From the NCBI RefSeq assembly GCF_900106805.1, contig NZ_FNNP01000001.1, positions 248,001 to 312,000 of the forward strand: a DNA stretch of 64,000 nt. Direction: 5' to 3'. Source of the stretch: Ruegeria halocynthiae. Lineage in GTDB: Bacteria > Pseudomonadota > Alphaproteobacteria > Rhodobacterales > Rhodobacteraceae. Below, in pieces: positions 1 to 64,000 of this stretch. Below the pieces are notes generated by a model, which saw only the letters and a program-made list of their open reading frames with translations, had not been told where the DNA came from and ran no database searches. A program made the translations under genes and the position numbers. The stretch's first letter is position 1. Each line of letters begins with the position of its first letter.

Positions 1-548
1 AGGGTCTTCATGGCGTTACGATTGTCGAAACCGATTGATGTTCTGGGTACGTCATGCGCGATCGACCACGCGATCACGTGCGGAATGCCTTTGCTTTCCA
101 ACAGATCGTAGCTTTTGGGTGTGCGGTCATGACCGATCAGCAACAGCGCATCGGCACCACGTGCTATCAGGGCGTGGACCTGTTTTTCTTCAAGTTGCGG
201 GCTGTAGGACGAGCTGGAGACAAGCAAGGTGATGCCGTTCTGCTCAAGCTCTTCCTGAAACGCCTGAAGACCGCGTGCGAAGATGGCGTTCTCCATGGTC
301 GGAATGATGGCCCCAAACGTGTCCGTGCGCTTGGCCGCCAGGGCGCGCGCACCAAAATTAGGTGCATATCCCAGCTGGTTAACCGCTTCGAGAACTTGCT
401 TGCGTGTGGCTTCGCTGACCCGTGCCGGGGCGTTCAGGCATCGCGAAACGGTTGCTGTGGAAACGCCGGCCTTTTGGGCGACATCTTCCAGTGTAGGGGA
501 CGAATTCGCGCGCCCGGTTCGTTGTCTTCGAAGTTTTTCTTCGGGCAT
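1..548 (-). CDS. LacI-family transcriptional regulator (partial, C-terminus outside window)
   Basis: The first 182 codons are present; the gene runs off the left edge. Translation of the minus strand gives a short basic N-terminus, then a LacI-type helix-turn-helix (TLEDVAQKAGVSTATVSR, about residues 20-37) followed by the hinge region and the start of the periplasmic-binding-protein-like effector domain (for example GAIIPTMENAIFARGLQAF). The start chosen is ATG at 546-548, the first in-frame ATG ahead of the HTH. It is divergent from the DHPS operon, and two palindromes of LacI type lie between them, so it is probably the local repressor. The known DHPS regulator HpsR of Cupriavidus is IclR-type, so this would be a different regulator. 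The effector is unknown. Confidence 0.9.
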   Translation of the reverse strand, partial: MPEEKLRRQRTGRANSSPTLEDVAQKAGVSTATVSRCLNAPARVSEATRKQVLEAVNQLGYAPNFGARALAAKRTDTFGAIIPTMENAIFARGLQAFQEELEQNGITLLVSSSSYSPQLEEKQVHALIARGADALLLIGHDRTPKSYDLLESKGIPHVIAWSIAHDVPRTSIGFDNRNAMKT

Positions 549-626
549 CGATCAGGTCCATTGATTCTGAGGCCGTGACTGTCCGCAGTATTCAAACATT
601 TAGCAAACAGTTTCCAAAGGTACAAA

Positions 627-662
627 TGTAAGCGCTTGCATGAGAAAATGTAAGCGCTTACA
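627..662. promoter_or_regulatory. Tandem LacI-type operators
   Basis: Two 14-bp palindromes lie head to tail: TGTAAGCGCTTGCA at 627-640 (one mismatch in symmetry) and TGTAAGCGCTTACA at 649-662 (perfect). Their centres are 22 bp apart, about two helical turns. They sit between the divergent LacI-family gene and the DHPS operon. The central CG-containing palindrome is typical of LacI/GalR sites. Binding by the neighbouring regulator is inferred from position and form. Confidence 0.8.
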
Positions 663-693
663 TTTCATCCCGAATCAACGAAAAGGGGACGGG

Positions 694-873
694 ATGTATC
701 TGATCACCGCAGTGGCTCTGTTCGCAGTCTTTGTCGTCAATGTGGCTTTGGGCGCGCTTTCCAGCTCTCCCTTTCTTGGTGACGTCGGCGAGATGCTGGT
801 GCTGTTCGCAGCATCGATCTTTTTCGTTGTGGCTGTTCTTCGACGCGAGGAGGCGTCGAAAAACTCGGAATAA
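694..873 (+). CDS. Small membrane protein at head of DHPS operon, unknown function
   Basis: This 59-residue protein starts at ATG 694 behind a good Shine-Dalgarno (AAAAGGGGAC). An upstream in-frame ATG at 640 lies inside the operator and has no ribosome-binding site, so it was not used. Residues 3-18 and about 30-48 are hydrophobic, suggesting two membrane helices with a charged C-terminus. It is the first gene after the operators and lies 32 bp ahead of the TRAP binding protein, so it is probably co-transcribed. I do not recognise the family. A role as an accessory to the transporter is only a guess from position. Confidence 0.6.
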   Translation: MYLITAVALFAVFVVNVALGALSSSPFLGDVGEMLVLFAASIFFVVAVLRREEASKNSE

Positions 874-905
874 TCAAAAAAATCGTGACGTGTAGGGAGG
901 AAAAC

Positions 906-2051
906 ATGGACCGTGAAAGACTAGGATTGGCTTCGGAAGAACGACGCAATTTTCTGAGGCTGGCCGGTACAGGCAGTTTCACCGCGGCAGTTGTCGCTGG
1001 GGCCGGTGGGCTACTTTGGTCAAGTGAGGCTGCAGCGCAGACCGCCAAGGAAGAAAAAGAACGCGAAGCAGCAGCAGATCATGTGATGACGCTCGCCACT
1101 GCATACGTACTTGGTGCGTCGCGCAGCTATCCGATAATGCAGCTTGATCTGAAAGAGAACATTCAGAACGCGACCAACGGCAAAGTCTACGTAAAACTTG
1201 CACCCGGAGGCCAGCTTGGGGCAGGCGGTGCGCTGGCGCAGGCGGTGCAGACAGGCACGATCCAATGCGCTCAGCACTCGCTGTCGAACTTTGCGCCTTA
1301 TGCCAGTGCTGTTGATCTGATCAACATGCCCTATTTCTGTGGTTCGAACCAAAGGTTTACCAACCTTGTCGGCTCGGACGCGTGGAAGTCGGAAGTACAT
1401 CCCAAGATCGAGTCATCAGGATTCAAAGCGCTGTTCTATGTGGTCATCGACCCGCGCGTCGTGGCAGTGCGCAAGGGAGGAAACAAGGTCATCACCCCAG
1501 GCGATCTGGACGGTGTGAAATTCCGCGTTCCAGGCTCGAAGATGCTGCAGCAATACTATCGCATGGTTGGCGCGAACCCGACGCCGGTTGCCTGGGGCGA
1601 GACCCCTTCAGCGATCAAGCAAGGTGTTGCGGATGCGCTTGATCCTTCGGTTGGGGCGCTGTTTGTCTTTGGCTTCAAGGACATTCTCAGCCATGTAACC
1701 TTCACGCAGGCGGTGCCGGACAGCCAAGTATATTCGATGAACCTCGAGTGGTTCAATTCGCTGCCCGCTGACGTGCAAGAAGGGATCGAATGGGCTGGTG
1801 AAATGACCACCGATCAGAACCTCGCCAAGGTGCCTTCTGCGCGGACCTATGCGATGTCCGAGCTGAGTAAAGCAGGTGTTGAATTCCACAGCCTGAGCGA
1901 TGATCAACTCGGTGAGTGGAAGGCCGCAGGTGGTTATCAGCTGCCCGATTGGGACGAGTTCAAGGTCGAGCTTGCAGGGTCGATGGATAATTTCACCAAG
2001 CTTGAAGAGGCTGCCGGTACCATGGGCCGCCACTACGTTCACGACGCGTAA
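906..2051 (+). CDS. TRAP transporter substrate-binding protein (DctP type), probable DHPS-binding HpsK
   Basis: A 381-residue periplasmic binding protein of the DctP family. ATG 906 is preceded by GTAGGGAGG. The N-terminus carries a twin-arginine-like motif (RRNFLRLAG) and a hydrophobic stretch ending in an AQT-type cleavage site, so export by Tat is likely. Downstream are the small and large TRAP permeases and DHPS catabolic genes, so the ligand is inferred to be 2,3-dihydroxypropane-1-sulfonate. In other bacteria the matching three-gene TRAP system is called HpsKLM. The family assignment is firm; the substrate rests on context. Confidence 0.88.
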   Translation: MDRERLGLASEERRNFLRLAGTGSFTAAVVAGAGGLLWSSEAAAQTAKEEKEREAAADHVMTLATAYVLGASRSYPIMQLDLKENIQNATNGKVYVKLAPGGQLGAGGALAQAVQTGTIQCAQHSLSNFAPYASAVDLINMPYFCGSNQRFTNLVGSDAWKSEVHPKIESSGFKALFYVVIDPRVVAVRKGGNKVITPGDLDGVKFRVPGSKMLQQYYRMVGANPTPVAWGETPSAIKQGVADALDPSVGALFVFGFKDILSHVTFTQAVPDSQVYSMNLEWFNSLPADVQEGIEWAGEMTTDQNLAKVPSARTYAMSELSKAGVEFHSLSDDQLGEWKAAGGYQLPDWDEFKVELAGSMDNFTKLEEAAGTMGRHYVHDA

Positions 2052-2153
2052 ACCAAACACCGATGGGCGGCGCAGGTGCTGCCGCCCACACATCCCTTTC
2101 TTGGGGAACGCACCGCCGGGCGTGAATTCGCCGCAGGCCAACGGGAGAGTTAC

Positions 2154-2669
2154 ATGTCGGGGATAATTCGACTTCTCGACCAGAATGCGGAACGCTGGCT
2201 TCTGCTTGTGTTCTACACAATGCTGGTTGCGACCATGTTCATCGAAGTGCTGCGGCGCGAATTGCTGGCTTATTCTTCGATCTGGGGTGAGGAAATAGTC
2301 CGATACTCATTCATTTATCTGGCATGGATCGGCGCTGCCGCAGCCGTGCGTGAGCGTGGTCATATCCGCATTGATGTCATCATGCAGTACATCGGCTGGC
2401 GCGCAAAAGCGGTGCTCTACATCTTTGGCGATATTGTCATGTTTGCTGTGGCCATCGTTGCCTTCTACTGGTCGCTTGAAACGGTGCTGGTATCCGGCAA
2501 GTTCGGATCGGTGACTCATGGCCTGCGGATCAGTCAGGTCTGGTTCCTGTCCGCCGTGCCCATCGGGTTCGGGCTGGTCATTGTCAGGCTGATCCAGTCT
2601 TTCCTACGCGATATCAACGATCTTCGTAACGGCCGCCCCGTCTACGAAGGCGACAAACTGTTCGATTGA
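2154..2669 (+). CDS. TRAP transporter small permease (DctQ type), probable HpsL
   Basis: A 171-residue membrane protein with four hydrophobic segments, the layout of DctQ. The motif VLRRELLAYSSIWGEEIVRY and the following FIYLAWIGAA match the family's conserved region. ATG 2154 was chosen because GGGAGAG precedes it; an upstream in-frame ATG at 2076 would add a non-family extension. It lies about 100 bp after dctP and 10 bp before dctM. It would act as the membrane partner that couples the binding protein to the large permease. Confidence 0.88.
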   Translation: MSGIIRLLDQNAERWLLLVFYTMLVATMFIEVLRRELLAYSSIWGEEIVRYSFIYLAWIGAAAAVRERGHIRIDVIMQYIGWRAKAVLYIFGDIVMFAVAIVAFYWSLETVLVSGKFGSVTHGLRISQVWFLSAVPIGFGLVIVRLIQSFLRDINDLRNGRPVYEGDKLFD

Positions 2670-2679
2670 GGAGGCACCG

Positions 2680-4008
2680 ATGCTCTGGAATCAACTCAAT
2701 CAAACGGTCGAACTTGGCTGGGATTTCTACGGCCCGGTTCTGATCTTTATCGTTCTCATCGCTTTGGCGGTACCTGTCTGGGCCGCTATCGGGGCATCGG
2801 CAATCGCAATGCTGCTGCTGTCAGGCGCGCTTCCGCTGTCGCTGGTTGGTGAAAGTCTGTTTCACGGTATCGACCACTTTGCCCTGACGGCTGTTCCATT
2901 GTTCATCCTGACCGGGGACGTATTGGTGCGCACGGGGCTGAGCCGAAAGTTCCTTGACGTGGCCGAAGCGCTAACTCAGTTCGCCAAAGGGGGCTTCGGT
3001 TCGGCAACCGTCCTTGTATGCGGTATGTTTGCCGCGATCTCAGGCTCGGACGCGGCGGGTGCGGCGGCGGTGGGTCGGATGACGATCAACCGACTGGTCG
3101 AGTCCGGTTACCCGCGTCCCTATGCCTGTGCATTGGTGGCGGCAGGTGCCTGTACCGGAATCCTGATCCCGCCCTCGATCGCCTATATCATTATCGGCCT
3201 TGTTCTGGGTATTTCCGCATCGACCCTGTTCCTTGCAGCCGTAATTCCCGGTGTCGCAATACTGTTGTCGATCCTGGCCACCAATATCATCATGAACCGG
3301 CTCTATGGCTGGGAAGGTGGCGGCAATATCAGCATGGGCGATTATTTTTCGCGGCTGGGGACGGCTCTCAAATCCGGATGGTACGCCTTCATTGTACCCG
3401 GGATCATCTTTTACGGTATCTTCTCAGGTCGCTTGACTCCGACAGAAGCGGGTGCAACCGCTGTTGTCGTTACCATCGCCATGGGTTTCATCCTAGGGAC
3501 CCTGCGACTGAGCGATTTCCCGTCGATGCTGGTCAGTTCGGCCAAGGTAAATGGGGTTATCCTGCCGATCATCGCATTCTCGCTGCCATTGGCGCAAGCG
3601 CTGGCGATCCTGGGCGTGCCGCAAGGGTTTGTAGCTGCAGCAACATCGGTTAGCGAAGAGCCTTGGGTTCTTATCCTGATGATGATCTTGATCCTGATCG
3701 CGTCGGGCTGCGTCATGGAGACCACGCCGAACATCGTAATCCTGGCGCCGATCCTGAAGCCGCTGGCCGACAATATCGGCATGAACGAAATTCAGTTCTG
3801 CATCATGATGATCACCGCGCTGGGTGTCGGCTTCATCACGCCACCACTTGGGTTGAACCTGTTCGTCGTGTCAGGGTTAACGGGCGAATCCATCCTCAAG
3901 ATCGCGTATCGCGCCATACCCTTCGTGCTGTTCATGCTGATCGTGACGCTGTTCATCGCGTACCTGCCGACGATTTCAACCGTCTTTCTTCCTGACATTT
4001 ACAAGTAG
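2680..4008 (+). CDS. TRAP transporter large permease (DctM type), probable HpsM
   Basis: A 442-residue polytopic membrane protein with about a dozen hydrophobic segments. It has DctM features such as the GSDAAGAAAVG region, which resembles the family's conserved GSSVA(T)AAA stretch, and ILIPPSIAYIIIG. The start at 2680 follows GAGGAGGCACC closely. It forms the ion-coupled translocation channel of the TRAP transporter. Ten bases separate its stop from hpsN, so the transporter and the catabolic enzymes appear to be one transcription unit. Confidence 0.92.
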   Translation: MLWNQLNQTVELGWDFYGPVLIFIVLIALAVPVWAAIGASAIAMLLLSGALPLSLVGESLFHGIDHFALTAVPLFILTGDVLVRTGLSRKFLDVAEALTQFAKGGFGSATVLVCGMFAAISGSDAAGAAAVGRMTINRLVESGYPRPYACALVAAGACTGILIPPSIAYIIIGLVLGISASTLFLAAVIPGVAILLSILATNIIMNRLYGWEGGGNISMGDYFSRLGTALKSGWYAFIVPGIIFYGIFSGRLTPTEAGATAVVVTIAMGFILGTLRLSDFPSMLVSSAKVNGVILPIIAFSLPLAQALAILGVPQGFVAAATSVSEEPWVLILMMILILIASGCVMETTPNIVILAPILKPLADNIGMNEIQFCIMMITALGVGFITPPLGLNLFVVSGLTGESILKIAYRAIPFVLFMLIVTLFIAYLPTISTVFLPDIYK

Positions 4009-4017
4009 GTCTGAAAC

Positions 4018-5325
4018 ATGCCGAGAGAATACCTTAAGAAAGCAACGCTTACCTCAAACAGCGATGCCTCGGAAACCAAAAAGATCGTTCGGGAAATCCT
4101 TGATGATATCGAGGCGGGCGGGGACGCCAAGGCGTTGGAATACGCAGCCAAATTCGATCAGTATGACGGCGAGATCATTCTGTCACCTGAAGCTATACAA
4201 GCGGCTGCAGCGCAGGTGCCCGACAAACTTCGACGCGATATTCAGTTCGCACATGACAACGTTCGACGCTTTGCCGAGGCCCAGCTGAACACCGTCGCGG
4301 ATTTTGAGATTGAGGTCGTGCCGGGCCTGATCGCTGGCCAAAAGGCGATCCCTGTGTCGGGGGCTGGATGTTATGTGCCGGGCGGGCGCTACAGCCATAT
4401 CGCCAGCGCGATCATGACAGTCACAACGGCCAAGGTCGCCGGGTGCAAGAACATCGTTGCCTGTTCACCGCCACGGCCCGGCGTTGGTGTCGCACCCGCG
4501 ATCATTTATGCCGCGCATGTCTGCGGAGCCGACAAGATCCTTGCCATGGGTGGGGTGCAGGGGGTCGCTGCGATGACCTTTGGCCTGTTCGGGCTGCCTA
4601 AGGCCAACATTCTTGTTGGTCCCGGCAATCAGTTCGTGGCCGAGGCCAAACGGATGTTGTTCGGACGTGTCGGCATCGACATGATCGCGGGCCCAACCGA
4701 TAGCCTGATCCTTGCTGACGCAAGCGCCGATCCGATGATCGTTGCGACCGACCTCGTGGGACAGGCCGAGCACGGATACAACTCACCCGTCTGGCTGGTG
4801 ACGGATGATCGCGCATTGGCCAATGAGGTAATGCGCCTTGTGCCGCTGCTGATAGACGATCTGCCAGAGGTCAATCGCGACAACGCCTCCGCCGCCTGGC
4901 GCGACTATGCCGAGGTGATCCTATGCGCTGATCGCGACGATATGGCAGCCTGTTCTGACGATTATGCGCCTGAGCATCTGACCGTACAGGCCGATGATCT
5001 TGAATGGTGGTTGGATCGCCTGTCATGTTACGGGTCATTATTCCTGGGCGAGGAAACCACGGTCGCATTTGGCGACAAAGCCTCGGGAACGAACCATGTG
5101 CTGCCGACGTCAGGTGCCGCCAGCTATACCGGTGGCCTGAGCGTGCACAAATACATGAAAATCGTGACCTGGCAGCGCGCCACGCGCGAAGGGGCGAAAC
5201 CGGTTGCCGAGGCAACCGCCCGCATCGCCCGGTTGGAGGGTATGGAAGGCCACGCCCGCACCGCCGACATTCGATTGCAAAAGTACTTTCCCGGCGAAAA
5301 TTTTGACCTGTCTGCCGATGGATAA
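4018..5325 (+). CDS. hpsN: Sulfopropanediol 3-dehydrogenase (histidinol dehydrogenase family)
   Basis: A 435-residue histidinol dehydrogenase homologue. The zinc-site signatures of the fold are visible: GQAEHG, GDKASGTNHVLPT and the C-terminal EGHARTADIR; the catalytic Glu-His pair is in YAPEHL. HisD enzymes take an amino alcohol through two NAD-dependent oxidations to an acid. HpsN does the same to (R)-DHPS, giving (R)-3-sulfolactate. True hisD would not be expected between a TRAP transporter and suyAB, so HpsN is much the better call. The stop overlaps the next gene by 8 bp. Confidence 0.9.
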   Translation: MPREYLKKATLTSNSDASETKKIVREILDDIEAGGDAKALEYAAKFDQYDGEIILSPEAIQAAAAQVPDKLRRDIQFAHDNVRRFAEAQLNTVADFEIEVVPGLIAGQKAIPVSGAGCYVPGGRYSHIASAIMTVTTAKVAGCKNIVACSPPRPGVGVAPAIIYAAHVCGADKILAMGGVQGVAAMTFGLFGLPKANILVGPGNQFVAEAKRMLFGRVGIDMIAGPTDSLILADASADPMIVATDLVGQAEHGYNSPVWLVTDDRALANEVMRLVPLLIDDLPEVNRDNASAAWRDYAEVILCADRDDMAACSDDYAPEHLTVQADDLEWWLDRLSCYGSLFLGEETTVAFGDKASGTNHVLPTSGAASYTGGLSVHKYMKIVTWQRATREGAKPVAEATARIARLEGMEGHARTADIRLQKYFPGENFDLSADG

Positions 5326-6085
5326 CCTTCCGCCATCAGCCTTGTTTGGTGTCGAAGGGCGGGTGGCCTGTGTCACCGGCGCCAGTTCAGGTCTCGGCCG
5401 CCGTGCAGCAGAAGTTCTGGCGCGCGCGGGGGCATCGGTCGTTGCCGTTGCCCGACGATCCGACAGGCTTGATGCGCTGTGCTCTGATGTAGATGGAAAT
5501 CTCAGCGCGGTTCAGGGGGATGTGGCGGTTCGGGATGGGATGGATGATCTTGTCCATCGGATCACTGCCGCGTTCGGCCCGCCTGAAATCTTGATTCATG
5601 CCGCAGGTCTGAACACCAGAGAACAGGCAGATGTCGTCTCTGCCGAAGGGTGGGATGCCACCATCGCAGTGAACCTGACTGCTCCGTTCTTTCTAAGCCA
5701 GAAACTGGTGCCGGAGATGCAGCGAAAGGGATGGGGGCGGATCGTGAATTTCGCGTCCTTGCAATCCTATCGCGCCTTTCCCGGTGGCATCTCTTATGGT
5801 GCCAGCAAAGGCGGTGTGACCCAGTTGACCCGTGCGATGGCGCAGGCTTGGTCGAGCAGCGGTATCAACACCAATGCACTTGCACCGGGGTTTTTCGAAA
5901 CAGAACTGACCGCTGCAGTATTTGCCGACGCAGAACGTGCAACGCGTAACGCAGCACAAACCTGTATCGGCAGAAATGGGGAACCCGCTGACCTCGACGG
6001 CCCACTGCTGTTCTTGTGTTCCGATGCGTCACGATACGTGACCGGGCAAGTACTGATGTTGGACGGGGGGTACACGGCGAAATGA
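5318..6085 (+). CDS. Short-chain dehydrogenase/reductase of the DHPS cluster (HpsO/HpsP type)
   Basis: A 255-residue SDR. It has the cofactor motif TGASSGLG near residue 19, the catalytic serine region NFASLQSY and the catalytic YGASK motif. ATG 5318 overlaps the end of hpsN by 8 bp, which suggests translational coupling and makes an upstream start at 5204 unlikely. In Cupriavidus, HpsO and HpsP are proposed DHPS 2-dehydrogenases that interconvert the two DHPS enantiomers through a ketone, feeding the (R)-specific HpsN. I cannot say which letter belongs to the SDR. Confidence 0.85.
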   Translation: MDNLPPSALFGVEGRVACVTGASSGLGRRAAEVLARAGASVVAVARRSDRLDALCSDVDGNLSAVQGDVAVRDGMDDLVHRITAAFGPPEILIHAAGLNTREQADVVSAEGWDATIAVNLTAPFFLSQKLVPEMQRKGWGRIVNFASLQSYRAFPGGISYGASKGGVTQLTRAMAQAWSSSGINTNALAPGFFETELTAAVFADAERATRNAAQTCIGRNGEPADLDGPLLFLCSDASRYVTGQVLMLDGGYTAK

Positions 6086-7062
6086 AGGCGCTGGTTTACG
6101 ACGGGCCTGAAACGGTTGACTACAGGGATGTCCGCGAACCGGTGCCTGCGCTGAACGAACAGCTTGTTCGGGTGTGTGCGGCGGGCATATGCGGCTCGGA
6201 CATGCACGCCTATCTTGGCCATGACGATCGGCGGCCGGCGCCTCTTATCCTGGGGCACGAAGCGGCTGGCGTAATCGTTGGAGGAGCGCGCGATGGCGAG
6301 CGTGTGACCATCAACCCACTGGTTAGCTGTGGTGAATGCACCGCCTGCAAGGCGGGCCGCGAGAATCTGTGCCCGAAGCGACAGATCATTTCGATGCCGC
6401 CGCGCGAGGGTGCGTTTGCGCAGTTTGTTGCGATGCCTGAAAGCAACCTGATAACGGTGCCGGACGCGTTTCCCTTGTCCAAAGCAGCGCTTGCTGAACC
6501 GCTCGCAGTCAGTTGGCATTCTGCGCGATTGGGGCTTGAGGCGCTGCACAGGTCGCTGGAAAGGCGCGCTTTGGTCATTGGCGGCGGAGCAATTGGACTT
6601 GCCGCGGCTCTGGCGCTGAAAGCGATGGGATTTGAGGCCGTATCGATTTTGGAGCCGAACCCGGCGCGGCGCGACTTTTTGAATGGCAGTTGCGGGGTAA
6701 AGGCCATTGATCAAAGTGCAGAGGCTGCTCCGCTTGTCGTGGATGCGGTTGGTTATGCGGCGACCCGTGCCCTAGCCTCGGACCTGGTTTGTCCCGGTGG
6801 AGCGATTGTTCACATAGGTCTGGGGGAAGACACCGGGGGCCTGGATATCCGTCGGATGACCCTGCAGGAAATCACATTTACGGGCACCTACACCTATACC
6901 TCAGCAGATTTTGGCGACACGACCGCCGCCATGTTCGATGGCCGCCTCGGTCCTCTCGACTGGACCGAAACCCGACCGCTTTCCGAAGGCGCCTCGGCTT
7001 TTCACGAGATCAAATCCGGTTTGGTTGCCGCACCGAAAACACTTCTCATACCCAATGACTGA
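6082..7062 (+). CDS. Zinc-dependent alcohol dehydrogenase of the DHPS cluster (HpsO/HpsP type)
   Basis: A 326-residue medium-chain dehydrogenase. The catalytic zinc ligands are in GICGSDMHAY and GHEAAG; the structural zinc cysteines are in CGECTACKAGRENLC; the Rossmann motif is VIGGGAIGLAAA. ATG 6082 overlaps the SDR stop by 4 bp (ATGA). With the SDR it probably forms the pair of 2-dehydrogenases that epimerises DHPS so that both enantiomers reach HpsN. Orientation and overlaps support a single operon. Confidence 0.85.
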   Translation: MKALVYDGPETVDYRDVREPVPALNEQLVRVCAAGICGSDMHAYLGHDDRRPAPLILGHEAAGVIVGGARDGERVTINPLVSCGECTACKAGRENLCPKRQIISMPPREGAFAQFVAMPESNLITVPDAFPLSKAALAEPLAVSWHSARLGLEALHRSLERRALVIGGGAIGLAAALALKAMGFEAVSILEPNPARRDFLNGSCGVKAIDQSAEAAPLVVDAVGYAATRALASDLVCPGGAIVHIGLGEDTGGLDIRRMTLQEITFTGTYTYTSADFGDTTAAMFDGRLGPLDWTETRPLSEGASAFHEIKSGLVAAPKTLLIPND

Positions 7063-7080
7063 TCTTCAAGGAGAAACCCA

Positions 7081-7371
7081 ATGACAGAAATTCCGCACCT
7101 TCTTGTGCACGAACACAACGACAATGTTGGCGTGGTCGTGGTTGAGGGGCTGACCGCAGGCACGGACATGTTGTGTTGCATCACGCATGACAATTCCACG
7201 TTCCGCCTGACCTCGGGCGATGATGTTCCGATCGGCCACAAGATCGCTCTTACCGATCTCAATTCCGGCGACACTGCAACGAAGTATGGCGAGGATATCG
7301 GCAAGATCATCGCTGATATCCCGAAGGGCGCCCACGTCCACACCCACAATTGCAAAACCAAACGCTGGTAA
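7081..7371 (+). CDS. suyA: (2R)-sulfolactate sulfo-lyase small subunit
   Basis: A 96-residue SAF-domain protein related to the N-terminal part of altronate dehydratase (UxaA). It has a conserved HEHNDNVGVVV start and ends HVHTHNCKTKRW. A strong ribosome site (AAGGAG) precedes ATG 7081. SuyA pairs with SuyB to split 3-sulfolactate into pyruvate and sulfite. Position directly ahead of suyB and after hpsN and the two dehydrogenases fixes the role. Confidence 0.9.
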   Translation: MTEIPHLLVHEHNDNVGVVVVEGLTAGTDMLCCITHDNSTFRLTSGDDVPIGHKIALTDLNSGDTATKYGEDIGKIIADIPKGAHVHTHNCKTKRW

Positions 7372-7383
7372 GGAGCGCATAAG

Positions 7384-8565
7384 ATGGCATCGAAATATTC
7401 CAACATGACTGTCAAAGCGTACCGACGGGAAAACGGCCGGGTCGGCGTGCGTAATCACGTGGTGGTACTGCCGGTTGACGACATCTCGAATGCGGCGTGT
7501 GAGGCTGTGGCAAACAATGTCAAAGGCTCGATGGCGCTGCCACACGCCTATGGACGATTGCAATTTGGTGAGGATCTGGATCTGCATTTCCGTACCATGA
7601 TCGGCACTGGCGCCAATCCGAATGTCGCGGCTGTTGTGGTGATCGGGATCGAACCCGGCTGGACCAAACGCATTGCCGATGGCATCCGCGAGACGGGCAA
7701 GCCGGTGGCCGAATTCTCGATTGAGCAAAATGGAGACTTTGAAACCATCCGGGCGGCCAGTTGGAAGGCCAAGGAGTTCGTGCACTGGGCTACCGAATTG
7801 CAGCGGGAAGAGTGCAATGTTTCCGAGCTTTGGGTCTCGACCAAGTGCGGAGAAAGTGACACGACAACCGGGCTGGGATCGTGCCCAACTGTCGGCAACA
7901 TGTATGACAAATTGCTTCCCGAGGGCATTACAGGCTTTTTCGGCGAAACCTCTGAAATCACAGGGGCCGAGCATATCTGCCAGAAACGTGCTGTAAACGC
8001 AGAGGTTGGTGAGCGCTGGTACAAGATGTGGAAGGCCTATCAGGATGACGTGATCTTCGCGCATCAGACAGATGATCTATCCGACAGTCAGCCGACCAAA
8101 GGCAACATCGAAGGCGGCCTCACCACGATTGAGGAGAAGGCGCTGGGGAACCTGGAAAAGATTGGCCGTACTTCACAGTACATTGATATACTTGAACCGG
8201 CGGAAGCACCACAATCCGGAAACGGCTTGTACTTCATGGATTCGTCTTCGGCCGCAGCTGAGTGTGTTACGCTGATGGCGGCTGGGGGTGCGGTCATCCA
8301 CACCTTCCCAACCGGTCAGGGCAATGTGGTCGGCAATCCGATTGTACCGGTTATCAAGATCACGGCCAATCCGCGTACTGTGCGTACCATGAGCGAGCAT
8401 ATCGATGTCGACGTTTCAGGCATCTTGCGCCGAGAGATGACAATAGACGTGGCTGGCGACGCGCTGATCGAAATGATCTGCCGCACTGCCAATGGCCGAA
8501 ACACCGCAGCCGAGGCGCTTGGCCATCGCGAATTCTCGATGACCAAGCTGTATCGCAGCGCATAG
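7384..8565 (+). CDS. suyB: (2R)-sulfolactate sulfo-lyase large subunit
   Basis: A 393-residue member of the UxaA/GarD C-terminal family. Visible family features include [16 protein letters not shown] at the N-terminus, a [18 protein letters not shown] segment and the C-terminal GEFS-like [16 protein letters not shown] lies ahead of ATG 7384, 12 bp after suyA. The enzyme releases sulfite and pyruvate from sulfolactate. No sulfite exporter or sulfite dehydrogenase follows in this operon, so sulfite must be handled by genes elsewhere. Confidence 0.92.
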
Positions 8566-8573
8566 CGGATCAG

Positions 8574-8610
8574 CAGGGCACTTGTCTTTTGGCGCCCGGC
8601 AGGTGCCCTG
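8574..8610 (+). terminator. Hairpin downstream of suyB
   Basis: CAGGGCACTT at 8574-8583 pairs with AGGTGCCCTG at 8601-8610 with one G-U pair; the loop is 17 nt. There is no clear U-tract afterwards, so it may be a processing or attenuation structure that separates suyB from the stress-protein gene rather than a full intrinsic terminator. Confidence 0.45.
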
Positions 8611-8730
8611 TGAAGAGACGAAATAAACGCAGCTTTCAAAGCGGCCAACACCGGGCCAGTGGTGCCGTGAAATCATCTGTCAGACCGGGCGATGCACGCC
8701 GCGGCAGATTTGAACAGCAAGGAACAGAAC

Positions 8731-9138
8731 ATGCCAGAACATATCCTTATCCCTGTTGCTCTGGATCACGAGAATCTGGCCCGGCGAAAGCTCGACGTTG
8801 CGCGGCGGTTGCTGGATGACGGAGGGCGGATCACCCTGTTGACCGTACTCGAAGAGATCCCGGGTTTCGTCGCCGAGTTCGTGACCGTCAAAGAAGCCAA
8901 CAACCTCAGCGAAAACGTAAGGTCCAGGCTTCGCGAGATAGCTGCAGACGCAGAGGATATCGGGATTGACGTTATCTCGGGAAAAGCCGGTGTCAGAATC
9001 CCGGAATATGCAAGCAAAGTGGGCGTCGATCTGATCATCGTCGGGTCACAAAAGCCAGGGGCAACCGGCTATTTCCTGGGCTCGACCGCGTCGCGTATCG
9101 TGCGCCGAGCGGAATGTGCTGTTTATGTACACAGATAG
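8731..9138 (+). CDS. Universal stress protein (UspA family)
   Basis: A 135-residue UspA-type protein. It starts HILIPVALDHE and carries the ATP-binding style motif VGSQKPGATGYFLGSTASRIV near the end, though the usual GxxGxxxxxxGS spacing is slightly altered. ATG 8731 follows AAGGAACAG; the longer frame from 8692 has no ribosome site. Universal stress proteins are often encoded beside TRAP transporters (TeaD is an example), so it may regulate the transporter. It lies 165 bp after suyB behind a hairpin. Confidence 0.85.
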   Translation: MPEHILIPVALDHENLARRKLDVARRLLDDGGRITLLTVLEEIPGFVAEFVTVKEANNLSENVRSRLREIAADAEDIGIDVISGKAGVRIPEYASKVGVDLIIVGSQKPGATGYFLGSTASRIVRRAECAVYVHR

Positions 9139-9340
9139 CGCGCGGCCAATTCAAGCGACTCGATAAAATCTGATAGGATCTTCTTTGTCTTGTTTGAATT
9201 CGGCGTGATCAACATCTTTAGACCGGTTTGCACCGGAGCGAACCACAATCCGACATCCAGACCTAACGTTGCACCTGGTATCACGTTCTACGCTTTGTTG
9301 CGTAGAGCGACCATTGAGGCGGGTGAGGTTTTCGGAAAAA

Positions 9341-9415
9341 TGGTAGCCCGTAGGGGAATCGAACCCCTCTTTCCAGGTTGAAAACCTGGCGTCCTAACCG
9401 ATAGACGAACGGGCC
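9341..9415 (-). tRNA. tRNA-Glu (UUC), copy 1
   Basis: The minus strand folds as a full cloverleaf of 75 nt including an encoded CCA. The anticodon arm CCAGG-TTTTCAA-CCTGG gives anticodon TTC (Glu). The T-arm GGGG-TTCGATT-CCCC and the 7-bp acceptor GGCCCGT/ACGGGCT are intact. The first acceptor pair is G1-U72. Confidence 0.97.
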
Positions 9416-9485
9416 ACATTGGCCAACCAGCGAAATCCCTAGATTAGCTATGCTAACCTATTGAGAATTATAAGTAAAACCAAGT

Positions 9486-9560
9486 TGGTAGCCCGTAGGG
9501 GAATCGAACCCCTCTTTCCAGGTTGAAAACCTGGCGTCCTAACCGATAGACGAACGGGCC
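9486..9560 (-). tRNA. tRNA-Glu (UUC), copy 2
   Basis: Identical over its whole length to the copy at 9341-9415 and in the same orientation, with 70 bp between them. Same TTC anticodon, encoded CCA and G1-U72 pair. The two are likely co-transcribed. Confidence 0.97.
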
Positions 9561-9669
9561 ACGCTGGCTTGTGGGGGGCCTTTTACGGTTTACCATGCAC
9601 CCCCGCAAGACGTAAAACGCAGCGCTATGAAAGTTTTTTGAGCCTTTCGATGTGAAGTAGAAACCGGGT

Positions 9670-11412
9670 TCAATTAGCCTCGGCTACATCCTCCAGCCGA
9701 AGTTGTACGCTTTGCCGTCCGCCCCATGAATTGACCTCGAGCCGCCCGGCGAAGTGGAACCGGGCGCCGCCGTGATTTAACAGGCGATCCCCCAACGGGC
9801 CGTCAAATGCACCGAAGGCGATAGCGTCCAGCCCCCCGGACATACCGTCCGACAGGGACAGCTTCAGATGCGTCTCACCCACACGTTTGGCAAATCGCAC
9901 CTGCAGATCGGGCAGGGCATAGCGCGGGGCAGGGGCGCCGGCCCCAAAGGGACCTGCCTTTTCGATCTGTTCGATCAGATCGACGGTTGCGGCCGCCGGC
10001 ATCAGCGTTCCGTCCAGTTTAAGGTCAGCAGGGCCGCTTTGCCCCGCACCTTGTTTGGCCAGCAGGTCCGACAGGCGCGCCATTGCGGGCTCCAACTGAT
10101 CGCGCATTACCGTCAGGCCAGCTGCCATCTTGTGCCCCCCGCCCTTGGTCAACAGCCCCTCGGATGCAAGCCGCTGGATCGATGCACCCAGATCAACGCC
10201 CGAGACCGAACGGCCCGAGCCCTTGCCCTCATCCCCGTCAAATCCGATTACGATGGCAGGCCGATTTGCAGTCTCTTTCAGCCGCGATGCGACGATGCCC
10301 ACTACGCCGGGATGCCAGCCGTCGGCAGCAGCCCAAACCAGCGGTGCATCCAGCCCGCGCTCTTCCGCCTGCGCCATAGCTGCCGCGCGCACGGCGTTCT
10401 CGATCTCACGCCGCTCCGAGTTCAGGGCATCCAATCGCTCGGACAGAGCTTCAGCTTCAGAGGCCGAGTCGGTGCTCAGCAACCGCGCGCCTAGATCGGC
10501 CTGCCCAATCCGCCCACCAGCATTTACGCGCGGCCCCAACAGAAACCCCAGATGATAGCTGTTAGGGGCAGTATCCATCCGCGCCACATCAGACAACGCA
10601 ACCAACCCCGGCCTCTGCCGTTGGGCCATCACCTTCAGGCCCTGCCGAACCAGTGCCCGGTTGGCCTCGACCAGAGGTGCGACATCCGCCACTGTGGCCA
10701 ATGCCACCAGATCCAGCATCGCCATCAGATCCGGTCCGTTGGCGCCTGCGATGCGCAATTGACGACCCGCCTCGACCAGCATCAGAAATACGACTGCAGC
10801 GGCACAGAGATAGCCCAGATCGCCGCTTTCATCCTGCCGGTTCGGGTTCACCACAGCGATACAATCAGGCAGGGTTTCCCCACCCAAATGGTGATCCAGT
10901 ACGATCACGTCCGCACCCTTCGCCGCTGCGATGGGCTCGTGGCTGAGCGTTCCGCAATCGACGCAGATGATCAGGTCATGACGGGCTGCCAAATCCTGCA
11001 TCGCAGGCACATTCGGCCCATAGCCCTCGTCGATCCGGTCTGGCACATACAATGTTGCGGCAAGCCCCATCTGACGCAGCCACACCAGCAACAGCGCCGC
11101 TGAACTGCCTCCGTCCACATCATAATCTGCAAACACCGCGATCCTGTCCCGCTTGCGCACGGCTTCCAGTAATCGTGCGGCGGCGACCTCCATGTCCTTC
11201 ATCGAACGCGGATCGGGCAGCAGCTCTTTCAACTTTGGTTCAAGAAATCCACGCGCCTCCATGACGGGTACACCGCGTCGCGCCAGCACCTGACAAACAG
11301 CGCGCGGCAGGTCGGTCTGTTGCGCCATCATCTCAGACGAACGCTCGACCTCGACCCCCGGCCCAACCCAACGCCGCCCCGTCAAAGATTGCTCTATACC
11401 CAGAAACGCCAC
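9670..11412 (-). CDS. recJ: Single-stranded-DNA-specific exonuclease RecJ
   Basis: A 580-residue RecJ. The DHH phosphoesterase motifs are clear: FADYDVDG (residues 94-101), VDCGT (about 151) and LDHH (172-175). A DHHA1 region with GGGHKMAAG lies in the C-terminal half. RecJ degrades single-stranded DNA 5' to 3' in RecFOR recombination and repair. It is the last gene of a minus-strand run hom-glpX-recJ, an order typical of Rhodobacteraceae. A hairpin and a repeat-like element sit between it and glpX. Confidence 0.96.
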   Translation of the reverse strand: MAFLGIEQSLTGRRWVGPGVEVERSSEMMAQQTDLPRAVCQVLARRGVPVMEARGFLEPKLKELLPDPRSMKDMEVAAARLLEAVRKRDRIAVFADYDVDGGSSAALLLVWLRQMGLAATLYVPDRIDEGYGPNVPAMQDLAARHDLIICVDCGTLSHEPIAAAKGADVIVLDHHLGGETLPDCIAVVNPNRQDESGDLGYLCAAAVVFLMLVEAGRQLRIAGANGPDLMAMLDLVALATVADVAPLVEANRALVRQGLKVMAQRQRPGLVALSDVARMDTAPNSYHLGFLLGPRVNAGGRIGQADLGARLLSTDSASEAEALSERLDALNSERREIENAVRAAAMAQAEERGLDAPLVWAAADGWHPGVVGIVASRLKETANRPAIVIGFDGDEGKGSGRSVSGVDLGASIQRLASEGLLTKGGGHKMAAGLTVMRDQLEPAMARLSDLLAKQGAGQSGPADLKLDGTLMPAAATVDLIEQIEKAGPFGAGAPAPRYALPDLQVRFAKRVGETHLKLSLSDGMSGGLDAIAFGAFDGPLGDRLLNHGGARFHFAGRLEVNSWGGRQSVQLRLEDVAEAN

Positions 11413-11430
11413 ATCTCACCTCATGCACCA

Positions 11431-11456
11431 AGGCCGGACCCCTTCGGACCCGGCCT
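11431..11456. terminator. Hairpin between glpX and recJ
   Basis: AGGCCGG at 11431-11437 pairs with CCGGCCT at 11450-11456, with a 12-nt loop. There is no U-run on the minus strand after it, so it may only weaken read-through from glpX into recJ. It adjoins the repeat-like element at 11457. Confidence 0.4.
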
Positions 11457-11490
11457 CTTCATCATTTTTGAAACTACTCTCGCCGAAGGC
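11457..11490. repeat. Dispersed intergenic element, copy A
   Basis: This 34-bp stretch resembles 56127-56159: both start CTTC, have an AT-rich middle (ATTTTTGAAAC here, ATTTTCAAAAA there) and end in ACTCYCGCCGRAGGC. Both copies lie between co-directional genes of an operon. Two copies are weak evidence for a family, so the call is tentative. Confidence 0.4.
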
Positions 11491-11504
11491 GATGGCGCAA
11501 GCGG

Positions 11505-12488
11505 TTAAGCCTCGTCATGCGGCCACGTTGGTGTGCGATAGGACATCCGCCGCACCGATCCAGTTTTCGAGCGCATCAAAAGTGTCGTTGTCTCTACCCA
11601 GCCCGGCTCTCGCTTGATGCGCGGCAGCAGAGATCCGCCGGTCACGCCTGTGGCTGCAAAGATCACATCCGCCGTCACCATCTCGTCACGCGTATAGACG
11701 CGATTGAGATCGGTGATGCCTGCCTTGGCGGCGCGGCCCCGTTCATCGTCATTTCGAAACAACAGACGGCCAAAAATCTGACCACCCATGCATTTCAACG
11801 CGGCTGCGGCCAGAACACCCTCGGGCGCGCCGCCTTGGCCCATATACATATCGATGCCTGTGACTTCACTCTCGGCACAATGCATGACGCCGGCCACGTC
11901 GCCATCAGTAATCAGACGGATCGAGGCGCCGGTATCGCGGACCTCGGTAATCATCGCCTCATGGCGGGGACGTTCCAGGATGCAGACGGTGATATCTGCG
12001 GGCTGACAGCCTTTGGCCTTGGCCAACGCTTCGACACGTTCGCGGGGGCTCATGTCCAGATTGACGACACCTTCGGGGAAACCCGGTCCAACGGCCAGCT
12101 TGTCCATGTAAACGTCGGGCGCGTGCAGCATCGAGCCGCGCGGGCCCATGGCGATCACGGTCAGGGCGTTTGGCATGTCCTTGGCGGTCAGGGTCGTACC
12201 TTCCAGCGGGTCCAGCGCAATATCCACGCCGGGGCCGTTGCCTGTGCCAACTTCTTCACCGATATAAAGCATCGGTGCTTCGTCGCGTTCGCCTTCACCG
12301 ATGACAACAACACCCGCGATATCCAACAGGTTCAGCTGCTCGCGCATGGCATTCACGGCAGCTTGGTCAGCGGCTTTTTCATCACCCCGGCCAACCAGCG
12401 AGGCGGATGCCAGTGCGGCCTGCTCTGCGACCCGCGCAAGCCCCAGAGACAGCAGGCGGTCGTTGAAATCGATCTTGGCAGCATTCAT
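11505..12488 (-). CDS. glpX: Class II fructose-1,6-bisphosphatase
   Basis: A 327-residue GlpX-type phosphatase that removes the 1-phosphate of fructose 1,6-bisphosphate in gluconeogenesis. The metal-binding motifs GEGERDE (residues 64-70) and DPLEGT (93-98) are intact, and length matches the family. It sits 71 bp after hom and before recJ. Some alphaproteobacterial GlpX enzymes also act on sedoheptulose bisphosphate; the sequence does not decide this. Confidence 0.95.
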   Translation of the reverse strand: MNAAKIDFNDRLLSLGLARVAEQAALASASLVGRGDEKAADQAAVNAMREQLNLLDIAGVVVIGEGERDEAPMLYIGEEVGTGNGPGVDIALDPLEGTTLTAKDMPNALTVIAMGPRGSMLHAPDVYMDKLAVGPGFPEGVVNLDMSPRERVEALAKAKGCQPADITVCILERPRHEAMITEVRDTGASIRLITDGDVAGVMHCAESEVTGIDMYMGQGGAPEGVLAAAALKCMGGQIFGRLLFRNDDERGRAAKAGITDLNRVYTRDEMVTADVIFAATGVTGGSLLPRIKREPGWVETTTLLMRSKTGSVRRMSYRTPTWPHDEA

Positions 12489-12559
12489 CTTCGGTAATCC
12501 TTTGGTCAGCTAAGACGTTCTATCCGGCATAGCCTGCGCGCAGCACAGGTCGCAAGGGG

Positions 12560-13846
12560 TCAGACCTGCTCGATGCGCAGCGCGACGGGTTCTCCGGCTA
12601 CTACATTGGTGGCACGCAGACCGTCCAACGCGTGATTCAGCGTCGTGCGCGTGGTTTTGTGGGTCACGATCAGTACAGGCGCTGTGCTTTCTGAATGCCC
12701 ATATTGACGCATCCGATCGATCGAGACTCCGGCATCGCCCAGAATAGCGGCAACCTTGGCCAGTGCACCTGGTTTGTCCTGCAATCCAAGCCGCAGGTAA
12801 TAGGGTGCAGGCAGGCCGGTAACGGCAGGTGCAGCCTCTTGCAGAGTCGCGGCGGGACGACCAAAGGTCGGTATGTTCAGACCACGCGCCAGATCGCAGA
12901 CATCACCCATTACCGCGCTGGCGGTTGGCCCTTCGCCTGCACCGGGGCCGCGAAGAACAATCTGTTCAACGGCATCGCCGTCCAACACAACCATGTTAGT
13001 TCCGCCTTCCAATTGGCCCAACGGAGAATCGCTTGGCACCAGGCAAGGCTGCATCCGTTGTTCCAATCCGCGCGCGGTGCGTTGCGCAACGCCTAGCAGT
13101 TTGATCCGATAGCCCATGTCGTGGGCCTGATGGATGTCATCAAGGCTGATCTGCTGAATGCCTTCAATCTCGATCCCGTCGAAATTCGGTTTTGTGCCAA
13201 ACGCAATAGATGACAGCAGGGCCAATTTATGTGCCGCGTCGATGCCTCCGACGTCAAGGTTGGGGTCGGCTTCGAGATAGCCAAGCTGCGCGCATTCCTC
13301 GAACAGGGCGTTGTAACCCAGCTCTTGCGACTGCATCCGTGTCAGAATGTAGTTACAGGTGCCGTTCATTACCCCCATGACGCGGGTCACCTCGTTGCCA
13401 GCCAGCCCCTCGGTCAGAGATTTGATCACCGGGATGCCCCCTGCAACGGCTGCCTCGAACCGAATGACACGACCTGCGGCTTCGGCCTGTTCCGCCAGTT
13501 CCTGACCATGGATGGCCAGCAGCGCCTTGTTGGCGGTGACCACATCCTTGCCGTGCGCGAGTGCTGCCTCGACCGAAGCTCTTGCAGGGCCGTCTTCACC
13601 GCCCATCAGCTCGACATAAACGTCGATATCATCGCGTTTGGCCAAGGCAACAGGATCGGTCTCCCATGCGTAATCCGACAAGTTCACGCCGCGATCCTTG
13701 TTGGCATCGCGGGCCGAAACAGCGGTGATTTCAATGGGGCGTCCTGTGCGGGCCTGCAAAAGATCGGCATGACGGCGCACGATTTTAACCACGCCCACGC
13801 CAACGGTTCCCAATCCGGCAATTCCAAGCCTCAGCGCCTGTGTCAT
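12560..13846 (-). CDS. hom: Homoserine dehydrogenase
   Basis: A 428-residue enzyme that reduces aspartate semialdehyde to homoserine for threonine and methionine. The N-terminal Rossmann motif GLGTVGVGVVKI, a catalytic-domain segment AGGIPVIKSL, and a C-terminal ACT domain (about residue 350 onward, LGLQDKPGALAKVAAILGDA) are all visible. The ACT domain suggests threonine feedback. The gene leads the hom-glpX-recJ run; ATG 13846 follows AAGGACCC. Confidence 0.96.
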   Translation of the reverse strand: MTQALRLGIAGLGTVGVGVVKIVRRHADLLQARTGRPIEITAVSARDANKDRGVNLSDYAWETDPVALAKRDDIDVYVELMGGEDGPARASVEAALAHGKDVVTANKALLAIHGQELAEQAEAAGRVIRFEAAVAGGIPVIKSLTEGLAGNEVTRVMGVMNGTCNYILTRMQSQELGYNALFEECAQLGYLEADPNLDVGGIDAAHKLALLSSIAFGTKPNFDGIEIEGIQQISLDDIHQAHDMGYRIKLLGVAQRTARGLEQRMQPCLVPSDSPLGQLEGGTNMVVLDGDAVEQIVLRGPGAGEGPTASAVMGDVCDLARGLNIPTFGRPAATLQEAAPAVTGLPAPYYLRLGLQDKPGALAKVAAILGDAGVSIDRMRQYGHSESTAPVLIVTHKTTRTTLNHALDGLRATNVVAGEPVALRIEQV

Positions 13847-13974
13847 TCCCTTGGGTCCTTTCTGCTCGCAATACCGCCTGCGAAGGCGAAGTGTTCTTTG
13901 CGGGCTGCCTTAGCGGGTTCAGGGCAGGGGCGCAATCCGTCTAATCTTTCCGAACCTTCGGTTCGGTCGAAATC

Positions 13975-14223
13975 CTATTCAATCTCGACATTCTGCAGCG
14001 CCTCGGCCTTCTTCGCCAGCGCTTCGCTGCGCGCTATCAGATCCTCTTCAACTTCCGCCGCCTCGCTGATCGGGTCAGCAGGAGGGCCAAGCGCCGGATC
14101 CAGGTCAATTAACTCGGGGTAGGGCGCCTTGTGCAAGGCAGCGGTTTCTCTGCCCTCCAGTTCGGGGATATTGGTGCAGCCTGCGGCGGCCAGCAGAAAG
14201 AGTATCGGCGGCAAAAGCTTCAT
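13975..14223 (-). CDS. Small putative lipoprotein, unknown function
   Basis: An 82-residue protein beginning MKLLPPILFLLAAAGC, a short signal peptide with a lipobox-like AAGC, so it is probably anchored in a membrane by lipid at Cys16. The mature part is acidic, with a C-terminal stretch of alternating Glu, Ala and Lys that may form a helix. ATG 14223 was preferred to the upstream in-frame ATG because it starts the signal peptide. It lies about 130 bp ahead of hom on the same strand. No family recognised. Confidence 0.65.
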   Translation of the reverse strand: MKLLPPILFLLAAAGCTNIPELEGRETAALHKAPYPELIDLDPALGPPADPISEAAEVEEDLIARSEALAKKAEALQNVEIE

Positions 14224-14295
14224 CGCGGACCTTCGGGTTGCAGCGTGTGTCCCGTGATGCACTTTTTGCTGGGTTGGTTCAAGCGGGCTTCTATC

Positions 14296-14309
14296 TGAAC
14301 GCCTGTTCA
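14296..14309. promoter_or_regulatory. Candidate TetR operator
   Basis: TGAAC-GCCT-GTTCA is a perfect 5-bp inverted repeat with a 4-bp spacer, ending 14 bp before the tetR start and facing the divergent lipoprotein gene. Such sites often serve autoregulation of TetR proteins. This is an inference from position and symmetry. Confidence 0.4.
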
Positions 14310-14323
14310 TATACGGTGACGAC

Positions 14324-14911
14324 ATGGCGCGTACACAAGGTTCTCATTCCGATATTACCGGCCCCCGCATTCGAGAGGCGGCACTGGGGTTATTTGCCCG
14401 TCACGGCTATGCGGCGGTATCGATGCGACAAATCGCGGGTGAGGTGGGGGTGCAGGCTGGGGCGCTCTACAACTACACGCCTGACAAGCAGAGCCTGCTG
14501 TTTCGTCTGATGCAGGATCATATGCAAGATCTGCTGACCACATACGGCGATCTGGATGGGTTCGACGATCCGCAGGAAGCGCTCCGACAGTTTGTCGGGT
14601 TTCACATCCGCTTTCACCTGCAACGCCCTGACGAGGTGTTCATCGCCTATATGGAACTGCGCAATCTGACGCCTGAAAACTTCACCGAAATTGAGGCCCT
14701 ACGTCGCCGTTACGAGGATTCGCTGGAGGCTGTTCTGTGCAATGGTCAGAACACGGGTCAATTCTCGGTTTCGGATACAAAGATTGCCACTTTGGCGGTT
14801 ATCGCCATGCTGAACGGCGTAATCACCTGGTACCGCAGTGGCGGGCGTTTGTCGCTGGACGAGGTAGAACAAGTTTATTGGGACATGGTGCGCAAGGCCG
14901 TTACCGCCTGA
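14324..14911 (+). CDS. TetR/AcrR-family transcriptional regulator
   Basis: A 195-residue regulator with a TetR HTH at about residues 15-60 (IREAALGLFARHGYAAVSMR and QIAGEVGVQAGALYNY). The C-terminal ligand domain resembles the TetR_C_33-like or KstR-like types with a WYRSGGRLS segment, often linked to acyl-CoA metabolism; that is only a hint. The target is unknown; the neighbours are a divergent lipoprotein gene and a convergent pirin gene. Confidence 0.88.
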   Translation: MARTQGSHSDITGPRIREAALGLFARHGYAAVSMRQIAGEVGVQAGALYNYTPDKQSLLFRLMQDHMQDLLTTYGDLDGFDDPQEALRQFVGFHIRFHLQRPDEVFIAYMELRNLTPENFTEIEALRRRYEDSLEAVLCNGQNTGQFSVSDTKIATLAVIAMLNGVITWYRSGGRLSLDEVEQVYWDMVRKAVTA

Positions 14912-14930
14912 CCGGCCCCTAATGGGCCGG
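14912..14930. terminator. Hairpin between convergent tetR and pirin genes
   Basis: CCGGCCC (14912-14918) pairs with GGGCCGG (14924-14930) around a 5-nt loop. It overlaps the pirin stop codon. No U-tract is present on either strand, so termination activity is uncertain. Confidence 0.4.
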
Positions 14931-15830
14931 GCGGATGAATGTGCCGTTGCGTAGTTCCCGAAAGGCTTGCTGCAATTCGGCCTGCGTGTTCATCACGATC
15001 GGACCGTGCCAGGCGACGGGCTCGTCGATCGGAGCGCCGGAAATTAGAAGAAACCGCACCCCCTCGGGCCCGGCCTGAACGGTGATCTCGTCCCCTGTGC
15101 CGAACCGGATAAGCGTCCGATCGCCGGACATGTCACGGATGTTGACCTCTTGTCCCGCGACTTCTTTTTCCAAAAGAACACCGATAGGGCGTGACGCATC
15201 CGCAAAGGCTGCCTCACCCGCAAAGATATAGGCGAATGCCCGGCGGTAGGTGTCGATGGAAAAAGTCTTTTTAACCCCCGCTGGTATGCTGATATCCAGA
15301 TACTGCGGGTCTGCGGCAATGCCATCAACAGGACCGGTGCGCCCCCAAAAGGTGCCAACGATCACACGGACCGTTGTGCCGTCATCATCGGTAACCTCAG
15401 GGATATCCGCGCTTTGGACATCCTGATAGCGCGGAGCGGACATCTTCTGGCCGGATGGCAGATTGCCCCACAACTGGAACCCGTGCATCTGACCGCCGGT
15501 CGAACCTTTGGGCATTTCCTGATGCAGGATGCCTGACCCGGCCGTCATCCACTGAACATCACCGGCCCCCAGCGTACCGCTATTGCCAAGCGAGTCACTG
15601 TGTTCCACCGATCCGGACAGCACATATGTGATTGTCTCAATGCCACGATGCGGGTGCCATGGAAAACCAGCCATATAGTCCTGCGGGTTATCGTTTCTGA
15701 AATCGTCGAACAGCAGGAACGGGTCCAGCTCGGATGGGTCCTGAAACCCGAACGCGCGGTGCAGCCTGACGCCCGCACCTTCCATTGTCGGAACAGCCTT
15801 GCGAGACTCGAGAGTTGGCCTGAGTGACAT
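14919..15830 (-). CDS. Pirin family protein
   Basis: A 303-residue bicupin. The N-terminal cupin carries the pirin metal motif FPWHPHRGIETITYVLSG, and HSDSLG plus HQEMP supply further ligands. Pirins bind iron or other metals; some are quercetin dioxygenases or redox sensors, but the substrate cannot be read here. ATG 15830 is preceded by GGAGACTGCT. It converges with tetR. Confidence 0.92.
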   Translation of the reverse strand: MSLRPTLESRKAVPTMEGAGVRLHRAFGFQDPSELDPFLLFDDFRNDNPQDYMAGFPWHPHRGIETITYVLSGSVEHSDSLGNSGTLGAGDVQWMTAGSGILHQEMPKGSTGGQMHGFQLWGNLPSGQKMSAPRYQDVQSADIPEVTDDDGTTVRVIVGTFWGRTGPVDGIAADPQYLDISIPAGVKKTFSIDTYRRAFAYIFAGEAAFADASRPIGVLLEKEVAGQEVNIRDMSGDRTLIRFGTGDEITVQAGPEGVRFLLISGAPIDEPVAWHGPIVMNTQAELQQAFRELRNGTFIRPAH

Positions 15831-15990
15831 AGCAGTCTCCTGAACGTTTGACCGCAATTTATGCCTTGTGTGTTTGTGATCAATTCGCGCAGGAACACGT
15901 CATCTGTGCAACCACGCTCAGGTGTGTGACATGGGTGTTGTTTTTTACACACCAAACCAGCTAGAGCAGGCGGGTAATCAGGAGGGTGAC

Positions 15991-16461
15991 ATGCAAGAAG
16001 AAGTCCTGGCCTCTATCGAGGCCTCATCCGCGCGCCGCTGGACCGGAGTGGGGATGCTGGCCACTGTCGGAGTGCTGGTGATCTACGTCGCACTGGCGTC
16101 GCCCCCGGAACTTGGCTGGCAAGTGTTTCTGTTTGTTGTCGGCATTGGGGCATTCTGGCTGTCGTATCATATGTGGCATTCAACGCAGGACAGGATCGAG
16201 CTTACCCAATCCGAATTGCGCACCAGTTCAGGACAGGTGATTTGCAAAATAGAAGAAGTCGAGACCGTTGATCGGGGCGTTTTCGCGTTCAAACCATCGA
16301 ACGGTTTTATCATCAAAACCCATACACCGCGATCTTTCGACTGGTTTCCCGGCCTTTGGTGGCGCGTCGGTCGCCGCATCGGAATCGGCGGCATGACTGC
16401 TGCCGCCGAGACCAAATTCATGTCAGAGATATTGTCCGTTATGCTTGCCGAGAGGGGTTAA
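15991..16461 (+). CDS. Predicted membrane protein, unknown function
   Basis: A 156-residue protein starting at ATG 15991 behind a near-perfect AGGAGGGTGAC; the upstream ATG at 15922 has no such site. Two hydrophobic segments at about residues 20-37 and 44-62 are followed by a soluble region with several Trp (FDWFPGLWWRVGRR), reminiscent of a small PH-like membrane-anchored domain. I do not recognise a named family. It converges with the Tad-like cassette, one base from its end. Confidence 0.72.
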   Translation: MQEEVLASIEASSARRWTGVGMLATVGVLVIYVALASPPELGWQVFLFVVGIGAFWLSYHMWHSTQDRIELTQSELRTSSGQVICKIEEVETVDRGVFAFKPSNGFIIKTHTPRSFDWFPGLWWRVGRRIGIGGMTAAAETKFMSEILSVMLAERG

Positions 16462-16462
16462 G

Positions 16463-17056
16463 TCACACGACGCAGGATGGATCATTGTTAGCGATGTTGT
16501 CGAATACCCGTGGATGCGTGAACACAAGATTGTTCATTTCAAACTCGGCGAATTCGAATGCGATGTAAAACGGTGGCCGATAGGTATTCCTGGTCTCAAT
16601 CACGATCATTGATCCATTGTCAGGCATGGCGGGCAACCGAGGCTTGATGTCATCAATCTCTGCGTTTGACCATTTTGGTAAGCCTGTACCGCGAACGCAC
16701 GACCACAGCACATTGTGGACATCGTTTTCCCCATCATACGTCAGGTAGGTCATTCGCAATGTCACTGGTGAGCGCGTTTCAACCATGGCTTCCAAAAGAT
16801 CATACATGGTGTTGACATAGGTGGCGTTTACATTGCCGTCTTCACGCGAAACCACATCGGCAACCGCATAAGCACCTTTAATATTTCGAGAGCTTTGCCG
16901 ATAGGCGTCATAGTAGGTATATGATGCGAGCATCGACCAGTATAGCAATGGCAATATCAACATCGCTTCGACCGACATGATGCCGTCTTCCCGACGCCGG
17001 AACCGACGAACAAATTTTGTGACCAAGCCTTTGCTTGAATACCTAGTTCGTGGCAC
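16463..17056 (-). CDS. TadE-like pilus assembly protein, second copy (GTG start)
   Basis: A 197-residue pseudopilin-like protein. The TadE signature is a basic N-terminus followed by RREDGIMSVEAMLILPLLYW, with one membrane helix and a periplasmic rest. The start is taken as GTG at 17054-17056 because GGAGG lies 9 bp upstream in the end of the preceding gene; an in-frame ATG at 17170 would overlap that gene by more than 120 bp. It is the third gene of a tadG-tadE-tadE-like unit. Confidence 0.8.
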   Translation of the reverse strand: MPRTRYSSKGLVTKFVRRFRRREDGIMSVEAMLILPLLYWSMLASYTYYDAYRQSSRNIKGAYAVADVVSREDGNVNATYVNTMYDLLEAMVETRSPVTLRMTYLTYDGENDVHNVLWSCVRGTGLPKWSNAEIDDIKPRLPAMPDNGSMIVIETRNTYRPPFYIAFEFAEFEMNNLVFTHPRVFDNIANNDPSCVV

Positions 17057-17669
17057 TGGTTGTGTCCTCCGTTGATGTAGAGGATCCATCCCCAGTGGCT
17101 GTATTGGATGATCCTCCGAAAGGCTCATGAACAAATACTGAGATTGCGTGCAGTTCCCATTGCCCGTCATTATCCTGCTTGACCAGATCGTTCATCATGG
17201 AAAAACCAAAAGCAGGTGACACTTCAAGACAGGCACGGATAATCATCAGTTCATTCGATGTTCCCAGTTCAAACACAACGTCTTCGGCTTTTCTGATCGT
17301 GGCGGGGGTGTCGACACAAAACGGGGTAGGGTCCAGTGTATTCCCGACGCGCGGGTCAATGGATTTCATTTCGAGTGCAAGATGTTGGGAGCATTCGGAA
17401 ATAAGCGCGCGTTCACATATCATTTTTTTCAGTAGAGCGTGATCCCACTTGTCTTCTCCGGCGGGCAGACGGTTCAGTCGAACTTCTCTGATCGTCATGT
17501 CCAACGAGCGTTCAAGATCGGCGTGGTGAAAGGACTGCAATCCCAGGTCCATGCCAGAATATCCGACATAAAAGAAAAGAGGGAACCAGAATAGAAATTC
17601 GATACTCGAGGATGCGCCATCCTCATTGCGCCAAAATCGCTTCGTTCGCTTTCGCAACGACATTCTCAT
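17043..17669 (-). CDS. TadE-family pilus assembly protein
   Basis: A 208-residue protein with a basic start and then DGASSSIEFLFWFPLFFYVG, a TadE-type pseudopilin segment with the conserved Glu, followed by a periplasmic domain with four or more cysteines. The C-terminus is a Ser/Thr-rich tail. ATG 17669 overlaps the TadG-like stop (ATGA). TadE proteins are processed like prepilins and help assemble Flp pili; no flp, cpaA or tadA gene is nearby in this window. Confidence 0.85.
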   Translation of the reverse strand: MRMSLRKRTKRFWRNEDGASSSIEFLFWFPLFFYVGYSGMDLGLQSFHHADLERSLDMTIREVRLNRLPAGEDKWDHALLKKMICERALISECSQHLALEMKSIDPRVGNTLDPTPFCVDTPATIRKAEDVVFELGTSNELMIIRACLEVSPAFGFSMMNDLVKQDNDGQWELHAISVFVHEPFGGSSNTATGDGSSTSTEDTTSATN

Positions 17670-19483
17670 TGGGTCAGCCTCAGGTTCTGAATCGAGGTGC
17701 TGATTGAATCAAATACACGCTCAATCTGACTGCCGGACGCTTCATAATAACGCGCAGGTTTGATCGCGCAGTCTTTCAGCATCTGTTTGACACCGTACGG
17801 GGCCTCGAAAGCGACGGAGAAGATTATGACTTTTTCTTTCTCGGCCTCTACGCAGAGATCTACAACGCGGGGGTTTTTGGTTCCGGGGCCGATTTCGGTT
17901 GTCGAGTTTGCAGCAAACTCGTCGGCGCGGGTCCAGCCATAAGTGTGACGGATCATGTCCCGGATCGCATACTTTTCTGTATGTGCCCAGACATCGGGCC
18001 ATTGCAACTCATCGTCAGCAAGGGCTGCTCCGCTTTCAGTGAATTCGCGATCATCCGATCTGTCGATATCGTAGCAAGTCCCGTAATAATAATCTCTGCA
18101 ACGATATCGAATATGGGTTCCATTCCCGTGTGCGTGATCTTGAAACTTGTCTCGTGTCCAATACCCATTGTCCCAAACGGTGGTATTAACATTAGGCCAA
18201 GCCCAGCGCGCATTGTCCTCGTCATAGATGGAATAGGTTTCGGCAGTTTCGTTCCAAAAAATGCCGGAGTCGCCGTCGTTGTATGGCGAGTTAACTTTGT
18301 GCTGATAGGTGTTTTCACCATCAGTCATCAAAACAAGAACCTTAAGGGTATCTGAAGTGTTGTTTGACGCGGGGCGTATCGCAAAAGAGTTTGGAATTTC
18401 GGAACTGTCGGCAATTTGGGCAATCAGTGGCTGAATACTGTCATCAAGCAGTGTCAGCCCCCATTTCAAACCGACGTCGATTGACGTCCAGCCGCTTGCG
18501 ACCAAGTTGTCAATCTGATCTTTCAGTATGGTGGGGCTATTTTGAATAATAGTCATTTCCCGCTGGTCGGTCGGGGATTCAAGACGGCACGTACTGCTGG
18601 ATACCAGCGTATCGTTAAACCTCTTGTCACTTGAACCGGAATCCCTGAAGTGGAGAGTCTGCGGGATGTAGTCTCCTTTTTTGATGATGTTTCCACCATC
18701 ATCTACGATATCATAGTAGTTGAAGTTGGTCGTTCTGAAATCCGAGGCTTGGAAATCAATGCAATTGGCAACTTCGTTTCCACCGATCGTATTCATCGCG
18801 TTCATTAAATAATCAGGGACCGAGACTTGTTCGGAATACGGAACGATCGAAATCGACAACCTGCCGTCCTCTGACTTCAGGATCATTTCATCAATAAAAT
18901 CGTTTGCCGCTTTTTTCAGATTGGTCAGCTTTGTCCCACGCATCGAGCCCGATACGTCCAGAACCAACGAAATTTCGACGTTACCAATGGATTCTTCGGC
19001 GACGCTGGTGGCGGTTGTGTCGATGTGATCAACACCACTCCACTTCATGAAGTGGGTCTCGATGCTCAAATCTGCGCTGGCTGAGACTTTGCGCTTACCT
19101 TCAAGGTCAGCGATTTGCTCAACAGTCCCGTCCTCATTGGTTTTGCATGTTTCAGGTTCAACCACGATATTGCTGATAATATCTGTGCTGAAGCCTTCTT
19201 TGCTGATGTAATCGTTTACGACGACACGCGGGCAGAGCTCTTGGTCGAGATCAGCTGCCGCGAGAACGGCACGGTCAAGTGCGTATTGCAGCCTTACTCT
19301 TTCCCGATCGTGACGCATGACATCAACGGCAAATCCGGCAACCGTGAAGACCATCATGACCAGGAAAAGCGCGAGGATCGTCATCGAGCCATCAGTTGCA
19401 TCGACGAACCGACGCAAGTGCCGAGAGCATCTGTTTTCGCGACATATACGGTTGAGTTGGATCATCAAACCAAACTTGTGCAT
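17666..19483 (-). CDS. TadG-like pilus assembly protein with von Willebrand A domain
   Basis: A 605-residue protein. The N-terminus has the Tad/TadG segment DGSMTILALFLVMMVF with one membrane helix (about 33-54). A von Willebrand A domain starts near residue 170 with the MIDAS motif DVSGS (176-180) and a later VLMTDGENTY. The C-terminal third is rich in Tyr, Asp and Arg. GAGGAACCC precedes ATG 19483. It is thought to sit in the envelope and may mediate adhesion. Base composition is visibly more AT-rich than its neighbours. Confidence 0.87.
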   Translation of the reverse strand: MHKFGLMIQLNRICRENRCSRHLRRFVDATDGSMTILALFLVMMVFTVAGFAVDVMRHDRERVRLQYALDRAVLAAADLDQELCPRVVVNDYISKEGFSTDIISNIVVEPETCKTNEDGTVEQIADLEGKRKVSASADLSIETHFMKWSGVDHIDTTATSVAEESIGNVEISLVLDVSGSMRGTKLTNLKKAANDFIDEMILKSEDGRLSISIVPYSEQVSVPDYLMNAMNTIGGNEVANCIDFQASDFRTTNFNYYDIVDDGGNIIKKGDYIPQTLHFRDSGSSDKRFNDTLVSSSTCRLESPTDQREMTIIQNSPTILKDQIDNLVASGWTSIDVGLKWGLTLLDDSIQPLIAQIADSSEIPNSFAIRPASNNTSDTLKVLVLMTDGENTYQHKVNSPYNDGDSGIFWNETAETYSIYDEDNARWAWPNVNTTVWDNGYWTRDKFQDHAHGNGTHIRYRCRDYYYGTCYDIDRSDDREFTESGAALADDELQWPDVWAHTEKYAIRDMIRHTYGWTRADEFAANSTTEIGPGTKNPRVVDLCVEAEKEKVIIFSVAFEAPYGVKQMLKDCAIKPARYYEASGSQIERVFDSISTSIQNLRLTQ

Positions 19484-19809
19484 AATGGGTTCCTCTGTCG
19501 ATCAGACATACTGATGCCAGCGCTTTGCAACTTTAATAATTTATACACGGATCGTGGCGAGATTTGGGCGTAGTGGGTATTATGCTGCTCGTTTTCAACG
19601 ATTTTCGGCTTTATTCGTGCCGTTCCGGGGGCTTTTGTTTCGCACTTCGGGACAATCGAGCGCGGCTTCGTTAATCTCCGACTCACCTATGGCATCGTAC
19701 TGCGATATTCACGAGCAGATGAAAATAAGTGCAGTTATTGATTGCGGTTAGTCATCAGCGATGCGACAAAACGTCATGACGTATGTCACCTACCGGTACG
19801 GAGGACTTT
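19484..19809. other. Intergenic region between divergent tadG-like and glutamate dehydrogenase genes
   Basis: No gene is supported here; short open frames lack ribosome sites. On the minus strand, TATAAA at 19540-19545 could serve as a -10 element for the tad-like genes. A 12-bp palindrome lies near the dehydrogenase start at 19771-19782. Confidence 0.5.
19771..19782. promoter_or_regulatory. Palindrome upstream of glutamate dehydrogenase gene
   Basis: ACGTCATGACGT is a perfect 12-bp palindrome ending 27 bp before the start codon, followed at once by ATGTCA, which repeats part of the half-site. A regulator binding site is plausible but unproven. Confidence 0.3.
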
Positions 19810-21240
19810 ATGACCGCCATTAAAGAACCAAGCTTTCGTGAGAGTGTTGATCTGATGTTCAACAGGGCTGCGTCACTGATGGACCTGCCGCCCGGACTGG
19901 AAGAAAAGATACGAGTGTGTAACGCCACCTACACGGTTAGGTTCGGGGTTCGTTTGCGGGGTCAGATTCACACGTTCACCGGATACCGCTCAGTTCATTC
20001 GGAACATATGGAGCCCGTCAAAGGTGGTATTCGTTATGCCCTTGCCGTGAACCAGGATGAGGTCGAAGCGCTCGCGGCGCTTATGACCTACAAGTGTGCT
20101 TTGGTCGAGGCTCCGTTCGGCGGTTCGAAGGGTGGGTTGTGCATTGATCCGCGTAAATACGAAGAACACGAGATGGAACAGATCACCCGCCGTTTCGCCT
20201 ATGAATTGGCCAAGCGCGATCTGATCAACCCGTCCCAGAACGTCCCGGCACCCGACATGGGAACGGGTGAGCGAGAAATGGCGTGGATGGCCGACCAGTA
20301 CGCACGGATGAACACGACGGATATCAATGCAAAGGCCTGTGTGACAGGCAAACCGTTGAACGCCGGTGGTATCGCGGGCAGGGTCGAAGCGACCGGGCGT
20401 GGCATTCAGTATGCGTTGCGCGAATTCTTCCGGAATCCTGAGGATGTCAAAAAGGCAGGCATGTCTGGCAAGCTGGACGGCAAGCGTGTTGTCGTGCAGG
20501 GCTTGGGCAATGTGGGCTATCACGCCGCCAAATTTCTTAGCGAAGAAGACGGGTCACGTGTCATCGGAATCATCGAATGGGATGGTGCATTGTACAATCC
20601 CGATGGCATTGATGTCGAAGCGGTGCGCCAATGGATTGTCAAGCATGGCGGCGTGAAAGACTATCCCGATGCCACGCATTCAGCCGAAGGCGGTGCAGTG
20701 CTTGAATCAGAGTGCGACATCCTGATCCCGGCGGCGCTGGAGGGGGTGATTAACCTGTCCAATGCTGAACGGATCAAAGCACCGCTGATTATCGAGGCCG
20801 CCAACGGCCCTGTCACGGCGGGCGCGGACGAAGTGCTACGCAATAAAGGCACCGTGATTATCCCCGACATGTATGCAAATGCGGGTGGTGTTACTGTGTC
20901 CTATTTCGAGTGGGTCAAGAACCTCAGCCACATCCGCTTTGGTCGGATGCAACGCCGTCAGGAAGAAGCACGGCATGAGTTGATCGTCAGCGAGCTTCAG
21001 CGGCTAGATAGGTATCTGGGCGATGCTTGGTCAATGTCACCGGATTTCAAAGCCAAGTATCTAAAGGGTGCAGATGAGCTGGAGCTTGTTCGCTCGGGCC
21101 TCGATGACACGATGCGCATTGCCTATCAGGCCATGAGCGAGGTTTGGCATGATCGCGCCGATGTCGACGACCTGCGCACGGCCGCCTATATCGTGGCGAT
21201 CGACCGCGTCTCAAAAAGCTATCGCGCCAAAGGGCTCTAA
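19810..21240 (+). CDS. Glu/Leu/Phe/Val-type glutamate dehydrogenase
   Basis: A 476-residue amino-acid dehydrogenase. The substrate lysine region PVKGGIRYA and the catalytic APFGGSKGGLCIDP are intact; the Rossmann motif is VQGLGNVGYHAA. ATG 19810 is preceded by CGGAGGAC; the ATG at 19783 is not. It would interconvert glutamate and 2-oxoglutarate plus ammonia; members of this family vary in substrate. It sits directly ahead of a sarcosine oxidase operon, where it could handle nitrogen released from N-methyl amino acids, which is inference. Confidence 0.9.
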   Translation: MTAIKEPSFRESVDLMFNRAASLMDLPPGLEEKIRVCNATYTVRFGVRLRGQIHTFTGYRSVHSEHMEPVKGGIRYALAVNQDEVEALAALMTYKCALVEAPFGGSKGGLCIDPRKYEEHEMEQITRRFAYELAKRDLINPSQNVPAPDMGTGEREMAWMADQYARMNTTDINAKACVTGKPLNAGGIAGRVEATGRGIQYALREFFRNPEDVKKAGMSGKLDGKRVVVQGLGNVGYHAAKFLSEEDGSRVIGIIEWDGALYNPDGIDVEAVRQWIVKHGGVKDYPDATHSAEGGAVLESECDILIPAALEGVINLSNAERIKAPLIIEAANGPVTAGADEVLRNKGTVIIPDMYANAGGVTVSYFEWVKNLSHIRFGRMQRRQEEARHELIVSELQRLDRYLGDAWSMSPDFKAKYLKGADELELVRSGLDDTMRIAYQAMSEVWHDRADVDDLRTAAYIVAIDRVSKSYRAKGL

Positions 21241-21262
21241 AACCGCACGAGGATCAAGGTTG

Positions 21263-21301
21263 TGAAAGCGGGCGGCCCCTGGGTCGGCCGCTTTTGGTTT
21301 T
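21263..21301 (+). terminator. Probable intrinsic terminator after glutamate dehydrogenase gene
   Basis: GCGGCC (21272-21277) pairs with GGCCGC (21286-21291) around an 8-nt loop, then CTTTTGGTTTTG. It lies about 30 bp after the stop codon and separates this gene from the sox operon. Confidence 0.6.
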
Positions 21302-21437
21302 GACCAAAGTCGTTCATGTGAATGAGTTGGTCGCCAGTTGACAAGTTTTTGTCGAAAACAGCAGCGGAACCGGAATCTGGCGTTGTTACTGCTGGGCGAA
21401 GTTGGTTTGATGCCGACATACCTGTAGGGAGGTCTGA

Positions 21438-22691
21438 ATGCGTTTCTCCGGCTTGCGTGTCCTGAAAGAGGGTCTGACCGGTAACAAAGGTTGGGCGCCG
21501 CACTGGCGCGAGCCCGAGCCGAAATCCGAATATGACATCGTGATTATCGGCGGCGGCGGCCATGGTCTGAGCACGGCATATTATCTGGCCAAGGAACATG
21601 GTCTGACCAACATTGCGGTTCTGGAAAAGGGCTATATCGGTGGGGGCAACATCGGGCGCAATACCACAATCGTTCGCGCGAACTACTTTCTGCAGGGAAA
21701 TTCAGAGTTTTATTCGCATTCGCTGAAGCTGTGGGAAGGACTTGAGGAGGATCTGAACTATAACGTCATGCATTCTCAGCGTGGGATAATTAATCTGTTC
21801 CACTCGGACGGGCAACGGGATGCGGCGGCGCGGCGCGGCAATATGATGATCAGCCAAGGGGACGATGCCATTCTGCTCAATCGTGATGAGCTGAGACGAA
21901 TGCTGCCTTATCTGAACTTCGATGACCTTCGGTTCCCGCTCTATGGCGGTCTCTATCACCCGCGCGGAGGGACGGCGCGACACGATGCGGTGGCCTGGGG
22001 GTACGCCCGTGGGGCAGATCAACGCGGTGTTGATTTGATCCAGAATTGTGAAGTGGCAGGCATCGATATCGAAAACGGTGTGGTGCGCGGAGTGCAGACC
22101 TCACGCGGGCCGATCCGGGCCAAGAAAGTGGCTATGGTTGCCGCCGGTCGGTCGGGTCAGGTGGCTGCGATGGCAGGTATGCGACTGCCGATCGAAAGCC
22201 ATGTACTGCAGGCTTTTGTGACCGAAGGGCTGAAACCCTGCCTCGATCATGTTGTGACTTTTGGTATGGGGCATTTCTATATCAGTCAGTCGGACAAGGG
22301 CGGTTTGGTCTTTGGCGGTGATCTGGATTTCTATGCATCGTATGCGGCGCGGGGGAACTTGCCCACCGTCGAAAGCGTGATGGAGGCCGGGATGACCCTG
22401 ATGCCAATGATCGGGAAAGCGCGTGTACTAAGGTCCTGGGGTGGGATCATGGACATGACACCCGATGGGTCGCCGATCATCGACCGGACGGATATCGAAG
22501 GGCTCTATATGAATTGCGGCTGGAATTATGGCGGGTTCAAAGCGGTTCCGGGGTCGGGAAATGTGTTCGCACATCTGATTGCGACTGACCGCTATCATGA
22601 GAATGCGACTGGTTTCCGGTTGGACCGTTTCCGCACCGGGAACGGTATCATTGATGAAGAGGGCAAAGGCTCTCAGCACAATCTGCATTGA
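21438..22691 (+). CDS. soxB: Sarcosine oxidase beta subunit, operon 1
   Basis: A 417-residue flavoprotein of the DAO family. The dinucleotide motif IIGGGGHGLSTAYY is at residues 36-49. GGTARHDAVAWG contains His182, which by family position is likely the covalent FMN attachment site. It is the catalytic subunit that oxidises the N-methyl group of sarcosine. GGGAGG precedes ATG 21438. It opens a soxB-soxD-soxA-soxG operon; a related operon lies at 53617-59768. Confidence 0.92.
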   Translation: MRFSGLRVLKEGLTGNKGWAPHWREPEPKSEYDIVIIGGGGHGLSTAYYLAKEHGLTNIAVLEKGYIGGGNIGRNTTIVRANYFLQGNSEFYSHSLKLWEGLEEDLNYNVMHSQRGIINLFHSDGQRDAAARRGNMMISQGDDAILLNRDELRRMLPYLNFDDLRFPLYGGLYHPRGGTARHDAVAWGYARGADQRGVDLIQNCEVAGIDIENGVVRGVQTSRGPIRAKKVAMVAAGRSGQVAAMAGMRLPIESHVLQAFVTEGLKPCLDHVVTFGMGHFYISQSDKGGLVFGGDLDFYASYAARGNLPTVESVMEAGMTLMPMIGKARVLRSWGGIMDMTPDGSPIIDRTDIEGLYMNCGWNYGGFKAVPGSGNVFAHLIATDRYHENATGFRLDRFRTGNGIIDEEGKGSQHNLH

Positions 22692-22746
22692 GGGTGGCGA
22701 TGTCGGATTCGGGTGTTGTTGAAAAGATAAAGCAGGGGGTGCGGGT

Positions 22747-23010
22747 ATGAGGATTACCTGTCCGTATTGCGGCGAACGGGATCGGCGCGAGTTTTACTAT
22801 CGCGGAGCGGCTGTTGATCTGGATCGTCCGGCCCCGGATGCTGGTGGGGAGGCCTGGGACGACTTTGTTTATCAACGGGAAAACCCGGCAGGACCGATAC
22901 GTGAGCTCTGGTTTCACGAAGGCGGATGCGGCGCGTGGATCGTGGTCACACGAAACACGGTGACACACGAGATGATCGACGTGCAACTGGCGTCGGAGGT
23001 GAAAGCATGA
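22747..23010 (+). CDS. soxD: Sarcosine oxidase delta subunit, operon 1
   Basis: An 87-residue zinc-binding subunit. The ligands of the family are visible: Cys5 and Cys8 (CPYC) and His57 and Cys61 (FHEGGCGAW). The protein is shorter than its paralogue at 55795 (109 residues), lacking the C-terminal extension. It overlaps soxA by 4 bp (ATGA). Confidence 0.9.
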   Translation: MRITCPYCGERDRREFYYRGAAVDLDRPAPDAGGEAWDDFVYQRENPAGPIRELWFHEGGCGAWIVVTRNTVTHEMIDVQLASEVKA

Positions 23011-25940
23011 GGGTCGATGGAAAAGGTTTGATTGACCGGACGCGATCCATTCCGTTTGTGTTCGATGGCGTTAGCTACAATGGCTATGCGGGCGATACGT
23101 TGGCTTCGGCGCTTTTGGCTAACGGCGTACGGCTGATGGGGCGATCGTTCAAGTATCACCGGCCACGTGGCGTGCTGACCGCGGGCAGCGAAGAACCGAA
23201 TGCGTTAGTGACTGTTGGGATGGGGGCCGGGCAGGAACCAAATGTCCGCGCAACGATGCAAGAGATTTATCCGGGGCTGGATGCGCGCAGTCAGAACCGC
23301 TGGCCGAGTCTGAATTTCGATGTGATGGGGATCAACGATCTGGCGGCGCCGTTTCTGGGCGCGGGTTTCTATTACAAGACATTCATGTGGCCAAAAAGCT
23401 TTTGGGAAAAGTTATATGAACCCGTCATCCGGCGTGCGGCGGGTTTGGGGGCATTGTCGGGAGAGGACAATCCCGACAAGTACGAAAGCGCGTATGCTTT
23501 TTGTGATCTTCTGGTAATCGGCGCTGGGCCCGCCGGATTGATGGCTGCTCTGGTTGCGGGTCGGGCCGGTGCGGATGTCATTTTAGTGGACGAAAACAGT
23601 CGCGTCGGAGGGCGTCTGCTGGCCGAGACCTATGAGATCGACGGAAAGCCGGGGCCTGTCTGGGTAGATGAGGTGCTGGCCGAGTTGGCTGTGATGGATA
23701 ACGTCCGCATCATGACGCGAACAACTGTCGCGGGCGCCTATGATCAGGGTACTTTTGCTGCGTTGGAGCGGGTGCTGCATCACACTGACAGACGTCCAAA
23801 CGGAGCCCCGATCGAGACCTATTTGCGGATTGTTGCGAAACGCTCGATATTGGCGGCAGGCGCGTTAGAGCGCCCGATCGCGTTCCGTGATAATGACCGT
23901 CCCGGGATCATGACCGCAGGCGCTGTTCGGGCCTACCTGAACCGTTGGGGGGTTAGTCCCGGCAATAATGTGACGATCTTCGGCAATACTGATGACATTC
24001 ATCGCACCGCGCGCGATCTGCTAGATGCAGGTGTTCATATAGCCGCCGTGATCGACAGCCGCCATGATGCGCCCTTGTCTGACGATTATGAAGTTCTGCG
24101 AGGCGCTCAGGTCTGCGGCAGTTCCGGTCGCAAGGGGCTGGAATCAATCACAGTGCGTCGCCCCAGTGGCGAAGATCGTATCCACACCGACTGTTTGGCC
24201 ATGACCGGTGGGTGGAATCCCTCGGTTCACCTGACCTGCCATATGAATGGCCGCCCCGTATGGAAGCGTGATATCGAGGCCTTTGTGCCAATCTCGGGGG
24301 CTGTGCCCGGAATGGTGACGGCGGGGGCGTGCAGCGGATCGTTCTCGACCGCGGCCTGCCTGCGCCAGGGGGTTGAGGCGGCAGAGGCCGCGCTTGGAGA
24401 TCTCAGTCTGAAAGCGCCAAAGACCGCCATGCCGCAGGCCGAAGATACACCTTATGAGATATCTCAGCTTTGGGCTGTTCCTGGCAAGGGGCGTGCCTGG
24501 CTGGATTTCCAGAACGACGTCACGGTGAAAGACATTAAACAGGCCGCGACCGAAAACTTCCGTTCGGTCGAGCATATGAAGCGCTATACCACGCAAGGTA
24601 TGGCGACGGATCAGGGCAAGAACTCGAACGTGACGGCGCTGGCTATTTTGGCTGATGCAACCGGGCGCGGGATATCCGAGACCGGGACTACGACGTTCCG
24701 CCCGCCATATTCTCCGATTGCCATTGCGGCCTTGGGCGCGGGGGCCGAAGGCAAAGGGTTCAAGCCGCAGCGCTTTGCCACATCGCACAAGGCAACCGTG
24801 GCGCGACAGGCTCCGCTGATTGAGGCGGGGTTGTGGTACCGCCCCAGCTATTTCCCTGAGAAAGCTGAGACCACATGGCGGCAGTCCTGCGACCGCGAGG
24901 TCAACATGGTGCGTCAGGCGGTTGGCGTATGTGACGTCTCAACTTTGGGAAAGATCGACATTCAAGGCCCGGATGCCGGGGCGATTCTGGATTTCGTATA
25001 TGCGAACATGTTCTCGACGTTGAAAGTGGGCCGCACCCGGTATGGGCTCATGTTGCGCGAGGATGGGTTCGTCATGGATGACGGCACCACCGCGCGGTTG
25101 GGTGAAACGCATTACCTGATGACTACGACCACCGCGGCGGCGGGGGACGTGATGAAACATCTGGAGTTCGCCCACCAGGGGCTGCGCCCCGATCTTGATG
25201 TATCGTTCACGTCGGTGACCGAGCAATGGGCACAATTCGCAGTGGCTGGGCCAAAGTCACGCGAGCTGCTGAATGACCTGCTGGATTCAGCCATCGATGA
25301 CGAAAGCTGGCCGTTCATGGCCTGTGGTCCGATCTCGGTGCTGGGTGTGCAGGGGCGGCTGTTCCGCATCTCGTTCTCGGGCGAGCACGCCTATGAAATC
25401 GCGGTGCCCGCGCGCTATGGCGCGAGTCTGTTCGACATTTTGACCGAGCGCGCCCAAGCGCTTGGCGGTGGGCTTTACGGGATGGAAGCGTTGAACGTTC
25501 TGCGGATCGAGAAGGGATTCATCACGCATTCCGAGATCCATGGTCGGACAACCGCCTATGATATTGGTATGGGCCGGATGGTGTCGCAGAAAAAGGATTG
25601 TATCGGCAAAACTATGTCAGAACGTCCTGGTCTGGAAGGGTCAGGGCGGGAACGGCTGGTCGGACTGAAGCCGATTGGCGAAAGCAGAGAGCTTTTGGCT
25701 GGAGCGCATCTCTACAATGAAGAAGCCGAACCAGTGCGGATCAATGATCAGGGTTATCTGACCTCGGTTTGTTACTCGCCGACTCTGGAAACCATGTTGG
25801 GGTTGGGTTTTCTTGCCGATGGGCCGGACAGGTACGGAGCAATCGTCAAGATGGTCGATCATCTGCGCGGCGTGACGACGCTGTGCGAAGTGGTTAACCC
25901 GGTCTTCTTTGATCCAGAAGGAGGGCGCGTCCGTGGGTAA
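23007..25940 (+). CDS. soxA: Sarcosine oxidase alpha subunit, operon 1
   Basis: A 977-residue subunit. It has an N-terminal ferredoxin-like fold region (RSFKYHRPRG near 46-55), an NAD/FAD domain with GAGPAG (172-177), and a C-terminal T-protein-like domain that normally binds tetrahydrofolate and captures the one-carbon unit as methylene-THF. In that domain the usual GxExDGT segment reads ITHSEIHGRTTAYD near residue 838, unlike paralogue soxA at 56192. ATG 23007 overlaps soxD. Whether the change alters folate binding or substrate is unknown. Confidence 0.92.
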   Translation: MRVDGKGLIDRTRSIPFVFDGVSYNGYAGDTLASALLANGVRLMGRSFKYHRPRGVLTAGSEEPNALVTVGMGAGQEPNVRATMQEIYPGLDARSQNRWPSLNFDVMGINDLAAPFLGAGFYYKTFMWPKSFWEKLYEPVIRRAAGLGALSGEDNPDKYESAYAFCDLLVIGAGPAGLMAALVAGRAGADVILVDENSRVGGRLLAETYEIDGKPGPVWVDEVLAELAVMDNVRIMTRTTVAGAYDQGTFAALERVLHHTDRRPNGAPIETYLRIVAKRSILAAGALERPIAFRDNDRPGIMTAGAVRAYLNRWGVSPGNNVTIFGNTDDIHRTARDLLDAGVHIAAVIDSRHDAPLSDDYEVLRGAQVCGSSGRKGLESITVRRPSGEDRIHTDCLAMTGGWNPSVHLTCHMNGRPVWKRDIEAFVPISGAVPGMVTAGACSGSFSTAACLRQGVEAAEAALGDLSLKAPKTAMPQAEDTPYEISQLWAVPGKGRAWLDFQNDVTVKDIKQAATENFRSVEHMKRYTTQGMATDQGKNSNVTALAILADATGRGISETGTTTFRPPYSPIAIAALGAGAEGKGFKPQRFATSHKATVARQAPLIEAGLWYRPSYFPEKAETTWRQSCDREVNMVRQAVGVCDVSTLGKIDIQGPDAGAILDFVYANMFSTLKVGRTRYGLMLREDGFVMDDGTTARLGETHYLMTTTTAAAGDVMKHLEFAHQGLRPDLDVSFTSVTEQWAQFAVAGPKSRELLNDLLDSAIDDESWPFMACGPISVLGVQGRLFRISFSGEHAYEIAVPARYGASLFDILTERAQALGGGLYGMEALNVLRIEKGFITHSEIHGRTTAYDIGMGRMVSQKKDCIGKTMSERPGLEGSGRERLVGLKPIGESRELLAGAHLYNEEAEPVRINDQGYLTSVCYSPTLETMLGLGFLADGPDRYGAIVKMVDHLRGVTTLCEVVNPVFFDPEGGRVRG

Positions 25941-26478
25941 ACTGATCGCTAATACGCCTTGCGACGGGTTGCTGCCTCTGACTGTCGGCTCTGTGACGCT
26001 CAGCGAAGAGGATGTCGGGGCGATCCATTCGATCTCACCCTTAAATGGTAAGCAAAAGGCTTTGTCCGAGGCGTTGAAGGCAGCGCATGGGATGGCTTAT
26101 CCGTCGGCCAATAGGGCGACCGGGAAAGCAGGTGACCGGGCGATCTGGTTCGGCCCGTCACATGTGATGCTGATGGGGCCTGCACCTGATGTAACGCTGT
26201 TTGGGAATGCTGCGATCGTCGATCAGTCAGACGCGTGGACAGTCGTCCGGGTCAATGGGGCTGAGGTCGAAGATGTACTTGCCCGCGTAGTTCCGGTTGA
26301 TTTGCGTTTGTCTCAGTTCAAGCGCGGCCATACCGCCCGGACCTTACTGTTTCACATGACAGCTTCGATCACGCGGGTGGGTGAGAACGCGTTTCAGATC
26401 ATGGTCTTTCGATCCATGGCCGAGACACTGGTTCACGATTTGAAAAGGGCGATGGAAGGCGTGGCCGCGCGCGGGTAG
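25933..26478 (+). CDS. soxG: Sarcosine oxidase gamma subunit, operon 1 (GTG start)
   Basis: A 181-residue gamma subunit. The start is taken as GTG 25933 because GAAGGAGGG lies just upstream and the frame overlaps soxA by 8 bp, as is usual in this operon; the ATG at 25909 would extend further into soxA without a site. The C-terminal half has the family pattern (DLRLSQFKRGHTARTLLFH). The subunit is structural. Confidence 0.85.
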   Translation: MGKLIANTPCDGLLPLTVGSVTLSEEDVGAIHSISPLNGKQKALSEALKAAHGMAYPSANRATGKAGDRAIWFGPSHVMLMGPAPDVTLFGNAAIVDQSDAWTVVRVNGAEVEDVLARVVPVDLRLSQFKRGHTARTLLFHMTASITRVGENAFQIMVFRSMAETLVHDLKRAMEGVAARG

Positions 26479-26513
26479 ACTTCTCGGAACTCAACTGATT
26501 CCGGAGCCGCATA

Positions 26514-26849
26514 ATGTTTCGCCCATTGCTCGCCCTTGTCCTTCTGTCCACCCCAGCGCTAGCGCAAGAAACCAAAGAGGAAAGCTGTGGGTATCAAGCC
26601 GACGTTGTTCGGGCGATTCAGCAAGCACGACTGGACCGGACTAAAGAAGCGGATGTTGCCGGGACAATCGCGTCGACCAACCCGTCTTGGCCATCGAACT
26701 ATAACAAAGCGATTCCTCCGCTGACTTCGTGGATTTACGAGCAAAAGAAGCGAGATTTGCGTAAGAAAGATTTTGGCGAAATTACGTATCAGCAATGCGT
26801 GGACAACTGGGACCAGGTTCAGGCCCTGAGAAAAGACCTCAATAACTGA
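26514..26849 (+). CDS. Small secreted protein, unknown function
   Basis: A 111-residue protein with a signal peptide (MFRPLLALVLLSTPALAQ, cleavage after Ala17 likely). The mature part has two cysteines (SCGYQ and QQCVDNW) that could form a disulfide and is rich in charged residues. It is between soxG and dnaG, 1 base before the dnaG start, so it may be co-transcribed with dnaG. Family not recognised. Confidence 0.65.
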   Translation: MFRPLLALVLLSTPALAQETKEESCGYQADVVRAIQQARLDRTKEADVAGTIASTNPSWPSNYNKAIPPLTSWIYEQKKRDLRKKDFGEITYQQCVDNWDQVQALRKDLNN

Positions 26850-26850
26850 T

Positions 26851-28800
26851 ATGTCACTGCCCCCTGGATTTCTGGATGAACTGCGTGCGCGCCTCAGCCT
26901 GTCTCAGGTTGTCGGGCGTAAGGTCATGTGGGACCAGCGTAAATCCAATCAGGGCAAGGGTGACATGTGGGCCCCGTGTCCGTTTCATCATGAAAAGACC
27001 GCCTCGTTCCACGTCGATGATCAAAAGGGATTCTATTACTGCTTTGGTTGCCATGCCAAAGGCGATGCGATCAGCTTTGTAAAAGAGAGCGAGAATGTCT
27101 CGTTCATCGAAGCGGTTGAAATTCTGGCGCGTGAAGCTGGGATGCCGATGCCCGAGCGCGATCCAAAAGCGCAAGAGAAACAAGACCGGCGTTCTCAATT
27201 GGCTGAGGTGATGGAACAGGCGGTGCAGTTCTTCCGCTTGCAGCTCAAGACAGGGGCAGGGGCCGCGGCGCGCGATTACCTGACCCGTCGTGGTTTGAAC
27301 GCGCAGGCGCTTGATCGCTGGGAGATCGGGTTCGCTCCCGATGGTTGGCAGGCACTTTGGGATCACTTGACCGGAAAGAATGTGGCCGAAGATCTGATTC
27401 TAGGGGCTGGGCTGGCCAAGCCTTCGAACAAGGGCAAGAAGCCTTATGATACGTTCCGCAATCGGATCATGTACCCCATCCGCGACCCGCGTGGACGCTG
27501 CGTTGCGTTTGGCGGTCGGGCCATGGACCCCAACGACAACGCGAAATACCTGAACTCGCCCGAGACTGATTTGTTCGACAAGGGCCGCAGCCTCTATAAC
27601 CACGGCCCTGCGCGGCAGGCTGTGGGAAAGGGGCAGCCTCTGATCGTGGCTGAGGGCTATATGGACGTGATCGCACTGGCCGAGGCGGGTTTCGGCGCGT
27701 CGGTCGCGCCCTTGGGAACAGCGATCACCGAACATCAGTTGCAATTGCTCTGGCGTGTTTCTGATGAGCCGATCATAGCGCTGGATGGTGATACTGCAGG
27801 CCTGCGCGCGGCGATGCGGGCGATCGACTTGGCCTTGCCGCTGCTGGAGGCAGGCAAATCCTTGCGCTTTGCGCTGATGCCCGAGGGCAAGGACCCTGAC
27901 GATCTGCTGCGTGCAGAAGGGCCGGGCGCGGTGCAATCTGTGCTGGATGCTGCGATCCCTATGGTCAAACTGCTGTGGCAACGCGAGACCGAAGGCAAGG
28001 TGTTCGACAGCCCCGAACGCAAAGCAGCATTGGACAAATCCCTGCGTGAGAAGATCAAGCTGATCCGCGATCCGTCGATCCGGTCACATTACGGACAGGA
28101 AATTAAGGACCTGCGCTGGCAATTGTTTCGCCCGCAGAGACAATCGCCAAACCGTCCGTGGCAACCGCGCGGGAAATGGCAGCCGCAACCACAACCGGCC
28201 TCTCCCGGTGCACGTGCTTCTTTTCTGGCGTCGTCTGAGAACGCCGATATTCAACTGCGCGAAGCGGCCATACTGGCAATCGCAGTTCTAAATCCGCAAG
28301 TTGTGGTCCAATTTGAACACCAGTTGGAAGAAATGGATTGCCACGATCCTGATCACGCGGCTTTGCGCGGGGCGATCCTGCGTCACGCGATTGATGATCC
28401 GGACAATCTGCATGACCATATCGTTCAAACTTTGGGCCCAGAACCCCTTGAAAAGCTGCTGACGCTTCGCCATGTCGCTGTAATCCCCTGTGTGCACAAA
28501 CCAGGCGACGTTGAAAAGGCCGAGATGACGCTGGCCGAGGAACTCGCAAAGATCAAAGCGCTCCGGGGGTTGGATGCCGAGATTGCAGAAGCAGCGGAGG
28601 AACTGTCTGATCTGGCCGATGAGGCGTTGACGTACCGGCTGGCGCAAGCCGCCGAAGAGCGTAACCGAACAAGCCGTAGCCAGAATGAAGACAGGGCTGT
28701 TTTCGACATCGCCGACAATGGTGCGCGAATCAACCGCGACGAGAAAGACGCGTTTAAGACCATCATGTCGGGTATCAAATTTGAGAGAAAACGCCGCTAA
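26851..28800 (+). CDS. dnaG: DNA primase
   Basis: A 649-residue primase. The N-terminal zinc motif is CPFHHEKTASFHVD with CFGCHAKGD; the TOPRIM domain has VAEGYMDVIALAEAG and later ALDGDTAGLRA. The C-terminal DnaB-interaction part is present. It makes the RNA primers of replication. It precedes rpoD, the classic dnaG-rpoD pair of the macromolecular synthesis operon, here without rpsU. Confidence 0.97.
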   Translation: MSLPPGFLDELRARLSLSQVVGRKVMWDQRKSNQGKGDMWAPCPFHHEKTASFHVDDQKGFYYCFGCHAKGDAISFVKESENVSFIEAVEILAREAGMPMPERDPKAQEKQDRRSQLAEVMEQAVQFFRLQLKTGAGAAARDYLTRRGLNAQALDRWEIGFAPDGWQALWDHLTGKNVAEDLILGAGLAKPSNKGKKPYDTFRNRIMYPIRDPRGRCVAFGGRAMDPNDNAKYLNSPETDLFDKGRSLYNHGPARQAVGKGQPLIVAEGYMDVIALAEAGFGASVAPLGTAITEHQLQLLWRVSDEPIIALDGDTAGLRAAMRAIDLALPLLEAGKSLRFALMPEGKDPDDLLRAEGPGAVQSVLDAAIPMVKLLWQRETEGKVFDSPERKAALDKSLREKIKLIRDPSIRSHYGQEIKDLRWQLFRPQRQSPNRPWQPRGKWQPQPQPASPGARASFLASSENADIQLREAAILAIAVLNPQVVVQFEHQLEEMDCHDPDHAALRGAILRHAIDDPDNLHDHIVQTLGPEPLEKLLTLRHVAVIPCVHKPGDVEKAEMTLAEELAKIKALRGLDAEIAEAAEELSDLADEALTYRLAQAAEERNRTSRSQNEDRAVFDIADNGARINRDEKDAFKTIMSGIKFERKRR

Positions 28801-28849
28801 TGTGGTGTTTTCGTAAGGCACTGGAAAAGAAAAACAGGTAAACGGGTGG

Positions 28850-28895
28850 CCGAATCACTTTCACGCGCTAATGATTCGGTTCAAACGAATCACCC
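28850..28895 (+). promoter_or_regulatory. Alternative hairpins in the rpoD leader
   Basis: CCGAATCA (28850-28857) can pair with TGATTCGG (28872-28879). The same middle element TGATTCG (28872-28878) can also pair with CGAATCA (28886-28892), which repeats the first element. The two hairpins exclude each other. They end about 20 bp before the rpoD start, close to the ribosome site GGAG, so a switch in translation or an overlapping operator is possible. Confidence 0.5.
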
Positions 28896-28914
28896 ATCCC
28901 TGCAGGAGCATTGA

Positions 28915-30903
28915 ATGGCCGCCAAGGATACGAACGAAGACCGCAAATCCGACGAGCAGGAACAGGAAATCTCGCTGGACATGAGCCAGACCCAGGTCAA
29001 GAAGATGATCGCCGAGGCTCGCGAGAAAGGTTACATCACCTACGACCAGCTTAATCAGGTTCTTCCGCCAGATCAGGTCAGCTCGGAACAGATCGAAGAT
29101 GTTATGTCGATGCTATCCGAGATGGGCATCAACATCATCGAAGATGAAGAGGCCGAAGAGGAAGAGAACAAAGGCTCGACCGATCTGGTGACTACTGAAG
29201 GCCCGCGTGAGATTGCGTTGGCCGGCTCGCAGAACGAAAAGCTGGATCGAACCGACGACCCCGTGCGCATGTACCTGCGCGAGATGGGATCGGTCGAACT
29301 GCTGAGTCGTGAGGGCGAGATTGCTATCGCTAAGCGGATCGAGGCTGGTCGCAATACGATGATCCTGGGGCTGTGCGAAAGCCCGTTGACCTTCCAAGCG
29401 ATTACGATCTGGCATGACGAATTGCTGTCCGAAGACATCCTGCTACGCGATGTCATTGATCTGGAAACGACGTTCGGTAACCAGCTGGACGAAGATGGTG
29501 ACGTTGAAGAACCCGTCGTCGACACCTCCACTGTTCAAGCGGCCAAACCTGAAAAAGACACAGGCCCAGAGCTGGATGCTGACGGCAACCCGATCGCTCA
29601 AGACGATGATGACGACGAAGATGAGCAGGCCAATATGTCCCTCGCCGCCATGGAAGCGGCGCTTAAGGATCAGGTTCTGACCACGCTGGAACGCATCTCA
29701 ACCGATTTTGCGATGTTGTCGGAGATGCAGGATAGCCGGATTTCGGCAACGCTAAACGAAGACGGCACTTTCAGCGCCAAGGACGAAGAGACCTATCAGA
29801 AGCTGCGCGCTGAAATCGTTGAGCTTGTTAATGGACTTCACCTGCACAACAACCGGATCGAAGCGCTGATCGACCAGCTTTACGGCATCAACCGCCGCAT
29901 CATGTCGCTGGACGGTTCGATGGTAAAGCTGGCTGATCAGGCACGCATCAACCGGCGCGAGTTCATTGATGCCTATCGAGGGCGCGAGCTTGATCCGAAC
30001 TGGCTGTCTGAGATGGCAGGAAAGCCGGGTCGGGGTTGGCAGATGTTCATCGAACGCTCAACCGACAAAGTTGAGGAACTGCGCAACGATATGGCTCAGG
30101 TCGGACAGTATGTTGGTCTGGATATCTCGGAATTCCGCCGCATCGTTCAGCAGGTACAGAAGGGTGAGAAAGAAGCCCGGCAGGCCAAGAAGGAAATGGT
30201 CGAAGCCAACCTGCGCCTGGTGATTTCGATCGCCAAGAAATACACGAACCGTGGTTTGCAATTCCTTGATCTTATTCAGGAAGGTAACATCGGCTTGATG
30301 AAGGCGGTCGATAAGTTCGAATACCGCCGTGGCTATAAGTTCTCGACCTATGCAACCTGGTGGATTCGTCAGGCGATCACGCGCTCGATTGCGGATCAGG
30401 CGCGCACGATCCGTATTCCGGTCCACATGATCGAAACGATCAACAAGCTGGTCCGGACCGGTCGTCAGATGCTGCACGAAATCGGCCGCGAACCGACGCC
30501 GGAAGAGCTGGCCGAAAAGCTGCAGATGCCGCTTGAGAAGGTTCGCAAGGTGATGAAAATCGCCAAAGAGCCGATCTCACTCGAAACGCCGATCGGCGAT
30601 GAAGAAGACAGCCAATTGGGCGATTTCATCGAGGATAAGAATGCCGTGCTGCCGCTGGACAGCGCCATTCAGGAAAACCTCAAGGAAACCACGACACGGG
30701 TTCTGGCCTCGCTCACCCCGCGTGAGGAACGAGTTCTGCGGATGCGCTTTGGCATCGGCATGAACACCGACCACACGCTGGAAGAAGTAGGCCAGCAGTT
30801 CAGCGTGACCCGCGAACGTATCCGCCAGATCGAAGCGAAAGCGCTGCGGAAGCTGAAGCATCCCAGTCGGTCGCGGAAATTGCGGTCGTTCCTGGACCAA
30901 TAA
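28915..30903 (+). CDS. rpoD: RNA polymerase sigma factor RpoD (sigma-70)
   Basis: A 662-residue primary sigma factor. Region 1.1, an acidic non-conserved insert with runs of Asp and Glu (around 220-240), region 2 ([20 protein letters not shown]) and region 4 ([20 protein letters not shown]) are all visible. It directs RNA polymerase to housekeeping promoters. It follows dnaG after 114 bp and ends in a strong intrinsic terminator. Confidence 0.98.
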
Positions 30904-30910
30904 GATCAAA

Positions 30911-30938
30911 GGCGCCTCGATCCGAGGCGCCTTTTTCT
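30911..30938 (+). terminator. Intrinsic terminator after rpoD
   Basis: GGCGCCTCG (30911-30919) pairs with CGAGGCGCC (30923-30931) around a 3-nt loop, followed by TTTTTCTTT. It is a textbook rho-independent terminator 7 bp past the stop. Confidence 0.92.
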
Positions 30939-31021
30939 TTGGTCACTTCACGATGGCCAAACTTCAATTCAAATTGGCGAGAAATCACAAGGGCGGTTTT
31001 GCGGCCCTCACTATATCGTCG

Positions 31022-31075
31022 CTGTCCACTCATGGACAGGCCGGGGCGAGGTGGCGACGCCGATGACCCCCGGCC
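31022..31075. other. Two adjacent perfect hairpins downstream of araC
   Basis: CTGTCCA (31022-31028) pairs with TGGACAG (31033-31039) over a 4-nt loop. Next, GGCCGGGG (31039-31046) pairs with CCCCGGCC (31068-31075), and a small GGC/GCC pair lies inside. They end 5 bp from the stop codon of the minus-strand araC gene. No U-run follows in either direction. They may act as a transcription barrier, RNA structure or decoy. Confidence 0.4.
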
Positions 31076-31079
31076 ACTT

Positions 31080-32099
31080 TTATCCTTGCGAAAGTGGATG
31101 AGAAACGCGTTTGCGGAAGGCGCTGGGCGCTTGTCCCGTCCAACGTTTGAAGGCAGTGGAAAACGCGGCCTGATCGGAATAACCCAGCGAGTAGGAAATC
31201 TCGGTCAGGTTCATCCCGTTCTTGATGAAGGTTTGTGCCAGATCGCAGCGCAGATCCTCGACAACCTCACGATATGAGGTGCCCTCATCAGTCAGACGGC
31301 GTGCCAGCGTCCGAGTGCTGAGGCCAAGCTGCGCTGCGGCCTCATCCGCCTGCACTATACCTCCGGGCATGGAACGGGTGATCAGCCCCTCGATCTGTGA
31401 GCGGGTTTTCTGTTTCGGCGAACGCCTTTCGGCCAGCAATCTTTCGCAATATTCCAGCAGGTGCGCGCGCAGGCTGAGATCGTAGGTTGGGATCTGTATC
31501 TCGAGCGAGGGCAGTGACAGGATGATTTCCAACCGCTCGGTCCCAAAACTCACCGGAAAGCCTCCAATCTTCTGGAATGTGTCAGCGTGTTGTCCGACAT
31601 CATGCTGAAACCGGATTTCGATTGGGTTCAACTTTTGCTGCGTCAGAGCTCGCATCCGGGCAATTGCAGCGAACAACATGAACTCGGTTCGTCGGTGATA
31701 TCGGGAAAAACCCGGATCTTTCCAATCTGCCTCAAGCGAGGCAGAGTTACCCGATACCCGCAGGCTAAAGGCTAGTGCAGGGTCAATGATGCCGTGGAAT
31801 CGCGTTGTGTTTTCCATGACCTGCCGCAGATCACGCGAATATTTGCTGATATAGGCCGTGATACTGGATGAAGAACTGAATTCCAGACCCGCCCGTGCGC
31901 CGAAAGTGATGTCGTCAAGCTCATCACAGGCATGGCGCACAAAAAGTGCCTCCTGATGGGCACTGTAATGTGTGGCTGGCGGTTCTATGTCGGCCTGTGA
32001 CAGATCGCAGTCGCTCAGCACCTTTGCCACCACGCTTGCGTCGGCGCGCTGCGCGAGGCTTTGTGTCAGAAGCTGAATGCGCGAAATATCAACGTCCAT
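31080..32099 (-). CDS. AraC-family transcriptional regulator
   Basis: A 339-residue regulator. The N-terminal half is an AraC_binding-type ligand domain of the ArgR/OruR-like group, and the C-terminal double HTH starts near residue 245 (GGIVQADEAAAQLGLSTRTL, then ISYSLGYSDQAAFSTAFKRW). ATG 32099 begins MDVDISRIQLL. The target is unknown; the divergent neighbour is a DCC-family gene. Confidence 0.88.
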   Translation of the reverse strand: MDVDISRIQLLTQSLAQRADASVVAKVLSDCDLSQADIEPPATHYSAHQEALFVRHACDELDDITFGARAGLEFSSSSSITAYISKYSRDLRQVMENTTRFHGIIDPALAFSLRVSGNSASLEADWKDPGFSRYHRRTEFMLFAAIARMRALTQQKLNPIEIRFQHDVGQHADTFQKIGGFPVSFGTERLEIILSLPSLEIQIPTYDLSLRAHLLEYCERLLAERRSPKQKTRSQIEGLITRSMPGGIVQADEAAAQLGLSTRTLARRLTDEGTSYREVVEDLRCDLAQTFIKNGMNLTEISYSLGYSDQAAFSTAFKRWTGQAPSAFRKRVSHPLSQG

Positions 32100-32423
32100 A
32101 ACCTTGTCCAGAACTCGTTCCTATACTCCGGTCAACCTAACGGTAAACCATGGCATTGCGCCAGTCTTGGGTCCGCTGCTTGGGAAATTGGCCGGGGATC
32201 GAAAGGATTTGGCAGAAATCGCCAAGACCTCAGCTGAGGCTACACATAGATTGCCAGCGTTGTCGGGTCAGCGCCTTTCGGGGATAAGGTCAGAGCCCGG
32301 GCGAGCGGTCCACCAAGCCGCTTTAACGGGTTCCCCGACACGTCTTGCCAAGCTGGTCTGTCATGCCGCATTGCTGAGGGCAATCAGCCGTGACAGTATC
32401 TTCCGAACAATTGGTGCAATCCT
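32100..32423. other. Intergenic region between araC and DCC-family gene
   Basis: A plus-strand open frame (32077-32427) begins inside araC, lacks a ribosome site and has no recognisable domain, so I see no gene here. The stretch presumably holds promoters for the divergent genes; no clear element was found. Confidence 0.45.
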
Positions 32424-32858
32424 TTGAATCCCGTGACCGACAACCTTGCCCCCGATACAGATCTGATTGTCTTCGATGGTGAGTGCGTGCTGTGCTCGGG
32501 ATTTTTTCGATTCATGCTGCGCCATGATCAGGACGAGAGGTTTTGCTTTGCGACGGCCCAGTCGACGTTGGGACAGCGTCTATACTCGGACCTGAATCTA
32601 CCCACCAGCGAGTTTGAAACCAATCTGGTCATCGTCGACGGTAAGGTACATCAAAAGCTCGACGCGTTTGCTGCTGCGATGCGGGCGTTACCCGGGGCAT
32701 GGCGCGTTTTGTCGTTGTGCCGCCACTTGCCAGCGTTTCTGAAAGATCCGCTGTATCGAACCATTGCACGCAATCGATACGCGCTGTTCGGGCGTTATGA
32801 CACGTGCCTGATGCCTGATCCCTCTCTCAGATCACGGTTTGCGCCAGATGGATTCTAA
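32424..32858 (+). CDS. DCC-family thiol-disulfide oxidoreductase-like protein (DUF393)
   Basis: A 144-residue protein with the family's hallmark FDGECVLCSGFFRFMLRHD (residues 18-36) and the later YDTCLMP. DUF393/DCC proteins have a thioredoxin-like fold with a CxxC pair, as in VLCS preceded by C (CVLC). Substrate unknown. The next gene overlaps it by 11 bp, which suggests coupling. Confidence 0.85.
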   Translation: MNPVTDNLAPDTDLIVFDGECVLCSGFFRFMLRHDQDERFCFATAQSTLGQRLYSDLNLPTSEFETNLVIVDGKVHQKLDAFAAAMRALPGAWRVLSLCRHLPAFLKDPLYRTIARNRYALFGRYDTCLMPDPSLRSRFAPDGF

Positions 32859-33402
32859 AGCAGACCCGTTTCTGCAAGTGATTGGCGCGGATGGGCGGCT
32901 GCCCGACTCGGTCAAGGCGTTGCACCGTGGCGAGGGGCGTTATTCAGGCCGATGCAGCATAACCCGGGGGCGGGGAGTGTTGATCGCTTTCGCGCTGCGC
33001 ATCGCAGGGTTCCCTCCTGAAGGTGATGATTTGCCGGTAACCTTGGATATCCGAAAGATCGGCGATTGTTGGCGCTGGGATCGGGACTTTGCGGGCCATC
33101 AAACGTATTCACGGATCAGTTTCGACCCGCGCCGTGGTTATGTGCGGGAACAGATAGGCGGCCTGACTATCTGGTTGCAACCTGTTGCTACTGATACGGG
33201 GCTGGCGATCGAAATCCGCCGGCTCTGCCTTTTGGGAATACCATGCCCCGGCTTCCTGTTGCCCCGGTCTGCATCGACCGAGGGCGAGGACGCGCAGTCC
33301 CGGTTCCGGTTTGACATTTCAGCTCGTGTGCCTGGGCTGGGGCTGTTGATCCGCTACAAAGGGTGGTTGATACCCGATCACGCACGCCGGGGTCCGGACT
33401 GA
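32848..33402 (+). CDS. DUF4166-like protein
   Basis: A 184-residue protein starting at ATG 32848, overlapping the previous gene by 11 bp; the ATG at 32839 would overlap more. It has a FxLxIxGFP-like stretch (IAFALRIAGFPPEG), WRWDRDFAG and a C-terminal pattern typical of DUF4166 proteins. These are often found with DCC-family proteins, as here. Function unknown. Confidence 0.7.
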   Translation: MDSKADPFLQVIGADGRLPDSVKALHRGEGRYSGRCSITRGRGVLIAFALRIAGFPPEGDDLPVTLDIRKIGDCWRWDRDFAGHQTYSRISFDPRRGYVREQIGGLTIWLQPVATDTGLAIEIRRLCLLGIPCPGFLLPRSASTEGEDAQSRFRFDISARVPGLGLLIRYKGWLIPDHARRGPD

Positions 33403-33480
33403 CATGATCGTTAGGTCCACTGTAATGACGATTGCGGCGTACTAGTCTATATTTCAGGCAGAAACAGGAAGATGGTTACA

Positions 33481-33876
33481 ATGAAACATTTTATCTCACC
33501 CGCCTTTGCCGTGCTGATCATGGCCACTTTTCCGGCGGCCGTTGCGGCAGCGCCCAACGGGTATCGAACCGAACCAATGAGCGGTACCGAGTTCGAGGTC
33601 ATTCCAAGGTCGCGTCAGGATATAGACGGATACTGGTGCGCTGCAGCGGATTTTGCTCGCCGAACCTTGGGCGCTGGTTGGCAGCAGCAGATCTATGTCT
33701 TGCGTGGCTATGGACCGAGCGTGACAACAGGGCGGAAAACGGCTGTGCAATTCACTCTGACACCACCTGCCAATGCTGATCAGCAGAGCAGTTTCTCGGT
33801 CGGGTTTCAACCGGGTAGCAGTATGTCGGTTCAGGGCGCGAACGGTCGTTGTGGTCGCAGTATAGTTTTGAACTGA
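33481..33876 (+). CDS. Small secreted protein, unknown function
   Basis: A 131-residue protein. ATG 33481 was chosen because AGGAAG sits 9 bp upstream, while the ATG at 33472 is too close to it. The start MKHFISPAFAVLIMATF with cleavage after AVAAA is a signal peptide. The mature protein has a conserved-looking WCAAADFARRTLGAGW segment and a CGRSIVLN end, so one disulfide is likely. Family not recognised. Confidence 0.7.
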   Translation: MKHFISPAFAVLIMATFPAAVAAAPNGYRTEPMSGTEFEVIPRSRQDIDGYWCAAADFARRTLGAGWQQQIYVLRGYGPSVTTGRKTAVQFTLTPPANADQQSSFSVGFQPGSSMSVQGANGRCGRSIVLN

Positions 33877-33882
33877 GGCCAG

Positions 33883-34293
33883 ATGCAGACCGAAATCACG
33901 ATCCGCACTCAGGGTGCGGGGCTCTATGAGTTCACTGACCAAGTGCGTACATGGCTGCAACCTGTCTCGGAAGGATTGCTGACCCTCTTTGTGCGGCATA
34001 CCTCGTGTTCTTTACTGATTCAGGAAAATGCCGATCCCGAGGTCCAGACCGATCTGCGCGCCTACTTTGATCGGCTTGTACCGCCTTCGGATCATCCCTC
34101 GATGTCCTATTTGCGCCATACCTATGAGGGGCCGGATGACATGCCGGCCCATATCAAGGCTGCGATGATGCCCGTGTCACTGACGATACCGGTGACACAG
34201 GGGGAACCTGCGCTGGGTACATGGCAGGGAATCTACCTGTTTGAACATCGCAGCGCAGCGCATTCAAGAAAGGTTGCTGCGCACTTTGCGTGA
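33883..34293 (+). CDS. YjbQ-family protein (UPF0047)
   Basis: A 136-residue YjbQ homologue. The family signature HTSCSLLIQENADPEVQTDL (residues 39-58) is intact, as is the His-rich metal-binding C-terminal QGIYLFEHRS. E. coli YjbQ has weak thiamine-phosphate synthase activity, but the physiological role is uncertain. Seven bases separate it from the secreted-protein gene. Confidence 0.9.
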   Translation: MQTEITIRTQGAGLYEFTDQVRTWLQPVSEGLLTLFVRHTSCSLLIQENADPEVQTDLRAYFDRLVPPSDHPSMSYLRHTYEGPDDMPAHIKAAMMPVSLTIPVTQGEPALGTWQGIYLFEHRSAAHSRKVAAHFA

Positions 34294-34351
34294 CGCTTTA
34301 TGTTGGGGCAGAAATTTCTGACTACCCAAACTCTAGCGGCTGCCCTATAGT

Positions 34352-34360
34352 TGTGGATAA
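34352..34360 (-). promoter_or_regulatory. DnaA-box 9-mer upstream of nrdR
   Basis: The minus strand reads TTATCCACA, the consensus DnaA box, 53 bp before the nrdR start. A 9-mer is expected by chance about once in every two windows of this size, so the match alone is weak. Its place ahead of a gene that controls dNTP synthesis makes it worth noting. Confidence 0.35.
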
Positions 34361-34412
34361 GTAAGCCGCAGCGCTTACAAATAGTGGCCAGCTAGGGACG
34401 AGGAGACGGTGG

Positions 34413-34883
34413 ATGCGCTGCCCGTTTTGCGGAAATATCGATACTCAGGTCAAAGATTCACGCCCGGCAGAGGATCATGTCGCGATCCGCAGGCGCCGGT
34501 TTTGCCCGGCCTGCGGCGGACGATTCACCACCTATGAACGCGTGCAACTTCGCGATCTGGTTGTGATCAAGACCAACGGTAAACGTGAAGATTTCGACCG
34601 AGATAAGCTGGAACGTTCGATCCGCATTTCGATGCAGAAACGACCCATTGATCCGGATCGGATCGATCAGATGATTTCCGGCATCGTACGTCGTCTGGAA
34701 AGCATGGGAGAGACCGATATCCCATCTAACAAAATCGGTGAAATTGTCATGGAGGCACTGGCCCGGATTGATACGGTCGCATATGTTCGCTTTGCGAGTG
34801 TGTACAAGAATTTCCAGGCGGCCGATGATTTCGAGGAATTTGTCCACGAATTGCGACCGCCGCAGCCTTCGACGGACGAGTGA
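34413..34883 (+). CDS. nrdR: Transcriptional repressor NrdR
   Basis: A 156-residue regulator. The zinc ribbon [17 protein letters not shown] with the second pair CPAC, and an ATP-cone ([17 protein letters not shown]) follow the family exactly. NrdR represses ribonucleotide reductase genes in response to dATP. It overlaps ribD by 4 bp (GTGA), the standard nrdR-ribD arrangement of alphaproteobacteria. Confidence 0.97.
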
Positions 34884-35980
34884 GCGAAACAGATAAGCGA
34901 TTTATGGCGCTGGCCCTGTCATTGGGGCGGCGCGGCCGGGGCACGTGTTGGCCGAACCCATCCGTCGGGTGTGTTATCGTGCGCGAAGGGCGCATCATTG
35001 GCCGTGGCTGGACCCAATCTGGTGGCCGTCCGCACGCCGAGCCTGTCGCGCTTGCTCAGGCAGGAGAGGCGGCGCGGGGCGCTACCGCCTATGTCTCTCT
35101 TGAACCGTGCTCTCATCATGGCAAGACCCCGCCCTGCGCCGAGGCGCTGATCGCAGCCGGCGTTGCCCGTGTCGTGTCGGCGATTGAGGACAGCGATCCG
35201 CGTGTTTCCGGGCAGGGTTTTGCGATGTTGCGCGAGGCGGGGATTGACGTCACGACTGGCGTATTGGCCGCGCAGGCCGCACGCGATCATGCGGGTTTTT
35301 TTCTGAAAACCGAACAGGGTCGCCCCTTCGTGACCCTGAAACTGGCCAGCAGCTTTGATGGGCGCATCGCCACCGAAACCGGGCACAGCCAATGGATCAC
35401 AGGACCCAAGGCGCGCCGGGCGGTACATGCTATGCGCGCATCCCATGACGCGGTTATGGTCGGGGCAGGGACGGCGCGGGCAGATGACCCTTCGTTGACG
35501 GTGCGCGATCTGGGCGTACAGCATCAGCCGGTCCGCGTGGTGGTCTCGCGCCATCTGGATCTTCCGTTGATGGGACAGCTTGCGCGCACGGCATCCAAGA
35601 TCCCGGTATGGCTCTGTCATGGTCCGCACCCGGACCCCGAACGTGCCCGCGCGTGGGAAGGGCTGGGCGCCCGTCTGATCCCTTGCGCGCTGGAAGGGCA
35701 TCACATAGACGCGGTCGATCTGCTGCAACAGCTGGGGCAGGCGGGGTTGACGCGCTTGTTCTGTGAAGGCGGAGCAGCTTTGGCCGCCTCGTTGCTGGCG
35801 GACGATCTGGTGGACGAATTGGTGGGTTTTACTGCCGGGCTGACGATCGGGGCAGAGGGGCTTTCAGCCATCGGAGCGCTAGGCCTCGACACACTGGACG
35901 CAGCCCCCCGTTTTGATCTGATCGAGACGCGGGTGATTGATGGCGATATCCTGCATCGCTGGGGACGGATCACGCACTAG
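34880..35980 (+). CDS. ribD: Bifunctional riboflavin deaminase/reductase RibD (GTG start)
   Basis: A 366-residue enzyme for the second and third steps of riboflavin synthesis. The N-terminal deaminase has the zinc motifs HAEPVAL and [11 protein letters not shown]; the C-terminal reductase starts near residue 148 ([15 protein letters not shown]). It starts at GTG 34880, overlapping nrdR by 4 bp. The following rib gene is 4.7 kb away because of the inserted minus-strand capsule genes. Confidence 0.96.
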
Positions 35981-35983
35981 GGC

Positions 35984-37984
35984 TCAGCGCCACCAGCGCG
36001 TATGTGTTGCCAGTGCGCCTTGAAGTTTTGACAGAATACGGATCACCGGCCCGGTAGGGGCAGATGTGCCCTGCGCCAGGCGTTCGATTGCGATTTCCAC
36101 TGGACAGGCCCGTCCGGTCACTGGATCGAAGTAACGCGGATAATCGATCAGGGTCGCATGTACCAAGCCCATCAGCGACGGCCGTGCGCCGCGCCGCGCT
36201 GGCACTGCACCCAGATCAGTGGTCAGCCCCCATCCGGCATAAAACGGCGCGCCCAATGTGGTGACCTGAACGCCGCGCAACAAGGCCTCAAACCCAAGCA
36301 GAGAGGTCATGGTCCAGACCTCATCCACCTGCATCAGCAGAGTGGCGGGATCGGTGCCATCGACAACGATATTCGCCAAATCGCCTGCATCGATACTGCC
36401 GTCGCGCAGTTCGGCCTCGACATCCGGGTGCGGTTTGTAAATCAAAACAGCATCAGGGTTGGCCTCGCGCGCCGCACGAAGCAGGTCGAGGTTGGTACGG
36501 ACGCCACTGGCCCCCAATCGAATCGAGGCGTCATCCTCGACCTGACCCGGCACCAGAATACGATGACCGGTCGGCAGGTCTGGCGCTGAGCGACCGATAT
36601 TGTACTTGCTCAGACCATCGGCTTGCAGCCGAGCAACCAGCCGCTCGGCGCGGAGCCTCTGATCAGGTCGCAGTGTCTGGCGTGTGGTGATCCATTCTTC
36701 CAGTCGGCTAGGGTGCGTTGGATCGTAATAGATGCCGATATCATCGGTCACCAGCGAAAGTGGTGGCACCAGTTCCGCACCCAGTCCGCGTGAGCGCAGA
36801 AAACCATCTTCGACCCGGGTCGCGTTCAGCGTTTCACCGGCGCGGCTGGACCAAACCATATGGGGTGTCTCTGTACGATCTGGCTGCTCGGTCACAAAAC
36901 GCATCTTTCCGTGTTGCCCGAACATGCGCTGCAGGTGTCGCCGTTTCCACACCCTCATCCCCGATGCAGTCCAGCCTTTGTGGTCCTGCCTCCAGGCGCG
37001 GGTTTGCGCCTCAAGCGTATCCAGCAGGGTTTCCAGTTCGCAGAGTTGGTCGTGGTAGGGGTCATACCAGCGTGGGTACAAGATCATCGCCGCCGCAAAG
37101 AGCTGTGCACGCGTCAGGTTTCGGTGTCGACGGGGCAGTGGAGAGTCGTCCTGTGTCAGCCCCCAGCCGGCGTAGAACGGGTGACCGAACACTCGGGGCT
37201 TGTGCCCGGCCAGTATCGCCTCGAACCCCATTTGCGAGGACAGGGTATAGACACCTATGGCACCCTCCAGCAGCGGCCACGGGCTTATGTTGCTGTCCAG
37301 AATGGACACACGATCATTCGCGTCCTGATCAGAAAAGTACCCCTTTCGATGGCCAGCAGAGGTTTCAGGATGGCTTTTGATGATGATGCGCGCGCCGGGG
37401 TTCTCCTCTTGTGCGATGACCAGCATCTCACGAAACCGGGCATAATCCCCGTTGCTTGCGGTGACAGCGGCGTCCCCCTGCGTCTGGTCGATTACCAGAA
37501 CGTAGCCTGGGTCGGGGGCCGCGATTTTGGGGTCAAACGCGGAATACTTGCTCAGATGCAGTTCGCGGATGCGCTCTATCGCACCACGCGCGCGGTCCAG
37601 AAGGGCGGTATCATCCAGTGGGTGCGTGGCCAGCAGGGTTTCCAATTCCGATGGTTTATTGGGATCGAAATGCAGGCCGGATCGATCCAGTAGCAAACCC
37701 AAGGGGGCCTCGCCGCTTCGTCCCGGGTGCAGCGACCTCAGAAAGGCATCTTCGACCCTCAACACCGGCACGTTGCGCTTTTGGGCGACGATCAGACCGC
37801 GATGGGATGTGGGGCTGTTGCCCCAGACCCCGACCAGATCGTCGGATTTCGGCAGGCCAAGCCGGATATCATATCCGGCCAGCGACAGAATGCGGCGCAC
37901 CCGCCGCTGCGTCAGGAAACCGCCATTGTAAACAAAAAGCCGAGGGCGTTCGCCCCCGGCTGTGTTCTCCGGTTCATGGAGCAT
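35984..37984 (-). CDS. kpsC: Capsular polysaccharide biosynthesis Kdo transferase KpsC
   Basis: A 666-residue protein with two similar halves, each holding a KpsC/LipB-type module. The repeated motif is visible: QMGFEAILAGHKPRVFGHPF with YAGWGLT in the first half and LLGFEALLRGVQVTTLGAPF with YAGWGLT in the second. KpsC adds the Kdo linker residues that anchor the capsule to lipid. It is followed by a Wza-like exporter and KpsS on the same strand. Confidence 0.93.
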   Translation of the reverse strand: MLHEPENTAGGERPRLFVYNGGFLTQRRVRRILSLAGYDIRLGLPKSDDLVGVWGNSPTSHRGLIVAQKRNVPVLRVEDAFLRSLHPGRSGEAPLGLLLDRSGLHFDPNKPSELETLLATHPLDDTALLDRARGAIERIRELHLSKYSAFDPKIAAPDPGYVLVIDQTQGDAAVTASNGDYARFREMLVIAQEENPGARIIIKSHPETSAGHRKGYFSDQDANDRVSILDSNISPWPLLEGAIGVYTLSSQMGFEAILAGHKPRVFGHPFYAGWGLTQDDSPLPRRHRNLTRAQLFAAAMILYPRWYDPYHDQLCELETLLDTLEAQTRAWRQDHKGWTASGMRVWKRRHLQRMFGQHGKMRFVTEQPDRTETPHMVWSSRAGETLNATRVEDGFLRSRGLGAELVPPLSLVTDDIGIYYDPTHPSRLEEWITTRQTLRPDQRLRAERLVARLQADGLSKYNIGRSAPDLPTGHRILVPGQVEDDASIRLGASGVRTNLDLLRAAREANPDAVLIYKPHPDVEAELRDGSIDAGDLANIVVDGTDPATLLMQVDEVWTMTSLLGFEALLRGVQVTTLGAPFYAGWGLTTDLGAVPARRGARPSLMGLVHATLIDYPRYFDPVTGRACPVEIAIERLAQGTSAPTGPVIRILSKLQGALATHTRWWR

Positions 37985-37987
37985 ATA

Positions 37988-39121
37988 TCAGTTACCCGTA
38001 AGCGTCGCCACATTCGCAATTGGCGTAAGGCCTCCTGCAATCAGTGAAATCGACTTGGTCCACTGCGCGTACGGGGCTTCGGTGACATAGATCGTGTCGT
38101 CGTCGCGGACTACGAAATCGCGGGCGACAAACAGGCCATTGGGCGCAGTCAGGTTCAACAGGTAGATCATGCGCTGATCGCCCTTCAACTCAGGGCGCCC
38201 CATGACATTGCGCGCGACGTCCTGCCGTTCCTTGCGCAGAACGAAGATACCGGTCGGGTCTGACGACAGCGACTGAAGGCCGCCGACCTGCGCCAGCGCT
38301 TCAAGTGCCGACAGGTCCTGGCTTTCGAAGGCCACACGGGATTGCCCGCCGGTCGAACCAAGCGCGATGTACGAGCGGCTATCCTCCTCGACCAGAATGC
38401 GGTCGCCGCCGCGCAGGGCGATATCGGTTTCCGGGTTTCGGAACAGATCGTCGTACCAGATCGTTCCTTTCTGTTTTCCGCGAATCACAGTGACCAGAGC
38501 GATATCCGAGGCAACCGACACGCCGCCCGCCTGCGCGAGCATGGTCGACAATGTACCCGTCGGACGTTCGATCGGATAAATACCGGGTGCGCCGATGGTT
38601 CCGGTTAGGGATACGGTCGATCCATCCCCCGGCGTACGGGTGACCTGAACCTGCGGGTCTGGCGTCTGCTCTTCCAGCTTCGAGGATATCAGCATGCGCA
38701 GTTGTTCGGGCGTGTTCCCGGCGGCACGCAGCCGTCCTGCATAGGGGACGAAAATGTACCCCTCGCTGTCGACCTGCATCTGATCCAGGTTGGTTGCGCC
38801 GCCAACTTCAGAGGTCAGCAGACCGTCTTCAACGTTTTCCCAAATGCTCAGGCTCAGAACATCACCGGGTCGCACGGTATCCGACGCCACGCTTTGAGCG
38901 CTGCGAAAAGATTGCGAGAACCCGTATTGCGGCACCACAGATGTGGCACGGGCAACGCGGTCGTCGACTTCGACAACAAAGGCGTTGCCGCCATTCTCGA
39001 CCGACCCGGCCAGAATTTCGGTTTTGTTCGGTCCGGATTTGGGAAGCTGACACGCTGCCAGCAAGCCAAGAGCCGCCACAAGGGAAGCCCCCCGTATCAA
39101 TCGGGTGGAAAAGCGCTGCAC
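37988..39121 (-). CDS. Polysaccharide export outer-membrane lipoprotein (Wza/KpsD-like)
   Basis: A 377-residue protein. The signal peptide ends in a lipobox, LGLLAAC, with Cys24 as the lipidated residue. A polysaccharide-export domain starts with RPGDVLSLSIWE, and SLBB-type segments such as SLTGTIGAPGIYPIERP follow. It would form the outer-membrane exit channel for the polymer. It ends 4 bp from kpsC and is 80 bp past kpsS; no inner-membrane ABC transporter genes are nearby. Confidence 0.9.
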   Translation of the reverse strand: MQRFSTRLIRGASLVAALGLLAACQLPKSGPNKTEILAGSVENGGNAFVVEVDDRVARATSVVPQYGFSQSFRSAQSVASDTVRPGDVLSLSIWENVEDGLLTSEVGGATNLDQMQVDSEGYIFVPYAGRLRAAGNTPEQLRMLISSKLEEQTPDPQVQVTRTPGDGSTVSLTGTIGAPGIYPIERPTGTLSTMLAQAGGVSVASDIALVTVIRGKQKGTIWYDDLFRNPETDIALRGGDRILVEEDSRSYIALGSTGGQSRVAFESQDLSALEALAQVGGLQSLSSDPTGIFVLRKERQDVARNVMGRPELKGDQRMIYLLNLTAPNGLFVARDFVVRDDDTIYVTEAPYAQWTKSISLIAGGLTPIANVATLTGN

Positions 39122-39201
39122 TGCCGATTTACCTCAGTCGTGTTTGTTTCGGGAAGGCTACCCGGTTCGTTTCCAAACTTCCAGCAACAGGTTCGCCGGG
39201 A

Positions 39202-40500
39202 TCATTCAACAATGCGCAACTGTGGCACCTCAGCCTCGTTATTGGCGAGGTGCGTTTCATAGGGGTCCTGCGCCAGCAACATCATGTCCACAGCACGCCG
39301 CAACAATTGGCGACGCCCCCGGCGGGAATAGAACCCTCCGGGCACCTGACAGGTCTTCAGAAGGAACTGGCGATAGGTGCGATAAGCCTTGCTGTCAGGA
39401 GCGTCGGGCCGGGCAAAAAAAGTATCAATGGATTGCCCGGATACGAACTGTGGCTTGTCATAGACTGATCGCCCGAAAATCCGCAAAGGGATGCCACGCC
39501 AGAGAACCTGTTGACCTGCCGTGGAATTCACGGTGACGGCAGATCTGGCATCGTCCAGCAGCTTGGCCAGCTTGCCGCCGGGAACATAGTGAATGCGGCT
39601 GGTTATGTTGTATTGCCCTGCGATTTGGCGAACCCGCTGCCGCAACGGTTCGCGGTGGTTTTCAAGCGGATGTTCCTTGATGACAAGATGGTGATGTGCG
39701 GGGGCGCCTTTGGCGAAACCTGCGATGACCTGCTCGAGAAATTCAGTCATACAGGAAAAGTCCGAATGGGACTGGACCGAGCTGTCATGACCCAATTGCA
39801 GCAGGACGAGGTGATAGGGAAAGCTGCTCAGCCTGACCACTGCAGTGGCCCATCGGCGCTGTAGCCTGTGAAACGGCATCAGAGCCAGGCGTTTGAAATA
39901 CAGGCGAAACTCTTTCGATACAGGCAGTTCACGATGAGGTCGGAAATTCCGGTATCGCCGGTTCAAAAACAGTACGAACCAATGGTAGAGTGCCCCATAG
40001 AAGATGTGCTGGCGCATATCTCCCCAATGGGATGGTGGCGGAGGCGAGTACCCTTCGGATTGCGCCAGCGCCGCCTGCATCTGCGCAACATCAAGCTCCA
40101 TCAGGCGCGAGTTTCCGTTTGATCCGTTGCGTTCGTATGTCACCCACCAGGGACGTAGGTAGCCCTCTTCGAAAACATGAACGGTGAGACCTCGTGCCTT
40201 GGCGATCCGGACAGCATGGGCGTGGATGGGCCGGGTGTCACCATATAGGACGATATCAGTTACCCGGTGGCGGCTGATCAAAATGCTAAACGTCTCCGGC
40301 CAGTCCTCGGGGGCGTCCTGATATGGGATATAGCTGGTTTTGTCGCTCCAGAACGCCTGATCGCCGGCGTTGAAACCAACCCGCCAGACCTGCGCCCCGG
40401 CTGTGTGCAGCATTCTGCCCAGCGCGTTGAAGAACGGGCCGTGCGGCCCCTGCAGAAACAGGAACACACGCTGGTCAGGACAGGTGGTTGAAGGTGCCAT
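39202..40500 (-). CDS. kpsS: Capsule polysaccharide biosynthesis protein KpsS
   Basis: A 432-residue Kdo transferase-like protein of the KpsS family. Family-like segments are FLFLQGPHGPFFNALGRML, VHVFEEGYLRPWWVT and LVIKEHPLE. The start is ATG 40500; an open frame runs further back to 41124 but passes antisense through ribE, so it was cut here. With KpsC it builds the Kdo linker that joins capsule to phospholipid. Confidence 0.9.
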   Translation of the reverse strand: MAPSTTCPDQRVFLFLQGPHGPFFNALGRMLHTAGAQVWRVGFNAGDQAFWSDKTSYIPYQDAPEDWPETFSILISRHRVTDIVLYGDTRPIHAHAVRIAKARGLTVHVFEEGYLRPWWVTYERNGSNGNSRLMELDVAQMQAALAQSEGYSPPPPSHWGDMRQHIFYGALYHWFVLFLNRRYRNFRPHRELPVSKEFRLYFKRLALMPFHRLQRRWATAVVRLSSFPYHLVLLQLGHDSSVQSHSDFSCMTEFLEQVIAGFAKGAPAHHHLVIKEHPLENHREPLRQRVRQIAGQYNITSRIHYVPGGKLAKLLDDARSAVTVNSTAGQQVLWRGIPLRIFGRSVYDKPQFVSGQSIDTFFARPDAPDSKAYRTYRQFLLKTCQVPGGFYSRRGRRQLLRRAVDMMLLAQDPYETHLANNEAEVPQLRIVE

Positions 40501-40641
40501 GCAGTCTGCTCGTATTGTGGCTTTGTGGTGCGATTGGGTAAAATTATGCCTCTTTGTCATATTCACGGCAAGGCAGGGCTTGTCGGTGGGGCCGCGGGCC
40601 TTTACCTCGGCTGTTGAAGTTAGGTTCACAGGGTTGATGAA

Positions 40642-41229
40642 ATGTTTACAGGGATCGTCACCGATATTGGCACCGTTACCGAACTGGACCAGCAGGGTGA
40701 CCTGCGGGCGCGGATCAAGACCGCTTACGAAACGACAGGAATCGACATTGGTGCGTCGATCGCAAGCGATGGCGTCTGCCTGACTGTCATTGCGCTGGGT
40801 GATGACTGGTATGATGTGCAGATCAGCGCCGAGACGGTTTCGAAAACCAATCTGGACACCTGGCAGGTTGGCAAGCGTGTCAACCTGGAACGTGCCTTGA
40901 AAGTTGGGGACGAACTTGGAGGGCATATCGTTTCGGGCCATGTGGATGGCGTGGCCAAAGTGGTCTCTGTGATTGACGAAGGCGACAGCACTCGTGTGAC
41001 TTTGCGGGCACCTGCCGATCTGGCTCGGTTTATTGCATCGAAAGGGTCGGTGGCGCTGAATGGCACCTCTTTGACAGTTAATGATGTTGAGGGATGTGAT
41101 TTCGGCATCAACTTCATCCCTCACACCAAAGAGGTCACCACGTGGGGTGATGTCGCTGTTGGAGATCTGGTGAATCTCGAGATCGACACTCTGGCACGCT
41201 ATGTGGCCCGGTTGGCCGAAACGTCCTGA
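40642..41229 (+). CDS. ribE: Riboflavin synthase alpha subunit
   Basis: A 195-residue enzyme that dismutates two lumazines into riboflavin. The typical start MFTGIVTDIGTVTEL and the two internally similar lumazine-binding domains (SGHVDGVAKV and, in the second, GTSLTVNDVE) are present. It is separated from ribD by the capsule genes and converges, 3 bp apart, with a PAP2 gene. No FMN riboswitch consensus was seen ahead of it. Confidence 0.95.
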   Translation: MFTGIVTDIGTVTELDQQGDLRARIKTAYETTGIDIGASIASDGVCLTVIALGDDWYDVQISAETVSKTNLDTWQVGKRVNLERALKVGDELGGHIVSGHVDGVAKVVSVIDEGDSTRVTLRAPADLARFIASKGSVALNGTSLTVNDVEGCDFGINFIPHTKEVTTWGDVAVGDLVNLEIDTLARYVARLAETS

Positions 41230-41232
41230 GCG

Positions 41233-42300
41233 TCAGGTCTCCGGCCCGAAGCGAGCGGTCAGTTTTTTGGCCAACCACCAGAAGAATAGGGTCAACAGGA
41301 TCGAGGCATATCCGTCAATTGCGTAATGCCAGGCGAGATGCACCGATCCCAACATGATGACGATGGTAAACACCGTCAGCCCCCAGCCCAGCCAGCGCGA
41401 GTATGTGAACCCGTAGATCGCCAAAAGCGTACTTGAAGCGACGTGCATACTGGGCATTGCCGAAATACCACGCGCAAACCCCGAGTTCTGATAGCCATCC
41501 AGCAGCGCGTTCTGCACTTTCAACGCCCAAACCGGGCTGATCTCATTTGATTGGCGCAGCAGTTCCATCTGCGGAACGAAATCAGTGCCAAGATTGAATG
41601 GTTCGAAATAGACAGGACCGACCGAGGCAAAAACGATTGCCAGCACGTTGCCTCCGACAAACCAGCACAGCACGAAAGCAACAAGAAAAACTGTGCTGCG
41701 GATCGGGTCTCGACGGTCCAGACAGGCAACGCAAATCGCGATATACAGCATCGGGAACCAGATGTGATAGGTGGCATTCACTGCCGTTGTTACGACCGGC
41801 GACCCAAGGATGGGTCTCAGCAATGTCCATGGATCGACCCCGCCGTGCAAAAACCTGTCCCATTTTGCAAACTGTGAATCCCAAAGAATTGGATTCATAG
41901 AGTGAATTTCGTTCTTCAGGAAAGTATAAGTCACGATCAAGGCAACGATGCTGACGAAACAGATCACAACATCAGGCGCTTTTTCGGGGTCGGTTAGTTT
42001 GGTCCGCAGGTCTTGTAGCATCCAACGGATCGGCTTCTTGGGCTTGGCCACGAAGATAGCAACTCCAAGCCGCCAGAGGATGAAGTTTGCGAACATAAAG
42101 CAAAATAATCTTGCGGCTGTGACTAAAAGGATGGGCGTTGAAGAATCCCAAAATGATCGACCCAAATAGAGGCTGACAGCAATCGCAAAGAGGATCTGCA
42201 GAAAGACCAGCGACAACAAAAGTCTATTGCGCCAAAAAGCATTCATCACGGTGAATTGTGGGGTAGGCAAATATGCAGACTTGGACACAGTGTTCAACAT
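41233..42300 (-). CDS. PAP2-family membrane phosphatase/phosphotransferase
   Basis: A 355-residue protein with about seven hydrophobic segments. The PAP2 catalytic motifs are recognisable: GISAMPSMHVASS (near 280) and HLAWHYAIDGYAS (near 322), each with the catalytic His. Such proteins act on lipid phosphates or lipid-linked polymers. Its place between rib genes and close to capsule genes hints at an envelope role; the substrate is unknown. Confidence 0.88.
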   Translation of the reverse strand: MLNTVSKSAYLPTPQFTVMNAFWRNRLLLSLVFLQILFAIAVSLYLGRSFWDSSTPILLVTAARLFCFMFANFILWRLGVAIFVAKPKKPIRWMLQDLRTKLTDPEKAPDVVICFVSIVALIVTYTFLKNEIHSMNPILWDSQFAKWDRFLHGGVDPWTLLRPILGSPVVTTAVNATYHIWFPMLYIAICVACLDRRDPIRSTVFLVAFVLCWFVGGNVLAIVFASVGPVYFEPFNLGTDFVPQMELLRQSNEISPVWALKVQNALLDGYQNSGFARGISAMPSMHVASSTLLAIYGFTYSRWLGWGLTVFTIVIMLGSVHLAWHYAIDGYASILLTLFFWWLAKKLTARFGPET

Positions 42301-42612
42301 CTTATTGATTAGTAAATGTTAGAGTTTTAGCTGCCTCTGATATCGGGCTATCCGAGGGCTCGATTGTGGCAATTTGTGGGCAAAGCCGTCGTGAACCCGT
42401 ATAATGTTCAGGAATTGGCAACAATGATTGAGCCAAAATTCAAGGTTGTTTTACCGGCTTACGTTCTGGTTTCCAAAGTCGGTTTGCGATGTATATTCAG
42501 CGTTTCTTGGTAAAGCCGCGTTTTTCAGAACACCGTTGAGCGCATACGGGCTGGTCATCGAGGCGCGTGTGGGCTATTTCGCCCAGCAAACCTGCCATGC
42601 GAAAGGCTGCCC
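42301..42612. other. Intergenic region upstream of ribB
   Basis: No convincing gene is present. The frame at 42428-42616 runs into ribB without a ribosome site. I looked for the conserved blocks of an FMN riboswitch and did not see them. The stretch is more AT-rich than its neighbours and presumably holds the ribB and PAP2 promoters. Confidence 0.5.
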
Positions 42613-43734
42613 ATGAGCTTTGAAACCCCAGGACCGGTCGAGGCCCAACTGCGCGAGGCGATTAGCCCGATTGAGGACATCATCGAAGAGGCGCGCAATG
42701 GCCGCATGTACATCCTCGTCGACCATGAAGATCGCGAGAATGAAGGCGATCTGGTGATTGCGGCAGAGTTTGCCGATGCGGATGCGATCAATTTCATGGC
42801 TACCCATGGTCGCGGGCTGATCTGCCTGCCGATGACGGCGGAACGGATCGATCATCTGGGTCTGCCGATGATGGCCGTGAACAACTCATCGCGCCATGAG
42901 ACTGCATTCACCGTCTCCATCGAGGCGCGCGAGGGCGTGTCAACGGGGATCTCGGCGGCCGATAGGGCGCTGACCGTAGCGACCGCGATCAACGAACAAA
43001 ACACGATGGTGCATATTGCGACGCCCGGCCATGTGTTTCCTTTGCGTGCCAAACGGGGCGGGGTGCTTGTGCGTGCGGGCCATACCGAGGCCGCCGTCGA
43101 TATCTCGCGTCTGGCAGGGCTGAAACCTGCGGGCGTGATCTGTGAGATCATGAATCCAGATGGTACAATGGCGCGCCTGCCCGATCTGGTAGAGTTCGCC
43201 AAAGAGCATGACATGAAGATCGGGACGATCAGCGATCTGATCAGCTACCGCTCGCGCAACGACAATCTGGTCGTCGAAACCTCTAGTGAGATCGTGAATT
43301 CGGAATACGGCGGCGAGTGGGAGATGCGGATTTTCACGGATCAAACCCATGGCATCGAGCACGTCGTCATGATCAAGGGTGATATCACCACGCCCGAACC
43401 AGTGCTGACACGGACCCATGCCCTGCATGAAGCGCCTGACATTCTGGGGCTTGGCCCAAAATCCTCGCGTGAGTTACCTCGCGCGATGGAGAAGATTGCA
43501 GAAGAGGGGCGCGGGGTCGTTTGCCTATTCCGCCAGCCGCGCAATTCTCTCTATGCTGCCGAGGATGAAGGCCCGCGAACCATCAAACAAACCGGTCTGG
43601 GTGCACAGATCCTGTCGAAGATGGGTGTTCAGGAACTGGTGCTGCTGACCGACTCACCCGAAACTGTATATCTGGGGCTTGATGCCTTTGGGCTGTCCAT
43701 CGTCGGCACCCGCTCGATCCTGAAGGAAGACTGA
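42613..43734 (+). CDS. ribB: 3,4-dihydroxy-2-butanone 4-phosphate synthase with degenerate GTP cyclohydrolase II domain
   Basis: A 373-residue RibB-RibA fusion. The RibB half is intact (DRENEGD at 40-46, [21 protein letters not shown]) and would convert ribulose 5-phosphate to the butanone. The C-terminal half, about residues 235-373, aligns with RibA but lacks the three zinc cysteines (the C-x10-C-x-C region reads [15 protein letters not shown]) and the RQEGRNIG stretch (RQPRNSL here). Cyclohydrolase activity is therefore unlikely, and this resembles RibBX. GTP cyclohydrolase II must be encoded elsewhere. Confidence 0.93.
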
Positions 43735-43736
43735 TC

Positions 43737-44288
43737 ATGGCTGCTCAAGACGAACATGGCGTTTTGCCGACTCCTGAATTCGACAAGCCGGTGAAGCTGC
43801 TGATCGTGGCGGCACCGTTCTACCGCGCCATAGCCGACAACCTGATCGCGGGCGCGCGGGCTGAAATCGAAGCCGCCGGAGGCACCTGCGAGGTAGTGGA
43901 AGTGCCTGGCGCACTGGAAATCCCGACCGCTATCGCCATGGCTGATCGTCAGTGCAACTTTGACGGGTACGTCGCGCTGGGCTGTGTCATTCGCGGTGAG
44001 ACAACCCATTACGAAACCGTCTGCAATGACTCCAGCCGCGCCATCCAGTTGATGGGGCTGCAGGGGCTGTGCATCGGTAACGGTATCCTGACCGTGGAAA
44101 ATGACGATCAGGCTGAAGTCCGCGCAAATCCCGAAAAGATGAATAAAGGCGGCGGAGCAGCCGCTGCGGCCTTGCATCTGATCGCGCTCAGCCGTAAGTG
44201 GGGCTCTTCCAAAAAGGGCGTAGGTTTCAAGCCACCGTCCGAGTCCATCCTTGTGGCGGGCGACAACAACGGACCCACAACAGCATGA
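43737..44288 (+). CDS. ribH: 6,7-dimethyl-8-ribityllumazine synthase
   Basis: A 183-residue lumazine synthase. Family landmarks are EVVEVPGALEIPTAIA, ALGCVIRGETTHYE (with the catalytic His) and GILTVEN. It condenses the butanone phosphate with the pyrimidine. It starts 2 bp after ribB and overlaps nusB by 4 bp. The N-terminus is about 20 residues longer than typical. Confidence 0.96.
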   Translation: MAAQDEHGVLPTPEFDKPVKLLIVAAPFYRAIADNLIAGARAEIEAAGGTCEVVEVPGALEIPTAIAMADRQCNFDGYVALGCVIRGETTHYETVCNDSSRAIQLMGLQGLCIGNGILTVENDDQAEVRANPEKMNKGGGAAAAALHLIALSRKWGSSKKGVGFKPPSESILVAGDNNGPTTA

Positions 44289-44767
44289 CCAAGACAGACG
44301 CGCCGAAACCGGCCAACCAGAAACGCCTGATGAAATCTGCAGCCCGGCTTTATGCGGTGCAGGCACTGTTCCAGATGGAGCAGTCGGATCAGACGATCGA
44401 ACAGGTCGTGACGGAGTTTTTGGATCACCGTTTTGGTGCCGTCTATGAGGGTGAAGAGATGCTGGATGGCGACATCGCGGTCTTTCGCTCGCTGGTCGAC
44501 AATGCGGTGAACTATCAGGCGCCGATCGACCAGATGACCGACCGGGCGCTTGTTGCCAAGTGGCCGATCGCGCGCATTGACCCGACATTGCGCGCGGTGT
44601 TTCGGGCTGCTGGTGCTGAGTTGACCCAAAATGATACGCCGCCAAAGGTCGTGATCACCGAATTCGTCGACGTGGCGCGTGCCTTTTTTCCGGAAGGAAA
44701 AGAACCCAAATTCGTGAACGCTGTTCTGGATCACATGGCCCGCGAAGCACAGCCCGAGGCATTCTGA
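44285..44767 (+). CDS. nusB: Transcription antitermination protein NusB
   Basis: A 160-residue NusB. The start ATG 44285 overlaps ribH (ATGA); the longer frame to 44198 was rejected. Features are RLYAVQALFQMEQSD near the N-terminus and the conserved C-terminal EFVDVARAFFPEGKEPKFVN with VLD. NusB with NusE (S10) promotes rRNA antitermination. The ribH-nusB pair is the standard order. Confidence 0.95.
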   Translation: MTKTDAPKPANQKRLMKSAARLYAVQALFQMEQSDQTIEQVVTEFLDHRFGAVYEGEEMLDGDIAVFRSLVDNAVNYQAPIDQMTDRALVAKWPIARIDPTLRAVFRAAGAELTQNDTPPKVVITEFVDVARAFFPEGKEPKFVNAVLDHMAREAQPEAF

Positions 44768-44826
44768 CGCCTTTACCCGGATCAAATATGCGCTATCCTG
44801 AATGTCATAGTGCAATGAGGTTCGTC

Positions 44827-45132
44827 ATGCCTAAACTGATCCGTCTCTACATCACTCAAGTCGCGTGGGGCTTTGCCATCTCGGCGGTTTTCGTCGGGGT
44901 ACTTCTGGCGCTGAACGTTGCCAACTTGCGCCACCTGATCACCGGATCTGAAATTGGTCTGATCGCACTCGTTATGATCTGGTTCATGAACGGGATCGTC
45001 TTTGCCGGGGTTCAGTTCGCCTACAAGATCATGAGCATGGCAGAAAATCCCCAAGGTCCGCGCAGGGGATCACCTGTGGTTCACAATTTCCAACCTGCAG
45101 TGGTTGAACAGGAAGCCCATTCAGGGCGCTGA
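44827..45132 (+). CDS. Small membrane protein, unknown function
   Basis: A 101-residue protein starting at ATG 44827, with GAGG 8 bp upstream; ATGs at 44788 and 44815 are less well placed. Two hydrophobic segments (about 10-31 and 39-60) are followed by a polar tail with Pro and Gln. Its start lies 60 bp past nusB, so it may extend the rib-nusB operon. Family not recognised. Confidence 0.7.
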   Translation: MPKLIRLYITQVAWGFAISAVFVGVLLALNVANLRHLITGSEIGLIALVMIWFMNGIVFAGVQFAYKIMSMAENPQGPRRGSPVVHNFQPAVVEQEAHSGR

Positions 45133-45298
45133 TTTTACAGGGAAAGTGTGGCGGGACCACCAGTCAACCGTGCGGTTTGATTCCCGAGGACCTGTATGTA
45201 CAGGTGGGCGCCAGGTAATCAGGCCAGGACCTGAACAGAGCCAGCCCCCTCGGAATTGCTTAAGGCCACCAGAATGCTACCTATCACAAGAAGGGCAG

Positions 45299-45335
45299 AA
45301 CCCGCCACGCGCCTAAGTAGGGCGTGAGGCGGGTT
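45299..45335. terminator. Hairpin between convergent genes
   Basis: AACCCGCC (45299-45306) pairs with GGCGGGTT (45328-45335), and an inner CACGC/GCGTG helix extends the stem. It lies 12 bp from the end of the minus-strand SRPBCC gene. U-tracts are weak on both strands, so it may act as a bidirectional barrier. Confidence 0.5.
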
Positions 45336-45346
45336 CGCACAAGGGG

Positions 45347-45772
45347 TCAAGCATCAACAGTTTCGTGCAATGCTGCGCGCATCTTGCCGAAATGCTCGTC
45401 CCAGCCGTTGTCCAGCGCCAAGATCAGGCCAAAGGCTTCGGCTCCCTGGGGCAGCCCTTCGTGCAGCAGACCAAGGCGTGTGCCACCCGGGACTGGTACC
45501 AATGTCCATTTGACCACGCTCACGGCGTCGCCCATCGGCTTAACGGTGAATGTGTATTCTAAGTATTCTGGCCGCCGCGCCGCGCGTACTTCGCCCCAAA
45601 TCAGCAGATCACCGCTGTTTGTCCCGAACATTTCAAGCTTTTGCCCCGCTGCTAGGGGCTGCTCGGGCTTGTGAAACCATTCAGCCAGCCTGTCTGGTTC
45701 AATCAGATAGTCCCAAACCACGTCCGGCGTTGCACGGAGATAGATGGTTTTTTGCAAAACGGCGTCTGTCAT
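45347..45772 (-). CDS. SRPBCC / AHSA1-family protein
   Basis: A 141-residue START-like (AHSA1) domain. Typical stretches are IYLRATPDVVWDYLIEPDRL at the start and GGTRLGLLHEGLP near the end, the hydrophobic ligand pocket family. It overlaps the arsR stop by 4 bp (ATGA), making a common arsR-SRPBCC pair. Ligand and role are unknown. Confidence 0.88.
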   Translation of the reverse strand: MTDAVLQKTIYLRATPDVVWDYLIEPDRLAEWFHKPEQPLAAGQKLEMFGTNSGDLLIWGEVRAARRPEYLEYTFTVKPMGDAVSVVKWTLVPVPGGTRLGLLHEGLPQGAEAFGLILALDNGWDEHFGKMRAALHETVDA

Positions 45773-46089
45773 TTCTTGTTCCCTTCAATAGCTTTCTTCA
45801 GATTGGCAAGACGATCATCCCAGAACCGGTCAAAGTAGCTGAACCAGTCCAGAACCGGGGCCATCCCTTGTGGTTCAAGTCGATTGATGCGTTCCCGGCC
45901 TCTGGCTTCTATCGTGATCAGGCCGCCATCCGACAAAACAGTCAGGTGCTTCTTGACTGCCGCCCGTGTCATGTCGAAGCGCAATGTGAGTTGCGCGATG
46001 GTCATGTCTTGCACGGCCAGCATCTGCACGATGTCCCGTCGGGTAGGATCAGCAAGCGCCCGGAACGCGTTTTGGGTTTGTGAGTTCAT
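45769..46089 (-). CDS. ArsR-family transcriptional regulator
   Basis: A 106-residue winged-helix repressor (RALADPTRRDIVQMLAVQDM and the recognition helix LRFDMTRAAVKKHLTVLSD). There is no CVC metal-binding motif, so it probably senses something other than arsenic. It heads a two-gene unit with an SRPBCC protein. Two palindromes just upstream are candidate autoregulatory sites. Confidence 0.92.
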   Translation of the reverse strand: MNSQTQNAFRALADPTRRDIVQMLAVQDMTIAQLTLRFDMTRAAVKKHLTVLSDGGLITIEARGRERINRLEPQGMAPVLDWFSYFDRFWDDRLANLKKAIEGNKK

Positions 46090-46100
46090 GGGAGCTCCTT

Positions 46101-46144
46101 GTGATACGATTTGGTATCACATTAATGGGATACCTAATGGTATC
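46101..46144. promoter_or_regulatory. Tandem palindromes, candidate ArsR operators
   Basis: GTGATAC-N6-GTATCAC covers 46101-46120, a perfect 7-bp inverted repeat. GATACC-TAAT-GGTATC covers 46129-46144. The shared half-site is GATAC, and the centres are 26 bp apart. They sit 11 and 39 bp upstream of the arsR start. Binding by the ArsR is inferred from position. Confidence 0.65.
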
Positions 46145-46174
46145 ATGTCAAGTGCGAGCTCACACTTGATTTTT

Positions 46175-46189
46175 GTTCATGAATTGTTC
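46175..46189. promoter_or_regulatory. LexA (SOS) box upstream of mmcB
   Basis: GTTC-ATGAATT-GTTC matches the alphaproteobacterial SOS box GTTC-N7-GTTC exactly and ends 11 bp before the mmcB start, where LexA would block transcription. Known mmcB genes in Caulobacter are part of the SOS regulon, which supports the call. Confidence 0.8.
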
Positions 46190-46200
46190 ACATTCCCGGA

Positions 46201-46632
46201 ATGACACTGGATCTGCAGCCCGGACAAAAACTGGCCCGAGGTGTTTCTCGGCACCTTGCCACCCATGATTATGTTTCCATTGAGGAATTCGTGCCAACAA
46301 AAGGGCTGCGGGTCGATGTGATGGGACTTGGCCCGAAGGGTGAACTGTGGGTGATCGAGTGTAAATCCAGCCGGGCTGACTATCAGTCAGACTCTAAGTG
46401 GCAGGGCTATCTGGAGTGGTGCGATCGGTTCTTTTGGGCTGTTGATACCGATTTTCCAACCGATTTGTTGCCAGAAGATACAGGGCTGATCATCGCAGAC
46501 GCATATGATGCAGAGATCGTCCGTATGAGCCCGGAAAGCAAATTGGCTCCGGCAAGACGAAAGAAAATGGTTCAGAAATTTGCGGTGGATGCTGCGCGCC
46601 GGCTGCAGGCGTTACGCGATCCCCGGCTTTAG
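46201..46632 (+). CDS. mmcB: DNA repair protein MmcB
   Basis: A 143-residue putative endonuclease. The restriction-endonuclease-like core has EFVPTKGLRVDVMGLGPKG and WVIECKSSRADYQSD, with the D...ExK pattern of a metal-dependent nuclease, then WCDRFFWAVD. The Caulobacter orthologue contributes to mitomycin C resistance. ATG 46201 lies 12 bp past the SOS box, so expression is likely LexA-controlled. The gene end overlaps a small minus-strand gene by 4 bp. Confidence 0.92.
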   Translation: MTLDLQPGQKLARGVSRHLATHDYVSIEEFVPTKGLRVDVMGLGPKGELWVIECKSSRADYQSDSKWQGYLEWCDRFFWAVDTDFPTDLLPEDTGLIIADAYDAEIVRMSPESKLAPARRKKMVQKFAVDAARRLQALRDPRL

Positions 46633-46817
46633 CTGCTGACTGCCCGCGCTGCTTGCGCGGCGGCTCGGATTTCCTCGGCGATTTCTTCAGCCTCTTCCGG
46701 TTCGAAGTCCATCGGAATCTCAATGCCGACACCTTCAATGAACAGGCGCACCATACCCTGATCGGTTGGGCCGATCTGCAGGTTCGCTTCGATATCGCGT
46801 TCGGTGTTGATGCTCAT
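46629..46817 (-). CDS. Small acidic protein, unknown function
   Basis: A 62-residue protein starting at ATG 46817 behind GGAGGCACAA. It is acidic, with EPEEAEEIAEEIRAAAQAAR forming a likely helix at the C-terminus, and resembles a small conserved protein of Rhodobacteraceae, but I cannot name the family with confidence. It ends over the last codon of mmcB on the other strand. Confidence 0.65.
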   Translation of the reverse strand: MSINTERDIEANLQIGPTDQGMVRLFIEGVGIEIPMDFEPEEAEEIAEEIRAAAQAARAVSS

Positions 46818-46895
46818 TTGTGCCTCCGGGAAATGCGCCTTGGTGCTAACGTGCAACGGGTTGAGAATCAAGCAGGCTATGGGGTCAGATAAGGA

Positions 46896-47378
46896 ATGGA
46901 TGACATCACCCTCAGACCTTTTCGTGCAGACGACGCCTCATGGCTGGTGGAACGTCACGGCACGCTTTACGCCCGGGATGAGGGGTTCGATGAAACATTC
47001 GCCCCATTGGTGGCGAGAATCCTTGAGGATTTCATTGCGGCCCATGACCCGGAACGCGAATGCGGCTGGATTGCCGAGCGCGCTGGCAAGCGACTGGGAA
47101 GTATATTCTGCGTCACGCAGGACGATCAAACGGCTAAGCTGCGCTTGTTCTTACTGGTGCCCGAAGCGCGTGGGCTAAAGCTGGGCAAGCGGTTACTGAC
47201 TACCTGTATGAGCTTTGCACGCGAGGCGGGGTATCGCGAAATGGCGCTTTGGACTCATGAAAGCCACGCCGCGGCCTGTGGGCTGTACCGCTCATTTGGA
47301 TGGCAGCTTACAGGCAGCAAGCCGGTGCATTCTTTTGGGGTCGATCTGGTGGAACAAAGCTGGCGAATTCGTCTTTAA
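46896..47378 (+). CDS. GNAT-family acetyltransferase
   Basis: A 160-residue GNAT protein. The acetyl-CoA site motif LFLLVPEARGLKLGKRLLTT (around 87-106) and the later ALWTHESHAAACGLYRSFGW are characteristic. The substrate is unknown. ATG 46896 follows AAGGA. It is divergent from the small acidic protein gene. Confidence 0.9.
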   Translation: MDDITLRPFRADDASWLVERHGTLYARDEGFDETFAPLVARILEDFIAAHDPERECGWIAERAGKRLGSIFCVTQDDQTAKLRLFLLVPEARGLKLGKRLLTTCMSFAREAGYREMALWTHESHAAACGLYRSFGWQLTGSKPVHSFGVDLVEQSWRIRL

Positions 47379-47425
47379 TCCCCTTGCAATCCGCGCACGC
47401 CTTCGCTAAATCGCCACTCACGAGT

Positions 47426-47502
47426 GCCGCCTTAGCTCAGTAGGTTAGAGCGCTGGATTGTGGATCCAGAGGTCCCCTGTTCAAGCCAGGGAGGCGGTAC
47501 CA
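47426..47502 (+). tRNA. tRNA-His (GUG)
   Basis: A full cloverleaf with encoded CCA. The anticodon arm CTGGA-TTGTGGA-TCCAG gives GTG (His). The acceptor is GCCGCCT/AGGCGGT with G1-U72. The base before position 1 is T, and the discriminator is A73, so no G-1 is encoded. This matches the unusual tRNA-His known from many alphaproteobacteria. Confidence 0.97.
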
Positions 47503-47591
47503 TTCCCCCGGACTTGAACCGATAGCCGAAAGAGATCGCAGGGTTGATCCGGTGCTTGCCATGAACCGCATTCTGAAGGTGTAGTTAAGAC

Positions 47592-48611
47592 ATGCCGGAC
47601 GCCAAGATTTCAGAAATCCGCACTGCCGCACGCCTGTCTGTTGCGCCCATGATGGATTGGACGGATCGCCATTGCAGGTATTTGCATCGCCTTCTGAGTT
47701 CGCAATCGCTGTTGTATACAGAGATGGTGACTGCACCTGCCCTTGTGCGGGGTGGGGCGTTGCATCTGTTGGAGCACAACTCGCAGGAACATCCTGTCGC
47801 GCTGCAGCTTGGGGGGTCGGACCCGTGCGAGTTGGCGCAGGCTGCAGAGATGGGCGCAAGTGCAGGCTATGATGAGATCAACCTGAATTGCGGATGCCCG
47901 TCTGACCGCGTGCAATCGGGAACGTTCGGCGCGGTATTGATGCGTGAACCTGCGCGTGTTGCTGAGTGCATTGCTGCAATGCAAGAGGCGGTGGAAGTCG
48001 AGGTTACGCTGAAGTGCCGCATAGGCGTAGATGAGCAAGAGCCCGAAGAAGTGCTGCCTGCGTTTTTGAAACAGATCAGTGCGGCAGGATGTCAACGCGT
48101 GACGATCCATGCGCGAAAAGCGTGGCTGCAAGGGTTAAGCCCTAAGGAAAACAGGGACATCCCGCCGCTGGATTATGATCTGGTGCATCGGATGAAGGCA
48201 GAGTTTCCGGACCTCCACATCTCGATCAACGGTGGGATAACCACGCTGGCTCAGGCGCAGGAGCATCTGGAGGCAGGACTTGATGGAGTTATGATCGGGC
48301 GCGCGGCTTACCACCAGCCGACGGATATTCTGGCTGGAGCCGATCCATTGATTTTTGGAACGGGCGCGGTTGCCGAGCCAATTGAAGTGGTGCAAAAAAT
48401 GCTGCCTTATGTTGATGCGCACCTTGCTGACGGCGGGCGTTTGCACCAGATCACCCGGCATATGCTGGGTCTGTTTGCCGGACGCCCCGGCGCACGCGGT
48501 TGGCGCCGGATACTGTCTGAGGGTGCGGTGCGCGATCATGCAGGACCCGAGGTGATTCTGCAGGCGCTGAATTCGATCGCATCGAACGCACCGACAGAGC
48601 AGGCGGTTTGA
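47592..48611 (+). CDS. dusA: tRNA-dihydrouridine synthase A (DusA type)
   Basis: A 339-residue flavoenzyme that reduces uridines in tRNA. The motif LSVAPMMDWTDRHCRYLHR, the catalytic-cysteine region INLNCGCPSDRVQSG and RVTIHARKAWLQGLSPKENR, with the FMN-site GLDGVMIGRAAYHQP, are characteristic of the DusA group. It lies directly after tRNA-His. ATG 47592 has weak ribosome-site support. Confidence 0.93.
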   Translation: MPDAKISEIRTAARLSVAPMMDWTDRHCRYLHRLLSSQSLLYTEMVTAPALVRGGALHLLEHNSQEHPVALQLGGSDPCELAQAAEMGASAGYDEINLNCGCPSDRVQSGTFGAVLMREPARVAECIAAMQEAVEVEVTLKCRIGVDEQEPEEVLPAFLKQISAAGCQRVTIHARKAWLQGLSPKENRDIPPLDYDLVHRMKAEFPDLHISINGGITTLAQAQEHLEAGLDGVMIGRAAYHQPTDILAGADPLIFGTGAVAEPIEVVQKMLPYVDAHLADGGRLHQITRHMLGLFAGRPGARGWRRILSEGAVRDHAGPEVILQALNSIASNAPTEQAV

Positions 48612-48636
48612 TGCGGCCTATGGCCGGTATGGGGGA

Positions 48637-49464
48637 ATGATGCCCGAAACAATGTTGCTGGCCCAGATGCTGGGTCTTTTGCTTGTGATCGGCGCTTTGG
48701 CCGGTGTTCTGGCCGGGCTGCTGGGCGTCGGCGGTGGTATCGTACTGGTGCCCGCGTTTTTCTACGCATTTCAGACGCTTGGCTATGGCGGCCCTCAGCT
48801 GATGCAACTGTGTCTGGCGACGTCTTTGGCAACAATTATCGTCACCTCAATCCGTTCGGTACTGAGCCACAACAAAAAAGGTGCGGTCGACTGGGATGTT
48901 CTGCGGAAATGGGGACCCGGCATCGCAGTTGGCGCAGTTATCGGAGTAATGGTGGCTTCGGCGCTGAAGACCGAATTTTTGCAGGCCCTGTTTGGCGTCC
49001 TTGGCATGGTTATCGGGGTCTATCTGGGATTGGGTAATTCCGAATGGCGATTGGGTGATGTGATGCCCAAGGGCTTGCGCCGGTTGGCATTATCGCCTTC
49101 GGTCGGATTCCTCTCGGTCCTGATGGGGATTGGTGGGGGCAGCTTCGGTGTTCCACTTATGAGCCTCTATAACATCCCGATCCACCGCGCGGTTGCGACT
49201 GCGGCGGGCTTTGGTGTGATCATCGCAGTTCCGTCAGTACTTGGATTTCTGTTTTTCAACATTGCTCCTGAACACCGCCCGCCATTTACGATTGGCGCAG
49301 TGAACCTTGTGGCGTTCAGCATTGTGGTAGCGATGACCATGATCACGGCTCCATGGGGGGTGAAACTGGCCCATGCGATGGACCCGAAGCCATTGAAACG
49401 AGTCTTCGCGGTGTTTCTGACGCTGGTGGCGCTGAACATGCTGCGCAAGGCACTGGGATGGTAG
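48637..49464 (+). CDS. Sulfite exporter TauE/SafE family protein
   Basis: A 275-residue membrane protein with about eight segments. The glycine-rich N-terminal motif GLLGVGGGIVLVPAF and its repeat SVLMGIGGGSFGVPL in the second half are typical of the family. Members export sulfite or other anions, and a DHPS-degrading cell needs sulfite handling, but the gene is 40 kb from suyAB, so the substrate is not established. It overlaps the next gene by 7 bp. Confidence 0.9.
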   Translation: MMPETMLLAQMLGLLLVIGALAGVLAGLLGVGGGIVLVPAFFYAFQTLGYGGPQLMQLCLATSLATIIVTSIRSVLSHNKKGAVDWDVLRKWGPGIAVGAVIGVMVASALKTEFLQALFGVLGMVIGVYLGLGNSEWRLGDVMPKGLRRLALSPSVGFLSVLMGIGGGSFGVPLMSLYNIPIHRAVATAAGFGVIIAVPSVLGFLFFNIAPEHRPPFTIGAVNLVAFSIVVAMTMITAPWGVKLAHAMDPKPLKRVFAVFLTLVALNMLRKALGW

Positions 49465-50243
49465 CGTCCTTTCACGACAGAGGTTGGGCCAAGTTTAACT
49501 ACGACGCGGTACTGGCTGATTGGGTGGCGCAGGTTCTGCCAGCGGCCAGGAGCGCGGTGAGCGACCCGAACCATGCGCTGTGGCACGATTGCGAGGGGAC
49601 CTGGTTCATCGGTGTCGATGCCTTGCAGAACGATACGCTGGGCAGGGTGGGGGATTCAGCAGTGTTGTCGGGCGAGGCGTTCCATTTCGCGCAACAGCAG
49701 TTCGGACCGATTGGCCTGCACAAAGCGCAGGTGTCGGTAATTTACCCGGGCTACCCACAACCCCGGCGCGGCGAAAACAAAGTCGCTGCCCTATACCGCT
49801 CCAACCGGGATGCTGCGCATGTGGATGGTTTGAAACCAGTGGGCCCGGACCGGCGGCGCCGCGTGGATGAGCCACATGCCTGGGTATTGGGTATCCCGCT
49901 GACCGAGGCCTCTGCCGATGCGTCGCCGATGGTGGTTTGGGATGGCAGTCATAAGGTATTAGGCGAGGCGTTCCGGCAGGCGCTGGACGACGTACCCCAG
50001 AATATGTGGGGCCAGATCGACATCACCGATATCTATAAGGCTGCGCGACGCGAGGTGTTTCAAACCTGTCCGCGTTTCGAATTGTATGCTCGACCGGGTG
50101 AGGCCTATCTAATGCATCGCCATTGCCTGCACGGTGTTGCGCCCTGGGGTCCAGATGCCAGCGCAGAGCCGGATGGACGTATGATTGCCTATTTTCGCCC
50201 CGAGCTGCCGGGTGGTGTGGCGCAATGGATCGAATCCCCATAA
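49458..50243 (+). CDS. Putative Fe(II)/2-oxoglutarate-type oxygenase
   Basis: A 261-residue protein. The HxD...H arrangement of the double-stranded beta-helix oxygenases is visible: His121-Val-Asp123, distal His225 in RHCLHGVAPWG and Arg241. The overall resemblance is to phytanoyl-CoA-dioxygenase-like proteins, but no family was recognised with certainty. ATG 49458 overlaps the TauE/SafE stop; a longer frame from 49353 runs through that gene and was rejected. Possible loss of activity cannot be judged without alignment. Confidence 0.65.
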   Translation: MVASFHDRGWAKFNYDAVLADWVAQVLPAARSAVSDPNHALWHDCEGTWFIGVDALQNDTLGRVGDSAVLSGEAFHFAQQQFGPIGLHKAQVSVIYPGYPQPRRGENKVAALYRSNRDAAHVDGLKPVGPDRRRRVDEPHAWVLGIPLTEASADASPMVVWDGSHKVLGEAFRQALDDVPQNMWGQIDITDIYKAARREVFQTCPRFELYARPGEAYLMHRHCLHGVAPWGPDASAEPDGRMIAYFRPELPGGVAQWIESP

Positions 50244-50279
50244 CCTCCTGCCATTAATTGGATTTGGAGGATGAGTTCG

Positions 50280-51008
50280 ATGATTACGGTCCACACAAAC
50301 TCTGACGGCGCCCTGATTGAGGTGGAGCTTTCGGGTGAGGTGACAAGCGCAGATTATGCTGCGACGCTGGTGCCGGCAATTGAGGCCGCACTTGCAGATC
50401 ACGACTCGGTGCGCCTGCTGGCGATCGCAACGCCCGAGTTCAAGGGATACGATCTTGGCGCCGCATGGTCTGACACCAAGCTGGGGCTCAGCCACTGGCG
50501 TGGGTTTGACCGGATTGGTGTCGTTGCCGATCAGGGGTGGGTTCAAACCAGTATCCGTCTGGCGGCACCTATTCTTCCCTGTCCCGTTCAGGTTTTTGGA
50601 ATGGATGAGGTGGAAGAGGCTCGACGTTGGATACGTGAATCTCTGGGGGCGATCCACGTCACCGATCTGGGCGGTCCCTGCGTGCAGATCAGGCTTATGG
50701 GTAAACTGGATTCAGAGGAATATAAACAGGCGCAATCCGATCTCGATGCGCTCTTGCACGAGCGTGATGGATTTCGCCTGCTGATTGACCTGCGTGAATT
50801 CGATGGCTGGCAGGGTCTAACGGCGATGGCGGCGCATTTTCGGCTTGCGGCTGGCCATATCGGAATGCTTGATCGCGCCGCGATTGTCGGGGACAAGTCC
50901 TGGCAAAAGATGGCGCAGCGTATGGCCAGTCATGTTCTGGGAACCCGTACGCAATTCTTCCCGGCAGAGGAATATGACAACGCCAAAGCTTGGCTTTCCG
51001 CTGGCTAG
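50280..51008 (+). CDS. Double SpoIIAA-like (STAS-related) protein
   Basis: A 242-residue protein of two similar halves (about 1-115 and 125-242), each with a SpoIIAA-like pattern ending in a FGMDEVEEARRWI or FPAEEYDNAKAWL helix. Such proteins are often annotated SpoIIAA-like and resemble STAS anti-anti-sigma folds, but no conserved phosphorylatable Ser motif was identified. ATG 50280 was preferred to ATG 50271 because GGAGG lies at the proper distance. Confidence 0.8.
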   Translation: MITVHTNSDGALIEVELSGEVTSADYAATLVPAIEAALADHDSVRLLAIATPEFKGYDLGAAWSDTKLGLSHWRGFDRIGVVADQGWVQTSIRLAAPILPCPVQVFGMDEVEEARRWIRESLGAIHVTDLGGPCVQIRLMGKLDSEEYKQAQSDLDALLHERDGFRLLIDLREFDGWQGLTAMAAHFRLAAGHIGMLDRAAIVGDKSWQKMAQRMASHVLGTRTQFFPAEEYDNAKAWLSAG

Positions 51009-51110
51009 TGTTCGTGGCTTATTTCACCTGGAAACAATGGGTTGCGTGGCGTTGTTATTGTCTTTTTTATGGGTGACGCAACGGAATGTAATCTGCGATT
51101 GGCGTTTTTA

Positions 51111-51138
51111 TTGACTGATTGATCAAATAATTTAAAAC
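51111..51138 (+). promoter_or_regulatory. Candidate sigma-70 promoter for structured RNA
   Basis: TTGACT (51111-51116) and TAAAAC (51133-51138), spaced 16 bp, lie about 45 bp upstream of the hairpin element. Match to consensus is moderate, and the stretch is AT-rich between two GC-rich genes. Confidence 0.35.
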
Positions 51139-51183
51139 GTTCTCATCCCTCCCGCATTGTAAGGGATAGGGACTAAACTGTTC

Positions 51184-51270
51184 CGCGCCGCTGTGGGCTA
51201 CCACTCACTCAAACTACAATTCCCGGCTCTTCTACCCCCTCAGAGCCGGGAACTGATCCACGGCGGCGCG
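51184..51270. ncRNA. Candidate structured RNA (long double-helix hairpin)
   Basis: The outer arms CGCGCCGCTGTGG (51184-51196) and CCACGGCGGCGCG (51258-51270) pair over 13 bp with one G-U. Inside, TTCCCGGCTCT (51220-51230) and AGAGCCGGGAA (51242-51252) pair over 11 bp. The left internal loop is 23 nt and the right one 5 nt. Both helices are read on either strand; a plus-strand transcript is drawn from the promoter-like motif. It is not a known RNA family to me. It could be a small RNA, the leader of the short gene at 51290, or a protein-binding DNA structure. Confidence 0.55.
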
Positions 51271-51289
51271 TATGCAATTTGGAAGGGCC

Positions 51290-51490
51290 ATGACACTCCG
51301 CTCTGTCTTGAGGCGCATGATATTCAGGAAAAGCCTGAACCAGCCCGAAAACCCGAATAATTACGAAGAGGTTCGCCAGCGACCGACTTGCCCGGCCACC
51401 CAGACCGAGCTGGTGGAACTGTTTGGGGCAGAACTGCGGGAACATGATTTGCTGCGCGATGCAACACAATCCAGGACGCCCAAACCCTGA
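51290..51490 (+). CDS. Possible small protein downstream of the structured element
   Basis: A 66-residue open frame beginning ATG 51290 with GGAAGG nearby (short spacing). The sequence starts MTLRSVLRRMIFRKSLNQ, a basic helix-like segment, and ends acidic. It converges with the DUF1289 gene, 6 bp from its end. No family recognised. It might be real or a chance frame; the hairpin upstream could be its leader. Confidence 0.35.
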   Translation: MTLRSVLRRMIFRKSLNQPENPNNYEEVRQRPTCPATQTELVELFGAELREHDLLRDATQSRTPKP

Positions 51491-51496
51491 ACCTTG

Positions 51497-51730
51497 TCAG
51501 GAACCGTTCAGGCGCGCCGCACGTCCTCCGCGACGCTGGGTCAGGCGGGGCTTGCGATCCGGGAGCTCCTGCATGATCTCGGCCCGTTCACTGCTGTCCA
51601 TTCTGGACCAACGAGAGATCTCGTCAATCGTGCGAAAACAGCCGGTGCAAATTCGCTCGGTCGGGTGAACGACGCAGATCTGGACACAAGGGCTTTCCAC
51701 CTCGTCCCGGTTCCAAACCATATTCGTCAT
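51497..51730 (-). CDS. DUF1289 domain protein
   Basis: A small protein of 77 residues from ATG 51730 (a TTG at 51751 and ATG 51721 are alternatives). The DUF1289 cysteine pattern SPCVQICVVHP and RICTGCFRTIDEISRW is complete and suggests an iron-sulfur or metal-binding domain of about 55 residues. It follows ruvX on the minus strand, an order common in this group. Function unknown. Confidence 0.85.
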   Translation of the reverse strand: MTNMVWNRDEVESPCVQICVVHPTERICTGCFRTIDEISRWSRMDSSERAEIMQELPDRKPRLTQRRGGRAARLNGS

Positions 51731-51747
51731 AAGTGTTTTCCGATCCG

Positions 51748-52212
51748 TCAAATAAAGCGCAACCTATCCAGCGCCCCCTGCAGGATATAACCAGCCGCAA
51801 CGTGATCTATAACCTGTCCGCGACGCTTTCGTGTCGTATCCGCCTCAAGCAGGGCCTTTTCGGCGGCGACCGTGCTTAACCGTTCGTCCCAGAAGCCGAT
51901 CGGCAAATCGGTCAGCCGCATCAAATTTCGCGCAAAAGCACGGGTTGATTGGCATCTCGGGCCTTCGCTGCCATCCATATTGCGAGGCAGACCAAGAACA
52001 ATTCCGCCGATCTCACGGTCGGTCACGATTTCTATCAAACGGGCGGAATCCAGCGTAAATTTCTTGCGCCGGACTGTTTCCAGCGGGGTGGCGACGCCGC
52101 GCATCCGGTCCGATACCGCAACGCCGATGGTTTTTTCCCCCAGATCCAATCCCATGAGTGCTGATATGGGCTGCAATGCGGATGCAAATTCCTCGAACGC
52201 GTCATGGATCAT
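51748..52212 (-). CDS. ruvX: Putative Holliday junction resolvase RuvX (YqgF family)
   Basis: A 154-residue YqgF/RuvX nuclease. The conserved LMGLDLGEKTIGVAVSD contains the catalytic Asp (about residue 21), and GLPRNMDGSEGPRCQ and FWDERLSTVAAEKALLE supply the remaining motifs. It takes part in pre-16S rRNA maturation and perhaps recombination. It overlaps ccmI by 4 bp (ATGA). Confidence 0.94.
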   Translation of the reverse strand: MIHDAFEEFASALQPISALMGLDLGEKTIGVAVSDRMRGVATPLETVRRKKFTLDSARLIEIVTDREIGGIVLGLPRNMDGSEGPRCQSTRAFARNLMRLTDLPIGFWDERLSTVAAEKALLEADTTRKRRGQVIDHVAAGYILQGALDRLRFI

Positions 52213-53438
52213 TGTGCGATACCGGCCTGAGCTGATGCCGCGTCGATCATCTGCAACGCCTCTTCGTTTCCGGCAAATAAACTGAGCGCTTCGTCGCGAA
52301 TACTTGCGGCCCGATCAATGTCACCCAATACGCCCAATGCCGCGATCAGGCGGGCCCATTCCTCGGGGGCTCCGCCTTCGCTTGCCAGTCGTTCCGATAG
52401 CCGGTCCACCATGCCTCGGATCATTTCTTGCCGTTCTTCCGGCGTCAATTCGGCGGCGGCGGTCATATCTTCCTGACTTGGACCCGGGGCCGCAGGGGGC
52501 GAGGACAGGTCGGGTGCATTGAACACGCCCGCCCGAAACGCCAGATCATCAATCTGTGCGCGAATGGCGTCGGCCCAGAGAGCTCCGGCCGGTGCGTCAC
52601 GCAACGTATCCACCCAAACCCGGTAGGCCATATCGGGGCGCCCTGTCTGTGCCAGCATCTGACCCCAATAATATCGCGCAGGACCCAGGCTGGGGTCCAG
52701 CTCCAGAGCACGCCGCAACGCATTTTCCGCCTCTGGTGAAACATAACCGCCAGCGGCCAGAATCATCATCTCGGCCTGATCCGAATAGGCCCGCGCGGGG
52801 GCGGTCTCGCCAGACAGGGCGATCACACGGGTCTGCGCCTCATACCCGGCCTTGAAATTCCCGGCATTGGTTTCGTGCTGAGCCAGCAAGGTTTGGCCTT
52901 GCAGATCATCAGGACGCTCGGCCACGGTTTCGCGCAGACGGTTCAGCAGCGTTTCATAGCTTTCCTCGAGAGGGGGCGCCTGGACCGGAGTCGCCATGCC
53001 CTCGGCCTCGGTCTGGCTGGGGCGGTTCGCGCGCAGCTCCTCCGCCATTTCCAGCCGCAGCGAAAGCGGCATGTCGGGGAAGCCAGCAGCGCCGAGCTGG
53101 CGATACATCGCCAGACCTCCGCCTACCAGGACAGCGGCAATGATAAGGAACGCAATTATGGTGATCAGACGGGGTGGTCCCGCGCTTTGACTCTCGCCTC
53201 GCATCTGCGCGTCAGCGGCCAGGATGCGGCGCGAGATTTCCGTGCGCACGCGTTCGGCGTCGGCCTTCGCAATCACCCCGCGCGCCAGATCTCGGTCAAC
53301 GCTAGCCAGTTGTTCGCGATAAACGCGAAGGTCATACGCTGCTGTCGGCCCGTCGTCGCGGTGGCTGCGCAACATGGTATAGCTCAGAAACACAGCGATG
53401 AGCAGTGCGATCAGGAAGATGAGAACCCAGAACGACAT
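52209..53438 (-). CDS. ccmI: c-type cytochrome biogenesis protein CcmI
   Basis: A 409-residue protein. Two membrane helices (about 4-21 and 97-118), the second after a short cytoplasmic charged region, are followed by a periplasmic TPR-like domain (for example ALRRALELDPSLGPARYYW), the CcmI layout. It hands apocytochrome c to the CcmFH ligation complex. ATG 53438 follows GGAGGCACC; the frame upstream to 53525 has no such site. Confidence 0.9.
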   Translation of the reverse strand: MSFWVLIFLIALLIAVFLSYTMLRSHRDDGPTAAYDLRVYREQLASVDRDLARGVIAKADAERVRTEISRRILAADAQMRGESQSAGPPRLITIIAFLIIAAVLVGGGLAMYRQLGAAGFPDMPLSLRLEMAEELRANRPSQTEAEGMATPVQAPPLEESYETLLNRLRETVAERPDDLQGQTLLAQHETNAGNFKAGYEAQTRVIALSGETAPARAYSDQAEMMILAAGGYVSPEAENALRRALELDPSLGPARYYWGQMLAQTGRPDMAYRVWVDTLRDAPAGALWADAIRAQIDDLAFRAGVFNAPDLSSPPAAPGPSQEDMTAAAELTPEERQEMIRGMVDRLSERLASEGGAPEEWARLIAALGVLGDIDRAASIRDEALSLFAGNEEALQMIDAASAQAGIAQ

Positions 53439-53518
53439 GGTGCCTCCAAAATGGTTGCCCTGACTTAGACCTGTCAGCGCATGGACAAAAGGGACAAATG
53501 GCCGCGAGGGGGGGTCAT

Positions 53519-53542
53519 GTCGCAATAGTGCATTATTGCGAC
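53519..53542. promoter_or_regulatory. 24-bp palindrome upstream of soxB, operon 2
   Basis: GTCGCAATA (53519-53527) and TATTGCGAC (53534-53542) form a perfect 9-bp inverted repeat with a 6-bp spacer, 75 bp upstream of the soxB start and about 80 bp ahead of the divergent ccmI. It is a plausible operator for either gene. Confidence 0.55.
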
Positions 53543-53616
53543 GTTGCGCGGCAGGGTTAAACTGTCAGTGCACGGCATACCTGCGACCAATCATCGAAGA
53601 CCGGACGGATTCGCTC

Positions 53617-54861
53617 ATGAAACATTACTCAGCCTTTGCAGTGGCGCGTGAAGCGCTGCGTTATCACACCGGGTGGGAGCGCGCCTGGCGTTCGCCCGAG
53701 CCCAAGAAGCGTTATGACGCGATCATTGTCGGAGCGGGCGGCCACGGTCTGGCGACCGCGTATTATCTGGGCAAGAATTATGGCATCCAGAATGTCGCCG
53801 TGATCGAAAAGGGCTGGCTAGGCGGTGGTAATACCGGTCGAAACACAACCATCATCCGTTCGAATTATTTGCAGGACCCGTCGGCTGCCATCTATGAGAA
53901 AGCGCGCAGCCTGTACGAGGACCTTAGTCAGGACCTGAACTATAACATTATGTTCAGCCCGCGCGGCGTTATCATGCTAGCCCAGACCCAGCACGAGATC
54001 CGCGGTTATCAGCGTACGGCACATGCGAACGCGCTGCAGGGTGTTAAGACCGAATGGATCGGACCCGAACGCGTGAAAGAACTGGTGCCGATCATCAATC
54101 TGGATGGGCCTCGCTATCCGGTTCTGGGTGGGCTCTGGCAGGAACGGGGCGGCACCGCGCGCCACGATGCCGTTGCCTGGGGATACGCCCGCGCTTGTTC
54201 GGCGATGGGCATGGATATCATCCAGCAATGCGAAGTCACGGGCGTACGTCAGGAAAATGGCCGTGTCATCGGCGTCGATACGACCAAGGGTGCCATTGAC
54301 TGCGACAAGCTGGGCGTCGTGGTTGCGGGGCATTCCGGTCAACTGGCCGAGATGGCGGGCTTCCGCCTGCCGCTGGAAGCCGTTGCGCTGCAAGCGCTGG
54401 TGTCCGAGCCGATCAAACCTTGCATGGACGTTGTGGTGATGGCCAACACCGTTCACGGCTATATGTCTCAGTCCGACAAAGGTGAGATGGTGATCGGCGG
54501 CGGCACAGACGGGTTCAATAACTACACCCAGCGCGGCAGCTTCCATCATATCGAGGAAACCGTCCGCGCATTGGTCGAAACTTTCCCGATGATCTCGCGC
54601 CTGAAAATGCTGCGGCAGTGGGGCGGTATTGTGGATATGACCGGTGACCGGTCTCCGATCCTGTCGAAGACGCCGCTGCAAGGCTGCTTCATCAACGGTG
54701 GTTGGGGTACAGGCGGCTTCAAGGCAATCCCGGGTTCCGGCTGGGGTATGGCGCAGTTGATGGCCACGGGCCATTCACCGTTGACCGAAGCCTTCTCGCT
54801 GGATCGCTTCAAAGAGGGCCGCTTCATCGATGAAAGCGTCGCCGCCGGGGTGGCGCACTGA
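53617..54861 (+). CDS. soxB: Sarcosine oxidase beta subunit, operon 2
   Basis: A 414-residue paralogue of the protein at 21438. The motif IIVGAGGHGLATAYY is at 36-50, and His183 in GGTARHDAVAWG is the likely covalent FMN site. ATG 53617 was chosen over the ATG at 53536, which lacks a ribosome site. It is the catalytic subunit of a second heterotetrameric enzyme. The 24-bp palindrome lies 75 bp upstream. Confidence 0.92.
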   Translation: MKHYSAFAVAREALRYHTGWERAWRSPEPKKRYDAIIVGAGGHGLATAYYLGKNYGIQNVAVIEKGWLGGGNTGRNTTIIRSNYLQDPSAAIYEKARSLYEDLSQDLNYNIMFSPRGVIMLAQTQHEIRGYQRTAHANALQGVKTEWIGPERVKELVPIINLDGPRYPVLGGLWQERGGTARHDAVAWGYARACSAMGMDIIQQCEVTGVRQENGRVIGVDTTKGAIDCDKLGVVVAGHSGQLAEMAGFRLPLEAVALQALVSEPIKPCMDVVVMANTVHGYMSQSDKGEMVIGGGTDGFNNYTQRGSFHHIEETVRALVETFPMISRLKMLRQWGGIVDMTGDRSPILSKTPLQGCFINGGWGTGGFKAIPGSGWGMAQLMATGHSPLTEAFSLDRFKEGRFIDESVAAGVAH

Positions 54862-54979
54862 TGCTAGATGCATGGATAGATGCTCAGCTTTGTGGAATCC
54901 TGAAGGGTGACCGGGTGCGCGAGAGCGCCATTTGCGGCGTTGTTTCCCGACTCGGTTTCTCGGTGCAAGGAGCAGTCCG

Positions 54980-55801
54980 TTGATCCTGAGTAACCTGCCA
55001 ACCAACGTTTCCGGGCGACCGTGGAAATCCAAGCGTGCGCTGCGGGATTTTATGCTGGCGTGCCTCGATGCCCAATCTGAAACCGTCCGAGTGGTTCAGG
55101 TCGGTGCAAATGACGGAAAAATGGAAGACCCGATCTGGCAATATTGGTCACATGGTAAATGGTCTGGGGTGCTCATTGAACCTCATCCCGTTTATTTCGC
55201 TGACCTTCAGGCACTGCACGATCACAACCCAAAAATTGAGCTGGTTAACGCTGCAGTTTCTGAAACCGACGGCACAATGGCGCTTTATCACATGGCTGAG
55301 CACTTAAGGGACGAATGCCCGGACTGGCTGCGAGGTTGTGCGTCCTTTGATAAGAAGCGTATGGAGGCAGCGGTGCAGACCGCCAATCGCAAAAACCGTT
55401 TGGACATCCCGCAAAGTGCGGTCGTCAGCACAGACGTCAACGTCAGGCGTCTGGATGATATCCTTGCAGAGCTCGACAAACCCAAGGCTGATCTGCTCGT
55501 GGTGGATGTAGAAGGGCACGAAGTGGCTGTCTTGGCTAGTTTCGACTTTTCCAGCCTCGAGGCTAAGGCGGCCATAATCGAATGCAACGCTGGCAATCGA
55601 GAAGAGCAACAGGCGATCGTTTCCGAACTGAATGCCGCTGGTATGATCGCATATCAGGCCGCCGGTGACATCATTGGCCTTCGACCGAATGCCATCACTA
55701 TCCCGATTGAAGCCATGTTTCACTTTGAAAACATGGTTCCATTGGCTGTCGACGAACAACCCGTACCTACTAATGAACATAGGTGTGATGAAAAATGCTG
55801 A
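54980..55801 (+). CDS. FkbM-family methyltransferase inside the sox operon (TTG start)
   Basis: A 273-residue SAM-dependent methyltransferase. The FkbM pattern is visible: VVQVGANDGKMEDPIWQYW, LIEPHPVYF and DLLVVDVEGHEVAVLASFDF. AAGGAG lies 7 bp upstream of TTG 54980; an ATG at 54932 lacks such a site. The stop overlaps the soxD start by 7 bp, so translation may be coupled. FkbM enzymes methylate hydroxyls of sugars or natural products, not a known part of sarcosine oxidase. Base composition is lower in GC than its neighbours. Confidence 0.82.
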   Translation: MILSNLPTNVSGRPWKSKRALRDFMLACLDAQSETVRVVQVGANDGKMEDPIWQYWSHGKWSGVLIEPHPVYFADLQALHDHNPKIELVNAAVSETDGTMALYHMAEHLRDECPDWLRGCASFDKKRMEAAVQTANRKNRLDIPQSAVVSTDVNVRRLDDILAELDKPKADLLVVDVEGHEVAVLASFDFSSLEAKAAIIECNAGNREEQQAIVSELNAAGMIAYQAAGDIIGLRPNAITIPIEAMFHFENMVPLAVDEQPVPTNEHRCDEKC

Positions 55802-56124
55802 TCCTGAATTGCCCCTGTTGCGGCGTGGACGCCGAAGAATCAGAACTGGCCGCCGGTGGTGAGGCGCATCTGAAACGCTACGGCCCTGGCTCGTCGGAGG
55901 ATGACTTCCACGACTACCTGTTCATGCGAGAGAACCCGAAAGGCGTTCACTTCGAGCGTTGGCGCCATGCCAATGGTTGCGGAAAGTGGTTCCACGCCGC
56001 CCGCTGCACGCAAACGCTAGAGGTATTTGGAACCTATTCCGCGCAAGTCTACGAGCCGCCGCAAGAGATCAAGGATGCCATCACCGCCAAACGTCCCGGA
56101 TGGACGTGGAGAGACTTCTCCTGA
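55795..56124 (+). CDS. soxD: Sarcosine oxidase delta subunit, operon 2
   Basis: A 109-residue zinc-binding subunit. Likely ligands are Cys6, Cys9, His58 and Cys62 (CPCC and RHANGCGKW). A C-terminal extension of about 30 residues ending KRPGWTWRDFS distinguishes it from the 87-residue copy at 22747. ATG 55795 lies within the end of the methyltransferase gene. Confidence 0.9.
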   Translation: MLILNCPCCGVDAEESELAAGGEAHLKRYGPGSSEDDFHDYLFMRENPKGVHFERWRHANGCGKWFHAARCTQTLEVFGTYSAQVYEPPQEIKDAITAKRPGWTWRDFS

Positions 56125-56126
56125 TG

Positions 56127-56159
56127 CTTCTTATTTTCAAAAATACTCCCGCCGGAGGC
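56127..56159. repeat. Dispersed intergenic element, copy B
   Basis: This 33-bp stretch in the soxD-soxA gap resembles 11457-11490: CTTC start, AT-rich middle (ATTTTCAAAAA), end ACTCCCGCCGGAGGC. One base shorter than copy A. It lies 32 bp ahead of the soxA start. Confidence 0.4.
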
Positions 56160-56191
56160 TTCGACGTCTCCACCTGCGAAAGGTCCGCAAC

Positions 56192-59100
56192 ATGAGCACC
56201 CGCCTCGCAAAACAAGGCCGTCTGATTGACCGGTCGAAACAGGTCACCTTTTCTTTCAATGGTACCACCATGCAGGGATACGAAGGCGACACGCTTGCCT
56301 CGGCCCTGCTGGCTAACGATCAGATGATGATGGGCCGGTCGTTCAAGTACCACCGTCCGCGCGGCGTTGTTGCCAGCGGTGCCGAAGAGCCCAACGCTCT
56401 GGTTGGTCTGGGTCAGGGTAACCGATTTGAACCAAACCAGCGGGCCACCACGACCGAGTTGTTCGATGGTCTGACGTCGGTGTCGCAGAACCACTGGCCG
56501 AATCTGGAATTCGACGTGGGCGCGATCAACACGCATCTGTCGCGCTTTCTACCTGCTGGTTTCTACTACAAGATGTTCATCCATCCGAAGCCATTCTGGA
56601 AACACGTTTACGAGCCGTTCATCCGTAAATCTGCCGGTCTGGGCAAAGCGCCTGACAAGGATTCGCGTGATGCGGATACGTATGAGCATTTCTATGCCTT
56701 CACCGATGTTTTGGTGATCGGCGGCGGTATCGCCGGTTTGCAGGCAGCCAAGACGGCGGCGCAATCCGGTGCCAAAGTCCTGCTGATCGAACAAACCGCG
56801 CATTGGGGTGGTCGCGCCCCGGTTGATGACGGAACCGTAAATGGTGAACCTGTGGATAAGTTCGTGGAACAATTGGTTTCCGAACTGGAAACAATGAACA
56901 ACGTCACCATGCGCCGTCGCTGCATGGGGGCAGGGGTTTATGACCACGGATATGTGCTGGGTTACGAGCGTCTGAATGATCACAAACCGGGCACGCAAGG
57001 CCCGCGTCATCGCCTGTGGCGCATCCGTGCCAAACAGGTTGTAACAGCAACGGGTGCAATAGAACGCCCGCTTTCCTTCGCGGGCAATGATGTGCCGGGA
57101 GTGATGCTGGCCTCAGCCATGCGCGACTATGTTGTGAACTGGGGTGTGACCCCGGGTGAAAAGGTCATTGTGGCAACAAACAATGACGACGCGTATCGCA
57201 CCGCAATTACCCTCAAACATGCGGGTGTGGATGTTTTGCGGATAGTTGATGCTAGGTCAGCCGCTGGAGCACTGGCTGAGGAAGCCCGTCAACTGGGCAT
57301 CCGCATTGATCCGGGTAAGGCCATCGCCAAGGTCAAGGGCGGCAAACGTGTCAAGAAAGTTGCGCTTTGCAATCAGGACGGCATTGGCGGCGCGCGTGAA
57401 GAGGTCGAATGCGATGCCGTCGCTATGTCAGGCGGCTGGTCTCCGGTTGTTCACATGTGGTCGCATTGTGGTGGCAAGCTGATCTGGGATGAGGGCCACG
57501 CCCATTTCCGTCCCGACCCGTCGCGTCCGCCCCTTGGTGCCAACGGCGAGGGATTTGTGGTCGCTGCGGGTAGCTCAAACGGGCCTCTTGCCTTGGGTGA
57601 TGTGCTGACCGATGCACATGCAGCCGGTAAGGCGGCGGCGAAGGCGGCGGGCTTCAAGCCCAAGAACACCAAGGCCCCCGCTGGTGAGACAACGACCGAA
57701 GCACCGATGGAAGCCGTATGGCTGATGCCGTCCAGTGCGGATATTCACCTGCGCATGAAATCGTGGCTCGACTTTCAGAATGACGTCAAGGTCTCGGATG
57801 TTCAGTTGGCCGCGCGCGAAGGCTATGAGAGCGTTGAACACACCAAACGCTACACCACGCTGGGCATGGCAACTGATCAAGGTAAATTGAGTAACATCAA
57901 TGGTTTGGCAATCCTTGCTGATGCATTGGAATCGGAAATTCCGAAAGTTGGCACCACCACGTTCCGCCCGCCCTATACCCCCATTTCGATGGGTGCGATC
58001 GGCGGTGAAGCGCGCGGTCAAGTGTTCCAGCCGATCCGCCAGACCCCGATGCACAATTGGCACGACAAGAACGGCGCGGATTGGGAGCCGGTCGGTCATT
58101 GGCGCCGTACCTATGCCTATGTACGCCCCGGTGAATCCGTTCATGACGCGGTGAACCGCGAGGTCAAGAACACGCGTGAAAACCTTGGGCTGCTGGACGC
58201 ATCGACGCTGGGTAAGCTGATCGTCAAGGGCCCCGACGCGGGTAAGTTCCTGGACATGATGTACACCAACATGATGTCCACGCTGAAGGTCGGCAAATGC
58301 CGCTATGGCTTGATGTGCTCGGAAAACGGATTCCTGATCGATGATGGCGTTGTTGCGCGCATCGATGAGGATACTTGGCTGTGCCACACCACGACGGGCG
58401 GTGCCGAGCGCATCCATGGTCACATGGAAGAATGGCTGCAGACCGAATGGTGGGATTGGAAAGTCTACGTTGCCAATGTGACCGAGCAATATGCTCAGGT
58501 CGCCGTGGTTGGCCCCAATGCCCGCAAGGTGCTCGAAAAGTTGGGCGGCATGGATCTGTCGAAAGAGGCGCTACCTTTCATGGAATGGCGCGACGGCAAA
58601 ATCGGTGACTTCGATGCGCGGGCTTACCGTATCTCGTTTTCGGGTGAGCTGTCCTATGAGATCGCGGTTCCTGCATCTCAGGGGCAGGCGTTCTGGGATG
58701 CTCTGATGGAAGCAGGCAAAGAGTTCGGGGTGATGCCTTACGGCACCGAATGTCTGCACATCTTGCGCGCCGAGAAGGGCTTTATCATGATCGGGGACGA
58801 GACTGACGGCACCGTGATCCCACAGGATCTGGGGCTGCACTGGGCGCTGTCGAAGAAGAAAGAGGATTACTTGGGCAAACGTGCCCATTCGCGGACCCAT
58901 ATGGCCGATCCTGAGCGCTGGAAATTGGTCGGTCTTGAGACTGTGGATGGATCGGTTCTGCCGGACGGTGCGTATGCGGTGGGCGAAGGCGTGAATGCCA
59001 ACGGACAGCGCAACATGATCGGTCGCGTGACGTCGACCTATTACTCGGCCAATCTGGGCAAAGGCATCGCCATGGGTCTGATCAAGCACGGCCCAGACCG

Positions 59101-59206
59101 GATGGGCGAGATTGTCGATTTTCCGGGAACGGACGGCAAAACATACAAAGCCAAGATCGTGGACCCGATCTTCTACGACAAGGACGGGGAGAAGCAGAAT
59201 GTCTGA
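56192..59206 (+). CDS. soxA: Sarcosine oxidase alpha subunit, operon 2
   Basis: A 1004-residue subunit. It has the ferredoxin-like start region (RSFKYHRPRG, 49-58), the dinucleotide motif GGGIAG (177-182) and a C-terminal T-protein-like domain. Near residue 859 the sequence reads RAEKGFIMIGDETDGTVIP, which keeps the family's GxExDGT pattern and contrasts with the altered copy at 23007. ATG 56192 was chosen as the family start; the frame opens earlier at 56027 within soxD. It overlaps soxG by 8 bp. Confidence 0.93.
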   Translation: MSTRLAKQGRLIDRSKQVTFSFNGTTMQGYEGDTLASALLANDQMMMGRSFKYHRPRGVVASGAEEPNALVGLGQGNRFEPNQRATTTELFDGLTSVSQNHWPNLEFDVGAINTHLSRFLPAGFYYKMFIHPKPFWKHVYEPFIRKSAGLGKAPDKDSRDADTYEHFYAFTDVLVIGGGIAGLQAAKTAAQSGAKVLLIEQTAHWGGRAPVDDGTVNGEPVDKFVEQLVSELETMNNVTMRRRCMGAGVYDHGYVLGYERLNDHKPGTQGPRHRLWRIRAKQVVTATGAIERPLSFAGNDVPGVMLASAMRDYVVNWGVTPGEKVIVATNNDDAYRTAITLKHAGVDVLRIVDARSAAGALAEEARQLGIRIDPGKAIAKVKGGKRVKKVALCNQDGIGGAREEVECDAVAMSGGWSPVVHMWSHCGGKLIWDEGHAHFRPDPSRPPLGANGEGFVVAAGSSNGPLALGDVLTDAHAAGKAAAKAAGFKPKNTKAPAGETTTEAPMEAVWLMPSSADIHLRMKSWLDFQNDVKVSDVQLAAREGYESVEHTKRYTTLGMATDQGKLSNINGLAILADALESEIPKVGTTTFRPPYTPISMGAIGGEARGQVFQPIRQTPMHNWHDKNGADWEPVGHWRRTYAYVRPGESVHDAVNREVKNTRENLGLLDASTLGKLIVKGPDAGKFLDMMYTNMMSTLKVGKCRYGLMCSENGFLIDDGVVARIDEDTWLCHTTTGGAERIHGHMEEWLQTEWWDWKVYVANVTEQYAQVAVVGPNARKVLEKLGGMDLSKEALPFMEWRDGKIGDFDARAYRISFSGELSYEIAVPASQGQAFWDALMEAGKEFGVMPYGTECLHILRAEKGFIMIGDETDGTVIPQDLGLHWALSKKKEDYLGKRAHSRTHMADPERWKLVGLETVDGSVLPDGAYAVGEGVNANGQRNMIGRVTSTYYSANLGKGIAMGLIKHGPDRMGEIVDFPGTDGKTYKAKIVDPIFYDKDGEKQNV

Positions 59207-59768
59207 ACCCATCAGCGCACTGAACCACGCCTCATATGACGGCGGTATTGCCCGTGTCGAGGAATGCGGCCTTCAGGGCATGATCACCCTTCGGGGTGAT
59301 CTCTCTGATAAAGTGCTGGCCAAGGCCGTCAAAGACGCCACTGGCCAGAAAGTGCCCAATCAACGCAAGGCTCTGGTGAATGGCGACACGGGCGTCTGTT
59401 GGATGTCCACGGATGAGCTGCTGGTACTGGTGCCCTATGCTGAGGTGGAAGCCAAACTGGCGGCGATGACCAATGCGCTTAGCGGCGTCCATGCTCTGGC
59501 GGTCAATGTTTCTGATGCGCGGGCAGTGTTCCGTATCTCGGGCGCCAGCGCGCGCGAGGTTCTGGGCAAGCTTGCCCCGGTCGAGCTGTCGGCAGAGGCC
59601 TTCCAGCCCGGCCAGATTCGTCGCTCGCGTCTGGCGCAGGTCGCGGGCGCGTTCTGGATGGACGATGCCGACAGCTTCCGCGTCGTCTGCTTCCGCTCGG
59701 CCGCGGATTATGTCTTCAACCTGCTCAAGGTTGCCGCGCAGCCGGGCAGTGAAGTTGGGGTTTACTAA
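59199..59768 (+). CDS. soxG: Sarcosine oxidase gamma subunit, operon 2
   Basis: A 189-residue gamma subunit. ATG 59199 lies within the end of soxA (8-bp overlap). The family pattern (SGASAREVLGKLAPVELSAE and FRVVCFRSAADYVFNLLK) is clear. It is structural. An intrinsic terminator follows 17 bp past the stop, closing the operon. Confidence 0.92.
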   Translation: MSEPISALNHASYDGGIARVEECGLQGMITLRGDLSDKVLAKAVKDATGQKVPNQRKALVNGDTGVCWMSTDELLVLVPYAEVEAKLAAMTNALSGVHALAVNVSDARAVFRISGASAREVLGKLAPVELSAEAFQPGQIRRSRLAQVAGAFWMDDADSFRVVCFRSAADYVFNLLKVAAQPGSEVGVY

Positions 59769-59785
59769 ATAAAACTGATAAGAAC

Positions 59786-59812
59786 GCCCCGGTTGATCCG
59801 GGGCTTTCTTTT
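59786..59812 (+). terminator. Intrinsic terminator after soxG, operon 2
   Basis: GCCCCGG (59786-59792) pairs with CCGGGGC (59798-59804) around a 5-nt loop, followed by TTTCTTTT. The U-run reaches the stop of the convergent gene. Confidence 0.88.
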
Positions 59813-60200
59813 AGCTTTCGACCCGGCAGGTGCCGACGCCGTGTGGTTTGTTTGCTGCGTTCATGTTGGCGAATGACATTCGAACTTTGACAACATTGCC
59901 TTTCGGATTCAGATAGGCTTGGTACCGGACGCGTGCGTTTCCGCCAGCTGATAGGCGAGCATTTTTGTGCCAGACCATCCGATAGCCCTTGGAGCCGCGA
60001 TTCTTGAAACGCGTTTCAATCCACTCGGGTCTGTCTGCCACTTTCGCGCTATCGCTTTCGGGATCCACCTTGAACGCATATTCCGGAGCAATCCATCCGT
60101 GACTGTCCTGCTTGGTCATCTTGCAAACATAGGTGATATTTTCTGCTGCGGCTGTTTGCGCAAAGAAAGCAGCAGCAATAGTCAAAAGAAATCTTTTCAT
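59811..60200 (-). CDS. Small secreted protein, unknown function
   Basis: A 129-residue protein starting MKRFLLTIAAAFFAQTAAAE, a signal peptide likely cut after Ala19. Two cysteines (YVCKMTK and VGTCRVES) could form a disulfide. ATG 60200 was preferred to 60278 because it opens the signal peptide. No family recognised. Confidence 0.75.
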   Translation of the reverse strand: MKRFLLTIAAAFFAQTAAAENITYVCKMTKQDSHGWIAPEYAFKVDPESDSAKVADRPEWIETRFKNRGSKGYRMVWHKNARLSAGGNARVRYQAYLNPKGNVVKVRMSFANMNAANKPHGVGTCRVES

Positions 60201-60299
60201 TTTATCCAATTTGTCGTGGTTTTTGATGTGCCACTTAGTGCTGAGCCCACTTGAAGGTGCAAGCGGATTTTCGCGCATGAGAAAAAAAATATCGAAATT

Positions 60300-61061
60300 C
60301 TACCCTTGCAAGAGGATTGTCCGGTACTGGTTCAGGCTATCCTCGGTCAGAAGGTCAGAAACCGTCAGCGGTTGCATCTTTTCGTCCGACAACTTGGTGT
60401 AAAAGCTCAGCTCATCCAACAGCGCGTGCACACGCTCTTGTCGTTCTTGTTCGGGCAACAGGGGGGCGTGAAGTGACAAGTAAAGGGCAGGGCGATGTTC
60501 CCTCAGCCATGCGGCCAGAGTGGGGACTACAACAAACTCAGCCCCTTCGATATCCATTTTGACCAGAGAGATCTGCGATAGATCGTTTGCCACTTCGAAT
60601 TGGTCCCAGGCAATGGTAAGCGCATCCGATCCATGCGCACCGTCATGCAAGAGCGAACTGGTTGAGTCCCCGGGCTCACCGCGCACCGAAGCCATACGAG
60701 CCACTCCGAACTTATCGGACAAAGCCACACCAAAGGCCGAGACATTCTGAATTTCGTTAAGATCCAGATTCCATGCCAGATGCCGGAACGCAGTCGGATC
60801 GGGTTCAAAACACCACACGCGGCGCGCTTTGCGGGCTCCGTAAAGGACGGTGGGGCCGATCCACGCTCCCACATCCAGATAATCACTATCAGGTGACAGG
60901 AACCGATCCAGAACGGCAAATGTCTCGGGTTCCCAATCACCAGCCGATGCCTTGCACCAGAATTTCGAATGATAGGGATCCAGGCGAAACGGTTCACCGT
61001 TGAGGTGACCCAAATAATATCCGCGAGCGCGGTAAAACATTTTGCGCGCCTGTGTCAGCAT
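60300..61061 (-). CDS. FkbM-family methyltransferase
   Basis: A 253-residue SAM-dependent methyltransferase. The motifs YLDVGAWIGPTVLYGA, VWCFEPDPTAF and LVKMDIEGAEFVVVPTLAAW are the FkbM pattern. It is unlike the copy at 54980 in most places but belongs to the same family. It is a single gene, divergent from sodB. The substrate, probably a sugar or polyketide hydroxyl, is unknown. Confidence 0.88.
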   Translation of the reverse strand: MLTQARKMFYRARGYYLGHLNGEPFRLDPYHSKFWCKASAGDWEPETFAVLDRFLSPDSDYLDVGAWIGPTVLYGARKARRVWCFEPDPTAFRHLAWNLDLNEIQNVSAFGVALSDKFGVARMASVRGEPGDSTSSLLHDGAHGSDALTIAWDQFEVANDLSQISLVKMDIEGAEFVVVPTLAAWLREHRPALYLSLHAPLLPEQERQERVHALLDELSFYTKLSDEKMQPLTVSDLLTEDSLNQYRTILLQG

Positions 61062-61162
61062 CGCGGACCTCCGGGTTTTTGTGTCACGGGCCTTGACCTG
61101 CGGCGGCTGTCAAAGCATTTAACCTGTGGAACCGCAACATTCATTTTCAACAGGGGGCCGAG

Positions 61163-61762
61163 ATGGCTTTTGAACTTCCTGATCTTCCTTATGCACATGA
61201 CGCGCTGGCAGCCAAGGGCATGTCGGCGGAAACGCTGGAATATCACCACGACCTGCACCACAAGGCCTATGTCGACAACGGCAACAAGTTGATCGCGGGT
61301 ACCGAGTGGGACGGCAAGTCGCTGGAAGAGATCATCGTTGGCACCTACGACGCAAATGCCGTGGCACAGAACGGTATCTTCAACAACATCAGCCAGCTGT
61401 GGAACCACAACCAGTTCTGGGAGATGATGGGCCCCGGTGGCAATGCCATGCCCGGCGAGCTTGAGAATGCCCTGACCGAAAGCTTTGGCTCGGTTGACGA
61501 ATTCAAGTCGCAGTTCGGCGCGGCTGGCGCCGGTCAGTTCGGCTCGGGCTGGGCGTGGCTGGTCAAGAACGCGGACGGCTCGCTGGCCGTGACCAAGACC
61601 GAGAACGGCGTGAACCCGCTGTGCTTCGGTCAGACCGCGCTGCTGGGCTGCGACGTGTGGGAACACTCCTACTACATTGACTTCCGCAACAAGCGCCCGG
61701 CGTACCTGTCGAACTTCCTCGACAATCTGGTGAACTGGGAAAACGTCGCATCGCGGATGTGA
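61163..61762 (+). CDS. sodB: Superoxide dismutase [Fe]
   Basis: A 199-residue Fe/Mn-family dismutase. The start MAFELPDLPYAHDALA and the ligands His28 (LEYHHDLHH), the His of LWNHNQFW, and Asp and His of CDVWEHSYYIDF are present. The Gly-Gly in MGPGG and overall similarity favour the iron form. It converts superoxide to peroxide and oxygen. A terminator follows. Confidence 0.96.
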   Translation: MAFELPDLPYAHDALAAKGMSAETLEYHHDLHHKAYVDNGNKLIAGTEWDGKSLEEIIVGTYDANAVAQNGIFNNISQLWNHNQFWEMMGPGGNAMPGELENALTESFGSVDEFKSQFGAAGAGQFGSGWAWLVKNADGSLAVTKTENGVNPLCFGQTALLGCDVWEHSYYIDFRNKRPAYLSNFLDNLVNWENVASRM

Positions 61763-61780
61763 TCTGAGATTCCTGTATGG

Positions 61781-61824
61781 AAAGGGCCTGCTGGCGGTGA
61801 CGCTGGCAGGCCTTTTCTGTTTTT
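61781..61824 (+). terminator. Intrinsic terminator after sodB
   Basis: GCCTGCTGGCG (61786-61796) pairs with CGCTGGCAGGC (61801-61811) with two G-U pairs around a GTGA loop, extended by AAA/TTTT and followed by a T-rich run. Confidence 0.88.
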
Positions 61825-61876
61825 GGTGGAAGCTCGCCGATGAAGCCGAATTAATCTGGCGCGCTATTGTACGGCC

Positions 61877-61909
61877 CCCTCCAATACCTACCTAATGTAG
61901 GCGGGAGGG
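61877..61909 (+). promoter_or_regulatory. Leader hairpin upstream of host-attachment gene
   Basis: CCCTCC (61877-61882) pairs with GGAGGG (61904-61909), and CCTAC (61887-61891) with GTAGG (61897-61901) inside it. The 3' arm could instead pair partly with CCGCC at 61916-61920. It lies 120 bp before the next gene; a regulatory role is only possible. Confidence 0.3.
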
Positions 61910-62030
61910 AGAAACCGCCAACTACTAGAAAAACAACATTAAACTGTGCCGTAAGAAGTGCTGCACAGGTCAGGCGAGGTGCGTCTGATACTCTGAGGAC
62001 AGTTGGTTCAACCTTTGTAGGAGATCACGA

Positions 62031-62483
62031 ATGGCTGCACTTGAACAGGGAACATGGGTTATCATTGCCGACGGAGAAAAGGCGCTGGTGATGGAGAATA
62101 TCACCGATGCGCAGGACCCGAATCTGGTTGTCGTATCCGTCGAAGAACAGGACGCAGGACCAAGTAAACCGACCGACCGGGCAGGGCGACGACCCGATAC
62201 AGGCCCGAACCAGAAATCAGCGGTTGAGGAAGACAATTGGAAAGCCCACGCCAAATCTCTGTTTGTTCAGGATGTGGCGAACCTGTTGAACCGCAAGGGC
62301 TTGAAAGGGGCGTATAAACGACTGGTGTTGGTCGCCAGTCCCCAAGTTCTGGGCCTGTTGCGTCGCAGACTGCATAGTGAGGTACTGGCCAAGGTGGTGG
62401 CCGAGGTTGACAAGACCCTGACCAACCACCCGTTGCACAAGGTCGAGCGGATACTCAGAAACCGGCTGGCAAAACCTGCCTGA
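62031..62483 (+). CDS. Host attachment family protein
   Basis: A 150-residue protein of the family named after the Agrobacterium attachment-required protein (PF10116). The start TWVIIADGEKALVMEN, the central RRPDTGP segment and the end SPQVLGLLRRRL with VAEVDKTLTNHPL fit. ATG 62031 follows GTAGGAGATCACGA. The biochemical role is not known. Confidence 0.85.
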   Translation: MAALEQGTWVIIADGEKALVMENITDAQDPNLVVVSVEEQDAGPSKPTDRAGRRPDTGPNQKSAVEEDNWKAHAKSLFVQDVANLLNRKGLKGAYKRLVLVASPQVLGLLRRRLHSEVLAKVVAEVDKTLTNHPLHKVERILRNRLAKPA

Positions 62484-62531
62484 GGGAAAGCTGATACTCG
62501 GGCGGTTCATGCCGCCCGAATGTCGCCCAAG

Positions 62532-63083
62532 TCAGTTCAGTAGCCTGCGAAGCTCGGACATCGCGGTTTCTGGTGTGTCGACCCAGGTGATGAATTCTGC
62601 AAGCGATGCGTCGGCAAACCCCTGACCAATCAGCTGGTCCAGCAGTGTGTGCAGCGTGTCCCAATATCCGTCTACATTCGTCACCAGAATGGGTTTGTCG
62701 TGCAGACCCAACTGACGCCATGTCAGCGCTTCGAACAGCTCATCCAGTGATCCCGGCCCACCGGGCAGGACTATCACGGCATCAGCATTCATGATCATGA
62801 CTTTCTTACGCTCGTGCATTGTCTCGGTCACGATGAAACGAGTGAGGTCGGTCTTGCCAACCTCGCGTTGGAGCAGGTGCACCGGGATAACGCCGAATGT
62901 ATCGCCACCTGCGGATTGCGCCGCGCGCGCGACCTCGCCCATCAGTCCCACATCTCCGGCGCCATAGACCAGCCGCCAGCCTTCGTCGGCCAGCAACATT
63001 CCCAGATTGTGAGCAGCAGCCGAGTAGGCTGGATTCACACCATTGCGTGACCCGCAATACACACAGACGGATTTCTGGGACAT
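62532..63083 (-). CDS. LOG-family protein (TIGR00730)
   Basis: A 183-residue LOG/lysine-decarboxylase-like protein. Arg92 and Lys93 (MHERKKVM) are the family's active-site pair. The other motif, usually PGGxGTxxE, reads PGGPGSLDE at 107-115, with Ser in place of Thr. Such proteins are often cytokinin-activating phosphoribohydrolases. ATG 63083 begins the family start MSQKSVCVYCGSRNG. Confidence 0.87.
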   Translation of the reverse strand: MSQKSVCVYCGSRNGVNPAYSAAAHNLGMLLADEGWRLVYGAGDVGLMGEVARAAQSAGGDTFGVIPVHLLQREVGKTDLTRFIVTETMHERKKVMIMNADAVIVLPGGPGSLDELFEALTWRQLGLHDKPILVTNVDGYWDTLHTLLDQLIGQGFADASLAEFITWVDTPETAMSELRRLLN

Positions 63084-63209
63084 GGGTTGGGTTCTCTGCT
63101 CTTGTGTTAGGGGTTTTGACCCTTGATAGCGGGATTGATAGGTTGGCTCAACCATCCGTTAGATTGCGCGCCGGTCAGGGCGTTTGTCGGACGGAGTGAA
63201 AGGAAAAGA

Positions 63210-64000
63210 ATGGACGCCAAATCGGGAAGCGGAGGCTCGGGTACCTTCATATGGGGGTTGATTGCCGGGATCGTTGTGGTGCTCGGGTCGGGCGGGCTGT
63301 ACTTGTCCGGTATGTTCGGCGCGCCGCAGGAGCAGGCGGTGCCTGATGAGGGTGCTGTGACGACCCTGCAAGATGCGCAGCCGGCTGATGGGCAACCCGA
63401 GGAACAGGCCGCGGATTCTACGGAACTGGCGATTGAATCCACAGAACCGGCGGCTCAGGATGCGCCCGCCGAGAGTGTTGAACAAGCCCCGACCGTGGTG
63501 GCACCGGTGCTGGATCAGATATTCGTCGAGCACGATGGCAATACCCTGCTCTCGGGGAATGCAGAGCCGGGGTCCGAAGTCAGTGTACTGTTGGACGGCG
63601 AGACTGTTCACAGCTTTGTCGTCGACGAGAGCGGACAATTCGCCGAATTCCTGTCGATCCCGTTTGCCGATGACGCGCGCGGGCTTGTCCTGCAGACCCG
63701 GAGCGGTGAGGAAACCAGCCGGTCCGATGACTATCTGATTGCCGCCCTGCCTTCACCGGTAACGCCCGACGTGCCTGCGGCCCCTGCCGATGGGCCGGTC
63801 GCAGATGCGACCGAGGCGCAAACGACGGAAGCTGAAGCAACTGGAGAAGGTGAAACCGAAGTCGCAGAGAGTTCGGTACCCGCAGCCGCCGACGCCGAAA
63901 CCGCGACTGAACCGCAGCCTGAATCAGGTGGCGCAGCGGACCAGCAGATTGCAATCCTGCGCTCGGGTGAAGAAGGGGTTGAACTGGTGCAGCCTCCTTC
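63210..64000 (+). CDS. Large membrane-anchored protein, partial at the right edge
   Basis: The gene starts at ATG 63210 behind AAGGAAAAGA and runs off the right edge after 263 codons. The N-terminus has a short soluble stretch then one membrane helix (about 12-33). A region rich in Glu, Ala, Pro and Gln follows, then a bacterial Ig-like segment (LLSGNAEPGSEVSVLLDG) and another Pro/Ala/Glu/Thr-rich linker. In this group such proteins often end in a LysM domain, but the end is not seen. Confidence 0.75.
   Translation, partial: MDAKSGSGGSGTFIWGLIAGIVVVLGSGGLYLSGMFGAPQEQAVPDEGAVTTLQDAQPADGQPEEQAADSTELAIESTEPAAQDAPAESVEQAPTVVAPVLDQIFVEHDGNTLLSGNAEPGSEVSVLLDGETVHSFVVDESGQFAEFLSIPFADDARGLVLQTRSGEETSRSDDYLIAALPSPVTPDVPAAPADGPVADATEAQTTEAEATGEGETEVAESSVPAAADAETATEPQPESGGAADQQIAILRSGEEGVELVQPP

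Follow-up and report, generated by a model that had tools for sequence, protein, structure and literature searches.

The gap between a STAS-like gene and a convergent DUF1289 gene of Ruegeria halocynthiae almost certainly harbors a genuine structured RNA, found, in the genomes searched, nearly exclusively within the genus Ruegeria and usually followed by the gene for a small protein. As the best reading of all the observations, with not quite an even chance of being right, we propose that the element is a dual-function RNA, consisting of a regulatory RNA and the message for the small protein, controlled through an inverted-repeat operator. About twenty Ruegeria species retain the RNA at this locus but have no protein gene there, and in these the RNA is better conserved.

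The element was examined in the window, by which we mean the whole 64,000-nucleotide stretch of R. halocynthiae DNA analyzed here. An outer helix of 13 bp with one G-U pair and a perfect inner helix of 11 bp, together covering 87 bp, had been described in an earlier note on this DNA, and both were confirmed from the sequence and by folding. The structured core (51184-51270, plus strand; covered by covariance model R1), supported by fold, covariance model and covariation, is formed by the outer helix P1 (51184-51196 paired with 51258-51270) and the inner helix P2 (51220-51230 with 51242-51252). An unpaired loop, CCACTCACTC (51201-51210), is located between the 5' strands of the two helices and is the proposed contact site, and an apical loop CCCCCTC (51235-51241) is located within P2. 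Upstream of the core, on the same strand, a 5' hairpin with the stem ATCCCT/AGGGAT (51145-51167) was recognized from sequence and fold; the structure predicted for the window copy does not contain this hairpin, and has its pyrimidine strand paired with the Shine-Dalgarno region of the downstream gene. A 201-nt stretch including the element folded at -72 kcal/mol, compared with a mean of -51.8 (sd 4.1; z -4.96) for 200 shuffled sequences, none of which was as low.

By DNA search, the gap was detected in 22 of the 54 Ruegeria genomes, including that of the window, and tblastn indicated homologues of the STAS-like gene, the DUF1289 gene and ruvX at the flanks of all 22. The two window genes that mark this locus in tblastn are the gene at 50271-51008 on the plus strand, which we take to be STAS-like, and the convergent gene at 51497-51751 on the minus strand, for which the name DUF1289 is that given in the earlier note. 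Model R1, built from 22 copies, had matches in 47 of the 54 Ruegeria genomes, at 71 places in all and, in addition, as one opposite-strand shadow. A search with R1 over 295 genomes across the family gave matches in two Ruegeria genomes, one strong match in another genus (G280) and one weak match (G057), and a second member of the genus of G280 (G347) also carries the element. The weak match (L116, 27.9 bits) was taken as false and excluded from the copy counts, as it looked by eye like coding sequence and had no upstream repeat. Judged from these sequence searches, the RNA constitutes a new family that is, within their reach, almost confined to Ruegeria; the large searches were run with stricter filters, so that absence of the element elsewhere is not proven. 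Two types of locus were distinguished. Type A copies, 44 in number, lie in the STAS/DUF1289 gap, and type B comprises dispersed loci (29 copies, 27 in Ruegeria and two in the other genus). The sites of type B vary by clade, the largest clusters being those near a BCCT-type transporter, an epimerase/RraA-like cluster and an ABC-F-like gene, besides others, with the names read from translations. A tRNA gene was present within the stretch at three of the 20 element loci scanned, those of the type B copies L073, L081 and L099.

Covariation was analyzed on alignment A5, which contains 75 matches fitted to the R1 structure, that is, 73 copies (one damaged) and two opposite-strand shadows. In this alignment 94.4% of the cells were paired, and two-sided changes were observed in 16 of 19 pairs. 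Two-sided cells numbered 154 against 41 in shuffles, and none of 500 shuffles reached any of the five measures used. Pairing fell to 38-46% when the partners were slid by one to three columns. The same main helices were obtained by RNAalifold from MAFFT alignments of the first 22 copies and, separately, of 22 copies without the downstream open reading frame (ORF-less copies). Within the ORF-less set alone, 13 of 32 pairs covaried (22 copies), and two-sided changes were detected in eight of nine pairs of the hairpin at the position corresponding to the 5' hairpin (22 ORF-less relatives). Covariation of both helices in related genomes had been named in the earlier note as one of the points on which its proposal could be refuted; the pairings do covary, and the proposal of a new structured RNA is supported. 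The wobble pairs also indicate the strand. G-U or U-G cells amounted to 139 against 13 A-C or C-A cells in all A5 pairs except the outermost, and to 75 against nine in the 22 ORF-less copies alone. Since an RNA of the minus strand would give the reverse, the plus strand is taken as sense, and the element is, by this sequence criterion, an RNA of the plus strand.

The unpaired loop is conserved, not invariant. It was identical to CCACTCACTC in the first 22 type A copies, and its part CCACTCAC was found exactly in 59 of the 73 copies (22 of 23 ORF-less type A, 18 of 21 ORF-bearing type A and 19 of 29 type B). The apical CCCCTC was present in 39 of 44 type A copies versus only one of 29 type B copies. 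One ORF-less copy, L102, is a damaged element near a contig end; it is counted among the 23 ORF-less copies, in A5 and in the loop counts, and stands outside the identity, T-run and duplex sets, for which the intact ORF-less copies number 22.

The view that no known RNA family fits was borne out, as no Rfam family was found over the element at threshold. With Rfam 15 at gathering threshold, the window and 20 element loci gave tRNAs only, and by E-value no family came near threshold for the window stretch and 11 type A loci. A long helix with a large internal loop is a feature of 6S RNA, and the element has the same general layout. Identity with 6S RNA (RF00013) was rejected, because the sole RF00013 match in the same genome is located elsewhere, at 45153-45304 of the window on the minus strand; this 6S RNA candidate is itself below threshold (30.1 bits against a gathering score of 46.4).

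The gap had been regarded as otherwise empty, which is not the case. A gene for a small protein of 66 amino acids on the plus strand (51290-51490; MTLRSVLRRMIFRK...TQTELVELFGAELRE...) starts 19 nt past the end of the outer helix, preceded by a Shine-Dalgarno-like GGAAGGG (51281-51287) seen in the sequence. The small open frame that the earlier note had placed downstream is thus present, and is not incidental: it is a small-protein gene headed by the element, supported by homologues, by dN/dS and by a profile match of E 4.9e-15, the frame being itself one of the 37 rows in that profile. The frame was found after 50 of the 73 copies (all 29 of type B and 21 of 44 of type A), starting 13-54 nt past the model end, with a length of mostly 60-78 and up to 119 codons; by eye, a Shine-Dalgarno-like sequence precedes it in most copies. 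The small proteins have in common a basic N-terminal region (M-x-x-K-S-x-L-x-R) and, towards the C-terminus, the motif S-E-x-x-x-L-F-x-x-x-L. As dN/dS stayed under 1 (0.19-0.77) in each of the 18 pairs of close homologues compared, the small frame looks like a coding sequence under weak constraint. Scans of six small proteins against Pfam and NCBIfam gave no significant match (best E 0.11 and 0.10), nor did a PHROG scan of four of them (best E 0.057), and the best E in a search of solved structures with the small protein was 0.12. On the strength of such comparisons, the small-protein family is new and previously unnamed.

Of the 50 frames, 37 went into the protein profile; among the 13 left over, 12 score at least 45 bits and one is a weak frame (L107, 13.8 bits). 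When the lists of matches were compared, all 47 protein-profile matches in Ruegeria at E<=1e-9 were found to sit just downstream of an RNA match, and seven weaker Ruegeria matches (E 3.0e-6 to 0.085) were without one. Weaker protein matches were also obtained in sixteen other genomes of the family (best E 7.8e-6). Small proteins whose C-terminal motif resembles that of the family were noted in other genera (L219-L233). Many of the 14 matches inspected, from 13 of the sixteen genomes, are small frames of this kind, and no two-helix leader was seen by eye upstream of these 14. The suggestion of a leader in the earlier note agrees with the position of 50 of the 73 copies, where the small-protein gene is just downstream, and not with that of the 23 copies without a frame. 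In the ORF-bearing copies, the RNA is very probably the leader of the small gene.

For the promoter-like motif placed upstream in the same note, no match to the sigma-70 consensus was found, and what stands there is an inverted repeat, TTGACTGATTGATCAA (51111-51126, plus strand), overlapping a possible -35 sequence (TTGACT) and lying at a near-fixed distance in both copy types. From its sequence the repeat looks like an operator. The sequence TTGAYYGNNYRGTCAA was detected within two mismatches upstream of 22 of 23 ORF-less type A, 11 of 21 ORF-bearing type A and 19 of 29 type B copies, compared with 0.2-0.5% of mononucleotide-shuffled upstream stretches, and the median distance from the repeat to the model start was 75-77 nt for copies within three mismatches. 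With one mismatch at most, the pattern matched 36 places in the same genome against 14 for the control, some palindromes being counted on both strands; no regulator could be named from these other sites. Among the matched places is a palindrome TTTTATTGACTGGTCAATCAATAAAA; it has half sites resembling those of the element's operator and a different dyad, and is located at L185 1977-1992, upstream of a gene read as betB (betaine aldehyde dehydrogenase).

Retention of the RNA without its gene was then analyzed for type A. The frame is missing in 23 of the 44 type A copies (one of them the damaged L102), and the element and the DUF1289 match are separated by 12-36 nt at 22 loci without the frame and by 227-282 nt at 21 loci with it. 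An unrooted tree of the two flanking genes from 42 of the 44 type A loci broadly fits one change, with L083 unresolved and L010 on an artefactual long branch, and a single loss of the small-protein gene in type A appears likely. In the ORF-less copies (22 loci) the core averaged 0.76-0.85 identity; the corresponding values were 0.49 for fourfold sites in the flanking genes and 0.38-0.40 for the outermost flanks. For ORF-bearing copies the core identity was 0.45-0.80 against 0.46 at fourfold sites (19 type A copies, L107 and L010 being left out). By this identity measure, constraint on the RNA appears to be higher, not lower, where the gene is gone. Mainly because of this evolutionary evidence from core conservation, the RNA may work alone in the ORF-less copies, and it probably has a function independent of the frame. 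A run of four or more T after P1, which would account for a 3' end, was found in none of the 22 ORF-less copies, and this counts against the dual-function reading. Such runs were present in 6 of 21 ORF-bearing type A and 8 of 29 type B copies, with downstream background windows containing them at 3% and 8%, respectively.

A partner for the loop was sought through its complement. The complement of the type A loop, GTGAGTGAGTGG, was found in 52 of the 54 Ruegeria genomes, at 85 places; the reversed control was found at 23. Sixteen of the 85 are the elements themselves, and at least 46 of the other 69, as counted by reading, represent one locus, the gap between a helix-turn-helix-like gene and the thymidine kinase gene (tdk), both named from translations. 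A conserved RNA-like block is located in this gap (the hth-tdk block; L255 1440-1569, plus strand, corresponding to G000:C17:1505901-1506030) and was seen in at least 46 Ruegeria genomes; this second conserved block, upstream of tdk, may itself be regarded as a candidate RNA. It had no credible match in Rfam, and two-sided changes were detected in only three of its 36 predicted pairs. With a model of the block, an altered form was found among the 295 genomes in six other genera, in five of them beside a homologue of the helix-turn-helix gene and/or tdk, with one match per matched genome. Of the seven Ruegeria genomes in which no element was detected, five have the block all the same (G002, G020, G028, G029 and G037). 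At a few other intergenic-looking places (L239, L268 and L272), GTGAGTGAGTGG or GAGTGAGTGG follows just after hairpin-like sequences.

Duplexes between loop and block were calculated for 60 copies, those whose genome had the hth-tdk target sequence retrieved; targets were labelled at 28 places by pattern and at four by eye (G006, G020, G023 and G045). Because the locus had been found by means of the loop complement, the duplex energies are not independent evidence for pairing: they were -36.2 for ORF-less type A against -25.5 with shuffled loops, -35.6 against -27.5 for ORF-bearing type A, and -33.1 against -27.3 for type B, and at most one in 200 shuffles was as good in 10 of 19, 4 of 20 and 5 of 21 copies, respectively. 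Median lengths of contiguous pairing with the consensus target, with G-U pairs allowed and with Watson-Crick pairs only, were 17 and 12 for ORF-less type A, 12 and 11 for ORF-bearing type A, and 11 and 8 for type B; the value for the window copy was 11. The Mann-Whitney test on the Watson-Crick runs gave p 0.051 between ORF-less and ORF-bearing copies and 0.003 between ORF-bearing type A and type B, values that are optimistic as the copies are related. Co-evolution of loop and target was not detected in these energies, cognate duplexes being no stronger than non-cognate ones (-35.9 versus -36.3 for type A, -33.1 versus -33.3 for type B), and in G050 the loop is changed and the target is without a matching change. 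Both the pairing and the dual-function readings are weakened by the variation of the loop over all copies and by the presence of the block in five genomes lacking the element. Pairing of the loop with the hth-tdk block is a tentative proposal, which we consider possible and somewhat improbable.

According to the dual-function reading, a regulatory RNA of about 130-150 nt would be transcribed from its own promoter on the plus strand, under the inverted-repeat operator. The RNA would occupy the 5' part of a short message, which usually could also encode a protein of about 60-78 amino acids, and the same transcript would then be translated into the small protein. The loop CCACUCAC(UC), held open between P1 and P2, would act on a partner in trans, base pairing being the most likely means of contact. 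Where the type A protein gene is absent, in one group of Ruegeria species, strong selection would still act on the RNA. Computation established the structure and strand, the copies, their linkage to the small gene and their persistence without it; transcription, the promoter and the action in trans belong to the proposal. The partner, proposed with less assurance, might be the RNA-like block upstream of tdk, with CCACUCAC opposite GUGAGUGG in the hth-tdk RNA. An extended version of this scheme, speculative and unlikely as a whole, is a Ruegeria RNA-RNA circuit in which paralogous small-protein messages would pair by the CCACUCAC(UC) loop with the RNA upstream of the thymidine kinase gene, and one member, its gene lost, would have become an antisense RNA or a sponge with longer complementarity.

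The main rival is a leader that acts only in cis, controlling translation or termination of its own gene in response to a ligand, a protein (perhaps the small protein) or temperature, with the ORF-less copies as relics or reused elements. The position of 50 of the 73 copies, 13-54 nt from model end to start codon, speaks for such a leader, as do the T-runs after P1 in a minority of ORF-bearing copies above the type A and type B backgrounds and the predicted pairing of the upstream pyrimidine tract with the Shine-Dalgarno region in the window copy and some of type B (L073, L074, L076 and L103). General sequestration of the Shine-Dalgarno sequence was rejected, however, since folding with shuffled upstream tracts showed no general effect: the unpaired fraction was 0.44 versus 0.36 with the shuffled tract for type A (lower in 7 of 21) and 0.27 versus 0.33, a slight difference, for type B (lower in 16 of 29). 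Moreover, the ORF-less copies are better conserved than the ORF-bearing ones and show no decay, and we regard the purely cis-acting leader as rather unlikely. The roles might also be reversed, the hth-tdk RNA being a trans-acting sRNA and the small-protein messages its targets through the CCACUCAC loop, with the ORF-less copies as sponges or decoys. This would agree with the wider range of the hth-tdk model, which reaches six other genera compared with a single strong one for the element, and with the longest complementarity to the consensus target in ORF-less copies. Against it, the pairing does not covary, the block occurs without the element, and the two-sided changes in as few as 3 of 36 pairs weaken the status of the hth-tdk RNA itself; the reversed arrangement is distinctly unlikely.

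Since inverted repeats are common between convergent genes, where the first 22 type A copies reside, the element could be a bidirectional terminator, a DNA cruciform or a structure in the 3' untranslated region of the DUF1289 mRNA on the minus strand. The strand bias of the wobble pairs, the conserved unpaired loop and the occurrence of type B copies in other gene contexts all argue against these possibilities, and no terminator-like T-run was found in the window stretch when a Rho-independent terminator was looked for, nor any T-run in the 22 ORF-less copies. A plain inverted repeat or terminator was ruled out by the covariation and the wobble bias, the cruciform offered in the earlier note is disfavored by the same G-U excess, loop and lack of a T-run, and this group of explanations is very improbable. 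Alternatively, the conserved loop might be part of the coding sequence for a leader peptide upstream (read as M-R-x-V-A-A-G-x-H-S-R in many copies of type B), the RNA being a translation-coupled attenuator. In support, 21 of the 29 type B copies have an ATG no more than 6 nt ahead of the model start; none of the 44 type A copies has one there, and length changes seen by eye break the frame in L010, L028 and L077. A leader peptide reading through P1 was rejected, as start and frame are not kept across copies, and the attenuator is hardly credible.

The nearest working analogue of the proposed dual-function RNA, likened by organization and not by sequence comparison, is SgrS/SgrT of enteric bacteria, in which one transcript carries a base-pairing RNA and a small protein; for the Ruegeria element the action in trans is inferred only. 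The frame of SgrS is 5' of its pairing region, whereas that of the Ruegeria element is 3', and SgrS homologues were identified with a Rho-independent terminator, in contrast to the element, with a T-run in a minority of copies. Some species apparently lack a functional small protein of this system (PMC4021124). If the present reading is true, the element would offer an evolutionary series of the same RNA with and without the protein gene in related species, leading naturally from message to regulatory RNA, and would allow a direct inquiry into whether the RNA portion of such a message can act by itself. For Ruegeria, a genus on which studies of marine carbon and sulfur draw, two families would be gained, one of well-supported structured RNAs and one of small proteins. 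Rhodobacter sphaeroides and Ruegeria belong to the same order, Rhodobacterales. For Pos19 (RSs0019), a small coding RNA of R. sphaeroides, abolishing translation of the 150-nt frame leaves the effect on targets intact; Pos19 is reported from R. sphaeroides strains, was not found by its authors in other species, and has an RpoE promoter (PMC5036791). No description of the element was found in the literature consulted on roseobacter and Rhodobacterales sRNAs, dual-function RNAs and small proteins, and its locus is not named in the text consulted from an sRNA study of R. pomeroyi, in which the sRNA coordinates are placed in the supplement (PMC4809877). Two surveys of structured RNAs mention other Rhodobacterales motifs (PMC8632094; PMC2864571). 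Among these surveys, one describes the structured RNA candidates HRC-8-4 and uORFC-8-2 as exclusive to Rhodobacterales, and in its description they are tied to cco operons and cysS, unlike the element (PMC8632094).
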